From Candidatus Njordarchaeota archaeon (GTDB taxonomy: Archaea > Asgardarchaeota > Njordarchaeia > Njordarchaeales > Panguiarchaeaceae), in NCBI GenBank assembly GCA_029856685.1, contig JAHKKZ010000006.1, forward strand, positions 1-41,463: a stretch of DNA of 41,463 nucleotides. Reading direction: 5' to 3'. The notes below the pieces were generated by a model. The model was not told the DNA's origin, ran no database searches, and saw only the letters and a list, made by a program, of their open reading frames with translations. This document shows, piece by piece, positions 1-41,463 of this stretch. Every line of letters starts with the position of its first letter. The first letter of the stretch is position 1. The translations under genes and the position numbers were made by a program.

Positions 1-471
1 GGTGTCATCAATAATTTCTAGAACAGCGGCACCATCAGGTGTTTTCGCTCCTTTAGTGTTATCAATGTACATTCTGTATGTTAAGCTGGGCCATTGAAAG
101 ACATTAGGAATATTAAAATATGGATATATTACTCCATCTGGGATGTTGGATATGTCGGTTGGTGATGTTCTTATGTCGCTCTCCTGTGCGAAAGTTCTCT
201 TCGTTATATAGAAATCCCCGCCTAAGGCGTTGGGATCAAATATCCGAAACCATTCTGGACGTGAAAGAGGTGCATGTCTGAACTTATGGGGCTTAGGAGC
301 CAGCCATGGGGAAAGCACAGAAAGTACCGTCAATGCAACAAGAACTATTAATCCAAAAGCCCCTCTCTTTATTTTGAAGAAACTTTTTATAGCGTATCGT
401 CGCCTCTCTTTTCTAACTTTTTTGTATCTCTCAATAACTTCCTTCGTAGAAAGTTTGGAACTTTCAGACAT
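1..471 (-). CDS. OppC-type ABC transporter permease, N-terminal part (runs off the left edge)
   Basis: The minus strand is open from an ATG at 469-471 to the window edge (157 codons). It starts MSESSKLSTKEVIERYKK, a basic cytoplasmic leader, then one hydrophobic helix near residues 35-52 (AFGLIVLVALTVLSVLSPWL), followed by a hydrophilic extracytoplasmic stretch. This lysine/arginine-rich leader plus one helix plus long loop is the layout of the OppC_N segment of Dpp/Opp permeases. The permease core would lie left of the window. A GGTGG ribosome binding site lies about 6 nt upstream of the ATG. Known family role: one of two membrane subunits of a peptide or oligosaccharide importer. A lone OppD-type ATPase sits at 8301-9332, separated by unrelated genes. 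The substrate cannot be told. Confidence 0.75.
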   Translation of the reverse strand, partial: MSESSKLSTKEVIERYKKVRKERRRYAIKSFFKIKRGAFGLIVLVALTVLSVLSPWLAPKPHKFRHAPLSRPEWFRIFDPNALGGDFYITKRTFAQESDIRTSPTDISNIPDGVIYPYFNIPNVFQWPSLTYRMYIDNTKGAKTPDGAAVLEIIDDT

Positions 472-722
472 TATAGCCACCAGGTCTAATCACGATTGGT
501 TATCACAATATACAATATCTCTGGAAATTAAATATCCAAAAACCTATTTAATTTAATAGCTATTTTACTGGAATTCTGGTCTCCAATAAAGGTAAGGTGA
601 GTAACCTATACAACCATCTGACGTTTTCTTAAAAGAATTATTGAGTCTCTGTATCGGAATTATCCCCTTGGGAATTTTTGAGTATTAAGAAGATGTTTAA
701 TCAATTTTGTTAGGTGATACTT

Positions 723-1961
723 ATGGCCGTGTCCAGCAAACCAGCTATTCTAGGAGGCGAACCTGTTACGAAAATAAGAATACCTTTCACCAAGATAATA
801 CTAACTGATGATGAAGTTCATGTTGTTAATAATATTCTTAAGACAAAAATTTTTGTATGCGGAAGATACACAGAACTTTTGGAGAGAGAGTTTGCCAGAT
901 ATGTAGGTACAAAACATGCTATAGCTGTCAGTAGTGGGACGGCTGGGCTCTTTTTATCTTTCTTAGCATTTAATATTACCTTTAATTCAAAAGTTGTCAC
1001 AACGCCTCTAACCTTTATTGCTTCGGCATCTACAATAATACATGCAGGTGCTGTGCCGATTTTTGTGGATGTCCTTCCAGATGGCAACATTGACCCTAAT
1101 AATGTACGCGAAGTTGATGATTTTGATGCGATATGCCTCGTTCATTTATATGGCCTTCCCGTGGACTTTGATGCTCTAAGCGAAATCGCGAAGGAGAAAA
1201 ATATACCTATTATTGAGGACGCATCCCACGCACATGGTGCAGAATATAAAGGACGTAAGGTGGGCAGTCTCGGTGATATTGCTGTTTTCAGTTTATATCC
1301 CTCCAAAATAATAGCTGCTGGGGGCTGGGGTGGAATAATAACCACTAATGACGATGAAATAGCCGAGAAAATAAGACTACTTAGAGCCCATGGTGAACTA
1401 AGAGTTCTTATAGGAGCTGAAGGAGCCTATGAGTATATCAGACTCGGATATAATATGAGGCTATCCGAAGTCGAAGCCGCAATAGCTTATTTTCAGCTAC
1501 GCAAACTAGACGCCTTTGTGGAAGCCCGCAGAAAAATTGCTCGTTATCTTACGGAGCTCCTATCCGAGATTCCTGGAATAAGAACACCAAGGGAGCCTCC
1601 TAATAAGAAACATGCATTCTATATTTATGCTATTCAGATAGATCCCAAGGTTATTGGATGGTCGCGTGACAGATTTGTTGAGGCATTGAACGCTGAGGGT
1701 ATATCTGCTAGAAAGGGATACCATATACCTCTTCATAAGACCCAGTTTTTCAGAAATATAAATGATTCGAACATAAATTACTTTGCTCGCATCATTAGAT
1801 ATCCAGATTACTCCTCAATGCGTCTTCCAATGGCTGAGTACCTGGCGAGTACTACGGTTTGGCTCCCCCTATATCCGACTATGAGCTATACTGAGGCAGA
1901 ACTTATAGCCAAGGCGATTCGTAAGCTTGTTGATTGGGGAAGAAGGCGTGCTGATAGTTAG
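723..1961 (+). CDS. DegT/DnrJ/EryC1/StrS-family PLP aminotransferase
   Basis: The family transfers an amino group from glutamate to keto-sugars or related carbonyl compounds using PLP. Family signs in order: the N-terminal ILGGEPV stretch, the cofactor region with AVSSGTAGLFLS, IIEDASHAHGAEYKGRKVGS, and SLYPSKIIAAGGWGG with the Schiff-base lysine. The length (about 412 residues) fits the family. I place the start at ATG 723 because GGTGA (713-717) precedes it by 5 nt; an in-frame GTG at 714 overlaps that site. The gene stands alone and meets the helicase operon head-on, sharing four bases of stop codons. Probable role: amino-sugar synthesis, in keeping with other sugar genes here; the substrate is unknown. 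Confidence 0.88.
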   Translation: MAVSSKPAILGGEPVTKIRIPFTKIILTDDEVHVVNNILKTKIFVCGRYTELLEREFARYVGTKHAIAVSSGTAGLFLSFLAFNITFNSKVVTTPLTFIASASTIIHAGAVPIFVDVLPDGNIDPNNVREVDDFDAICLVHLYGLPVDFDALSEIAKEKNIPIIEDASHAHGAEYKGRKVGSLGDIAVFSLYPSKIIAAGGWGGIITTNDDEIAEKIRLLRAHGELRVLIGAEGAYEYIRLGYNMRLSEVEAAIAYFQLRKLDAFVEARRKIARYLTELLSEIPGIRTPREPPNKKHAFYIYAIQIDPKVIGWSRDRFVEALNAEGISARKGYHIPLHKTQFFRNINDSNINYFARIIRYPDYSSMRLPMAEYLASTTVWLPLYPTMSYTEAELIAKAIRKLVDWGRRRADS

Positions 1962-3985
1962 TCTATTTGTACTCCTGGTTCCCAGCGGATTTTCCGTATC
2001 GCTGGGATGCCATATTTTTTTATTACGTAATCCGCGATTTCTCTAACTAATTTTAGGCCCCCACGCTTTTTGGCCATCGATTCTTCTACAGTGTTTTCTG
2101 ATACCAATTCATATACCCAAGCCACTTTTGTTTTCTGTGGATCTAATCTAAGAACACGTCCTACTCGCTGAATAAATTCTCTTTCCTGCTTCGAACCACC
2201 AACTATTATTGCAACAGACGCATCACCTATATCTACCCCTTCTTCCGCTTTACGAATAATAACTAACACTTGTAGTATGCATGCTTTAAATTTCCTTACA
2301 ATCCTTTCTTCCTCACTTCTCGAGGTTTCAGCTGTAAGTGCTACTGCTGGGGCTATCTTATTGACCTCCCTCGCTATCTGCTTTGCAAAACGAATTGTTG
2401 GTGCAAAGATGAATATCTTCTCATTTCTATGTTTCTCTACTATTGCCTTTATGACCTCGATTTTGGTGGGGTTTTCCTGGGCAACAGCTATCATTCGGTT
2501 GATGAGCTGTTTGCGTTTTAACTCATTGGTTTCTAAATCAACCTCCCGTGCTATGCTATGATACTCCAAAATTTTTTCAGGTGGTAATGGAACATAGATG
2601 CGTCTATACACCATAGGGGCTACGAGTCCTTGTCTTACCAATTCAGAGTATGTTATTGAGTACACAATATTTCCAGCAAGTTTAAAGAGTAGGACTTCAT
2701 TTTTGTCCCTCCTCTTAGGGGTTGCGGATAAAGCCATTTTGTATGGAGCTCTAAGATTCATAGCTACCCTTCTAAATGTTCTTGCTGGCACATGGTGACA
2801 TTCATCGTAAATTACTAGCCAAAACCTTCCGCTTAAAATCTCGATGTTTTTAACTCCTGACTGATAGGTAGCTACTGTTATATCTTTTATGTCCTTCTCT
2901 CCGCCTCCTAGAACCCCAATTTTATGTTTCAAAACACCAGCGAACTGAGCTATTTTTTCTCTCCACTGATTCAGCAGCCATAGGTTAGGCACAAATATTA
3001 TTGTTGGTACTTTTAATCTAACAATAGCGGCTATGGCAACAATTGTTTTTCCGCCTCCTGTAGGAAACACAATAGTTCCTTTGTTGCCATTCTCTACCCA
3101 CTTCATGAGAGCTTGAAGTTGATGCGGATACAACTTAAAGTTTTCTTTTAGGTAATCTAATTTCTGTTCGGGAAGCTGATAATCCACATCGACCTCAAAG
3201 CCATACTTTTCGAGAACCTCCTCTACGAATCCTGCTGCGAAGGGGGGTAGGTATATATCCAGGCATCCGCCTCTTTCAAATATTTTATAGGCATCTATTA
3301 TGCGCTCTTCGTAACCGCCTTCTGCGGATTCAACATAGTAGCATATTGTGCCTAACTCTTTTATCTCGTTGATAAGTTCTTCGGAGATAGGCTTAGGTAT
3401 TCGGATTATTATTCTATTTCGCTTAGTCACTCTGATTCTGACAATTTGTTTTGGTCTTTCTGGTATTGCTTCCATTAAGGCTTCTCGAAGTGGAAGCGGC
3501 AGTTTATCTATCGCTCTAGAATCCATTATTTCATAGACTCTACTAAGCTTTATTGCTAGATACATTACTGGTATTTCACCTATGTCGTTGATGGATACAG
3601 ATCTTTCAACTAATCTTATTGGAAGAAGACCACGATCGACCTGCTTCACTATCTCGTATGGATCTTCGCCTATCACCAACAAATATATCATATCGTTCTC
3701 ATTATCAATGATACTTTTGGGCACTCCTCCCATGAGTTTCTCAATAACTTCTAAAAGTCTATAGGCATACACCTGATCCACATATATCAGTTTCTTGTTT
3801 ATGAAACTAATGAATTCATCGATTCTGCTAAATATGCGCCAAGAGATAATCCAGATTTTTTGCTCTGGATCCCACCTAGCAATACGTTTCAGATATTTTG
3901 CTAATTCTTTTATCGTCTCCCATGGAAACTCCCTTGATGACTCTATTAGTGTGTCTCCTATTTTTATTCGTTGTTTAGCACCCAT
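1958..3985 (-). CDS. Long XPB/RAD25-like superfamily 2 DNA helicase
   Basis: An SF2 ATPase with PTGGGKT (residues 308-314), DECHH (394-398), SATPKRR (420-426) and a motif VI of the form QRVGRVLRLDP. The motor domains start only after residue 280 and look like archaeal XPB. The 280-residue N-terminus is longer than in usual archaeal XPB (about 450-500 residues in all). It seems to hold two similar wound regions (about 8-65 and 182-275), each with alternating beta and charged helix, perhaps damage-recognition-like domains; this is inference. It is last in a minus-strand operon after the HD protein (54-bp gap). ATG 3985 has AGGG about 9 nt upstream. XPB's usual archaeal partner Bax1 is not next to it. 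Likely role: DNA unwinding or remodelling in repair or transcription. Confidence 0.83.
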   Translation of the reverse strand: MGAKQRIKIGDTLIESSREFPWETIKELAKYLKRIARWDPEQKIWIISWRIFSRIDEFISFINKKLIYVDQVYAYRLLEVIEKLMGGVPKSIIDNENDMIYLLVIGEDPYEIVKQVDRGLLPIRLVERSVSINDIGEIPVMYLAIKLSRVYEIMDSRAIDKLPLPLREALMEAIPERPKQIVRIRVTKRNRIIIRIPKPISEELINEIKELGTICYYVESAEGGYEERIIDAYKIFERGGCLDIYLPPFAAGFVEEVLEKYGFEVDVDYQLPEQKLDYLKENFKLYPHQLQALMKWVENGNKGTIVFPTGGGKTIVAIAAIVRLKVPTIIFVPNLWLLNQWREKIAQFAGVLKHKIGVLGGGEKDIKDITVATYQSGVKNIEILSGRFWLVIYDECHHVPARTFRRVAMNLRAPYKMALSATPKRRDKNEVLLFKLAGNIVYSITYSELVRQGLVAPMVYRRIYVPLPPEKILEYHSIAREVDLETNELKRKQLINRMIAVAQENPTKIEVIKAIVEKHRNEKIFIFAPTIRFAKQIAREVNKIAPAVALTAETSRSEEERIVRKFKACILQVLVIIRKAEEGVDIGDASVAIIVGGSKQEREFIQRVGRVLRLDPQKTKVAWVYELVSENTVEESMAKKRGGLKLVREIADYVIKKYGIPAIRKIRWEPGVQID

Positions 3986-4039
3986 ATTTTTTCCCTAGAT
4001 ACCTTAATGTATACGGTCATGTTTAATCAAGATTCATTT

Positions 4040-5665
4040 TTACATAGTTACGGTCCATGTTATGCTGGAATATTTCTTTATGAAAGCACTCTTTATTTCA
4101 TCTTCGATTCCACTAACAATTTGTGAGATTTTTCTTCTAAGCATATCCACACTTAGACCTGTATGTCTTATTGCCTCTATTTTCATGAGAACTCTAAACA
4201 CCGCGAGATCCGATATTCTCGCACCAGAAACTATCCAGGCATGAGCTTCATGAACATTAACAATTGTTTGTTTTTCAGCATCAACGATAGGAAACGCTGC
4301 TCGGGGCAGATATGGATTCAAGGGAAAGAATTTTATTGGAGGCGAGTCAATGATTATATCCTCTGGGGATATTCCTAAGCTTTCAGCTATATCTTTTCTG
4401 AGCTTATTTGTTATTTCATCAAAATCCTTCGCACATTTCACCCGCTCTATCTCTGCGGGGTCTATTGTTATTTCTAATGCAAAGACTTCCTTTAAGTGGG
4501 GTCTACGATATAAGATTCTTCTGGCATATTCCACTAGTGTTGGTATTCCGCTCTCAATAGCCTTAAATAGAATGTAGCTATCATCGAGCTTCGCTAGTTC
4601 CTCTATTGCTTGTTCCTCGCCCTTAGCTACTCCGATGAGGATACTATCAAAATCTATTATTTCTCTCCTATATATTTCTCGGATAAGATCTTTAACGGCG
4701 TAGTCCATAAGCCTCGAGAACTTATGGAAATATACGTTGTTGAATAGCCACATTCTCGAATATAGATAGGCTCTGAGAGCTCCCAAAGCCTTTCTGAGAA
4801 GACCTATCATTAGATTTTCTGAGTCTGGGGATTCTCGCCTAAGTATTATTGAAAACATAAATAATCTGTCTACATCTATTTTGCCATATTCAATAGCTCC
4901 TGTGAAGTACGAGTCTCTTAAACAGAAATCTATTATGTCGGCGGGATACAGAAATTCTTTGACAACATGCCTTAGAACAACATATATGTCTCTTTTATGC
5001 TTCTCAGCTTTGCTGGGAGCCATTATCGCATCAACAGCTTCTAGAAGAACATCAGTGTTTATACCTATTTCCTCGTAGTTTTCTCTAACAAATCTCTCGA
5101 TGATATCTCGGAGGTAGTTTCGGTATATAAAATATCCTGTATCCTCATGCGAATATATCCCTACACTCTGAATGTTTCTGCTATTGGCTATTATTGCCTC
5201 ATCAAACGCGTGTGAAAAGGGCATATGACCGATATCATGTAAGAGCCCACCGAGCCGCGCAGCCATTAGAAGTGAGAGTAATGTTGATGAATTATCTATC
5301 CCTAAATCCTCGAAGGATGGGACATCAAATTTTATTTTCCTCAAAAGTTCTAGTGTTTCCTGATTCTGGAATGAATGTGTCATTCGAAGAAGAGCAAGAG
5401 CAAATTTTCCTGCGAGGTGCATAACACCTAAAGAATGTAGGAATCTCGTATGTGTCGCACCAGGATAGACACTATAAGCCACCTGGAGCTGATGTATTCT
5501 TCGCAGTCTTTGAAAAATTTCACTATCAATTACTAGTTCTTCAAGTTTAGAGAATGGTATATATATATGTATTGGATCCCTAATGTACTTATGTACAAGC
5601 TTCGATTGAAGCCCATAGTCGTGAAGTTCCAATATAGTTAAATCGCCCATTCTAATAGACGTCAC
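4040..5665 (-). CDS. HD-domain phosphohydrolase (dGTPase/SAMHD1-like family)
   Basis: The metal-binding HD motifs are visible: TRFLHSLGV (His77), LLHDIGHMPFSH (HD at 143-144, His147, His152) and later PADIIDFCLRDS, matching the last Asp of the family. Together with HEDTGYFI this is the pattern of the COG1078/YwfO/SAMHD1-type subfamily, whose members hydrolyse dNTPs or related phosphoesters. The length of 541 residues includes a C-terminal accessory region. The GTG start at 5665 overlaps the stop of the upstream gene (GTGA), with a GGCGGGG site just before it; ATG 5650 is an alternative. Being between a TIM-barrel protein and an XPB-like helicase suggests, but does not prove, a role in nucleotide pool or DNA end processing. 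Confidence 0.87.
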   Translation of the reverse strand: MTSIRMGDLTILELHDYGLQSKLVHKYIRDPIHIYIPFSKLEELVIDSEIFQRLRRIHQLQVAYSVYPGATHTRFLHSLGVMHLAGKFALALLRMTHSFQNQETLELLRKIKFDVPSFEDLGIDNSSTLLSLLMAARLGGLLHDIGHMPFSHAFDEAIIANSRNIQSVGIYSHEDTGYFIYRNYLRDIIERFVRENYEEIGINTDVLLEAVDAIMAPSKAEKHKRDIYVVLRHVVKEFLYPADIIDFCLRDSYFTGAIEYGKIDVDRLFMFSIILRRESPDSENLMIGLLRKALGALRAYLYSRMWLFNNVYFHKFSRLMDYAVKDLIREIYRREIIDFDSILIGVAKGEEQAIEELAKLDDSYILFKAIESGIPTLVEYARRILYRRPHLKEVFALEITIDPAEIERVKCAKDFDEITNKLRKDIAESLGISPEDIIIDSPPIKFFPLNPYLPRAAFPIVDAEKQTIVNVHEAHAWIVSGARISDLAVFRVLMKIEAIRHTGLSVDMLRRKISQIVSGIEDEIKSAFIKKYSSITWTVTM

Positions 5666-6555
5666 CCCGCCTCACCATACTGCTGTCCGATAGATTCGCG
5701 TTCTTCGATGATCTCTGGGTGCAGTTTTTCATATACTATTGTTTCTAGGTACTCCCTAGACAGCAGGGCACCTTCCTTGTCTGAAACTTCAAAAACGAGA
5801 GTTTTCTTTATGTCCAATCGAAGTAGAATATCTACGAATTCATGCCAATTTATTATCCCTTCGCCACAAGCTAACATGTCTTTGCCTATCTCTGGGTTAA
5901 CATCGCGGACATGAAAAGATATTATCCTGTCCTTAAACCTACTTATTACATCTATCATTGGAAGATTAGGAAAACCTGCTAGTTGTGCCGTGTCTATCAC
6001 AACTGCGATATATTTGTTATCATCGAATCTATTCAACACTTTATCTAGAAGCGCAGGGTGTCCCAAATCAAAGTAACCGCTTCTGAGCTCCATGCCCACG
6101 ATAACACCCAATTCTTCCGCAAGTGAGAGGATTTGACTTAATGAATCGCAAAGCTTTTCAAAAGCCCTTTTCCATAGGACTTTTGTTGGATAAAATTTGA
6201 AGCCAAGATGCACCGTTATCCACTTAGCAGATATTGCACGAGCGAAATGAAGAGCATTTATAACTTCATCAATAGCAAATCTTCTCACTCTCTCGCTGAG
6301 ATTTGCGAGATCTATTGAGTAGTATGGAGCATGAACCGAGAGAGAAATTTTATTCCTATGGCTTAGCTCACGAATTTTCCCTATTTCCTCGTCAGAGATA
6401 TATACAACATGATGCACACCATCTGCGACTATCTCTACATGTTCAAATCCGTGTTTTATCGCGAATTCGGTTGCATCAAGTAGAGTCTCATTACGCCTTA
6501 GATTAAGTATCGATGTCGATATACCATACTTAAATGCAAAAACTTGCGCAGACAT
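5662..6555 (-). CDS. Sugar phosphate isomerase/epimerase-like TIM barrel (AP_endonuc_2 superfamily)
   Basis: The protein (about 297 residues) shows the xylose-isomerase-like barrel pattern: HGFEHVEIVADG, LSVHAPYYSIDLANLS, WITVHLGFKFYP, VGMELRSGYFDLGHP, VVIDTAQLAGFPN, IISFHVRDVNPEIG and TLVFEVSDKEGA. The Glu, His and Asp residues at strand ends are candidate metal ligands. The superfamily covers sugar isomerases and endonuclease IV; a repair role is possible from its helicase neighbour but is not shown. I chose ATG 6555, with GGTG 7 nt upstream, over TTG 6561. It is first in the three-gene minus-strand operon and its stop overlaps the HD gene start by 4 nt. Confidence 0.75.
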   Translation of the reverse strand: MSAQVFAFKYGISTSILNLRRNETLLDATEFAIKHGFEHVEIVADGVHHVVYISDEEIGKIRELSHRNKISLSVHAPYYSIDLANLSERVRRFAIDEVINALHFARAISAKWITVHLGFKFYPTKVLWKRAFEKLCDSLSQILSLAEELGVIVGMELRSGYFDLGHPALLDKVLNRFDDNKYIAVVIDTAQLAGFPNLPMIDVISRFKDRIISFHVRDVNPEIGKDMLACGEGIINWHEFVDILLRLDIKKTLVFEVSDKEGALLSREYLETIVYEKLHPEIIEERESIGQQYGEAG

Positions 6556-6782
6556 AATCAAACACCGTCTAATTTGCTATTAAGTCTTTTTCGGTAATAA
6601 AGAGCCAAAAACAGTTCGGAATTTCCTTATGCCCTTCCCCTCGACATCAAAAACAGCCTAGAAAAACAAAATGCTTTTCAAGACTTTGTTCTATCTCAGG
6701 CAGGATTTTTTAGTCTTATGAACATGATTCTTAATTACATAATATCTGCGAGAAGTTTTTGTAGAATAACTAAGTGATAATA

Positions 6783-8039
6783 ATGCTAGGAGATAGCTAT
6801 CTGGTCTGGAGAAAGTTTCTGAAGGGAATAGAGCTGAGACTTGATGAATACAGACATCTCTGCCGTACTATTATGGATGGTAAATATTCTGACATGGTGT
6901 TAGCAACAATAATTGCAAGGATGTACTACAAACCCCTCAGTATTGATGAGATCTACAAATTGGTATTAGCGTTCGTTGAGACGGGGGATACTCTCGAATT
7001 TCCTGGCAGATATATCGTAGACAAACATTCTATTGGAGGCGTTCCTGGAAATAAGGTATCCCTTATCGTTGTGCCGATAGTAGCTGCTACAGGCCTAAAA
7101 ATCCCAAAGACATCAACAAGGTCTATTACTACTATAGGAACCGCTGAAAAAATGGAGATCTTTGCACCAGTGGATCTGACAGCGGATGAAGTCATGGAGG
7201 TTATTAAGAAGGCGAATGGATGTATTGTATCAACAAGAAAACTGAATCTTGCTCCTGTTGATGATATTCTCCTTGAGGTTCAAGGTGCCATTCAGCTGAA
7301 TCCCACTTCGTTGATGATAGCATCTATTCTTGCAAAAAAGAAGGCTATGGGCATAAAATATTTGGTTCTGGATATACCCCAAGGACGTGGAACAAAAGTT
7401 AGAACAATACGTGAGGCCACGATATTAGCCAATAAGTTTTTAGTTGTTGCGAATCAGCTGGGGATCACACTTAGGTGTGCGATAACATATGGTGAGCAGC
7501 CCGTAGGTCACACAGTAGGAGTTGCTTTAGAGGCTTTAGAAGCTTTGGAAACTCTGGAGGGAGGTCGACCTTCAACATCACTCATTGAGAAGTCAACGGG
7601 TCTTGCTGGAATTTTATTTGAGCTCGTTGGGATTACTGAGAAAGGACAAAGATTGGCTAAGAACATATTAGAATCTGGAAAAGCACTTAGAAAATTTAGG
7701 GAGATTGTTGAAGCCCAAGGTGGGAATCCAAATATTAGAAAGGATGATATTCCCATCGGAAGCTATGTGGCTGAGATAAGGGCAAATGCGAATGGCTATG
7801 TCGTTCAGATAGACAATCAGTTAATTATGGAGATAGCACGAAGAGCAGGGGCTCCTCAAGATATAGGGGCAGGAGTAGTAATTCCTTTTAAAGGAGGGAG
7901 ATATGTAAGAGAAAATGATGTTATTCTCAAAATATATTCTAATAATGAAGCAAGACTCGACAAAGCAAAGCGATTTGCGGAGGAAAACATGCCAATAGTG
8001 ATAGAGGGAGCCATCAGAAAAATAGTTTCGACATACTAA
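6783..8039 (+). CDS. Thymidine/AMP phosphorylase-family enzyme (short form)
   Basis: The glycosyltransferase family 3 core is clear: DKHSIGGVPGNKVS (phosphate/base site), TGLKIPKTSTRSIT, GTAEKMEIFAPVDL, LNLAPVDDILLEV, and a C-terminal barrel-sandwich-like part (ANANGYVVQIDN). It resembles archaeal AMP phosphorylase (DeoA-like), which is about 500 residues with an N-terminal domain of roughly 85 residues. This protein begins directly at the helical domain (about 418 residues), so that domain is absent. The usual SPAGTADTMEV region reads TIGTAEKMEI here. Reaction: phosphorolysis of a nucleoside or nucleotide; substrate open. ATG 6783 has GTGAT 4-5 nt upstream (6774-6778), preferred to GTG 6774. 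The gene appears monocistronic. Confidence 0.82.
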   Translation: MLGDSYLVWRKFLKGIELRLDEYRHLCRTIMDGKYSDMVLATIIARMYYKPLSIDEIYKLVLAFVETGDTLEFPGRYIVDKHSIGGVPGNKVSLIVVPIVAATGLKIPKTSTRSITTIGTAEKMEIFAPVDLTADEVMEVIKKANGCIVSTRKLNLAPVDDILLEVQGAIQLNPTSLMIASILAKKKAMGIKYLVLDIPQGRGTKVRTIREATILANKFLVVANQLGITLRCAITYGEQPVGHTVGVALEALEALETLEGGRPSTSLIEKSTGLAGILFELVGITEKGQRLAKNILESGKALRKFREIVEAQGGNPNIRKDDIPIGSYVAEIRANANGYVVQIDNQLIMEIARRAGAPQDIGAGVVIPFKGGRYVRENDVILKIYSNNEARLDKAKRFAEENMPIVIEGAIRKIVSTY

Positions 8040-8300
8040 CTCACTAATCCATATATTTATATGCAAAACCTTCTTGGATTGACATGTCTCAGATGAAATA
8101 TGTTTGTTTCTTAGCATTCATATAATCCTATTCCTTTTGATCCTTCAAAATATATTCTGAGACTCTTAAAGCTCTTTAGAATCTCAATTACTCCCAACAT
8201 GTTTGGGAATTTTCATGGGAGTTCTAAGTTATAAAAATAGAAAGACAAATAGTAGAGATCCATAAGAGTAGGGTTCAAAATTGTGGAACAAAAACAGGAA
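8040..8300. other. Convergent intergenic region with inverted repeats
   Basis: No gene is seen between the ends of the phosphorylase and oppD genes. Two nested inverted repeats lie here: ACTCCCA (8190-8196) with TGGGAGT (8216-8222), and inside it TCCCAA with TTGGGA (8192-8208, five-base loop). They compete for the same bases. A TATA-like TTATAAAAAT at about 8229-8238 follows on the plus strand with no convincing ORF behind it. This could be a two-way terminator, an operator or a small transcript start. Confidence 0.4.
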
Positions 8301-9332
8301 TTATTCGCCAAACTCTATTTTCTCCCAGTACTCGCCCCAAACTTCAAATGGATCTAGGTCTGCGAGATCCTCAGCAAAGTGACACATCACACGTCTACCA
8401 TCAATGATGCGATATTCAGGCAGAGCTTCCCTACAAATATCCTTAGCCATAGGACACCGATCCACGAATGGGCAGTGCTTAATAGGAATCCTAAGGTCTG
8501 GAGGGGAGCCTGGAATCGAAACAATTCTGCCCTCTTCAATTCTAGTTGGCGATGGAACCGCGGCAATAAGACCTTTTGTATATGGATGAGCTGGACGCTT
8601 ATAGATGCTAACAACGTCACCATCCTCTACAATATATCCAGCGTACATCACAGAGACCCTATCGCTCATCTCAGCGACGCATGCCAGATCATGTGAGATA
8701 TATATCATGCTCATTCCATAGCGTCTTTGTAGCTTCTTTAGAAGATCTAGAATCTGCGCCTGGATTGTGACGTCTAGTGCTGTTGTAGGCTCATCCGCAA
8801 TTAGTAGCGATGGGTTCATCGCTATTGCCATTGCTATTACTACCCTTTGTTTCATTCCTCCTGATAGTTGGTGTGGATAGTCATTCATTCGTGCTGGATC
8901 TAGTCCTACTTCGATAAAGAGCTCTCGAACAATTTCATATGCCTCCTCTTTTGAGATCCCCTCGTGGTATATTAGAGGTTCGGCGACTTGGTCTCCGACT
9001 TTGAATACGGGGTTTAGTGAGTTCATTGCTCCTTGAAAGACCATTGCTATTTCGCTCCATAGAATTTTACGCATTCGCACGTCAGGTATTTCCAGAATAT
9101 TTTCTCCTTTGAATATCACTTGCCCACTTTCTACGTACCCATTTGCTGGTAATAGCCTCATTATTGCAAGCGATGTTGTCGATTTCCCACATCCGCTTTC
9201 TCCTACAAGTCCTAGAGTTTCGCCTTCTCTTACCTTGAAGCTAACATTATTAGCCGCATATACTGTATAAGGTCCCAGTTTGTATCTGACATTTAGATTT
9301 TTTACGTCCAAAATAACATTTTCCTCCGACAT
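8301..9332 (-). CDS. OppD/DppD-type ABC transporter ATP-binding protein
   Basis: Walker [10 protein letters not shown] (44-52), Q-loop [11 protein letters not shown], signature LSGGMKQRV (155-163), Walker B LLIADEPT (175-182) and the switch histidine in ISHDLA are complete. The C-terminus carries the oligopeptide-transporter extension with [15 protein letters not shown], the Cys cluster typical of OppD/DppD. The length of 343 residues is normal. ATG 9332 follows GGTGAT by 3 nt. It would energise uptake of peptides or sugars together with OppB/OppC and OppF, but no such gene is adjacent; only the OppC start at 1-471 is in the window. Immediately upstream is the GC-rich structured block at 9377-9610. 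Confidence 0.93.
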
Positions 9333-9364
9333 GATATCACCCTACACTTTAAGCCCCCTACTAA

Positions 9365-9565
9365 TTATGAGCTATCTTCCCCGTACTGGAAGTACGGGGA
9401 ATCCCAAGACCCTCGACGGGAGGGGTTTAGCCAGCTCCGCTGAGCCCGCATCATCGCTCGGTAGATTGGCTCAGGCGGCCTCCCATCGACCCTTCTAAAT
9501 GATCCCGCCTCTAAGCGGGATTCGTGAACGGAATTATTCTCTTCAAATTCTCTTACAGACTCTCC
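9365..9565 (-). pseudogene. Possible relic of the 3' end of an IS200/IS605-type tnpB
   Basis: One minus-strand frame stays open for 66 codons across the GC-rich block, from a TGA at 9566-9568 to a TAA at 9365-9367. It reads ...RRVDGRPPEP near its middle and ends in a Ser/Arg-rich tail (NPSRRGSWDSP). Archaeal tnpB genes often end in such proline/arginine-rich tails that overlap the structured guide RNA and right-end hairpin. No zinc-ribbon Cys or RuvC motif remains. The frame may be open by chance because the block is GC-rich. If real it is a decayed fragment. Confidence 0.3.
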
Positions 9566-9610
9566 TCATTAGTCAGCCCGCAAGACCTCCAGAGAGTCTT
9601 GTATACGGGC
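9377..9610. ncRNA. GC-rich structured RNA candidate (omega-RNA-like relic or oppD leader)
   Basis: In an AT-rich genome this block is GC-rich and nearly all of it can pair. Hairpin 1 is a perfect 10-bp stem (9377-9386 with 9392-9401, five-base loop). Stem A pairs 9414-9423 with 9479-9488 with one mismatch. Stem B, nested inside, pairs 9437-9446 with 9468-9478 with one bulge. Hairpin 3 pairs 9502-9508 with 9515-9521. A last element has two exclusive folds: 9554-9564 with 9592-9603, or 9576-9586 with 9596-9601 and 9606-9610. GC-rich islands in AT-rich hyperthermophiles are often structured RNAs. Strand cannot be told from pairing; minus would make it a tnpB omega-RNA relic or an oppD 5' leader. 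RNase P and SRP RNA signatures were not seen. Confidence 0.5.
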
Positions 9611-10005
9611 CAAGTATAATAATGCACAAATTTTGTATTTTATAGGTTTCGTATTCCTATCACCACCTTTCTGGACTATATCCGCCCCTTAAATCTGATT
9701 TTGTGGCTTCATACTATGCATTATAGACGGAATTCTTCCTTGAACTAAGCTTATTCAGCGAAATCATAGAGAATTTTCTATAAGGGGACAAATATTAGGA
9801 TACGACACACAACGTATTGGCTGGAAACTCGATAAGTTTAGCACAATCAGCGGAGACTTTTCAACTTCAGGGCTTGAAGAGAAATTAATCCATGTAATGG
9901 GTAGGCATTTCAATTGAAAATCTAAGTGAATTTGCGGATACCATCCAAAAGAAACGTATTACTTAGGAAAAGTGAGGAGCTACTACCGTTGGTTTCCGCC
10001 TCCCA
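9611..10005. other. Gene-poor region between the structured block and the TIM-barrel gene
   Basis: No intact gene is seen. On the plus strand a frame is open without a usable start from about 9742 to 9919 (about 58 codons) and reads like protein in part (LGYDTQRIGWKLDKF), so it may be a gene remnant. With the structured block this makes a decayed accessory patch between two minus-strand genes. Confidence 0.3.
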
Positions 10006-10818
10006 CTATACTATGCCATTTGTTCTCAGTATTTTTTTAGCGTTTTCTACGTCTTCTGGCGAGAATCCTATGATTAGTATTGTTCCGATATAACGTCTCA
10101 TTTTTTTAAGGATATTAAGTAGAAAGCTAAGATATTTTTGGTGGTATTCGTCGTTGAGCTTGTGTGGATAGTCCCATGGGTTCATGTACTCCGAGAAATA
10201 TACCATCTTTATATACGATCTAACGGCGTCAAGTTCGGCGTCAATATTTAATCCTCGTGCTTTATATACGTCATATAGGTGTGCTATATTCAATGCAAGA
10301 TAGACCTTTTGTTTTAGGGCTCTTGAAAGCTTAATGATGTCTGTTGGTAGGACGGCCACATCGAAGGGATATGGGTAGTTCTCGGCAAATATTCTTATGC
10401 CTTCAGAATTGGCTTTTTCAACGATTGGTCTTAGGTTCTCTATTAGGGTCTGAAAGGCTTTCGACTTGAAGACTCTCTCTGAGTAGAAGAACATCCCGAC
10501 TCTCATCACTATGCTTGAGCATCCTATTTTCTCTGCTATTGATAACCAATATTTTATTTCCTCGACACTTTTTCTCCTAAGATTTGGATTGGTGGCTGCT
10601 GGGTTTATTGTATAGCCCTGGATTTTCAGTGAGCATTCAAGTCCATATTCAAATAGTGCATCCCTCACTCTCCTTATAAAACTCTCCGAGTTCTCCTTGA
10701 AGTGGGGGGGAAAAGCGAAAATGTTTATATGCCTAAATCCCATCTCTGCAGCGTATCTTATCGCTTTGAGTAGGCTTTTAGGATACATAAATATTGAGCA
10801 TACACCAAGCACAGGCAT
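10006..10818 (-). CDS. Second sugar isomerase-like TIM barrel (AP_endonuc_2 superfamily)
   Basis: A 270-residue barrel-type protein: MGFRHINIFAFPPHF, SSIVMRVGMFFYSE, IRIFAENYPYPFDV, VYLALNIAHLYDVY, IKMVYFSEYMNPWDYPHK. Glu, Asn and His at strand ends resemble the metal-site layout of xylose-isomerase-like proteins, but the sequence is clearly different from the barrel protein at 5662-6555. Endonuclease IV residues (such as the ETTAG stretch) were not found. ATG 10818 has GGTG about 9 nt upstream. It follows the XPF gene by 15 nt, so the two are probably co-transcribed. A link to DNA repair is only suggested by this placement. Confidence 0.65.
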   Translation of the reverse strand: MPVLGVCSIFMYPKSLLKAIRYAAEMGFRHINIFAFPPHFKENSESFIRRVRDALFEYGLECSLKIQGYTINPAATNPNLRRKSVEEIKYWLSIAEKIGCSSIVMRVGMFFYSERVFKSKAFQTLIENLRPIVEKANSEGIRIFAENYPYPFDVAVLPTDIIKLSRALKQKVYLALNIAHLYDVYKARGLNIDAELDAVRSYIKMVYFSEYMNPWDYPHKLNDEYHQKYLSFLLNILKKMRRYIGTILIIGFSPEDVENAKKILRTNGIV

Positions 10819-10833
10819 TTTATATGCACCGCA

Positions 10834-11655
10834 CTACTCTTTATGAAACTCTGTGAATAATACTTTACGCACTTTTTCGAGAATTCCTTCTCCTATCCCC
10901 TCCACGTCTAGGTCCCAGCGGTTAACTTTCAAAATAGCGTTATATGGCGTTTTATATACATTGAGGATCTTAAGCGCTCTAGCGACGCTTATTCCAGGTA
11001 GACCAGCAAGAAAGAAGAGTTGCTGTTCTTTTAAACTCTTGAGCTTAGGTTTGACTCTTATTATAGCAGGAGAGACCTCTTTGCGCTCTGTTTTTGTCTT
11101 GCCTTTGGATTCTAAGTATAAATCCCAGAGGATTCGCGCACCATGATAAGCATCGAATGTCTTAATAACTCTTATCCCCATTTCCTCGATAGCGCTTATT
11201 GCCCCAAGATAAGCATTTGGATGAACCCCTATTCTCTCCTCAATTACTGAGTAAATCCTATTTCTTATCTTCTTCTTCGTTATGGGCACATACACGGCTT
11301 TGTCGTAGTAGTCTAGCCTTATAGAAAGAGCCCCTTCAAGAAGAAGTATGGGATTATCATAGCTACTTCTAAGGTTTCTCATCTGCTCAAAAAGTCGAGC
11401 TCTACCATTCTGACTACCCATCAGCGAGTTTAGGAAATCTTTTATTGATTTCCGCTCAACGGCGTACTCATTTGGAAGAATGACATCACCAAGTTCAAGT
11501 TTTTCTATTGCATGCGGTATTTTATGCTGACGTATTTTATCAAGAAATAAAGTTACGGAGTTCCTCTTTTCTTTGTTAACCTCATAGATATCTATGATTA
11601 TCTCTGGTGCTCTACCAAAAAGATCAAATTGTATTCTTCCTTTCGGTTTACTCAT
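10834..11655 (-). CDS. xpf: XPF/ERCC4-family structure-specific endonuclease (short archaeal form)
   Basis: The ERCC4 nuclease domain carries Asp22 (IIIDIYE), GDV at 56-58 and ERKSIKDF (ERK at 67-69, Asp73), the GD...ERKxxxD signature that binds metal and cuts 3'-flap or fork DNA. The C-terminus (about 210-268) is a tandem helix-hairpin-helix: LAGLPGISVARALKIL and DVEGIGEGILEKVRKVL. There is no helicase part, unlike euryarchaeal Hef, so this is the TACK-type XPF that works as a dimer, usually with PCNA. A clear C-terminal PCNA-binding motif is not seen (tail LFTEFHKE). It is first of a pair with the TIM-barrel gene. Confidence 0.92.
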   Translation of the reverse strand: MSKPKGRIQFDLFGRAPEIIIDIYEVNKEKRNSVTLFLDKIRQHKIPHAIEKLELGDVILPNEYAVERKSIKDFLNSLMGSQNGRARLFEQMRNLRSSYDNPILLLEGALSIRLDYYDKAVYVPITKKKIRNRIYSVIEERIGVHPNAYLGAISAIEEMGIRVIKTFDAYHGARILWDLYLESKGKTKTERKEVSPAIIRVKPKLKSLKEQQLFFLAGLPGISVARALKILNVYKTPYNAILKVNRWDLDVEGIGEGILEKVRKVLFTEFHKE

Positions 11656-11736
11656 CTTATACTCCTCATTTTCTAATAGTTTCTAGAAATTGTATTAGCC
11701 GTTAGAAAAAGACAAATTTCTATTATTTCTGGGGGG

Positions 11737-12393
11737 ATGCTATTGGAAGAAAATCTTAAGCGAAGAATATTGGATATCCTGTATGAATCGGATATAGGTC
11801 TAACTGTTTCTGAGATAGCTAGATCTCTAAGAATCTCTCGTCCAACCGTTTATAAGTATCTGAGTGAGCTGAAGGCCGAAGGTAAAGTGAAGGAATTCAG
11901 TGTGGGTGCCTACAGGATTTATGTCCCCACATATAAGTTTGAGTCAGCACGAAAACTTATAAGTAAAAAGCTTCTATGCGCACTCGCCCACGCGGCCACT
12001 AAGGTTTTTGGCGATCAGAGCGTGGATATTGGTTATGAATTAGGCATAAACTTAGTTAGATCTTTCTTTGAGCTTTATGGCGATCATGAGAAACAACTTA
12101 GGAAGCTCAGACTTAATGTTTTTGAGCAAATTCGTGTAATCTTACAGTTATTTCTTGAAGAGGAGCCCTTAACGGACGTTATCGTTCTTGATGATAATAG
12201 ATGTATCATAAGGATTTATGGGGAGATCTGCCCAGAGAACGCAACCAAAATTCTTATACAGTTCTTAAAGGGGGCAATAAAGAAATTTGTTGAATTAACC
12301 ACGGCGAGGAAACTAAGGTTCGGTGCTGAGCGTATTGTCCAAAAAGAAGAAAATAACAGCTTTGAGATAACCTTAGAGCTTATTCTCGAATAA
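11737..12393 (+). CDS. Winged-helix DNA-binding regulator with an unknown effector domain
   Basis: Residues 6-65 form an HTH: LKRRILDILYES, GLTVSEIARSLRISRPTVYKYLSELKAEGKVKEF, then a short wing. The remaining 150 residues hold ALAHAATKVFGDQSVDIGYELGINLVRSFFELYG and a strand-rich end; I do not recognise this domain, which could sense a ligand or dimerise. ATG 11737 is directly preceded by six G, too close for normal spacing; TTG 11743 would sit about 6 nt after that G run and may be the true start. It is divergent from xpf and ends 14 nt inside the end of the NDP-sugar gene, so it could control either neighbour. Confidence 0.75.
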   Translation: MLLEENLKRRILDILYESDIGLTVSEIARSLRISRPTVYKYLSELKAEGKVKEFSVGAYRIYVPTYKFESARKLISKKLLCALAHAATKVFGDQSVDIGYELGINLVRSFFELYGDHEKQLRKLRLNVFEQIRVILQLFLEEEPLTDVIVLDDNRCIIRIYGEICPENATKILIQFLKGAIKKFVELTTARKLRFGAERIVQKEENNSFEITLELILE

Positions 12394-13423
12394 TGCTTAG
12401 TTTTGTATGGCTTGATAAAATGCTTCGAACTATTTTTCCTCCAACAACATTTGATTTAGATCCAATCATCGAATCATAGATCTCACTATCATATATCTTT
12501 GAATGCCGCATGAGTAAAGAACTCTCCACGATCGCATTTCGTATTTTAACGTTTTCTTCTACAATAACATAGGGGCCTATTCTGGAATCTGAATCCACCT
12601 CTGCTCCATCACCTATATATACGGGATCCACTATCTTGCCATGAACATTAGCTCTGGGACTTATATAGCTTCTGGTAAGTAGTGATTTCAAGGCTGAGAG
12701 GTATCCAGTAAGGGAGCCTATATCGAACCAATAACCACTAAATTTATAGGCATAGACATCATATTTTTTTGAAAGCCATTCGAAGAAATAGCCTGGAGCA
12801 TCCGGATTTCTGCCTTCTTTTAGGTATGTATCAATAAGATTAACCATGTCCCTAGGTATTATATATATCGCTGTGGCAGCTAGCCTAGATTTCGGTTTCT
12901 GTGGTTTTTCTATAAAGCTTGTTATCCGGTTACTATCATCTATATGGATTTCCGCTAGTTTTTTCATGGCCTCAAGAGACTCCACTTCATATACGGCAAC
13001 AACAGGGCTTCTTACTTTCTCATAGAAGGACACAAAGGATTTGAAGTTTAGGGATGTAACGTTATCTCCTGCCACTATTAGTAGGTCATCCATAAAATTC
13101 TCATCCAACATGAAGCTTATGTCATAGTGTATTCCCCGGATGGCTCCAAATTTTTCTTCCTCTTCGGTGGTTGGTTCAACTATGAGCTTAAACATAGATT
13201 TTGGTTTTGCGTATTCGCTATGTTCGAGCCACCTCCTAAATGTTTTCTCAAAGGCTTTATTAGTGGAGATGTATATTCGTCTTATGTTATCTAACATGTT
13301 TACGCCTTCAATAACAAACTCAATTATTCTTTTACCTCCCAAGGAAAGCAAAGGTTTCGGGAAGTCTTTTGTTATAGGCCATAGCCGTGTAGCGAAACCT
13401 CCCGCAAGAATCAATGCGTGCAT
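12380..13423 (-). CDS. NDP-sugar pyrophosphorylase (nucleotidyltransferase) with left-handed beta-helix tail
   Basis: The N-terminus ALILAGGFATRLWPITKDFPKPLL is the sugar-1-phosphate nucleotidyltransferase signature. VAGDNVTSL holds the metal Asp and FIEKPQKPKS the usual EKP motif. The last 90 residues are hexapeptide-like repeats (ISPRANVHGKIVDPVYIGDGAEVDS, IGPYVIVEENVKIRNAIVESS), a left-handed beta-helix. The family makes UDP-, GDP- or dTDP-sugars from NTP and sugar-1-phosphate; the exact sugar is not clear. ATG 13423 follows GGTGG by 7 nt, 11 nt after the PGI/PMI stop, so the two genes form an operon leading from fructose-6-phosphate towards activated sugars. Confidence 0.87.
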   Translation of the reverse strand: MHALILAGGFATRLWPITKDFPKPLLSLGGKRIIEFVIEGVNMLDNIRRIYISTNKAFEKTFRRWLEHSEYAKPKSMFKLIVEPTTEEEEKFGAIRGIHYDISFMLDENFMDDLLIVAGDNVTSLNFKSFVSFYEKVRSPVVAVYEVESLEAMKKLAEIHIDDSNRITSFIEKPQKPKSRLAATAIYIIPRDMVNLIDTYLKEGRNPDAPGYFFEWLSKKYDVYAYKFSGYWFDIGSLTGYLSALKSLLTRSYISPRANVHGKIVDPVYIGDGAEVDSDSRIGPYVIVEENVKIRNAIVESSLLMRHSKIYDSEIYDSMIGSKSNVVGGKIVRSILSSHTKLSIIRE

Positions 13424-13434
13424 CGGGTTACCAC

Positions 13435-14535
13435 CTACAGTTCCTTCTTTATCATAGCTATTTCTTCTATGTCGAAAGCACTTAAATTTTTGATGTCAGC
13501 CAGCATAACTGAAAGTATATCCGCAAAGACTGTTGGGATTAGTAGTGTTTCCCAAGAGAACTTCCTATCTGGTATTCTGAGTTCATATGATTCTATACCG
13601 GCAATTTTGCTGAGTATTGTGTCTAGATATCTTCCTACGAATTCGTCTTCTGAGTTCCTTCTTAGAACTATATTGAGAGCTTTATTCCTATTTAGTCCCC
13701 GTAGACCAACTATAAAGTTGTGAGCACCCTCTGGTACTTCGAAGTAGACTGCGAAGTGCTTGGCATTTTCGTTGAATTGCGCAATGAATCTTCTTGCTAC
13801 TGGTTCAAGAATTTTTTCAGCTGTTATTATCGCTATTTTTCCTAGAAGTTTTTCTGCCAGTTTTTTGAGATTCTGGCACATATCTTTTGATTCCAAAGAT
13901 TTGATGAATTTTTCGACTTGTGCGTTTTGGAGCTCATGGAGTTCCTGTTTTAGTCCGAGAATTCTAGCAATTATTGAAAATGCGATGCTTAGGCCATATG
14001 GAAAGTGTGACCGCGATACGTATCTTTCGATTAGTTTGATGTGTGGTACGCCCTCTTTTCTTGCAAGTATTTTTAATTGCCCTCCAGTTGAGAATGTGAT
14101 TACAAGAGCATTTCTGCGGATGTTTCCTTGCTGCCTAATAAAATCGAAAGCTTTTAGTGTTTCTGCTGTGTTTCCAGAGTAGCTATAGAATATGTAGATA
14201 TCGTATGGTCTACGAAGTAAGTGTTTCCGTGGAACATCACGATAGATATCAATAATAATACTATTGTTCGTTGTTGAAGCATAAAGTAGATAGCTAGCTA
14301 TGTATTCTCCGATCAGAGCAGATGCCCCCATACCAAACCATGCAATTGATATAAGGCCATCTCTTCCCAGATTTTCGGCTCGTTCCGTCAGTCTATAAGT
14401 CTCTAAATATTGCTCCGAATCTTCGATTCCATTATGAATAAGGGACTGAAACCTAAGTATTTGCCTTAACATGCGTCTGTTGTCCTCTCTCATAATAATC
14501 CGTTCCAACTGGTTACGTATCATTCGTTTCGCCAC
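13435..14535 (-). CDS. Bifunctional phosphoglucose/phosphomannose isomerase
   Basis: SIS-domain protein with WFGMGASALIGEYIASYLL, YIFYSYSGNTAETLKAF (phosphosugar loop), and EVPEGAHNFIVGLRG, the position of the catalytic His in archaeal PGI/PMI. Its length of 366 residues is a little above the family's usual 300-350. It interconverts glucose-6-P or mannose-6-P with fructose-6-P. GTG 14535 and ATG 14523 are both possible starts; neither has a strong ribosome site. It leads an operon with the NDP-sugar pyrophosphorylase. A 7-bp inverted repeat (14583-14602) and a 13-bp tandem repeat (14645-14670) lie upstream. Confidence 0.87.
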   Translation of the reverse strand: MAKRMIRNQLERIIMREDNRRMLRQILRFQSLIHNGIEDSEQYLETYRLTERAENLGRDGLISIAWFGMGASALIGEYIASYLLYASTTNNSIIIDIYRDVPRKHLLRRPYDIYIFYSYSGNTAETLKAFDFIRQQGNIRRNALVITFSTGGQLKILARKEGVPHIKLIERYVSRSHFPYGLSIAFSIIARILGLKQELHELQNAQVEKFIKSLESKDMCQNLKKLAEKLLGKIAIITAEKILEPVARRFIAQFNENAKHFAVYFEVPEGAHNFIVGLRGLNRNKALNIVLRRNSEDEFVGRYLDTILSKIAGIESYELRIPDRKFSWETLLIPTVFADILSVMLADIKNLSAFDIEEIAMIKKEL

Positions 14536-14582
14536 AGAAAATTTTTGGTCTTAGTCAATGTTAAATCATTCTCTGTGACTAT

Positions 14583-14602
14583 TGTTACTTCCGACAGTAA
14601 CA
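14583..14602. promoter_or_regulatory. Inverted repeat upstream of the PGI/PMI operon (possible operator)
   Basis: TGTTACT (14583-14589) is repeated inverted as AGTAACA (14596-14602) with a six-base spacer. A TATA-like TTTAAC on the minus strand lies about 20 nt closer to the gene (near 14561-14568), so the palindrome would sit just upstream of the TFB/TBP site. This is a fitting place for a dimeric regulator such as the HTH protein at 11737; that pairing is a guess. Confidence 0.4.
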
Positions 14603-14644
14603 TTGAAGATGGATACCTCTCATTGTCTATTCAAAGAAAAAATT

Positions 14645-14670
14645 ATTATGTAATTTCATTATGTAATTTC
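14645..14670. repeat. Perfect tandem duplication of a 13-bp unit
   Basis: The unit ATTATGTAATTTC occurs twice head to tail at 14645-14657 and 14658-14670, between the stop of the 14683 gene and the PGI/PMI promoter. It may be a regulator site pair or a recent slip duplication in AT-rich DNA. Confidence 0.7.
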
Positions 14671-14682
14671 TATCTTTGACAC

Positions 14683-15780
14683 TCATCTACGTCTCAGATA
14701 TGCCTCTTTAAGCACATTGAGCCAATTCTTTAATAGATCCCTCATTGTGGTATCTTCCTTCGCTTTCTCAACAAGTTTTGCTATTGTCCACTTGGGGAAT
14801 AATAGTTTATACGCTGGGTCGACCAACATTACATATGTATTATCGATCTTAACAAGAATGTTTTCCTCTTTGAGTCTTTCAGCTATTGCTCGATCGCTTG
14901 GAGATAACTTACTTTCTTCGATGGCTCCCTCCTGTCGGAATTTTTGTATTAGTGGGTAAATCTCACTATTGCTGAGCAATTCAGGTATTTTTTCCGCATC
15001 CGCTTCCCACGTTGCTATATAATCTGAGACATATTGAATGTATATCTCTTTAACAGATGGGAATTTCTTAATTATTTCATCAAACTTTTGGGGTTTCCTT
15101 CTGTAGAATACAACATCTGAGATAAGGTATACTCTCTCTATCAGTGCTTTTTCGTCGAATCTGACCTCAAGTATTCCTAGCGCTGAGAGAACATAAACAT
15201 AGCTTATCAAGAGATCCCTTGTGATTGGATAGGATATTTTTTCTCGTGCTTTTCTGATAAGCTCATCTAATGTTAGGACACCTTCTTCTACCATTATTGA
15301 AAGTATCATCCTTGCTTCGAAGTCTCTGAAGATATCTGCTATTCTCAGTTCTATTGGCATATCAGTATATGCTAGGATTTGCGACCATATCTCTTCCCAT
15401 TCCTCCTCAGCTGTAGGGATTTCCCCCCTTCTGAATAGTCTTAGAGCCACTCTTACGAGAGCCCCTCGGTAGGGTTCTGGATCCTCCCCCTTTTCGAGGA
15501 TAAGTCCCACTAACTGTCTGAGCTCCATACCCGAGAAGTAGCATACAAAGTTACGGTGTGCATATTGCCTAGAAAATGTTGCCTCCTCCGGATACTCTAC
15601 AATATAAAACCCCTCGCGAGGCTCTTCTTCTTCCCTTAGTATTAGACCAAATACGTCGATTATCAAATTCGGATCTAAATTCTTTTGTGGATATGAAGCG
15701 AGGAGTCTAGGCACGCCTCTAGCTATCCATTGGCTTACGAATATTGTTTCTGGTATTTTGCCCCACCTCTGAAGTCCCAC
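14683..15780 (-). CDS. Uncharacterised 365-residue protein, divergent partner of the beta-propeller gene
   Basis: I do not recognise this protein with confidence. Residues about 10-130 (IFVSQWIARGVPRLLASYPQ, DPNLIIDVFGLIL, NFVCYFSGMELRQLVGLIL) have the strand-helix rhythm seen in longin/roadblock-like domains; this is a weak impression. Residues 165-260 look like a winged helix (MILSIMVEEGVLTLDELIRKAREK, then LLISYVYVLSALGILEVRFD). The rest is helical and acidic with no signal peptide or membrane segment, so it should be cytoplasmic. The GTG start at 15780 is 24 nt from a TATA box, so the mRNA is probably leaderless. It shares a 209-bp divergent control region with the propeller gene. Confidence 0.7.
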   Translation of the reverse strand: MGLQRWGKIPETIFVSQWIARGVPRLLASYPQKNLDPNLIIDVFGLILREEEEPREGFYIVEYPEEATFSRQYAHRNFVCYFSGMELRQLVGLILEKGEDPEPYRGALVRVALRLFRRGEIPTAEEEWEEIWSQILAYTDMPIELRIADIFRDFEARMILSIMVEEGVLTLDELIRKAREKISYPITRDLLISYVYVLSALGILEVRFDEKALIERVYLISDVVFYRRKPQKFDEIIKKFPSVKEIYIQYVSDYIATWEADAEKIPELLSNSEIYPLIQKFRQEGAIEESKLSPSDRAIAERLKEENILVKIDNTYVMLVDPAYKLLFPKWTIAKLVEKAKEDTTMRDLLKNWLNVLKEAYLRRR

Positions 15781-15799
15781 ATCAATAGAAAAAAAACTA

Positions 15800-15807
15800 A
15801 TTAAATA
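15800..15807 (-). promoter_or_regulatory. TATA box of a leaderless transcript
   Basis: TATTTAAT on the minus strand is centred 24 nt upstream of the GTG start at 15780, the usual archaeal TATA-to-start-site distance. Transcription should therefore begin at or next to the start codon. Confidence 0.6.
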
Positions 15808-15989
15808 TCTCTGCCAAAATTTTGTAAAGTTTGCGATTAAACCGTGTGTTCAGATATTCGTATCCCCCCAATTAGAGTTTTCGTTTATCATTTAAAAACG
15901 GAGTATCACTAACAGGAGTTTGCATAAATCTCTTTCTTCATAAATTTTCTTAGAATATCTTAAAGCTTAGTCAATGTGAGGGAACTTTA

Positions 15990-17270
15990 ATGCAACTTAT
16001 AAATCTAAGCTCCGACCGGGCATATCTGCTTGACATTGATTGTGATGGTGCTGAGGAATTAATCTATACGAAACTTTCTAATATTGTCATCACAGATCCT
16101 AGGAGAGGTAAGATTAAACGTGTAATAAAAGTGAGGCCAAAGGCTGAGAAGCAGAGAGATTTATATGAACAGAGGATTTATAGGGGTATCTCAACCGAAA
16201 CAGATATGGGTCTTCGTGATGTATCTAGTTTTGCTGGGGAGGTTGTTCTTAAACTTGCTATAAGTGATGTCGATGGAGATGGGCAGTCTGAAATAATAAT
16301 TCTTAGGGTAGATGGCATCTTAGCTTGTTATGGTCTTGATGGTTCTGAAAAGTGGTCATTCTTTCTCGATCCTTACATAGTAGATCTAGCAGTTGAGGAG
16401 AGAGGCTACATAAGAGTTGTAGCTATCTCCAGGTATGGTTACCTGTATGCCGTAACAATGGATGCCAAATTCTACAGAGTTTCGCTTGAGAACCTATCCG
16501 GATCTACCGTTTCGATAGTCAGCTTAGACCCCTTGGATGATACCTATGCGATACTTATGCAGGAGGGTATGTTATATGTTATTAAACTCAAAATCTCAAG
16601 AGAAAAACTTAAGAGGACTATAAAACTAGAAGTTCTTGCTGATATAAGCTTGCCTAGACATGCCGAGTCGACATCTTTATGCGCTTTAGACATAGATGAT
16701 GATGGTATTCAAGAAGTGGTTATTGGGTTAGCAGATGGAACTATTCTTATCGCTGATTGGAGGGCAGAAAAAGTATCTGTTAGTACTAAGTTACCAGATA
16801 AGATAAGTTGTATATATAGGCTTCCAGGAGTTGAAGAACCAGTCGTTATAGTACTTGACTGGTTTGGAAACCTAGCTATTATCCGGGGTCTTAATAGAAT
16901 TGATGTATATGAAGCTTCTCCTAGGAGAGTGTCAGTAGATTTAGATGGGGATTCCATCGAGGAGGAAATCTCAGTATTTACTAAGAATTTACGTGTCAGA
17001 AAGCAGGGGGAACTAATAAGCGAGATTCGTGGATTCAGCTATATTTCGGCATACTTCATAGATGACATAGATGGCGATGGAGAGAAAGAGCTTATTGTGG
17101 CTTGGAACTCAAAGACAGTAACAATATACAGTAGCTCTGGTCAGCTTATAGATTCTACAAAAACATCAGCAATTCCACGGGCTATATTCGTTGATGATCT
17201 CGACAAGGACGGCGAAAAAGAGATAGTTGTCTGTAGTAATAACTCTATAGAGATTTTCAAGATTAGTTAG
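15990..17270 (+). CDS. Cytoplasmic FG-GAP/VCBS-like beta-propeller with DxDxDG repeats
   Basis: Six Ca-binding-type loops recur at Asp15 (DIDCDGAEELI), Asp93 (DVDGDGQSEIII), Asp234 (DIDDDGIQEVVIG), Asp317 (DLDGDSIEEEI), Asp359 (DIDGDGEKELIV) and Asp403 (DLDKDGEKEIVV), each followed by a strand. This is the integrin-alpha/FG-GAP type of propeller blade. There is no signal peptide or membrane helix, so it is likely cytoplasmic, whereas most such proteins in prokaryotes are secreted. ATG 15990 has GAGGG 6 nt upstream. The stop shares four bases with the convergent surface-protein gene. Role unknown; probably a binding scaffold, perhaps with the divergent 14683 product. Confidence 0.75.
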   Translation: MQLINLSSDRAYLLDIDCDGAEELIYTKLSNIVITDPRRGKIKRVIKVRPKAEKQRDLYEQRIYRGISTETDMGLRDVSSFAGEVVLKLAISDVDGDGQSEIIILRVDGILACYGLDGSEKWSFFLDPYIVDLAVEERGYIRVVAISRYGYLYAVTMDAKFYRVSLENLSGSTVSIVSLDPLDDTYAILMQEGMLYVIKLKISREKLKRTIKLEVLADISLPRHAESTSLCALDIDDDGIQEVVIGLADGTILIADWRAEKVSVSTKLPDKISCIYRLPGVEEPVVIVLDWFGNLAIIRGLNRIDVYEASPRRVSVDLDGDSIEEEISVFTKNLRVRKQGELISEIRGFSYISAYFIDDIDGDGEKELIVAWNSKTVTIYSSSGQLIDSTKTSAIPRAIFVDDLDKDGEKEIVVCSNNSIEIFKIS

Positions 17271-20200
17271 CTCCTATTTTCATTTTGTTGGCCGAACACA
17301 TCTGTAGATACTCCCCCTCTAATTAGTGATTCTATCAATTCCTCTGCTGAGATTACTCTTTTTCTTCTGAGCTTATTGAGAATCCTCCGTATAATTGTTG
17401 TCGCTACTATTATTGCTATGGCGCTAATGGCAATAGGTAAGTACCTATTTATAATGCCAGCGATATGATCTCTATGCATGCTCTCGTTAGTATTTTGAGG
17501 AAGACCACTATTACTGCTATTAGTCGTTGTCGGGTTTTCCTGACTCTGAATACCTATTAAAACAAGATATGTTGGTCGCGTTTTGTCTATGTTGCTTAGA
17601 AATACTGTTGTGTTCAATATCGTACTGTTATCCTTCATAATCTGCACATTATAAACCACATTCACTTTTACCAGAATCGATTGAGATGATTTACCTGTGA
17701 TGAATAGTTCTAAACTGTTCGCTGTTTCTTCTGAAATTATCTTAGCTGAGATTTCATCGCTCAGATCATTCATTATTACTATCGAACCTAGCTTCACATA
17801 GAGCCTGACTATACTTTCTTCTGAGGAGATATTTCCTAGCAGATTACCCATAAGATCTTCTACTTCGATGAGTAAGATTGTCTTTGAAATCGTCCAGATA
17901 TCAATTTCGCTTCGATCTATGGTTATAGTGTTGTTGATAGTCATCGCTACGAATCCATTTGGAACTAAGTCAAACGAATAGTAGTCAATTAGCTCAATAT
18001 GTCTTTTGTCTATAATTGCCTCATACTTTTCTAGAATACCTAGTTTGTTTTTGACGCTCAGATATTTTTGGCTATTAAACTGACAATCTCGAACCATTAG
18101 GAATACTCTTTGTTCAGTAGCAATAAGCCTACCGCAGACTATGAGAGATCCGTCTGAAGCTTTATAACTTGTAGTTATTCCTCCAACGCTAGGTTTGAAG
18201 ACAGAGATGATTTGTGTGCTGAAATCTACATCTAATTTCTCCAAGTAGGTGTCAGCCGTTTTCAAGAAAATATTCATGGTTTTTCTGTTTATGGTTATCT
18301 CGAGAAAAATTCTATCTAGAATCGAAACATTAGATGTTACTGGTATTTGTCCGCCTATCATCTGTGCGTAATCCAGACAACATATCAGCAGCTTCATAAA
18401 GCTACCAACCAAACTCCAGGGTTCCACTATGTGAATTTGTTCCCAAGTGTAATCGATGGCTATATTCAAGGAACCAACCATGCCACTGATGTCTATGGTC
18501 CTACTAGTGCTATTAAACTGTATTCTGGTTATCATATCCTTAGGATTGTCAGCAAAGAGACTTAGAGCCCATATACTGTATCTAAAGGCTTCAGATATCT
18601 GCTGAAGTTTACTTATTATGTCCTCCTTCGTCATATTGAGTTGAGTTACTTTGAATCCGGAGCTATCCACATAGCTTATTTGCTTCTTTGAGAGATCTAT
18701 CTCAAGTAGGCTTACGTTTCCATGTAGTTCGACATAACCAATAAGTCCCATTAGGATTCTACTGAGATTGTTAAATTCATATGTTGGGGAGACACTAAAT
18801 ATTGTTCTGTTGAATACGCACTGTATCGAATCTATTAAGTATAATGCAAGCTTTGCGAACTCAGAATAATTAGTTATGCAGAACATAAAGACGTTCAGAT
18901 TTTCTGAGAGAATATCCAAATCCCTTTTTTCGATATACCCTATTGGTCTAGCTCCACTTGTTAATATGCCCCTGAGCAGATCCTTCGCTGAAGATATATT
19001 TAACAATATGATGCCCGGCCTATATGCCTCAAAGATGATAAGGCTAATGTTGCTCCCGTATATCCTATATATCTCATCTCCAAATTTTATAGCATAGAAA
19101 CCATAGTGAACGACAAATATTTTTCTTGTTGATGGTTTAATTCTGAATATTAAACTCTTGTTTATAGTCGATACATAAACAGTTTTTTCTGTGTAGTCCA
19201 GATTCTCTATAAGTAGTAGAGATGCGTTGAGTGTTATGTTCAGTACCGATGTATTTAGTCTACTTATATTTTCATAATACAAACATACGCTCCTTCCAAA
19301 TGCGTCAAAGAGTCTGACTCCCAAAATTGAAAGGGGTGGAACACTTATCACAGATTCATTTAATTTTCTCCAACTTGTCGATGCCAGTTGATATGTCGTA
19401 TTGCATATCATTCTAACATCGCTGATTTTGCTAATCAAAATTGGTTGCTCTACTTCCTGATTCCAAGACGTTATCGCTAAGTCTAGAACAGTAAGATTTT
19501 TAGAGGAAAAGGCGAGATTCCATCCAAACCTCAATAAGTCGGAATCAACATCCGTGGTTATGCTACGACTATAATTATCGTACCAAAAGTGTAGATCTAT
19601 TTTTAGCTTGCTAGTCAGAGGCGATATCTCGAACGAAAATCCATGGTCTAATGGGTAGTTAAACGATTCGTAGTTAACGGATAACACCTTATCAACTCCT
19701 TGTCTTCTCTGAACAACCTTTATCTCCGTTAGACCTATTTGAACATCATTGCGAATGCTAAGCTTTACGAAGTTCCCACTATCGACATATACTATGTAGT
19801 AATCTATCAACCAGTAATCGTTATTCTCTAGTGTTGAGACAACATTAATTGCTCCTTCGGTTCTCCCACTGATATATCGCGTAAATATGGCTTTCGAATA
19901 TACTGGTTCTGTCGTATCATATAGACAAATTCTAACAAGATCGTTCTCAGCATCATATCGGGCCGAGAAGGATCCCTCTGGGATTATCCACATAGAGCTA
20001 TTTGATAGCTCCGAAAAAGCGTTCCCAAAGCAACATGCTACAGAATCATTATGCTTATCTATTGGGGCGCCTCCGTAGCGTATATATACGGGTATATTTG
20101 CCATCGCGCGAATTCTCGGAAGTTTCAGATAAAATATGGCTGCTGTTCCGTTCCATCTACTAAGGTAATTTTTTAGTTGCATTGTTTGGTTTTCATAGGT

Positions 20201-21328
20201 TGTGTAGAATGATAGGTCACTCAGATTAGCATTTGTAGAGAGAAGATTTATCCAACTATTATTAATTATTATCTTCACAGGTACGTCGTAGAGGTCATAT
20301 GGATTTGTATTTAACAACTCTATGTAATTCTCATATATTGGGGAATTCATATCCAGAGAGGTAACTTTAATGTAGGTTATTTTATAGGATGCATTGAGAT
20401 CACTAATGTTGAGTTTTTCTTCGCCAGAGTAGAAATTGATATGAAGCTCTAGATTGTTCTCATAGTTCCAAATGTCATATCCAGAAAAGATTATTTCGAG
20501 AGAACCGTCCCCGTAAATATAAATTGAGTGCTCAGAAAAATTCCAGGAACACGGAGGTCCGATCTCTCCTTGTAGCCTCATAAACTTTGTCAAGTTTTCA
20601 AAAACAATTTTCGTTCCAGCGCATACGTTATCAGTTATGAGTTTATATCTCATTCTGCTAGGAGGCATAAGGTCACAATAGAGTTTTAGGTTTTTTGAAA
20701 AGGTTACTGCTATAAGATGATAGAGAGTTATGTTGAAGGTTTTTGATGAATTAAACCTAAGTTTCATTTTAAGGCGCAACGTGCCCTGCGAGAAATTATA
20801 GATAGGGCCTTCAAATGACGAATTAAGAGCATGCTCAGATAACTCCACAAATGCTTCTAAATTGGCGTCATAGACATAAATATAAATTGTTGTTATATCT
20901 GTACCCTGACAACTAAGCACCACTTGTCCTGAATCCATTAACTGAAAATCAGCAATAAGTACTATTTCGTAATGTCCAGAACTATTTTCCGCTTGAAACA
21001 CCATCTTCCTTCCATCCGATCTGTGGGTTCCTAAGATATTACCCGATACTAATTTCCCTTTGATAACTCGCAGACTTTGAGGACGAAATTCGTAGTGGAT
21101 TCTAACATAGCGATTCGAATCCACATTCCTTTTATCGGAGATATAGGATTGTTCAGAGAGTTCTATAATATTGTTTGCCTTAGTACCTAGATAATGTCTA
21201 TGTTTAGAAACTTCCTCATTCCTTGGAATATTGCTGTTCGGGTTGCTGGCTAGAATGCTCACTCTTAATGGAACACAAATAGCTATTAGAAGCATGAAGA
21301 GAAGACAAAGATTTATGTATTTGTCCAT
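17267..21328 (-). CDS. Giant membrane-anchored extracellular protein with a DUF2341-like domain
   Basis: The protein has 1353 residues. It starts with a signal peptide (hydrophobic core at residues 6-18) and ends with one membrane helix (about 1296-1314, YLPIAISAIAIIVATTIIRR) followed by a basic stop-transfer stretch and a 40-residue cytoplasmic tail. Residues about 337-425 resemble DUF2341 (two Ig-like strands, then PRIRAMANIPVYIRYGG). The rest is strand-rich with many N-x-S/T sites, as expected for an N-glycosylated surface protein. No enzyme motif was found. It stands alone between two plus-strand genes. It may be a cell-surface receptor, adhesin or binding protein; substrate unknown. Confidence 0.8.
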   Translation of the reverse strand: MDKYINLCLLFMLLIAICVPLRVSILASNPNSNIPRNEEVSKHRHYLGTKANNIIELSEQSYISDKRNVDSNRYVRIHYEFRPQSLRVIKGKLVSGNILGTHRSDGRKMVFQAENSSGHYEIVLIADFQLMDSGQVVLSCQGTDITTIYIYVYDANLEAFVELSEHALNSSFEGPIYNFSQGTLRLKMKLRFNSSKTFNITLYHLIAVTFSKNLKLYCDLMPPSRMRYKLITDNVCAGTKIVFENLTKFMRLQGEIGPPCSWNFSEHSIYIYGDGSLEIIFSGYDIWNYENNLELHINFYSGEEKLNISDLNASYKITYIKVTSLDMNSPIYENYIELLNTNPYDLYDVPVKIIINNSWINLLSTNANLSDLSFYTTYENQTMQLKNYLSRWNGTAAIFYLKLPRIRAMANIPVYIRYGGAPIDKHNDSVACCFGNAFSELSNSSMWIIPEGSFSARYDAENDLVRICLYDTTEPVYSKAIFTRYISGRTEGAINVVSTLENNDYWLIDYYIVYVDSGNFVKLSIRNDVQIGLTEIKVVQRRQGVDKVLSVNYESFNYPLDHGFSFEISPLTSKLKIDLHFWYDNYSRSITTDVDSDLLRFGWNLAFSSKNLTVLDLAITSWNQEVEQPILISKISDVRMICNTTYQLASTSWRKLNESVISVPPLSILGVRLFDAFGRSVCLYYENISRLNTSVLNITLNASLLLIENLDYTEKTVYVSTINKSLIFRIKPSTRKIFVVHYGFYAIKFGDEIYRIYGSNISLIIFEAYRPGIILLNISSAKDLLRGILTSGARPIGYIEKRDLDILSENLNVFMFCITNYSEFAKLALYLIDSIQCVFNRTIFSVSPTYEFNNLSRILMGLIGYVELHGNVSLLEIDLSKKQISYVDSSGFKVTQLNMTKEDIISKLQQISEAFRYSIWALSLFADNPKDMITRIQFNSTSRTIDISGMVGSLNIAIDYTWEQIHIVEPWSLVGSFMKLLICCLDYAQMIGGQIPVTSNVSILDRIFLEITINRKTMNIFLKTADTYLEKLDVDFSTQIISVFKPSVGGITTSYKASDGSLIVCGRLIATEQRVFLMVRDCQFNSQKYLSVKNKLGILEKYEAIIDKRHIELIDYYSFDLVPNGFVAMTINNTITIDRSEIDIWTISKTILLIEVEDLMGNLLGNISSEESIVRLYVKLGSIVIMNDLSDEISAKIISEETANSLELFITGKSSQSILVKVNVVYNVQIMKDNSTILNTTVFLSNIDKTRPTYLVLIGIQSQENPTTTNSSNSGLPQNTNESMHRDHIAGIINRYLPIAISAIAIIVATTIIRRILNKLRRKRVISAEELIESLIRGGVSTDVFGQQNENRS

Positions 21329-21494
21329 AAATGATACCCATCCTAAACTATTCTACTTAGAAAGTTTCACTGGGGGGATTACGAGTCATAATCTAAAGGA
21401 GCGAAAAATGCTAAGAAAGAATTTTGCTGGTTACCAAGCATGTATATAGGCCCCTAAATTTAGTTGTTTTTCCATATAATTCAGGGTGATAGCA

Positions 21495-22109
21495 TTGCGG
21501 TACAGCATAGCTATAAGTGGTGTAGGTGGTTTAGGGATACTTACTCTAGGAAGAATAATAAGTCTTGCAGCGATTCATGATGGAAAGATGACATATATGA
21601 GTGAGATCCATGGTTTATCGCAACGGTATGGAAGTGTCTTTGTTCACGTCCGTATAAGCGACGGTGAGATATTAGCTCCCACAATACCATCAAAAGGTGC
21701 CGATTTATTAATAGGACTTGAACCCATAGAAAGTTTACGAGTTATCGAGGTTATGGGCCCAAATACAATTGTTGTACTCAATACAAACATCATACCTCCC
21801 CCAACGATAACACTTGGAATTTCAAAGTATCCCCCCTTAGAGCATATAATAAGGACGATTAGACAAAATTCCAAGAAGCTGATAGCCTACAATGCCTTAG
21901 AGCTAGCAAAAAAACTGGGTGAACCGAGACTCCAAAACACCATACTCCTCGGGATAGTATCTGAGCTACCCGATATACCGATCTCGACACATAGCTTCAG
22001 AAAAGCTATTGAAAACGTGTTCTCGCATCGCGAAAAAATACTTAAATTGAATCTAGAAGCATTTGAAAAAGGGCGACAAATCGGACAACAGCTTATGGAA
22101 AAGCAATAA
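21495..22109 (+). CDS. iorB: Indolepyruvate:ferredoxin oxidoreductase, beta subunit
   Basis: The gamma-domain (POR_C-type) signature is plain: ISGVGGLGILTLGRII, MSEIHGLSQRYGSVFVHVRI, PSKGADLLIGLEPIESLR. The length of about 204 residues is normal for IorB. With IorA it oxidises arylpyruvates to aryl-acetyl-CoA with ferredoxin reduction. The start is probably TTG 21495, five nt after GGGTGAT; the in-frame GTG at 21486 lies inside that ribosome site. Unusually, iorA is not next to it: an opposite-strand FAD gene and a small ORF lie between (iorA starts at 23917). Confidence 0.9.
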   Translation: MRYSIAISGVGGLGILTLGRIISLAAIHDGKMTYMSEIHGLSQRYGSVFVHVRISDGEILAPTIPSKGADLLIGLEPIESLRVIEVMGPNTIVVLNTNIIPPPTITLGISKYPPLEHIIRTIRQNSKKLIAYNALELAKKLGEPRLQNTILLGIVSELPDIPISTHSFRKAIENVFSHREKILKLNLEAFEKGRQIGQQLMEKQ

Positions 22110-22122
22110 GCAAGTAATTCAT

Positions 22123-22428
22123 TTACCTAGCTTTGATCACTGATAGTATTTTAAGGAAGTTATATATCGCCGAAAAATAGATCTTATTTAAATGATTTCT
22201 ATTCACAAAAATTGATATTAACATTTTGTTATTTGCTATTTCGTTCAAAAGGCATAAAACAGGTTTGCCCTTGATCAATAAGATCGTTATGTCCCTGTCT
22301 ATTTGCTCTACCAGTGGATAAACACCAAACAAATATTTGAAGTATTCTGCTATGACGGTAATCATATCATTGAGCTTCCATGTTGTGGCGTAGAATCTAG
22401 AGATTATTATCCAATGCTTCTTTGTCAT
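22123..22428 (-). CDS. Small hypothetical protein (101 aa) overlapping the FAD-dehydrogenase 3' end
   Basis: The frame from ATG 22428 gives MTKKHWIIISRFYATTWKL and runs to a stop at 22123. The first 32 nt overlap the end of the FAD gene, and the rest is otherwise unused DNA. Its make-up (Ile, Lys, Tyr, Asn) suits this genome, and strand-helix stretches such as DRDITILLIKGKPVLCLLNEI look like real protein. A longer frame from 22530 would lie mostly inside the FAD gene and is less likely. No family recognised; likely co-transcribed with the FAD gene. Confidence 0.5.
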   Translation of the reverse strand: MTKKHWIIISRFYATTWKLNDMITVIAEYFKYLFGVYPLVEQIDRDITILLIKGKPVLCLLNEIANNKMLISIFVNRNHLNKIYFSAIYNFLKILSVIKAR

Positions 22429-23785
22429 CCAATAACTTTTCCTTTCTGAGGATTGCTCGAGCAACGATAACACCCGATGCTGAGGATTGGGCAAGCCCCC
22501 TAGTAATCCCAGCACCATCGCCACAGACATACATATTTTTTATACCCTCCACCTCCAAATCCTCATTTACACTAACTCTCGACGAGTAAAATTTTGCCTC
22601 GACAGCATATAACAATGTATCATCCGAATATATCCCTGGCGCTATCTTATCTAAGGTTTCTAAGAATTCAAGTATGCTAACAAGATGTCTATGAGGAAGA
22701 GCGAAGGATATATCACCAGGAACGGCATCATCCAGCGTCGGCTCAACGATAGATTTAGCAATACGATCTCTTGTCGAGCGGCGGCCACGACAGAGATCGC
22801 CTAGTCTCTGCACTAATATGGATCCTCCTGCGAGAAGATTTGCTAAGCGCGCAATATGTTTTCCATATGCTATTGGATCCTTAAATGGTTCTGTGAAATA
22901 ACTACTAACAAGAATAGCAAAGTTCGTATTAGAGCTCTTTTTATGCAGATATGAGTGTCCATTCGTTGTAATCACATCCTCATACTGTTCTTTTATGACG
23001 AACCCTTGGGGATTAACACAAAATGTCCTTACCACATCATCATATGTCGGCGCAACATATACAAACTTTGGGTCATAAAGAACATCAGTGATCTCCTTAA
23101 ATGTTTCATATAATGTTTCTACCCTTACACCAATATCAACAGGATTTATCGTCATTGGAACACCCAACTTTCTAAGCTCTTTTCTAAGCCAATATGCGCC
23201 TACCCTTCCAGGTGCGAGTATTAAATAATGTGCTATGAATTCATCACCGTTATCCGTAATAATCTTTCTTTCGAGATTCTTTATGACAATATTTTTAGCA
23301 ACTGTATTAAGGTATATGTCTATATGGGAGCTTAATAAGTCATATATTCTTCTTAGGACACGTATGGTATTATCCGATCCCAAATGCCGTACACGATATG
23401 GCACTAAGCGAACATGATACATCCTAGCTTTGCTTATAAGTTCTTCGATAACATCTTTATTTGGCTCCATAAGCTCTGATTCCGGACAAAACTCTCCCCA
23501 GACTTTGTCAATGTATCTAATAAGCTTAGCGAGTTTCTTCTCACTAATTATACTTGATAACCATCCACCAACTTGTGTTGATATGGTTATCTTGCCATCA
23601 GCAAATAATCCTGCGCCACCCCAACCCTTAACATAATCCTTATTTCTCAGACGATAATCTATATCCCCTCCTTGCTCAATTATAGCTATTTTCAGCTTAT
23701 CCCTCGAATGTTTCATAAGCTCAAGAGCTGCAAAAAGTCCTGCAGGACCAGCACCCACTATCACGACATCATAATAATGTTTCAT
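22397..23785 (-). CDS. NAD(P)/FAD-dependent dehydrogenase (COG2509-like)
   Basis: N-terminal Rossmann motif DVVIVGAGPAGLFAALEL binds FAD; WGGAGLFADGKITIST and LAPGRVGAYWLRKEL follow, and the C-terminus has MYVCGDGAGITRGLAQSSASG, the second FAD-binding patch. This arrangement and length (462) fit the COG2509 family of FAD-dependent dehydrogenases of unknown substrate. ATG 23785 has GGTG about 6 nt upstream. It lies between iorB and iorA on the opposite strand, with a 131-bp divergent region before iorA. The position suggests, without proof, a redox task linked to the Ior enzyme. Confidence 0.82.
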   Translation of the reverse strand: MKHYYDVVIVGAGPAGLFAALELMKHSRDKLKIAIIEQGGDIDYRLRNKDYVKGWGGAGLFADGKITISTQVGGWLSSIISEKKLAKLIRYIDKVWGEFCPESELMEPNKDVIEELISKARMYHVRLVPYRVRHLGSDNTIRVLRRIYDLLSSHIDIYLNTVAKNIVIKNLERKIITDNGDEFIAHYLILAPGRVGAYWLRKELRKLGVPMTINPVDIGVRVETLYETFKEITDVLYDPKFVYVAPTYDDVVRTFCVNPQGFVIKEQYEDVITTNGHSYLHKKSSNTNFAILVSSYFTEPFKDPIAYGKHIARLANLLAGGSILVQRLGDLCRGRRSTRDRIAKSIVEPTLDDAVPGDISFALPHRHLVSILEFLETLDKIAPGIYSDDTLLYAVEAKFYSSRVSVNEDLEVEGIKNMYVCGDGAGITRGLAQSSASGVIVARAILRKEKLLDDKEALDNNL

Positions 23786-23916
23786 TCAAACACCAGCAAT
23801 ACCAAATAGACTCTAATATCTAAAAAACCAATAATTGAAAAACGATTACTATCTACTTCGAGAGATAAATAGCTGAGGTATTATAGTCTTTTTCTTTATG
23901 AGTATTGGTGTTTAAT

Positions 23917-25827
23917 ATGGCATCGATCCTTGGAGAGCCCGGAGAGAAACGATTTCTCCTTGGAAACGAAGCTATAGCTAGGGGTCTTATAGAGGCTGGA
24001 ATAGGTTTTGCTGCTGCCTATCCTGGAACTCCCTCTTCGGAAATAATAGATACTCTCCTTCAAGCTAAGGTTATAGCTAAATTCAAGTACTATGCTGAGA
24101 TAAGTACAAATGAAAAGGTAGCATACGAAGCTGCTTTCTCAGCTTGCCTTGCGGGAATTAGAAGTTTCACTGCTGCTAAACATGTTGGTATAAATGTTGC
24201 AGCAGACGCTGTTGCTACATCGGCATACATAGGAACAAATGCGGGTTTCGTATTTGTAAGTGCCGATGATCCGAATTGTTGGAGCTCACAGAACGAGCAG
24301 GATAATAGGTGGTATGCACGTTTATTCGGACTAGTTATGCTTGAACCTTCAACACCTTCTGAAGCAAAAGAAATGGCAAAAACTGCATATGAAATCTCAG
24401 AAAAAGTGAAGCTTCCCGTGATGATCAGAACAACCACACGGGTTTCGCATATGAGAGGTGTAGTCGAACTTGGGGAAATCCCATCATCCATCAGAACGAT
24501 AGGTAAGTTTGAGAGAAATATCTCTAGGTATGTTGTTGTGCCTGCAAATGCCCGCAGAAATCATAAGTCATTGCTGGAGAGATTAAAAAAAGCAGAAAAC
24601 ATAGCTGAGGAAACTAGATTGAATTTCGTAAGAAGTGTTGATGGGTCGATTAGGAAGAAAAAATTGGGAATAATAGCTTCGGGGGTAGGATACTTATATG
24701 CTGTTGAGGCTGCAGAAAAACTTGGAGTTCACGCCGAAGTTTTAAAGTTGGGATTCTCATATCCACTCCCAAAACAAAAGATCATAGAGTTCCTATCCAA
24801 CATCGACGTCGCACTAGTAGTTGAGGAAGTAGATCCTGTCATGGAGAAGGATATTAAGGCCATGGCATATGATGCTGGCTTAAAAATACCTATTCATGGA
24901 AAGGACCTCATTCCTAGGCTATACGAGTTATCAGTTACGAAAGTAGAGAAAGCTATTGCCAAAATACTTGGTATGCCATACTCAGATAGTAATCCCTCCG
25001 AGACGCAGATGAGGCCCCCAGAAATACCTGCTCGACCCCCTGTTCTATGTCCGGGATGTCCACATAGAGCTTCATACTATGCCATCAAAACCGCCTTAAT
25101 ACGTGAGAAAATTAAACCAGAGGAAACTATTTTCCCAACAGATATAGGATGCTACACTTTAGGAATAAACCCACCATTTAACATGGGGGACCTTCTTCTT
25201 TGCATGGGGAGTTCCATCGGAACATCCAATGGCCTCGCTAGAGCAACAGATCAACCGGTTATTGCTTTCATAGGAGACTCAACATTTTATCATGCAGGGA
25301 TCCCTGCACTTATAAACGCAGTATTTAATCAGCATAAGATCTTCGTCGTCGTTCTTGACAATAGTATAACAGCTATGACCGGTTTTCAACCAAATCCTTC
25401 GACGGGTCTCACTGGTATTCGTGAAAAAACAAAGATTGTGCCAATTGAAAATATTGCAAGGGCTATTGGAATTGATTATGTGGATGTTATAGATCCAGTA
25501 GCAGACATAAATAAGGCGATCAACAGACTCCAAGAAGCCATAAGGCAATATAAGAATGGTAAGAAAGTTCTTATAGTTTCCCGATCGCCATGCGCGTTAT
25601 ATAGTTTAAGAACAAGAGGATATACAGGCAAGGGAGGAAGATATAGAATCAACACAGAACAATGCATAAACTGTGGAATATGCTACAAGCAGTTTAACTG
25701 CCCAGCAATACTATTTGATCAAGAAATAGGAAAGCCCTATATACGACCAGATATCTGTACTGGCTGTGGAGTATGCATGGATCTCTGCCCAGTCAAAGCA
25801 ATTAAGCGCGTAGATAAAGGTGGGTAA
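23917..25827 (+). CDS. iorA: Indolepyruvate:ferredoxin oxidoreductase, alpha subunit
   Basis: Domains in order: pyrimidine-binding domain (GNEAIARGLIEAGIGFAAAY, PGTPSSEI), the middle domain, the TPP domain (FPTDIGCYTLGINPPFNMGD, IGDSTFYHAGIPALINAVFN, VVVLDNSITAMTG), and a C-terminal ferredoxin domain. The last has CINCGICYKQFNCP and CTGCGVCMDLCP; the first cluster has five residues between its third and fourth Cys, as known in Ior. About 636 residues, normal length. ATG 23917 lies 6 nt after GGTG; the upstream TTG 23905 is less likely. The stop overlaps the ureohydrolase gene by 8 nt. Confidence 0.94.
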   Translation: MASILGEPGEKRFLLGNEAIARGLIEAGIGFAAAYPGTPSSEIIDTLLQAKVIAKFKYYAEISTNEKVAYEAAFSACLAGIRSFTAAKHVGINVAADAVATSAYIGTNAGFVFVSADDPNCWSSQNEQDNRWYARLFGLVMLEPSTPSEAKEMAKTAYEISEKVKLPVMIRTTTRVSHMRGVVELGEIPSSIRTIGKFERNISRYVVVPANARRNHKSLLERLKKAENIAEETRLNFVRSVDGSIRKKKLGIIASGVGYLYAVEAAEKLGVHAEVLKLGFSYPLPKQKIIEFLSNIDVALVVEEVDPVMEKDIKAMAYDAGLKIPIHGKDLIPRLYELSVTKVEKAIAKILGMPYSDSNPSETQMRPPEIPARPPVLCPGCPHRASYYAIKTALIREKIKPEETIFPTDIGCYTLGINPPFNMGDLLLCMGSSIGTSNGLARATDQPVIAFIGDSTFYHAGIPALINAVFNQHKIFVVVLDNSITAMTGFQPNPSTGLTGIREKTKIVPIENIARAIGIDYVDVIDPVADINKAINRLQEAIRQYKNGKKVLIVSRSPCALYSLRTRGYTGKGGRYRINTEQCINCGICYKQFNCPAILFDQEIGKPYIRPDICTGCGVCMDLCPVKAIKRVDKGG

Positions 25828-26647
25828 AACAAAACCAATACCTTTTTTCGGTTTCTTTAGAACGACACCGGAGAATGTATCTAAAGACACAATAGTAATT
25901 CTAGGCTCCCTCTGCGTATCCAAAAGTGTGCATCCAATTTTAGGACAAAAAAAATCAACCACCATTTTAAGGAGACTCTCCCACGAATTCTGTACACATA
26001 ATTTGCATGCCAAAATCCTTTTGGAAAATTACGATATTGTTGATCTAGGCGATTTCTGCGGTTCTGAACTTACCTATGTTGTTACCGAAGTTATCCGGAG
26101 GGGAGCTAAAGTTCTCGTCATAGGGGGCGATCATACAACAACCTTTTACGCATTAAGAGGGATCTCTGAGAAAGACTTAGTAATCTTTGATGCGCACCTT
26201 GACTCTGAGAAATGTAACAAAATTTTTCATCATGGCTGTGTTACAAGAAAACTACTTGAGACAAAAAATGGGATGTCAATAGTTCTCATGGGGGTTAGGG
26301 GGTATTCCACGCTCCAACAAGAAATCGAATTCATAAGACGACAGGGTCAACGTATTTTGTTTTGGCCAATAAGCAAGGAGAGTATCGAATATTTTCTGAG
26401 AAGAAGTAGCTTGGTATCGATAGATCTAGATTTCTTTAATCCAAAAAGTTTTTGGGCTGTACGCGCACCAGAGCCTTTTGGATTCAATATCGATGAATTC
26501 ATCAAAATTGTTAACAAGGTTGAGAAGATTAATGCAAAGTATATTGATATTGTTGAATATGCTCCGGATGCCGATCCAGGTTATATTTGCGGTAAGGTTC
26601 TTCTTCAACTAGTATTAGAGATCCTAGCACTACTAGTACGTAGCTAG
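25820..26647 (+). CDS. Arginase/agmatinase-fold (ureohydrolase) protein
   Basis: The metal ligands of the family are all present: GGDH (102-105), DAHLD (124-128) and SIDLD (Asp202, Asp204). So a binuclear Mn site is likely. The region after the last pair reads FFNPKSFWAVRAPEPFG in place of the usual DPxxAPGTGTPxxGG, so the substrate loop is unusual. Length 275 is normal for an archaeal agmatinase. Candidates are agmatine, arginine or a related guanidino compound. The GTG start lies within the end of iorA, so it is translationally coupled to it. It is followed head-on by the glmS paralogue, with only the stop codons apart. Confidence 0.8.
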   Translation: MGKTKPIPFFGFFRTTPENVSKDTIVILGSLCVSKSVHPILGQKKSTTILRRLSHEFCTHNLHAKILLENYDIVDLGDFCGSELTYVVTEVIRRGAKVLVIGGDHTTTFYALRGISEKDLVIFDAHLDSEKCNKIFHHGCVTRKLLETKNGMSIVLMGVRGYSTLQQEIEFIRRQGQRILFWPISKESIEYFLRRSSLVSIDLDFFNPKSFWAVRAPEPFGFNIDEFIKIVNKVEKINAKYIDIVEYAPDADPGYICGKVLLQLVLEILALLVRS

Positions 26648-28435
26648 TCATCCACTCACAACATACTTGTTTAGCTTCGGTGGGCGGTCTATTGGCTTTT
26701 TTCTGAGCACTCCTAGCCGTAGCGCTAGATGTTGTAGCGGTATCGTATAGAGAATAGGTATAAATATGTCGTGTATCCTTGGAACCCGAATAACAAAGCC
26801 TGTAAACTTCTCTGCAAATGGATCCGATTCGTCAGTTATAATCAACATATCGACAAATTCTCCCACCTCACTTATCAGATCATATGTATCCTCTCGCGCC
26901 TCCAAATCTTGGGGAATAAGAAATACTATTGGGTAACCTAGCTTAACAAAAGTTTTTGTTCCATGCCTAAATTCTCCTGCGTCTAACCCTTCGGCATGTA
27001 TATGTGCAACTTCTTTAAGCTTAAGAGCGCCCTCCGCGGCTATTGAAAAGCTAGCACCTCTACCAAGAACAAAAGCATCATCAAAACCATAAATTTTCGA
27101 TGCGTATCTATCTATGACCTCTCTACATCTCTCCATGGTTTTCCTAGCCAACAATGGTAATTTCTCAAATTCTTCCTCCAGCTTTTTCTTCTCATTTTCT
27201 GGAAGATTTGAAAGTTCAACTGCCAATCTTGCAAATGTTGTGAGTTGCCCTATAAAAGTTTTTGTTGCGGGAACAGCCACTTCTATTCCAGCTGCTATAT
27301 GCAAATACACATTCGAGGCATACATCAGGGGAGTTCCTAAGCGATTTATAACGCCAATTATTATCGCGCCTTTCATTCTCGACTTTGTGACAGCTCGCAT
27401 AACATCCTGTGTTTTCCCACTTTGAGAATTAGCTATTATCGTATCTCCTGGACGAACCTTATGCAGATGAAAGTATATAAATTCAGTAGCATTTTGAACT
27501 ATGGGCTGTATTTCTGATAGTTCATTAATAATGTAGCCTCCATAGAGAGCTGAGTTATAGGACGATCCAGAACCTATCATAAAAATTTTGTCTGAGCGCT
27601 TTATGAGCTTTGTAATCATCGCAATATATTTTCTAGGCTGGGCATATCTCTGCGCCGTTATGATAAGAGGTATTTCTGACATCTCTCGTTCCATATGATA
27701 ATCAAATCCTCCCACAATTTTTCCAAGCCTTATCTTCGGCTTGATGAGTTCACCGTGTATTATACTTATCTTTGTATCATCTATCTTAATTGCACCATCC
27801 GTTATTTTTAGTGGCTCTAGGTTGTTTTTAAGTAGAATATCCGGCTCTGAGGAGACAACTATGAGCTCTTCGTCCATTCCGACATACTCTGCTAGGCCCT
27901 TAGTAAGAACATATTTAATGTTAGTTTCTTTGTCATAGAGTATTAGCGAAAATACGCCCTTAAAGGTTTCATATATTCTGCATAGTTCCTCATCGATATT
28001 CTTCGAATTATTTCGAGTATTTTCTTCTATTATATGCACTAGAAGTTCTGATATGTCTTTCCCTCTCAATATGTGACCCGATCGTAACAATTTAAGACGA
28101 AGAGAAGCGGGGTTCTCGAGTATTCCCCGTGCAACTAATATTAATCTTCCCGCGCAATCGAGAAAGGGAGGAGTATTAGGTATCGCAGGACGCCCATAGA
28201 TCGCATATCTACATATCCCAATAGCGAGACTTGCTTCACCTACATTCTCTAACTCAAGAATTCTCGCGACATTTAAACTTTTCCATACTTTTGTGTTAGA
28301 ATCAAAGTCCACCGCCAGACCGAAACTCTCATCGCCATATATGTATAGCGTCTTAAAACATTCTCTAATAATCTTCGATACTACATTCTTCTCTGTTGAG
28401 CTCGATACTAAGAAAATCCCCCCATAACCTACCAT
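26648..28435 (-). CDS. GlmS paralogue with a dead glutaminase domain
   Basis: The protein aligns end to end with GlmS but begins MVGYGGIF where GlmS has MCGIAAII, so the catalytic Cys is Val. Other glutamine-site motifs are lost too (RWATHG becomes RYAIYG, HNGIIDN becomes ARGILEN). The two SIS domains are kept: IGSGSSYNSALYGGY, SQSGKTQDVMRA, GRGASFSIAAEGALKLKEVAHIHAE, GEFRHGTKTF and a C-terminal Lys (LNKYVV). It should therefore act on a sugar phosphate without glutamine, for example as a glucosamine-6-phosphate deaminase/isomerase as in archaeal GlmD, or regulate GlmS. ATG 28435 follows AGGGG by 8 nt, 14 nt after the glmS stop. The pair is an operon. Confidence 0.85.
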   Translation of the reverse strand: MVGYGGIFLVSSSTEKNVVSKIIRECFKTLYIYGDESFGLAVDFDSNTKVWKSLNVARILELENVGEASLAIGICRYAIYGRPAIPNTPPFLDCAGRLILVARGILENPASLRLKLLRSGHILRGKDISELLVHIIEENTRNNSKNIDEELCRIYETFKGVFSLILYDKETNIKYVLTKGLAEYVGMDEELIVVSSEPDILLKNNLEPLKITDGAIKIDDTKISIIHGELIKPKIRLGKIVGGFDYHMEREMSEIPLIITAQRYAQPRKYIAMITKLIKRSDKIFMIGSGSSYNSALYGGYIINELSEIQPIVQNATEFIYFHLHKVRPGDTIIANSQSGKTQDVMRAVTKSRMKGAIIIGVINRLGTPLMYASNVYLHIAAGIEVAVPATKTFIGQLTTFARLAVELSNLPENEKKKLEEEFEKLPLLARKTMERCREVIDRYASKIYGFDDAFVLGRGASFSIAAEGALKLKEVAHIHAEGLDAGEFRHGTKTFVKLGYPIVFLIPQDLEAREDTYDLISEVGEFVDMLIITDESDPFAEKFTGFVIRVPRIHDIFIPILYTIPLQHLALRLGVLRKKPIDRPPKLNKYVVSG

Positions 28436-28449
28436 TTTCAAGCCCCTTG

Positions 28450-30258
28450 CTACTTCACAGTAACCGATTTAGCTAAGTTTCTTGGTTTATCTGGATCATA
28501 TCCCCTCTTCACGGCTACATGATATGCTAGTAGCTGCAGTGGAACAACATATAGTATCGGCATTACTTCTTCATGCATATGGGGGATCTCCACTATGTGG
28601 TCAGAAAGCTCGGATGCTTTCTGGTCGCCTTCTGGTAGCAACGATATTATCATCGCACCTCTACTCTTCATTTCCTGGATTCCAGCTATCATAGCATCAT
28701 AGTTCTTATCGTTAAGTATAATCTCAATCACAGGGAACCCCTTCTCTATTAGGGCTATTGGACCATGTTTGGATTCACCAGCTGGGTAGGATTCGCTATG
28801 GATATACGCTATTTCCTTTAGCTTTAACGATCCCTCAAGAGCTATCGGGTATCCAAGGCCGCGTCCGAGAAAGAAAGCATCGGTCTTCGTTTTCATCCAT
28901 TCAGCTATTAACATTGCTTTTTCATCAAAATGCTTCATCTTCTCAGAGAGAACTCTTGGAACCATCGACAGAGACTTCATCTGCTCTTCATAATCCACAC
29001 CCTGTGCATCGAGTATCACCTTTAATATCACTATAAAGCTTGCTATTTGTGTTGAGAACGTCTTTGTCGCCGCTACGCCTATCTCTGGTCCTGCTCCCAT
29101 GACAATGGATTTGTCGCTAATCATTCTCAGCGTGCTCCCCATGTTGTTCACCAGACTGATTATTTTTGCGCCTCGTTTCTTGGCAATTTTAACGGCTTGT
29201 ATTGTATCAAAAGTCTCTCCAGATTGAGACACAGCAAAAACAATATCATTCCGATCGACCACGTGTCCAGCAATATCCTCAAACTCAGAAGCTATCACAG
29301 CCATTGTTCTTAATCCCCATCTCGCGTATAAGTATTGTGCGTATAGAGAGGAATAATACGAAGAACCTGCACCAACAATGTAGATGAAGTCTGCGTTTAG
29401 AATATCATCAACAATCCCCTCTGCTTTATGGAGCACCGACATTATTGTTCTTTGTATCGCGTCTGGTTGCTCATAGATCTCTTTTAGCATGAAAAAGGGA
29501 AACTCTCCCTTCTGAGCTTGATCGGGGTCCCATGGAACTTCTATCGGTTCAGGCATGCCCAGGTCGGGATTTATCACATTCTCTATATATATTTCATTTC
29601 GCGACACAAAACCTATATCACCATCCCTCAAAATTAATGCTTTCTTTGTCCATTCTAAGAACGCTGGGATATCGCTAGCAACATATATTTCGCTATTCCC
29701 GACACCGATCATCAGGGGTTGTCCATTCCTAGCAAAAAATATTTTGTCCCCATCATGACGAGTCAGAATCACAAGAGCATATGTCCCTCTTAGCTTTCTT
29801 ATCGCCATTTTTATTGCTTCTAAGAAGCTTTTCCCTTGAGAATAGTAATGCTCTATTAAGTGTGATATCACCTCCGTATCCGTCTCGGATCGAAAAATAT
29901 GGCCCTTACGCTCTAGTTCTTCTCGGAGTTCCATGAAATTGTCTATTATACCATTATGAACAACCGCAATATCACCACTGCAATCTAGATGGGGATGCGC
30001 ATTAGTATCACTGACAGCACCATGCGTCGCCCAACGAGTATGAGCTATACCGATATCGGATGTCTGCTTGAGAATTCCCGATTTTTTAACAAAGTTGTCT
30101 ATTGTTCCTTTAGCCTTTGCTACAACTAAAGATGTCCCATCGAGGAAGGCAAAGCCGCAGGAATCATAGCCTCTATATTCGAGATTTTTAAGCATTCTTA
30201 CAAGCTTAGGAATGACATTACGAAAATTTTTTGAAATGATAGCTGCTATCCCACACAT
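28450..30258 (-). CDS. glmS: Glutamine:fructose-6-phosphate aminotransferase (isomerizing)
   Basis: Mature Cys1 follows the start Met directly (MCGIAAII), which fixes the start at ATG 30258, although an in-frame upstream start at 30282 exists. Glutaminase motifs: TRWATHGAVSDTNAHPH, HNGIIDN, SETDTEVI. The isomerase part has GAGSSYYSSLYAQY, SQSGETFDTI, GRGLGYPIALEGSLKLKEIAYIH, AGESKHGPIALIE and the C-terminal LAKSVTVK. About 602 residues, the normal size. It makes glucosamine-6-phosphate from fructose-6-phosphate and glutamine, the first step to UDP-GlcNAc and surface glycans. First gene of an operon with its paralogue, divergent from the Zn-ribbon gene. Confidence 0.96.
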   Translation of the reverse strand: MCGIAAIISKNFRNVIPKLVRMLKNLEYRGYDSCGFAFLDGTSLVVAKAKGTIDNFVKKSGILKQTSDIGIAHTRWATHGAVSDTNAHPHLDCSGDIAVVHNGIIDNFMELREELERKGHIFRSETDTEVISHLIEHYYSQGKSFLEAIKMAIRKLRGTYALVILTRHDGDKIFFARNGQPLMIGVGNSEIYVASDIPAFLEWTKKALILRDGDIGFVSRNEIYIENVINPDLGMPEPIEVPWDPDQAQKGEFPFFMLKEIYEQPDAIQRTIMSVLHKAEGIVDDILNADFIYIVGAGSSYYSSLYAQYLYARWGLRTMAVIASEFEDIAGHVVDRNDIVFAVSQSGETFDTIQAVKIAKKRGAKIISLVNNMGSTLRMISDKSIVMGAGPEIGVAATKTFSTQIASFIVILKVILDAQGVDYEEQMKSLSMVPRVLSEKMKHFDEKAMLIAEWMKTKTDAFFLGRGLGYPIALEGSLKLKEIAYIHSESYPAGESKHGPIALIEKGFPVIEIILNDKNYDAMIAGIQEMKSRGAMIISLLPEGDQKASELSDHIVEIPHMHEEVMPILYVVPLQLLAYHVAVKRGYDPDKPRNLAKSVTVK

Positions 30259-30308
30259 AACGGTTTCAGCCTCAACCTGCATGAAGATAATTAGATTAGA
30301 GTATCAAG

Positions 30309-30317
30309 ATTTAAATG
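30309..30317 (-). promoter_or_regulatory. TATA box of the glmS operon
   Basis: The minus strand reads CATTTAAATC here. A start site about 25 nt downstream (near 30288) would leave a leader of about 30 nt before ATG 30258, with room for the GAGG ribosome site. Confidence 0.5.
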
Positions 30318-30373
30318 AGCAGTTATCATATGCGGATTTCGGCTAGGAACTAAAGCATTATTCCTAACATACT

Positions 30374-30383
30374 ATTTAAATTT
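30374..30383 (+). promoter_or_regulatory. TATA box of the Zn-ribbon / deoxyhypusine synthase operon
   Basis: ATTTAAATTT on the plus strand lies about 50 nt upstream of GTG 30431. A start near 30402 leaves a leader that contains the GGTGAAG ribosome site. Confidence 0.5.
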
Positions 30384-30430
30384 GGCAAAAATAGATGATT
30401 AGGAAAAAATGTTGGGGTAGGTGAAGATTA

Positions 30431-30697
30431 GTGAGAGTAAAATCAGAATTAATTTTGAGGCTACTCTCTGAACAAAAATTATTGCCAATCGAAGAGAACG
30501 CAAGAAAATCAATAAAGGATCTGCCGCTTAAACCTATTAGGTGTAGTAGTTGTAACAGATTCATTGACTATACAGAGGAGGGAAATGTCGTATTCTTATG
30601 CCCAGTATGTAAAGAGTCTGTTATAGTACGATGTAGAAAATGCCGACAGATTGGAAGACGTGTCAAATGCCCGACCTGCGGGACGGAATTTCCATGA
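30431..30697 (+). CDS. Archaeal Zn-ribbon protein (COG2888-like, predicted translation-linked RNA binder)
   Basis: Eight cysteines form four pairs: CSSC, CPVC, CRKC and CPTC, with the order and spacing of the COG2888 family (IRCSSCNRFI, VVFLCPVCKESVIVRCRKC, VKCPTCGTEF). Two zinc sites are expected. The family is about 60 residues; here GTG 30431, 6 nt after GGTGAAG, adds a 35-residue N-terminal tail (MRVKSELILRLLSEQK), so the start could lie further in. It precedes deoxyhypusine synthase, which supports a translation role. Confidence 0.8.
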   Translation: MRVKSELILRLLSEQKLLPIEENARKSIKDLPLKPIRCSSCNRFIDYTEEGNVVFLCPVCKESVIVRCRKCRQIGRRVKCPTCGTEFP

Positions 30698-30734
30698 AGA
30701 CATCATAGAAGCCGAAAATAATAGTGATATGGAG

Positions 30735-31721
30735 ATGGATAAATTTATTTCCAGATTAGACCGTGTTGAGGATCTCAAGCTCCATAGGGATATAACCGTA
30801 AGAGAACTCATTGAGAAGCTGTATATAGCTTCTGGGTTTACAGCACGAAAATTAGCTATTGCTGCCAGAATACTTGAAAAAATGTTGAGAGATAAAGATT
30901 GTGTCAACTTGTTATCGTTTCCAGCGGCAATAATCGCGACAGGTATTAGAGGGGTTTTCGTGGAACTTATTAGAAAAGGTTATTTTGATGTAATAATAAC
31001 GACCTGCGGGACGATAGATCATGACTTGGCACGTAGTTTTAGGGAGTACTATCATGGCTGGTTCGAAGCTAATGACAGACTCCTTCACAGAAGGAATATT
31101 CATAGAATAGGGAACATTTTTGTTCCTGTCAGTAACTACGGCTTGATTATTGAAGAAAAAACAAAGATTTTTCTTGAGGAGCTATGGAACGAAGGTATCA
31201 AATCATTATCAACAAGAGAGCTACTATGGAGACTCGCAGAGAAAATTATTGACAAAAGCCCAAGACGCGAACAAAGTCTTATTTGGTGGGCATGGAAAAA
31301 AAGAATTCCTATATACGTTCCAGGAATAACTGACGGTGCTTTTGGATTTCAACTCTTCCTCTTCTCTCAAGACCATGATTTTAATGTTAATGTGTTACTG
31401 GATGAAAAGGAACTCTCTGACATTATCTGGTCATCAAAGAAACTAGGAGGCCTAATCGTTGGTGGTGGAATCTCAAAACACCACCTAATCTGGTGGGCCC
31501 AATTCGCAGGGGGCCTACACTATGCGGTGTACCTCACTACCGCTGTGGAACATGATGGTTCATTAAGTGGTGCGCGTCCAAGGGAAGCCATATCGTGGGG
31601 GAAGATTTCTGAGAAGGCAAAAAAAGTGGTTGTTGAAGGAGACGCAACAATAACACTACCACTCCTAACAGCCTATTTGATGGGTAAGATAGAAGAAAGA
31701 AAAAACAGAATCTTTTTCTAA
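30735..31721 (+). CDS. dys: Deoxyhypusine synthase
   Basis: Transfers the aminobutyl group of spermidine to a lysine of archaeal aIF5A using NAD. Motifs: VIITTCGTIDHDLARSF, GNIFVPVSNYG, IPIYVPGITDGAFGFQ, GGGISKHHLIWWAQFAGGLHYAVYLTTAVEHDGSLSGARPREAISWGKI, which contains the catalytic Lys (WGKI). The track of reading frame is open from 30651, inside the Zn-ribbon gene, but GTGAT at 30724-30728 favours ATG 30735 (6 nt spacing) or 30729. About 329 residues, normal for archaeal DHS. Second gene of the operon with the Zn-ribbon gene. Confidence 0.94.
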   Translation: MDKFISRLDRVEDLKLHRDITVRELIEKLYIASGFTARKLAIAARILEKMLRDKDCVNLLSFPAAIIATGIRGVFVELIRKGYFDVIITTCGTIDHDLARSFREYYHGWFEANDRLLHRRNIHRIGNIFVPVSNYGLIIEEKTKIFLEELWNEGIKSLSTRELLWRLAEKIIDKSPRREQSLIWWAWKKRIPIYVPGITDGAFGFQLFLFSQDHDFNVNVLLDEKELSDIIWSSKKLGGLIVGGGISKHHLIWWAQFAGGLHYAVYLTTAVEHDGSLSGARPREAISWGKISEKAKKVVVEGDATITLPLLTAYLMGKIEERKNRIFF

Positions 31722-31773
31722 ATATTTCAGGAGCTAAATTCTTTATTTCGAATAATACTCCTAGGTGGGGTTC

Positions 31774-32865
31774 ATGGGAGGAAAATTAAGGCTATTCACA
31801 GCTGGCCCCGTAGCATGCTTTCCTGAAGTTCTCCAAGTGATGAGTAGTCAGATGTTTAGTCATCGTAGCCAGGAATATATGGAGCTCCATATGGAAACTG
31901 TGAGGCTACTTATGGAATTCTTAGATACAAAACAAACAGTTCTACTCTTCCCAAGCTCCGGTACTGGGCTTATGGAAGCATCGATAAGAAACGCAGTATC
32001 GCCGGGAGGAAAAGTTTTAGTTACTATCATCGGAGCTTTCGGCAAAAGATACGCTAAGGTAGTCGAATCTAACGGTAGGAAAGCGATAAGACTTACATTC
32101 AGACCCGGAGAACCAGTTGATGAGGAGAAATTAAAATCAATTTTAGATGAAGACCCTGAGATAGAAGCTGTCACAATAACTCATAATGAAACCTCTACTG
32201 GCGTTCTAAACAATCTTCCACGTCTTGCACAGATAATAAAGAAGTATGATAAGCTTATATTTGTTGATGCGGTAAGCTCTTGTGGAGCAACAGAAATAAA
32301 ATTCGATGAATGGAAAATCGATTTTTTGTTTACTAGTTCCCAAAAGGCACTAGGAATACCGCCTGGACTAGCGTTTGCAGCTGTTAGTGATAGAGTTCTA
32401 GAAATCGCTGAGAAAATACCCAATCGTGGTTATTACTTCGATTTACTACTCTATGTTAGATACCAAGAGGAGAAAAAAGGCACCCCCACGACGCCTCCTA
32501 TACCTCAGATAATGGGGCTAAACGTGATGCTCAAAAAAATAAGAAAAATTGGAAAGAGAGCATGGTTTGAGATGTATCGAAGAAGAGCTGAAAAAATAAG
32601 GAAAGGGGTCGGGGATCTCGGTCTTAGGATATTGGCTAAGAAAGGCTATGAGAGCCCCACAATAACAGTAGTTCTCACACCAGAGGGAATAGGACCAAAA
32701 GTTTATGAAATGATGCGTGAGAGAGGCTTTGAACTTGCAAAAGGCTATGGCGAACTCAAAAATCGTAGCTTCAGAATCGGGCATATGGGCTACATAACTG
32801 ATAGAGATATCGAGGAAATGTTCAACTCGCTTAGAGAAGTCCTACATGAGCTAAGACTCCTATAA
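31774..32865 (+). CDS. Class V aminotransferase (alanine-glyoxylate / serine-pyruvate / phosphoserine type)
   Basis: Fold-type I PLP enzyme: FTAGPVACFPEVLQVMSSQMFSHRS at the N-terminus, VLLFPSSGTGLMEA, VTITHNETSTGVLNNL, FVDAVSSCGATEIKFDEWKIDFLFTSSQKALG with the PLP lysine. 363 residues from ATG 31774, which is 6 nt after GGTG. In Methanocaldococcus a class V enzyme of this type serves as phosphoserine aminotransferase; here a SerA-like dehydrogenase and a SerK-like kinase lie within 7 kb, so a role in serine metabolism is plausible. Serine-glyoxylate or alanine-glyoxylate activity is also possible. It follows DHS by 52 nt. Confidence 0.88.
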   Translation: MGGKLRLFTAGPVACFPEVLQVMSSQMFSHRSQEYMELHMETVRLLMEFLDTKQTVLLFPSSGTGLMEASIRNAVSPGGKVLVTIIGAFGKRYAKVVESNGRKAIRLTFRPGEPVDEEKLKSILDEDPEIEAVTITHNETSTGVLNNLPRLAQIIKKYDKLIFVDAVSSCGATEIKFDEWKIDFLFTSSQKALGIPPGLAFAAVSDRVLEIAEKIPNRGYYFDLLLYVRYQEEKKGTPTTPPIPQIMGLNVMLKKIRKIGKRAWFEMYRRRAEKIRKGVGDLGLRILAKKGYESPTITVVLTPEGIGPKVYEMMRERGFELAKGYGELKNRSFRIGHMGYITDRDIEEMFNSLREVLHELRLL

Positions 32866-32987
32866 GTACTAGGAACCGAAAACAAATAATTGAGAAAAAC
32901 AATGAAAAGTGGTCTGAATGAAAAACATGCTCCTCCATGTTTTAAAGAATTTTCTTTTTTAGTGTTAGTCAAAAGAGTGCTTTGAAG

Positions 32988-33722
32988 ATGGAGCTTGTAG
33001 CAATACTCATATACCTCTTCGTTCTACTCCTACCTTTACTGGTACTCCTAGTGCCATTCGTTCTTGCGTGGTGGAGAGGAGCTAAAAGTATCCAGAGGAT
33101 TCATAGACTTTATAGACGGGCATTAGGAATCACTATATCAAGGCTTTTCAACATAAATATAGAATACTCAGTTGTAGGCCCTCTGGAAGCTACTTTTGAG
33201 GGAAAAAACGGTTTGGGAGTTGTAGGCAAAGTATTTTTAGCTGATCGCCGAGCCTATGCATATTACTTCATAAAGGTATTCAAGGAGATTAACGACGGTG
33301 TAATCTTGGAATTAATGACGCAGAGACCACCCGGTTGTTCTATGTTAATAATTTCACGGGAAAGACGTAAGCTATTAGAGAAAGCTTTAGGCTACGCCGA
33401 AGAGTTAGAGACTATAGACATACCTTACCTAAGCGAGTTTTTAGTGATGACAGACAACATATTGGCTGCCCAACGAATATTCGATGCATTTATAGTGCGG
33501 GAGCTGGCTAACCTAAGAAAATATCTTGCATATATCATAATAGATTACTCTTCCCCCCAACTCGAGATATTCTTCGAGATTAATGACAAAAAATATGCAG
33601 AACTCATACCACGGATATTAACACTGACAAAACGTATAGTTGACGACGCGCTTAGGATACCCCCTCGGAAGTCAAAGTTAGAAGTCATGAAAATGCTTAA
33701 AAAAGCGCTTAAAGCAAAATGA
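32988..33722 (+). CDS. Uncharacterised protein with one N-terminal membrane helix
   Basis: Residues 3-27 are a long hydrophobic helix (AILIYLFVLLLPLLVLLVPFVLAWW), followed by a basic cytoplasmic stretch (RRALG) and a mixed alpha/beta domain to residue 244. The C-terminus is strongly basic (KSKLEVMKMLKKALKAK). No family recognised. ATG 32988 is the probable start. A T-rich stretch at 32950-32960 just upstream could end the aminotransferase transcript. It converges closely (11 nt) on the coiled-coil gene. Confidence 0.7.
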   Translation: MELVAILIYLFVLLLPLLVLLVPFVLAWWRGAKSIQRIHRLYRRALGITISRLFNINIEYSVVGPLEATFEGKNGLGVVGKVFLADRRAYAYYFIKVFKEINDGVILELMTQRPPGCSMLIISRERRKLLEKALGYAEELETIDIPYLSEFLVMTDNILAAQRIFDAFIVRELANLRKYLAYIIIDYSSPQLEIFFEINDKKYAELIPRILTLTKRIVDDALRIPPRKSKLEVMKMLKKALKAK

Positions 33723-33733
33723 ATGTGCAAGCT

Positions 33734-34897
33734 CTAGCCAGAATATCCCAATTCTTCAGCAACTTTTTTGGCTAATTCCTGTGGACTTGTAGACACAATC
33801 TTTTCGAAAATATCCTCGGTCAGGAAACCAAAGTTTATTAAGAATTGCAGGTCTGGCATTTCAAGCTCTCCTCGCTCAATTTTTGATTTGATCTCTGTGA
33901 GCCTCTTTAAAACAGCTTGTTTAAATTCTTCTTCGGCTCTGAATTGCCTCATTTGATATTTGAGTCTTCTAAGTTTGCTGAGAGTCTTTGATATTCTATA
34001 TCTTAGATCTCTAAGGCGATCGAGCATTTCTTTGATAGCCTCCAATTTCTTTGCGTATTTTTGTACCTCCATGTGATGCTCATCAGCCTTAGATTTATAG
34101 AAATCCCTCTCTTTTCTTAGCTCTCGGATCTCGCTTCTAATCTTATTAAGCTCCTGTACATAGATAACCAAGGCTTTTCTGAGCGCACCTATCGAGTCTC
34201 TAAGACGCTCTCGTTCACGCTTAAGTTTGTTTAGTTCTCTCCATTTCGCCTCTTTTTCCTTAAAGCTTCTAAGTTGCTCCGAAAGCTCCTTTATTTTAGC
34301 GACTAATTTTTCTTCCAGATCGGGTGGTATGTTAAATCTCTCCAGTACCATCTCGTACTTCCTTATCTGACTACGTATTTTTCTCTCTTTTCTAAGACTA
34401 AACCCTTCTATTTCCTTCTGCAATGTTTCCAGTTTATTGCTTATCTCCTTCAGTGCTTGCCTATAGGTATTTAATTCTTGCTTTTTCTCATCAACATATC
34501 GTTGAAGCTCATTGCGCTTCTCAATGAACTCCCTGATTTTAGCCGCAAGTTCTCTGACTTTAGCATTAAAATCATCTCTTTTAGCTCTTTCTTCTCTAAG
34601 TTTTGAGAGAACCTCATCTCTAAGTGCTATAATTTTGCTGAATATTTCTTCGATTTTCTTCTGTTTTTCGCGTAGTTCCTCCATGACTTCATCGTGCGGT
34701 ATGTCTAATAGTGCTTCTGGTTCACCTTCTAAGGCCCTTTTTGCCTCTTCAGAGAGAGCCAATGCTTCATCGAGATCTGCTCCCATGGCTTCGAAAATTT
34801 CTCCTACATCGATTTCTGTAACTTCCTGAGCGGTAGTAGATTGTTCTCTGCTATCTGCCTCTTTTGTTTCGCTGCCAGATATTTCTTGAGAATTCAT
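33734..34897 (-). CDS. Archaeal coiled-coil protein (COG1340-like)
   Basis: After a short acidic N-terminus (residues 1-70), residues about 75-340 are an almost unbroken charged coiled coil (LREKQKKIEEIFSKIIALRDEVLSKL and on, heptads of Leu/Ile with Lys/Glu). The C-terminal 45 residues (LPDLQFLINFGFLTEDIFEKIV type) are a small helical cap. This is the build of the COG1340 family of archaeal coiled-coil proteins of unknown role. ATG 34897 follows GGTGA by 5 nt; the upstream GTG lies in that site. It has its own TATA box at 34963-34970. Confidence 0.82.
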   Translation of the reverse strand: MNSQEISGSETKEADSREQSTTAQEVTEIDVGEIFEAMGADLDEALALSEEAKRALEGEPEALLDIPHDEVMEELREKQKKIEEIFSKIIALRDEVLSKLREERAKRDDFNAKVRELAAKIREFIEKRNELQRYVDEKKQELNTYRQALKEISNKLETLQKEIEGFSLRKERKIRSQIRKYEMVLERFNIPPDLEEKLVAKIKELSEQLRSFKEKEAKWRELNKLKRERERLRDSIGALRKALVIYVQELNKIRSEIRELRKERDFYKSKADEHHMEVQKYAKKLEAIKEMLDRLRDLRYRISKTLSKLRRLKYQMRQFRAEEEFKQAVLKRLTEIKSKIERGELEMPDLQFLINFGFLTEDIFEKIVSTSPQELAKKVAEELGYSG

Positions 34898-34962
34898 TCC
34901 ATTCACCGAGATTTTTTACTGCAGCTAAAGAGATTCATAGAACACATCAACACAAATAACAA

Positions 34963-34970
34963 TTTATAAA
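34963..34970 (-). promoter_or_regulatory. TATA box of the coiled-coil gene
   Basis: TTTATAAA, a consensus archaeal TATA box, lies 66 nt upstream of ATG 34897 in the 87-nt gap after the upstream gene. A start near 34941 gives a leader of about 44 nt. The site is palindromic; only the minus direction leads to a gene start. Confidence 0.55.
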
Positions 34971-34984
34971 TCATTCTATCAATA

Positions 34985-35950
34985 CTACTGCTTTGCGAAC
35001 TTTGTTAAGTTCAATATTATGTTTTTAAGTAGCCTCTTGCTTATAATTTTTCTTCTCCCACTAAGTAGATATAGTAGTAAGAGTAGATCGCTCCTGTCAG
35101 CATATTCACTATTAGGTCTTAGCTCCAATAAAATATTTCTCACAACCTCATGTAGATGTATTTTTCTAGCTGAGGCCCCATCAATCATATATACTTCCTC
35201 ATTCCCTATCTTACTTAGAAGCCTGCTCAGATCAGCTTTCTTCACTGAACCTTGCAGATTTTTTAGCGTCTTTATTAGAAGAAATACAACTTTTCGAAGT
35301 CCTATTATTAAAGGTATTGATGGGGTCGCCCTATTCTCGCTTAGACCTATCCTTATAAGTCCGCGGGACTCCAAACTCTTCATAGATCTCAAAACGTCTT
35401 TATAGTCCATGTTGAGAGCCCAATTACACAGCTCGATCACCGATTCGATATCGCTCCTACTCCTAAGCATGTAGAGAGCCAGTGCTACCATAAGCTCATT
35501 TCTAGATAGACCAAGCCTATCAATATATGACTTAAGCTCGGAGATACATGTGTTTTGCTTCAAAGAAACATTTATCTGGTCTATTAGCAATTTGGAGTCT
35601 TTCTTACTGCTCTCTGGAGTGCCAAAGAAAATGCTTAGAAGCGCACTTAGTATCGTTATCCACGCTAATATCTTCATATCTACTCCTTTACGCTTAGCTT
35701 TTCTGCATATCTTATTTTGAACACGCACAGAAAATCGTCCCGATACACTCTCTATAATTCTCTCAACAAGTTTAACAACATCTTGTCTGTCCCTCCTTAG
35801 AAGGATAGCAACTTTTCTTCTCTCTGGAACCGTTTTAAAGAATATTATCTCCTTCGGAAAATCCATTTTTAGCTTATAAAGATCTCTCTCTAAGCTGGAC
35901 ACGAAACCTACTGGGAATCTATCAAAAATGTATATAAGCATCTGAGGCAA
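34985..35950 (-). CDS. Uncharacterised protein with a central membrane helix and winged-helix-like region
   Basis: The N-terminal 90 residues are alpha/beta (MLIYIFDRFPVGF, KVAILLRRDRQDVVKLVERI), then one hydrophobic helix (about 93-109, KILAWITILSALLSIFFG). A helical region with an HTH-like part follows (LGLSRNELMVALALYMLRS, DVLRSMKSLESRGLIRIG) and a basic C-terminus. This would be a membrane-tethered regulator or adaptor; that is inference. The TTG start at 35950 fits the GGTGGGGG site 4-8 nt upstream better than ATG 35941. It follows the SerK-like gene by 11 nt. Confidence 0.7.
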   Translation of the reverse strand: MPQMLIYIFDRFPVGFVSSLERDLYKLKMDFPKEIIFFKTVPERRKVAILLRRDRQDVVKLVERIIESVSGRFSVRVQNKICRKAKRKGVDMKILAWITILSALLSIFFGTPESSKKDSKLLIDQINVSLKQNTCISELKSYIDRLGLSRNELMVALALYMLRSRSDIESVIELCNWALNMDYKDVLRSMKSLESRGLIRIGLSENRATPSIPLIIGLRKVVFLLIKTLKNLQGSVKKADLSRLLSKIGNEEVYMIDGASARKIHLHEVVRNILLELRPNSEYADRSDLLLLLYLLSGRRKIISKRLLKNIILNLTKFAKQ

Positions 35951-35961
35951 TTAACCCCCAC

Positions 35962-36834
35962 CTAAACAAATACAAGTAAATAGTTTTCTTCGTAAAATCT
36001 GTCGATTATCACGCGGCCCTCAATTTTCAGAGCTATTTTGTTAAGTAAGAATTCTTTTAGAATCGCACGCAACATTTCCTTCTCGATATTAGAAGAGCTA
36101 AGGAGATTAAGAGGGAAATTTACAAATATCGGCCTAAATGGGAAAACATGGCGAGTGGACTTTGGGGGGAGAACTCTATTCTGTTTCGCATACCTGATAA
36201 CATCCTGTTTCGTTATCCTCGGTGTCATCAATATTGTCTTCCCTTGAGACCAAAACTCTATGGCCTCCTGCTCCGTTACGTAATCTATACTAACACCTCT
36301 TTTAATAAGCTTTCTTTCAAGTTCACGCAAAATGGAATATTTCTCAAAAACATCCCTATCTGCTTCTACCACGAAGATACTATCATCTTTTATTATGGCG
36401 ATCTCATCATCTAGAATACTCAGATCTATGTCCGATATCCTCATCTCGCAGTGTTTCACACTACGTAGCGCTTCGACAACGCTATCCTTAGGGCCATTTA
36501 AGACCCGAAACCAGCGTTTAAGCTGAATTAGTTTATTGCTATAATCAACGTATGCGACTAATATATATGGGAACCCCATCTCTCTGAACGCGCTGACCCT
36601 ATGTGTGCCATCAAGAACGACCCTAGACTTTTTATCAACAATTATTGGATCCGATAAGACCTTACTTCTTTTTAGAGAATTTATCAATTGTCTCAGAGAA
36701 CTAGGGGCTATTTCTTCATGAAGAAATAACTCATCTACCGAAGCTATATCTAACTCTATTACAAAAGGCTCCTCCTCTCCAAAAAAGTGTATAAACTGCA
36801 AGAAAAAACACCAATCTTCATCTAAGAAGACCAA
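35962..36834 (-). CDS. ParB-fold SerK-like protein (candidate free-serine kinase)
   Basis: The ParB/SerK fold shows in FLHEEIAPSSLRQLINSLKR (residues 37-56), PIIVDKKSRVVLDGTHRVSAFREMGF (63-88, with the DGxHR motif) and ILVAYVDYSN. This matches the ADP-dependent serine kinase SerK of Thermococcus, which makes O-phosphoserine for cysteine synthesis, better than chromosome-partition ParB, since no HTH follows. The 290-residue length is slightly long. The C-terminal half (about 120-290) contains THE TP/RITKQDVIRYA segment and is less clear. TTG 36834 overlaps the end of the upstream gene by 17 nt; start not certain. A SerA-like gene lies 2 kb away. Confidence 0.65.
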   Translation of the reverse strand: MVFLDEDWCFFLQFIHFFGEEEPFVIELDIASVDELFLHEEIAPSSLRQLINSLKRSKVLSDPIIVDKKSRVVLDGTHRVSAFREMGFPYILVAYVDYSNKLIQLKRWFRVLNGPKDSVVEALRSVKHCEMRISDIDLSILDDEIAIIKDDSIFVVEADRDVFEKYSILRELERKLIKRGVSIDYVTEQEAIEFWSQGKTILMTPRITKQDVIRYAKQNRVLPPKSTRHVFPFRPIFVNFPLNLLSSSNIEKEMLRAILKEFLLNKIALKIEGRVIIDRFYEENYLLVFV

Positions 36835-37288
36835 CCTTACTCGAGAATATAATCCATAGAAAAATCACAGTCACTAGGACCAGGAATAATCCTATAGACA
36901 TCTGAACAGTCCACTCTTCTTCCTCGGCTCTCACCGCACTCCTTAGGAGATATGCACCTACACTGGCCATAATGAATATTATAACTGTGAAGAGAAACTC
37001 AGTTAATGTTTCGCGGGAAAGTCCAGGATATATCAGAGCTGCACGGCCACCAATTTCAATAAGAGGTGGTGTGAACTCATAAGCTATTAAAAATATGCCT
37101 CCGAAGAGTATAGCCAGGATTATCGTTAGGAGACCATATATCATAAGTCTATTTGCCTCTTTTTCGAGCCCTAGATTTATCGTCGCTATTCTGTATTTAG
37201 GCTTATACAGTTTTAGCTTATACTTGAAAATCCAAGGAATACGTATCTTTGGCCTTATTCTACGCATGGCAATCCCCAGAGAATACAT
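36818..37288 (-). CDS. Small integral membrane protein with three predicted helices
   Basis: From ATG 37288 (GGAG 8 nt upstream) the protein has about 156 residues: a strongly basic N-terminus (RRIRPKIRIPWIFKYKLKLYKPK), then hydrophobic helices at about 49-71, 95-118 and 130-150, with an acidic cytoplasmic loop (RAEEEEW) between the last two. The open frame reaches TTG 37363 inside rtcA, but that part is unlikely as protein. No family recognised. It sits between rtcA and the SerK-like gene, overlapping the latter by 17 nt, so all three are co-transcribed. Confidence 0.7.
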   Translation of the reverse strand: MYSLGIAMRRIRPKIRIPWIFKYKLKLYKPKYRIATINLGLEKEANRLMIYGLLTIILAILFGGIFLIAYEFTPPLIEIGGRAALIYPGLSRETLTEFLFTVIIFIMASVGAYLLRSAVRAEEEEWTVQMSIGLFLVLVTVIFLWIIFSSKVGLLR

Positions 37289-37343
37289 CGCAATGTCTCC
37301 ATAAAAACACCAAAAAATATCATAGTTAAAAAAAATCTTAGGC

Positions 37344-38414
37344 CTAAGTTCTAGTAAGACCAACCCCTTCGGCCATTATCTCGCCAGGTTTGCCCAGTTT
37401 GCCATCAATCGCAAATTTTGCTCCTATTATCTTAGCCGCGATATGAATAGCTGTTAGTGTATGCATAGAAATTTCAGAACTTTTAATTTTTGAGACACCT
37501 TTAGCGAGCGCCATGAATACTATGAGCTGATCCGTATGATGCTTATCCACAGCCCCTTCTTTGATTATCTGATCGTATAGCTCACGGGCTGCTTCCTCTC
37601 CAACTTTTTCTGCGGGCTTTCCTCTCTCACCAAGCGCATCTCCCTCTAGAAGAGCATTGGTAGTTGTTTCCGCCCATAGAACGATTCCTGATCCTGGCCC
37701 TAGGTGGGGGTCCTTTCCAGGAGGATAATATTCCAGTTCTATATCAACATTAAACCCTCTCCCCTCAAGAAATTTCCTAGCGGCATTAGCTTGTCTCCTC
37801 GCAACGTGATCTGGCAGTCTCACACAGTGACTTAGACCACGTATTATTTTTATTTCACCTTGCTCTAGGAGAACAATTGGTTTGAGATAGTCCACAGGAT
37901 TTATGTAGATCCTAACGATACCTCCGCCCCTAGGATAGTGGCCACGTTTAATCAGTTTAATCTCAAAGTCGGCCCCCATCTGTTTTAGTCCACGACTTAA
38001 AACGAAGCGTATAGCATCAATAGGAGGACTCCAAGCAACATCGGTTCCGCCCCTTATCTCAACATTCGATTCCTTGTCCGCAAAAAGCAGTACGGGAAGT
38101 ATTCCTTGGAGAACGAGACTGATAGACCCTGCTGTTCCAACATCAAAACGATAGTTACCGCCTCTTATTTCTTGCGGTCTGAATATCACATCCATAGAAC
38201 CTACTTGTGCACCATTAACCCTTGCATTAGTTATCTGAGCCAAAGCCTTTAAGACCGTTAAGTGTTGGGGTCTGAGTCCTGGATTCTTTCTCTTTGCCCG
38301 AATGTTTATAATTCTTACGGGTCTCAACATAACGGCTGCATATGCGAGAGAATTCCTAAATATTTGCCCCCCACCTTCTCCATAGGAACCATCGATAAGT
38401 ATAGGCTCCACCAA
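37344..38414 (-). CDS. rtcA: RNA 3'-terminal phosphate cyclase
   Basis: Converts RNA 3'-phosphate into a 2',3'-cyclic phosphate through a covalent AMP intermediate. Signatures: LIDGSYGEGGGQIFRNSLAYA at the N-terminus, RKNPGLRPQHLTVLKA, GTAGSISLVLQGILPVLL, GHYPRGGG, and DKHHTDQLIVFMALAKG, which contains the nucleotidyl His near the C-terminus. 356 residues, normal length. TTG 38414 sits about 3 nt after GGTGAT. First gene of the minus-strand string down to about 34.9 kb. Confidence 0.95.
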   Translation of the reverse strand: MVEPILIDGSYGEGGGQIFRNSLAYAAVMLRPVRIINIRAKRKNPGLRPQHLTVLKALAQITNARVNGAQVGSMDVIFRPQEIRGGNYRFDVGTAGSISLVLQGILPVLLFADKESNVEIRGGTDVAWSPPIDAIRFVLSRGLKQMGADFEIKLIKRGHYPRGGGIVRIYINPVDYLKPIVLLEQGEIKIIRGLSHCVRLPDHVARRQANAARKFLEGRGFNVDIELEYYPPGKDPHLGPGSGIVLWAETTTNALLEGDALGERGKPAEKVGEEAARELYDQIIKEGAVDKHHTDQLIVFMALAKGVSKIKSSEISMHTLTAIHIAAKIIGAKFAIDGKLGKPGEIMAEGVGLTRT

Positions 38415-38693
38415 GCGATCACCTAGTTAATAGCAGATAGGAACTAAATATATGTTAAGTCTTACTAAACTCTGCACTAATTGTACCTTATTGATTGATT
38501 ATTTGTGGAGTATGAATCCTCACAAATACATCGCAGTCTGAACTGTTGTAAACATATTGAGCACTTTTAGAAGCGGCTCTCCGAATAGAACTCCTGCATA
38601 AAATATCCCCGTATTCCCTATCTTACGATTTTATCATCCAATATTAGTTTATTGTTTTTCATAGTTATCCCTAGGCGCTTAGGAGGTGTCCGT
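38415..38693. promoter_or_regulatory. Divergent control region between rtcA and the SerA-like gene
   Basis: Holds an imperfect inverted repeat, TTTGTG (38502-38507) with CACAAA (38521-38526), about 90 nt upstream of rtcA. Near the SerA-like gene a full AGGAGGTG ribosome site precedes ATG 38694 by about 6 nt, the strongest in the window. No gene is seen. Confidence 0.4.
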
Positions 38694-39608
38694 ATGGCTA
38701 AGATTCTAATTACCGATCCCGTTTCTGAGGAGCTAATTCAAATCCTTAAATCAGCCGGACATAAAGTTGATTATCTTCCCGATATTGACTCATCACATCT
38801 CATAAGCATTATAGAGAATTACGATGCGATTGCTGTCAGATCCAGAACGAAGGTAACTAGGAAAGTTATCGATGCAGGAAAAAAGTTGCGTGTTATAGCA
38901 AGAGTAGGTGTTGGTCTAGACAACATAGATGTGAAATATGCTAGAGAGAAGGGGATAACTGTTATAAATGCCGGTGAAGCAACAGCTCAAACAGTTGCTG
39001 AGCTAGCTATGGGTCTTATCATAGCCCTCGTAAGAAAAGTATATTATGGATATAGAAGACTAAGAGAGGGAGACTGGGCTAAGAAGGAATGCTTAGGCAT
39101 AGAGCTCTATGGAAAAACTCTTGGAATTATTGGGGCGGGTAATATTGGGACACGACTAGGAATAATAGCACACTATGGTTTCGGTATGCGTGTTCTTGGA
39201 TACAGAAGAAGATTAGGTCTCGTGAAACCACCTCTAATACCCGCGTTACTAGACGAAATACTTTCTGAATCACACATAATAAGCATACATCTCCCTCTCA
39301 CAGAGGAAACGAAGAACTTCTTCGGACCAGAAATATTCTCCAGAATGCGGCGGGGAGTCTACATCGTGAGCACTTCAAGAATGGAGATAATAAATATCGA
39401 TGCTCTAATTGATGCTCTTTCCAACGGAATAGTCGCAGGATTCGCCGCAGATACTAACATCAAACCAGATAACCCAAAAATATCGAAACTCCTCTCATTC
39501 GACAATGTACTGCTAACACCACATATAGGTGCACAAACAAAAGAAGCTCAGCAACGAGCAGCCAGATATATAGCTCAACGCATAATAGAGATTTTAGAGG
39601 AAAACTAA
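38694..39608 (+). CDS. SerA-like D-2-hydroxyacid dehydrogenase with altered active-site residues
   Basis: A 304-residue protein without ACT domain. PGDH-type signs: AVRSRTKVTRKVIDAG, IARVGVGLDNIDVKYAREKGI, the Rossmann GIIGAGNIG (145-152) and TPHIGAQT with catalytic His277. Arg229 is kept (STSRME). The region that should carry the catalytic Glu (DVFxxEP) reads AADTNIKPDNP, so the Glu is not seen; the substrate loop NAPxxNTxxVAE reads NAGEATAQTVAE; and the NAD-selecting Asp after strand 2 is Arg (LGYRRR), pointing to NADP(H). Phosphoglycerate is the likely but unproven substrate. ATG 38694 is fixed by AGGAGGTG. Confidence 0.82.
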   Translation: MAKILITDPVSEELIQILKSAGHKVDYLPDIDSSHLISIIENYDAIAVRSRTKVTRKVIDAGKKLRVIARVGVGLDNIDVKYAREKGITVINAGEATAQTVAELAMGLIIALVRKVYYGYRRLREGDWAKKECLGIELYGKTLGIIGAGNIGTRLGIIAHYGFGMRVLGYRRRLGLVKPPLIPALLDEILSESHIISIHLPLTEETKNFFGPEIFSRMRRGVYIVSTSRMEIINIDALIDALSNGIVAGFAADTNIKPDNPKISKLLSFDNVLLTPHIGAQTKEAQQRAARYIAQRIIEILEEN

Positions 39609-39700
39609 TCTTCTACCTCATCATCGATATTCCTAATTAGAACACACAACTACAAAAATAGCAAGAGGAAGTAGTGAGGGGCAAGTGGTGGGACGCAAAG

Positions 39701-39710
39701 TTTATAAATA
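39701..39710 (+). promoter_or_regulatory. Strong TATA box facing into the antisense strand of the PaREP1/HEPN-like gene
   Basis: TTTATAAATA is a near-perfect archaeal TATA box, in a gap between two convergent genes where no plus-strand gene follows. A start near 39730 would read antisense through the 3' end of the 39734-40258 gene. The A-rich bases just upstream could be a BRE. Confidence 0.45.
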
Positions 39711-39733
39711 GAATAAAGCACAAAAGCGGAAGC

Positions 39734-40258
39734 TCAATATGAACTTTTTGCTATTGCCCGAGAAATTATGGCATCTATTTGTTGCAACATTCGCTGATAT
39801 TCCATATTCATCTGAAGTATCTTTCTCTTCAGCTTAACACTCTCATCCATCATTCTTATCGCATCACTAAGATCCAAACCTTTGACCTTATTCGCCAACT
39901 CAAAGATTTCGTCCATCCATCTTCTCACCTCATAAATTTTCTCCGACAATACATCAACCGGCATCTGAGGCTCATAGAAACCCCTTATGCGAAGACAATA
40001 ATCAAAATTATAGTGCTTCTCAACCAGATCCTTTCTACCAAGTTTCCTCAAAACTCTTATAAAGAAAACAACACCAAATTCCACACTACTAGCTTTCTGC
40101 TCCGATACACCCAAAGCAATAAGAAATGCCTTCCTGGAATTCTCAATAGCGCACCAAGCCTTCTCCGCCGCATCAAATACGTCACCTCTCTCCAGCAATC
40201 TTATAGCGTCATCATAAATTTGCAGAGCCGACGACACATATTTTTCGTAATCACTCAT
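39734..40258 (-). CDS. PaREP1/HEPN-like small helical protein
   Basis: A 174-residue helical protein. Residues 5-55 (YEKYVSSALQIYDDAIRLLERGDVFDAAEKAWCAIENSRKAFLIAL) match the pattern of PaREP1 proteins of crenarchaea and the wider HEPN fold: a helix pair with an AEKAWxAI motif. The rest is helical with a basic end. No RxxxxH RNase motif stands out, so ribonuclease activity is doubtful. ATG 40258 has GGTG about 4 nt upstream. The strand opposite its 3' end carries a strong TATA box. It could be a toxin-like or a metabolic scaffold protein; function unknown for the family. Confidence 0.65.
   Translation of the reverse strand: MSDYEKYVSSALQIYDDAIRLLERGDVFDAAEKAWCAIENSRKAFLIALGVSEQKASSVEFGVVFFIRVLRKLGRKDLVEKHYNFDYCLRIRGFYEPQMPVDVLSEKIYEVRRWMDEIFELANKVKGLDLSDAIRMMDESVKLKRKILQMNMEYQRMLQQIDAIISRAIAKSSY
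39739..39837 (+). CDS. Possible 32-codon antisense ORF behind the orphan TATA box
   Basis: ATG 39739 lies about 34 nt after the TATA box and opens a 32-codon frame (MNFLLLPEKLWHLFVATF...). It lies fully antisense to the PaREP1/HEPN-like gene. A GGAAG stretch precedes it. The sense gene explains the DNA better, so a peptide is doubtful; an antisense RNA is the alternative. Confidence 0.15.
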   Translation: MNFLLLPEKLWHLFVATFADIPYSSEVSFSSA

Positions 40259-40816
40259 ATACACCACGCACTAAGATAGCACACATCAATAAGAAAAACA
40301 AGGATAAGATATCCACAAAAATAACTTACTAAAAACTCGGAGAAAACACAGATGGAAGCTTACAGGAAAAGTTTATCAGACTCCCCAACGACCTCAAAAA
40401 ACAGAAACCCACATCACTGCTTCGATACCCAAAATCTAAATTTATAGCCCGACAAAAGAAAAAGATAACATGATACAACATGCTAAACCTAAATCTATGG
40501 ATACCCATATCGCTGATTCGAAATCATAGCATAGTTTGAGTCTTACTGGTCAAAGAGAAGAAAAGCAACAATAAAAGAAAAAACATACAACAGTTTATGA
40601 TCCCTCAGAAACACTAATAAACCATTTAGGACGCAAATGGAACCACCAAGAATCATAGAATAAACATAGAATCCATCAATGAAGCACTTAAACATGCTTT
40701 AGATATATCGCAAAAACATCTAACAACGGAAACAAGAAGAACCAAACTTAAAAATACTCACAAAAAGGAAATAGCAAAAAAATAGGTAGTATAAACAACA
40801 AAAAGAAACCATACAG
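40259..40816. other. Gene-poor, A- and C-rich region
   Basis: No intact gene. A start-less plus frame ending at about 40785 (about 50 codons, NIESINEALKHALDISQKHL) and a neighbouring frame (YDPSETLINHLGRKW, near 40595-40650) read like one protein broken by a frameshift, so this may be a decayed gene. A TATA-like AATTTATAG lies near 40440. A TATAAAC at 40790-40796 serves the next gene. Confidence 0.35.
40790..40796 (+). promoter_or_regulatory. TATA box of the right-edge gene
   Basis: TATAAAC is centred 24 nt upstream of ATG 40817, the distance expected for a leaderless or nearly leaderless archaeal transcript. Confidence 0.45.
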
Positions 40817-41463
40817 ATGAGAAAAATGATAGTCATGGGAATCCACACAGCGTATACGAAGACAGACGCACCCGCAATAGGCGGGACACAGCCAAAAGCA
40901 GACATATTCATAACAATACTCAACGAAAAAGGAGAAACACAAGCAGAATGGAGAACAGTAGCAGTACACGGATCAACATACAGACACACATACACCAAAA
41001 AACCCAGATGGCTTGCCCACGCGGGAATGTGCCCACCAGCAATAGAAACAGTACTAATAGACCTAGAAAATCTGAACGCATACGCAGAACTCGCAGTCGC
41101 ATACCACCCAGCACTAAAAAACCCACACCAAACGAGACCACCAGTATTTAGAGAGGGCTACGAAAAACTGAGGCACTACGGAGGACTATTCGAGTACTCG
41201 CCAGAAGAGCAAGGACTAATCGCCAAAAAACTCGCGATGGCTGCTGGGAACCCCATACCTAGGAGCATATCAATAAGCAACGATGAGAAATACCTTTCGA
41301 TAGCAGTCACCGGGGAGATAAGGATATATCGACTGGACAGACTAGAACTCATAGACATAATCACATGGGACCAAATAATGAAAGCCCTAATAAGGGCGGG
41401 AACACCAAGAAAAATGCTCAGACTACTACGAAGCTTCAATGGGATAATGGATCCGGCAAAACC
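40817..41463 (+). CDS. Unrecognised protein, N-terminal part (runs off the right edge)
   Basis: The plus strand is open from ATG 40817 to the window end (215 codons); ATG 40826, 4 nt after GATGAG, is another start. The protein reads MGIHTAYTKTDAPAIGG near its start, then WLAHAGMCPPAIETVLIDLENL, and further YSPEEQGLIAKKLAMAAGNP and DKYLSIAV-like strands. It looks like a soluble alpha/beta protein; I recognise no family. Codon choice is strongly A- and C-ending (ACA, GCA, CCA, ATA, CTA), unlike left-hand plus-strand genes. All minus-strand frames in this part are shadows of it. Confidence 0.7.
   Translation, partial: MRKMIVMGIHTAYTKTDAPAIGGTQPKADIFITILNEKGETQAEWRTVAVHGSTYRHTYTKKPRWLAHAGMCPPAIETVLIDLENLNAYAELAVAYHPALKNPHQTRPPVFREGYEKLRHYGGLFEYSPEEQGLIAKKLAMAAGNPIPRSISISNDEKYLSIAVTGEIRIYRLDRLELIDIITWDQIMKALIRAGTPRKMLRLLRSFNGIMDPAK

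What the first reader, a model, noticed from the sequence alone, without database searches (positions are those of the whole stretch)
9377..9610. GC-rich, almost fully self-pairing block in AT-rich DNA: uncharted structured RNA or IS200/IS605 omega-RNA relic
Seen: five stem elements within 234 nt, including a perfect 10-bp hairpin, two nested long stems with a single mismatch and a single bulge, and a last element with two mutually exclusive folds. Known: GC-rich islands in AT-rich hyperthermophiles are often structured RNAs, and tnpB guide RNAs overlap the gene's 3' end and right-end hairpin. Inference: the open minus frame (9365-9565) that ends beside hairpin 1 fits a decayed tnpB tail.
Basis: partly seen in the sequence, partly recalled or inferred. 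Interest (0 to 1): 0.72.

Follow-up and report, generated by a model that had tools for sequence, protein, structure and literature searches.

The report
Orphan structured-RNA block, possible tnpB remnant
A 234-base GC-rich stretch in an AT-rich archaeal genome really is built to fold into several strong stems and is probably an RNA gene or the leftover guide-RNA end of a small mobile element, but it has no detectable relatives, so its identity stays open.

Summary
9377-9610 has the lowest folding energy of the non-overlapping 200-nt windows sampled, and no shuffle folds as well (z -4.6 on +, -3.7 on -). It is 55% GC (62.5% over 9377-9496) against 40% in the genus sample. A screen of 1.12 Mb of this and a sister genome shows that comparably stable non-coding islands are almost all rRNA, tRNA, RNase P RNA, SRP RNA or tnpB-3'-end (omega-RNA) blocks, so "RNA-like" is a fair reading. 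The block is none of the known families: no Rfam match, and RNase P and SRP RNAs lie elsewhere. The omega-RNA reading is plausible by analogy: the sister genome holds about 8 tnpB-less omega-RNA blocks of similar size, one of them one gene away from the orthologous locus. It is not demonstrated: no tnpB remnant, no similarity above chance to any tnpB 3' end, no K-turn, no IS200/IS605 transposase in the genome, no relative in 228 genomes of the phylum. The "decayed tnpB tail" frame is not supported. The sister species lacks the block (160-bp gap instead of 673). Strand and transcription are unresolved. Best guess: a lineage-specific structured RNA, most likely a stand-alone omega-RNA-type block.

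The parts
9377..9401 (-). H1, perfect 11-bp hairpin with 3-nt loop; the 3'-terminal hairpin if read on the minus strand (the position of the right-end hairpin in an omega-RNA)
   Evidence: the strand is an inference
9413..9489 (-). Two nested stems: outer 11 bp 9413-9423/9479-9489 (one G-U on -, an A.C mismatch on +), inner 10 bp 9437-9446/9468-9478 with one bulged base
9502..9521 (-). H4, 8-bp GC-rich hairpin
9551..9610 (-). 5' element with three mutually exclusive stems of nearly equal energy (9576-9610, 9551-9585, 9558-9598)
9637..9651 (-). BRE/TATA-like string CGAAACCTATAAAAT, with TATAAAAT starting at 9644, 34 nt upstream of the block's minus-strand 5' end; possible promoter, not among the best sites by the tRNA-derived matrix
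   Evidence: sequence; matrix scan
9343..9355 (+). TACACTTTAAGCC, the best + strand match of the tRNA-promoter matrix beside the block (top 0.24% of window positions), 34 nt upstream of 9377; competing + strand promoter candidate
9365..9565 (-).
9333..10005 (.). 673-bp intergenic segment holding the block; the orthologous gap in the same-genus genome is 160 bp

Best explanation
A lineage-specific structured RNA block, most likely the stand-alone guide-RNA end (omega-RNA type) of a TnpB-family mobile element whose protein gene is gone. Read on the minus strand, it would be transcribed from near 9612 toward 9377, fold into a 5' switch-like stem, hairpin H4, the nested stems and the terminal hairpin H1, and carry as its guide the sequence after H1. 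If a TnpB encoded elsewhere can bind it, it would act in trans; otherwise it is an inert relic. Shown: the fold, its non-random stability, its absence from the sister species' orthologous gap, and the existence of tnpB-less omega-RNA blocks of similar size in that sister genome. Inferred: that it is transcribed, the strand, and the TnpB ancestry.
For: Fold stability and GC contrast. In 1.12 Mb of the genus, non-coding islands of similar stability resolve into rRNA, tRNA, RNase P, SRP or omega-RNA blocks, with only this block and one other unassigned. The sister genome carries a family of 8-11 such blocks of about 204 nt, about 8 of them without tnpB. Two groups share 5' flanks, one of which contains a TATA-like string about 33 nt upstream, and the stems covary strongly (22 pairs with double changes against 6.2 in shuffles). 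One copy lies one gene away from the orthologous locus (L187, G001:C11:200429-200632). The segment is absent at the orthologous gap in the sister. Several intact tnpB elements inspected end in a GC-rich terminal hairpin, as the block does on the minus strand. Precedent: transcribed tnpB-3'-end RNAs in Pyrococcus abyssi (PMC3124441).
Against: No significant alignment to any tnpB 3' end in the order; CM R1 finds no relative in 228 genomes and CM R2 does not score the block. No K-turn of the kind seen in several tnpB ends here. No tnpB remnant upstream, no Y1 transposase in this genome, single copy.
Confidence: 0.4

Rival explanations
1. A host-encoded structured RNA unrelated to transposons: either a free-standing ncRNA, or a roughly 280-nt 5' leader of the oligopeptide-transporter ATPase gene (ATG at 9332, minus strand) whose 5' element switches between alternative stems to control the gene.
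For: The block lies 45 nt upstream of the ATPase start on the same strand, with no T-run between them. The 5' element has three near-isoenergetic exclusive folds. A TATA-like string sits 34 nt upstream on the minus strand. Genus islands of this stability are nearly all RNAs.
Against: The ortholog of the same ATPase in the sister species has only a 160-bp upstream gap and no block. No similar structure elsewhere in the genome, for example upstream of other peptide-transporter genes. No Rfam family. The tRNA-derived promoter matrix does not favour the minus site.
Confidence: 0.33
2. A palindromic DNA element (the end or remnant of a mobile element, or another DNA-level structure) that is not transcribed as a functional RNA.
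For: It lies in a lineage-specific segment about 510 bp longer than in the sister, H1 is a perfect palindrome, and both strands fold about equally well.
Against: Complex nested stems rather than a simple terminal repeat; single copy in the assembly; no target-site duplication beyond chance-level short repeats.
Confidence: 0.2
3. A known RNA family missed by Rfam (RNase P, SRP, H/ACA or C/D sRNA).
For: Rfam under-scores this lineage: its SRP RNA falls below the gathering cut-off. The only permissive hits are C/D sRNAs at E 3.6 and 9.7.
Against: RNase P RNA is at G000:C68:16241-16571 and SRP RNA at G000:C2:387-604. The block is far longer than C/D sRNAs and the two C/D hits are about 30 bits below cut-off.
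Confidence: 0.04

Closest known systems
Stand-alone tnpB-3'-end RNAs of Pyrococcus abyssi (sRkB/sRkC, PMC3124441)
   Same: Structured intergenic RNAs of about 210-220 nt in a hyperthermophilic archaeon, found in a study that also screened for GC-rich islands; promoter close upstream; lineage-specific; sRkB runs into a downstream ORF
   Different: Those match the 3' end of a resident orfB/tnpB, occur in six copies, have K-turns bound by L7Ae and are shown to be transcribed; the block has no resident match, one copy, no K-turn and no transcript data
TnpB omega-RNA family of the sister genome (CM R2; G001:C26:53278-53482 and tnpB-less copies)
   Same: Similar size (about 204 against 234 nt), similar GC contrast, multi-stem with a terminal GC-rich hairpin, found solo in intergenic DNA
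   Different: No sequence or CM similarity; that family has a K-turn-like GAU-GA...GA element and covariation
GC-rich-island ncRNAs of AT-rich hyperthermophiles (approach used for P. furiosus and P. abyssi, described in PMC3124441)
   Same: GC contrast as the main signal in an AT-rich genome
   Different: Those were backed by comparative or expression data

Membership tests
IS200/IS605-type omega-RNA | Overlaps or directly follows the 3' end of a tnpB gene (or a recognisable remnant) | tested here: not met
   No tnpB similarity in 9333-10005 by tblastn, no zinc-finger motif in the conceptual translations, no Pfam hit
IS200/IS605-type omega-RNA | Sequence or structure similarity to a tnpB-linked copy | tested here: not met
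   CM R1 on 228 genomes and on 25 tnpB-search loci from the order; CM R2 on the window; shuffled alignment scores
IS200/IS605-type omega-RNA | Terminal GC-rich hairpin at the 3' (right) end | tested here: met
   H1 on the minus strand; seen at several tnpB elements inspected, but not specific
IS200/IS605-type omega-RNA | Guide after the right end matching a target, and processing by TnpB | not testable with these tools
   Right-end boundary unknown; the 9340-9640 search shows no other match to 9340-9376 in the genome at E <= 1 apart from the block's own palindrome; no RNA data
Archaeal tnpB-derived K-turn RNAs (sRkB/sRkC type) | K-turn (C-stem, 3-nt bulge, tandem GA) | tested here: not met
   None with a stem of 5 bp or more on either strand; six of the tnpB ends tested show a clear NAU-GA...GA form
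Mobile IS200/IS605 element | Y1 transposase (TnpA) in the genome | tested here: not met
   PF01797 absent from G000 and G001; the genomes are 79-81% complete
RNase P RNA / SRP RNA | Match to the Rfam covariance model | tested here: not met
   No match in the block; genuine copies elsewhere
Structured ncRNA gene (any) | Fold more stable than shuffles and GC contrast | tested here: met
Structured ncRNA gene (any) | Compensatory changes in homologs | tested here: inconclusive
   No homolog found to test
Structured ncRNA gene (any) | Stable transcript | not testable with these tools
   no expression data available

The most novel reading that the evidence does not exclude
A new class of structured archaeal RNA, confined to this lineage, possibly a switching leader of a peptide-transporter gene or a trans-acting guide, unrelated to any described family.
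Probability: 0.2. Interest if true: 0.6.

Novelty: new member of a known kind. Interest (0 to 1): 0.36.

Why it matters
If transcribed, it would add a structured RNA to a poorly sampled archaeal lineage. The better lead from this work is the sister genome's family of tnpB-less, covarying omega-RNA blocks with shared upstream flanks. It makes testable whether guide RNAs outlive and act apart from their TnpB gene in these archaea, and gives the block a concrete class to be tested against.

Tried and rejected
Rfam at gathering and permissive thresholds on the block: nothing. tRNA/tmRNA: none. RNase P and SRP: located elsewhere. Exact H1 and core-loop patterns in genome and viral collections: none. 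Tail peptide by the search for related loci in genomes and viruses, and by the genome search in 228 genomes: best E 0.002 with stops inside, judged chance. Distant blastn in phages and plasmids: only chance-level 22-34-base pieces. Single-sequence CM R1 across the phylum: only itself. CM R2 built from the sister's omega-RNAs: no match at the block. An eye-caught similarity (AGAGGCGGGA and GCGGGCTCAG in the same order as in the sister family) failed the shuffle test. K-turn scan: negative. Promoter matrix from 23 tRNA upstream regions: does not settle the strand. AT-rich flank 9600-10010: no relatives. A TldR-like (RNA-guided repressor beside an opp transporter) idea, from memory, was dropped: no tldR/tnpB gene is adjacent, and the paper search returned nothing.

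Full report
Observation. The block at 9377-9610 was re-read and folded. It contains an 11-bp perfect hairpin (9377-9401), two nested stems (9413-9489), an 8-bp hairpin (9502-9521) and a 5' element (9551-9610, minus orientation) with three mutually exclusive stems of -14.3 to -14.8 kcal/mol. The fold is more stable than every one of 200 dinucleotide shuffles on either strand (z -4.59 on +, -3.70 on -). In a tiling of the window by non-overlapping 200-nt pieces it has the lowest energy on both strands. By z-score alone a few coding windows are comparable or lower (e.g. 3001-3200), so stability combined with the GC contrast and non-coding position is what stands out.

What such islands are in this lineage. 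I fetched about 1.1 Mb of this genome and a same-genus genome, G001, and scanned it in 150-nt windows. The most stable non-coding islands are rRNA, tRNA (often intron-bearing), RNase P RNA, SRP RNA, or the 3' ends of tnpB genes and their solo copies. Only the window block and one G001 island (L163:8551-8760) stayed unassigned. Rfam is not fully sensitive here: the genome's own SRP RNA scores 71 bits against a cut-off of 96.5. A missing Rfam match therefore does not by itself prove novelty, but RNase P and SRP are both accounted for elsewhere.

Locus comparison. The neighbours are an oligopeptide-transporter ATPase gene (8301-9332, minus; ABC_tran plus oligo_HPY) and a xylose-isomerase-like gene (10006-10818, minus). 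Both have orthologs side by side in G001 (83% and 69% identity), where the gap between them is 160 bp instead of 673. The block therefore lies in a segment that is about 510 bp longer here. The gap sequences are too diverged to define insertion ends, and no convincing target duplication was seen.

The omega-RNA idea. Direct tests were negative. There is no tnpB remnant upstream and no zinc-finger motif, and no protein-family hit for the tail frame. There is no relative of the tail in 228 genomes of the phylum, in the genome collection or in the viral collection. A covariance model made from the block's core finds only itself in 228 genomes and only chance-level matches at tnpB loci. Alignments to the three resident tnpB 3' ends and to the sister family score within the shuffles. 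There is no K-turn and no Y1 transposase in the genome.

The indirect evidence is the sister genome's omega-RNA family. A model (R2) built from it finds 11 copies in G001, one in G005 and one in this genome (G000:C2:28165-28368). Only the G001:C26 and G005:C133 copies sit at the end of a full tnpB, and G001:C25:41456 retains a C-terminal fragment; at the others tnpB similarity is confined to the RNA block itself, apart from a few bases. Two groups of solo copies share 5' flanks: L186/L188/L191, and L189/L190. L186 and L188 carry TTTTTATACC about 33 nt upstream. The stems covary: 92% of cells paired against 40-48% in slid versions, 22 pairs with double changes against 6.2 in shuffles. Among eight solo copies alone, 11 pairs have double changes against 3.6 in shuffles. 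The alignment was fitted to the structure, which inflates these counts. One solo copy (G001:C11:200429-200632) sits one gene away from the orthologous locus.

Precedent. In Pyrococcus abyssi a GC-island search recovered 73 GC-rich regions in 67 intergenic regions, including 51 known ncRNA genes. In the same study, lineage-specific, promoter-driven RNAs of about 210-220 nt (sRkB, sRkC) were shown to belong to a set of similar sequences, one of which is the 3' end of an IS605/IS200 orfB, with K-turns bound by L7Ae (PMC3124441). This is the closest published analogue of what the block might be.

Strand. The outer stem is unbroken on the minus strand (one G-U) and interrupted by A.C on the plus strand, which leans to minus. 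Yet the plus-strand fold is about as good relative to shuffles, and total G-U counts are similar (6 on -, 7 on +). A TATA-like string CGAAACCTATAAAAT lies 34 nt upstream on the minus strand, while a promoter matrix learned from 23 tRNA upstream regions prefers a + strand site at 9343. I do not claim a strand.

Verdict. The structure is real and non-random. It is probably an RNA-type feature, not assignable to any known family with these tools, and most likely a stand-alone omega-RNA-type block (0.40), or else a host ncRNA or leader (0.33). The specific "decayed tnpB tail" frame is not supported.

Noticed in passing
Sister genome G001: C26:53278-53482 (with tnpB), C25:41456-41659 (with a tnpB fragment), and C25:38715-38918, C11:200429-200632, C8:2262-2463, C25:53635-53839, C24:36456-36657, C23:98951-99142, C28:38421-38631 (loci L182-L192): A family of about 204-nt omega-RNA blocks, most without tnpB beyond the RNA block itself, two subgroups sharing 5' flanks (one with a TATA-like string), strong covariation; looks like dispersed stand-alone omega-RNA genes or miniature elements.
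   Followed up: partly
G000:C2:28165-28368 (L184, minus): One diverged tnpB-less copy of the same omega-RNA family in the window's own genome (E 2.5e-9).
   Followed up: no
L115:387-604 (G000:C2): The genome's SRP RNA, 71 bits against a gathering cut-off of 96.5: Rfam's archaeal SRP model under-scores this lineage.
   Followed up: partly
L163:8551-8760 (G001:C25): Another unassigned, very stable non-coding island with a long perfect hairpin (CCCCGAGGAGG...CCTCCTCGGGG); no Rfam match.
   Followed up: no
3' ends of tnpB loci L061, L062, L063, L072, L075, L076: Recurrent K-turn-like element YCCC-NAU-GA-...-GA-GGGR in tnpB 3' ends of this order.
   Followed up: partly
window 26648-30282: Two adjacent long minus-strand ORFs (597 and 610 aa) that both look by eye like glutamine-fructose-6-phosphate transaminase (GlmS-like) proteins.
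   Followed up: no
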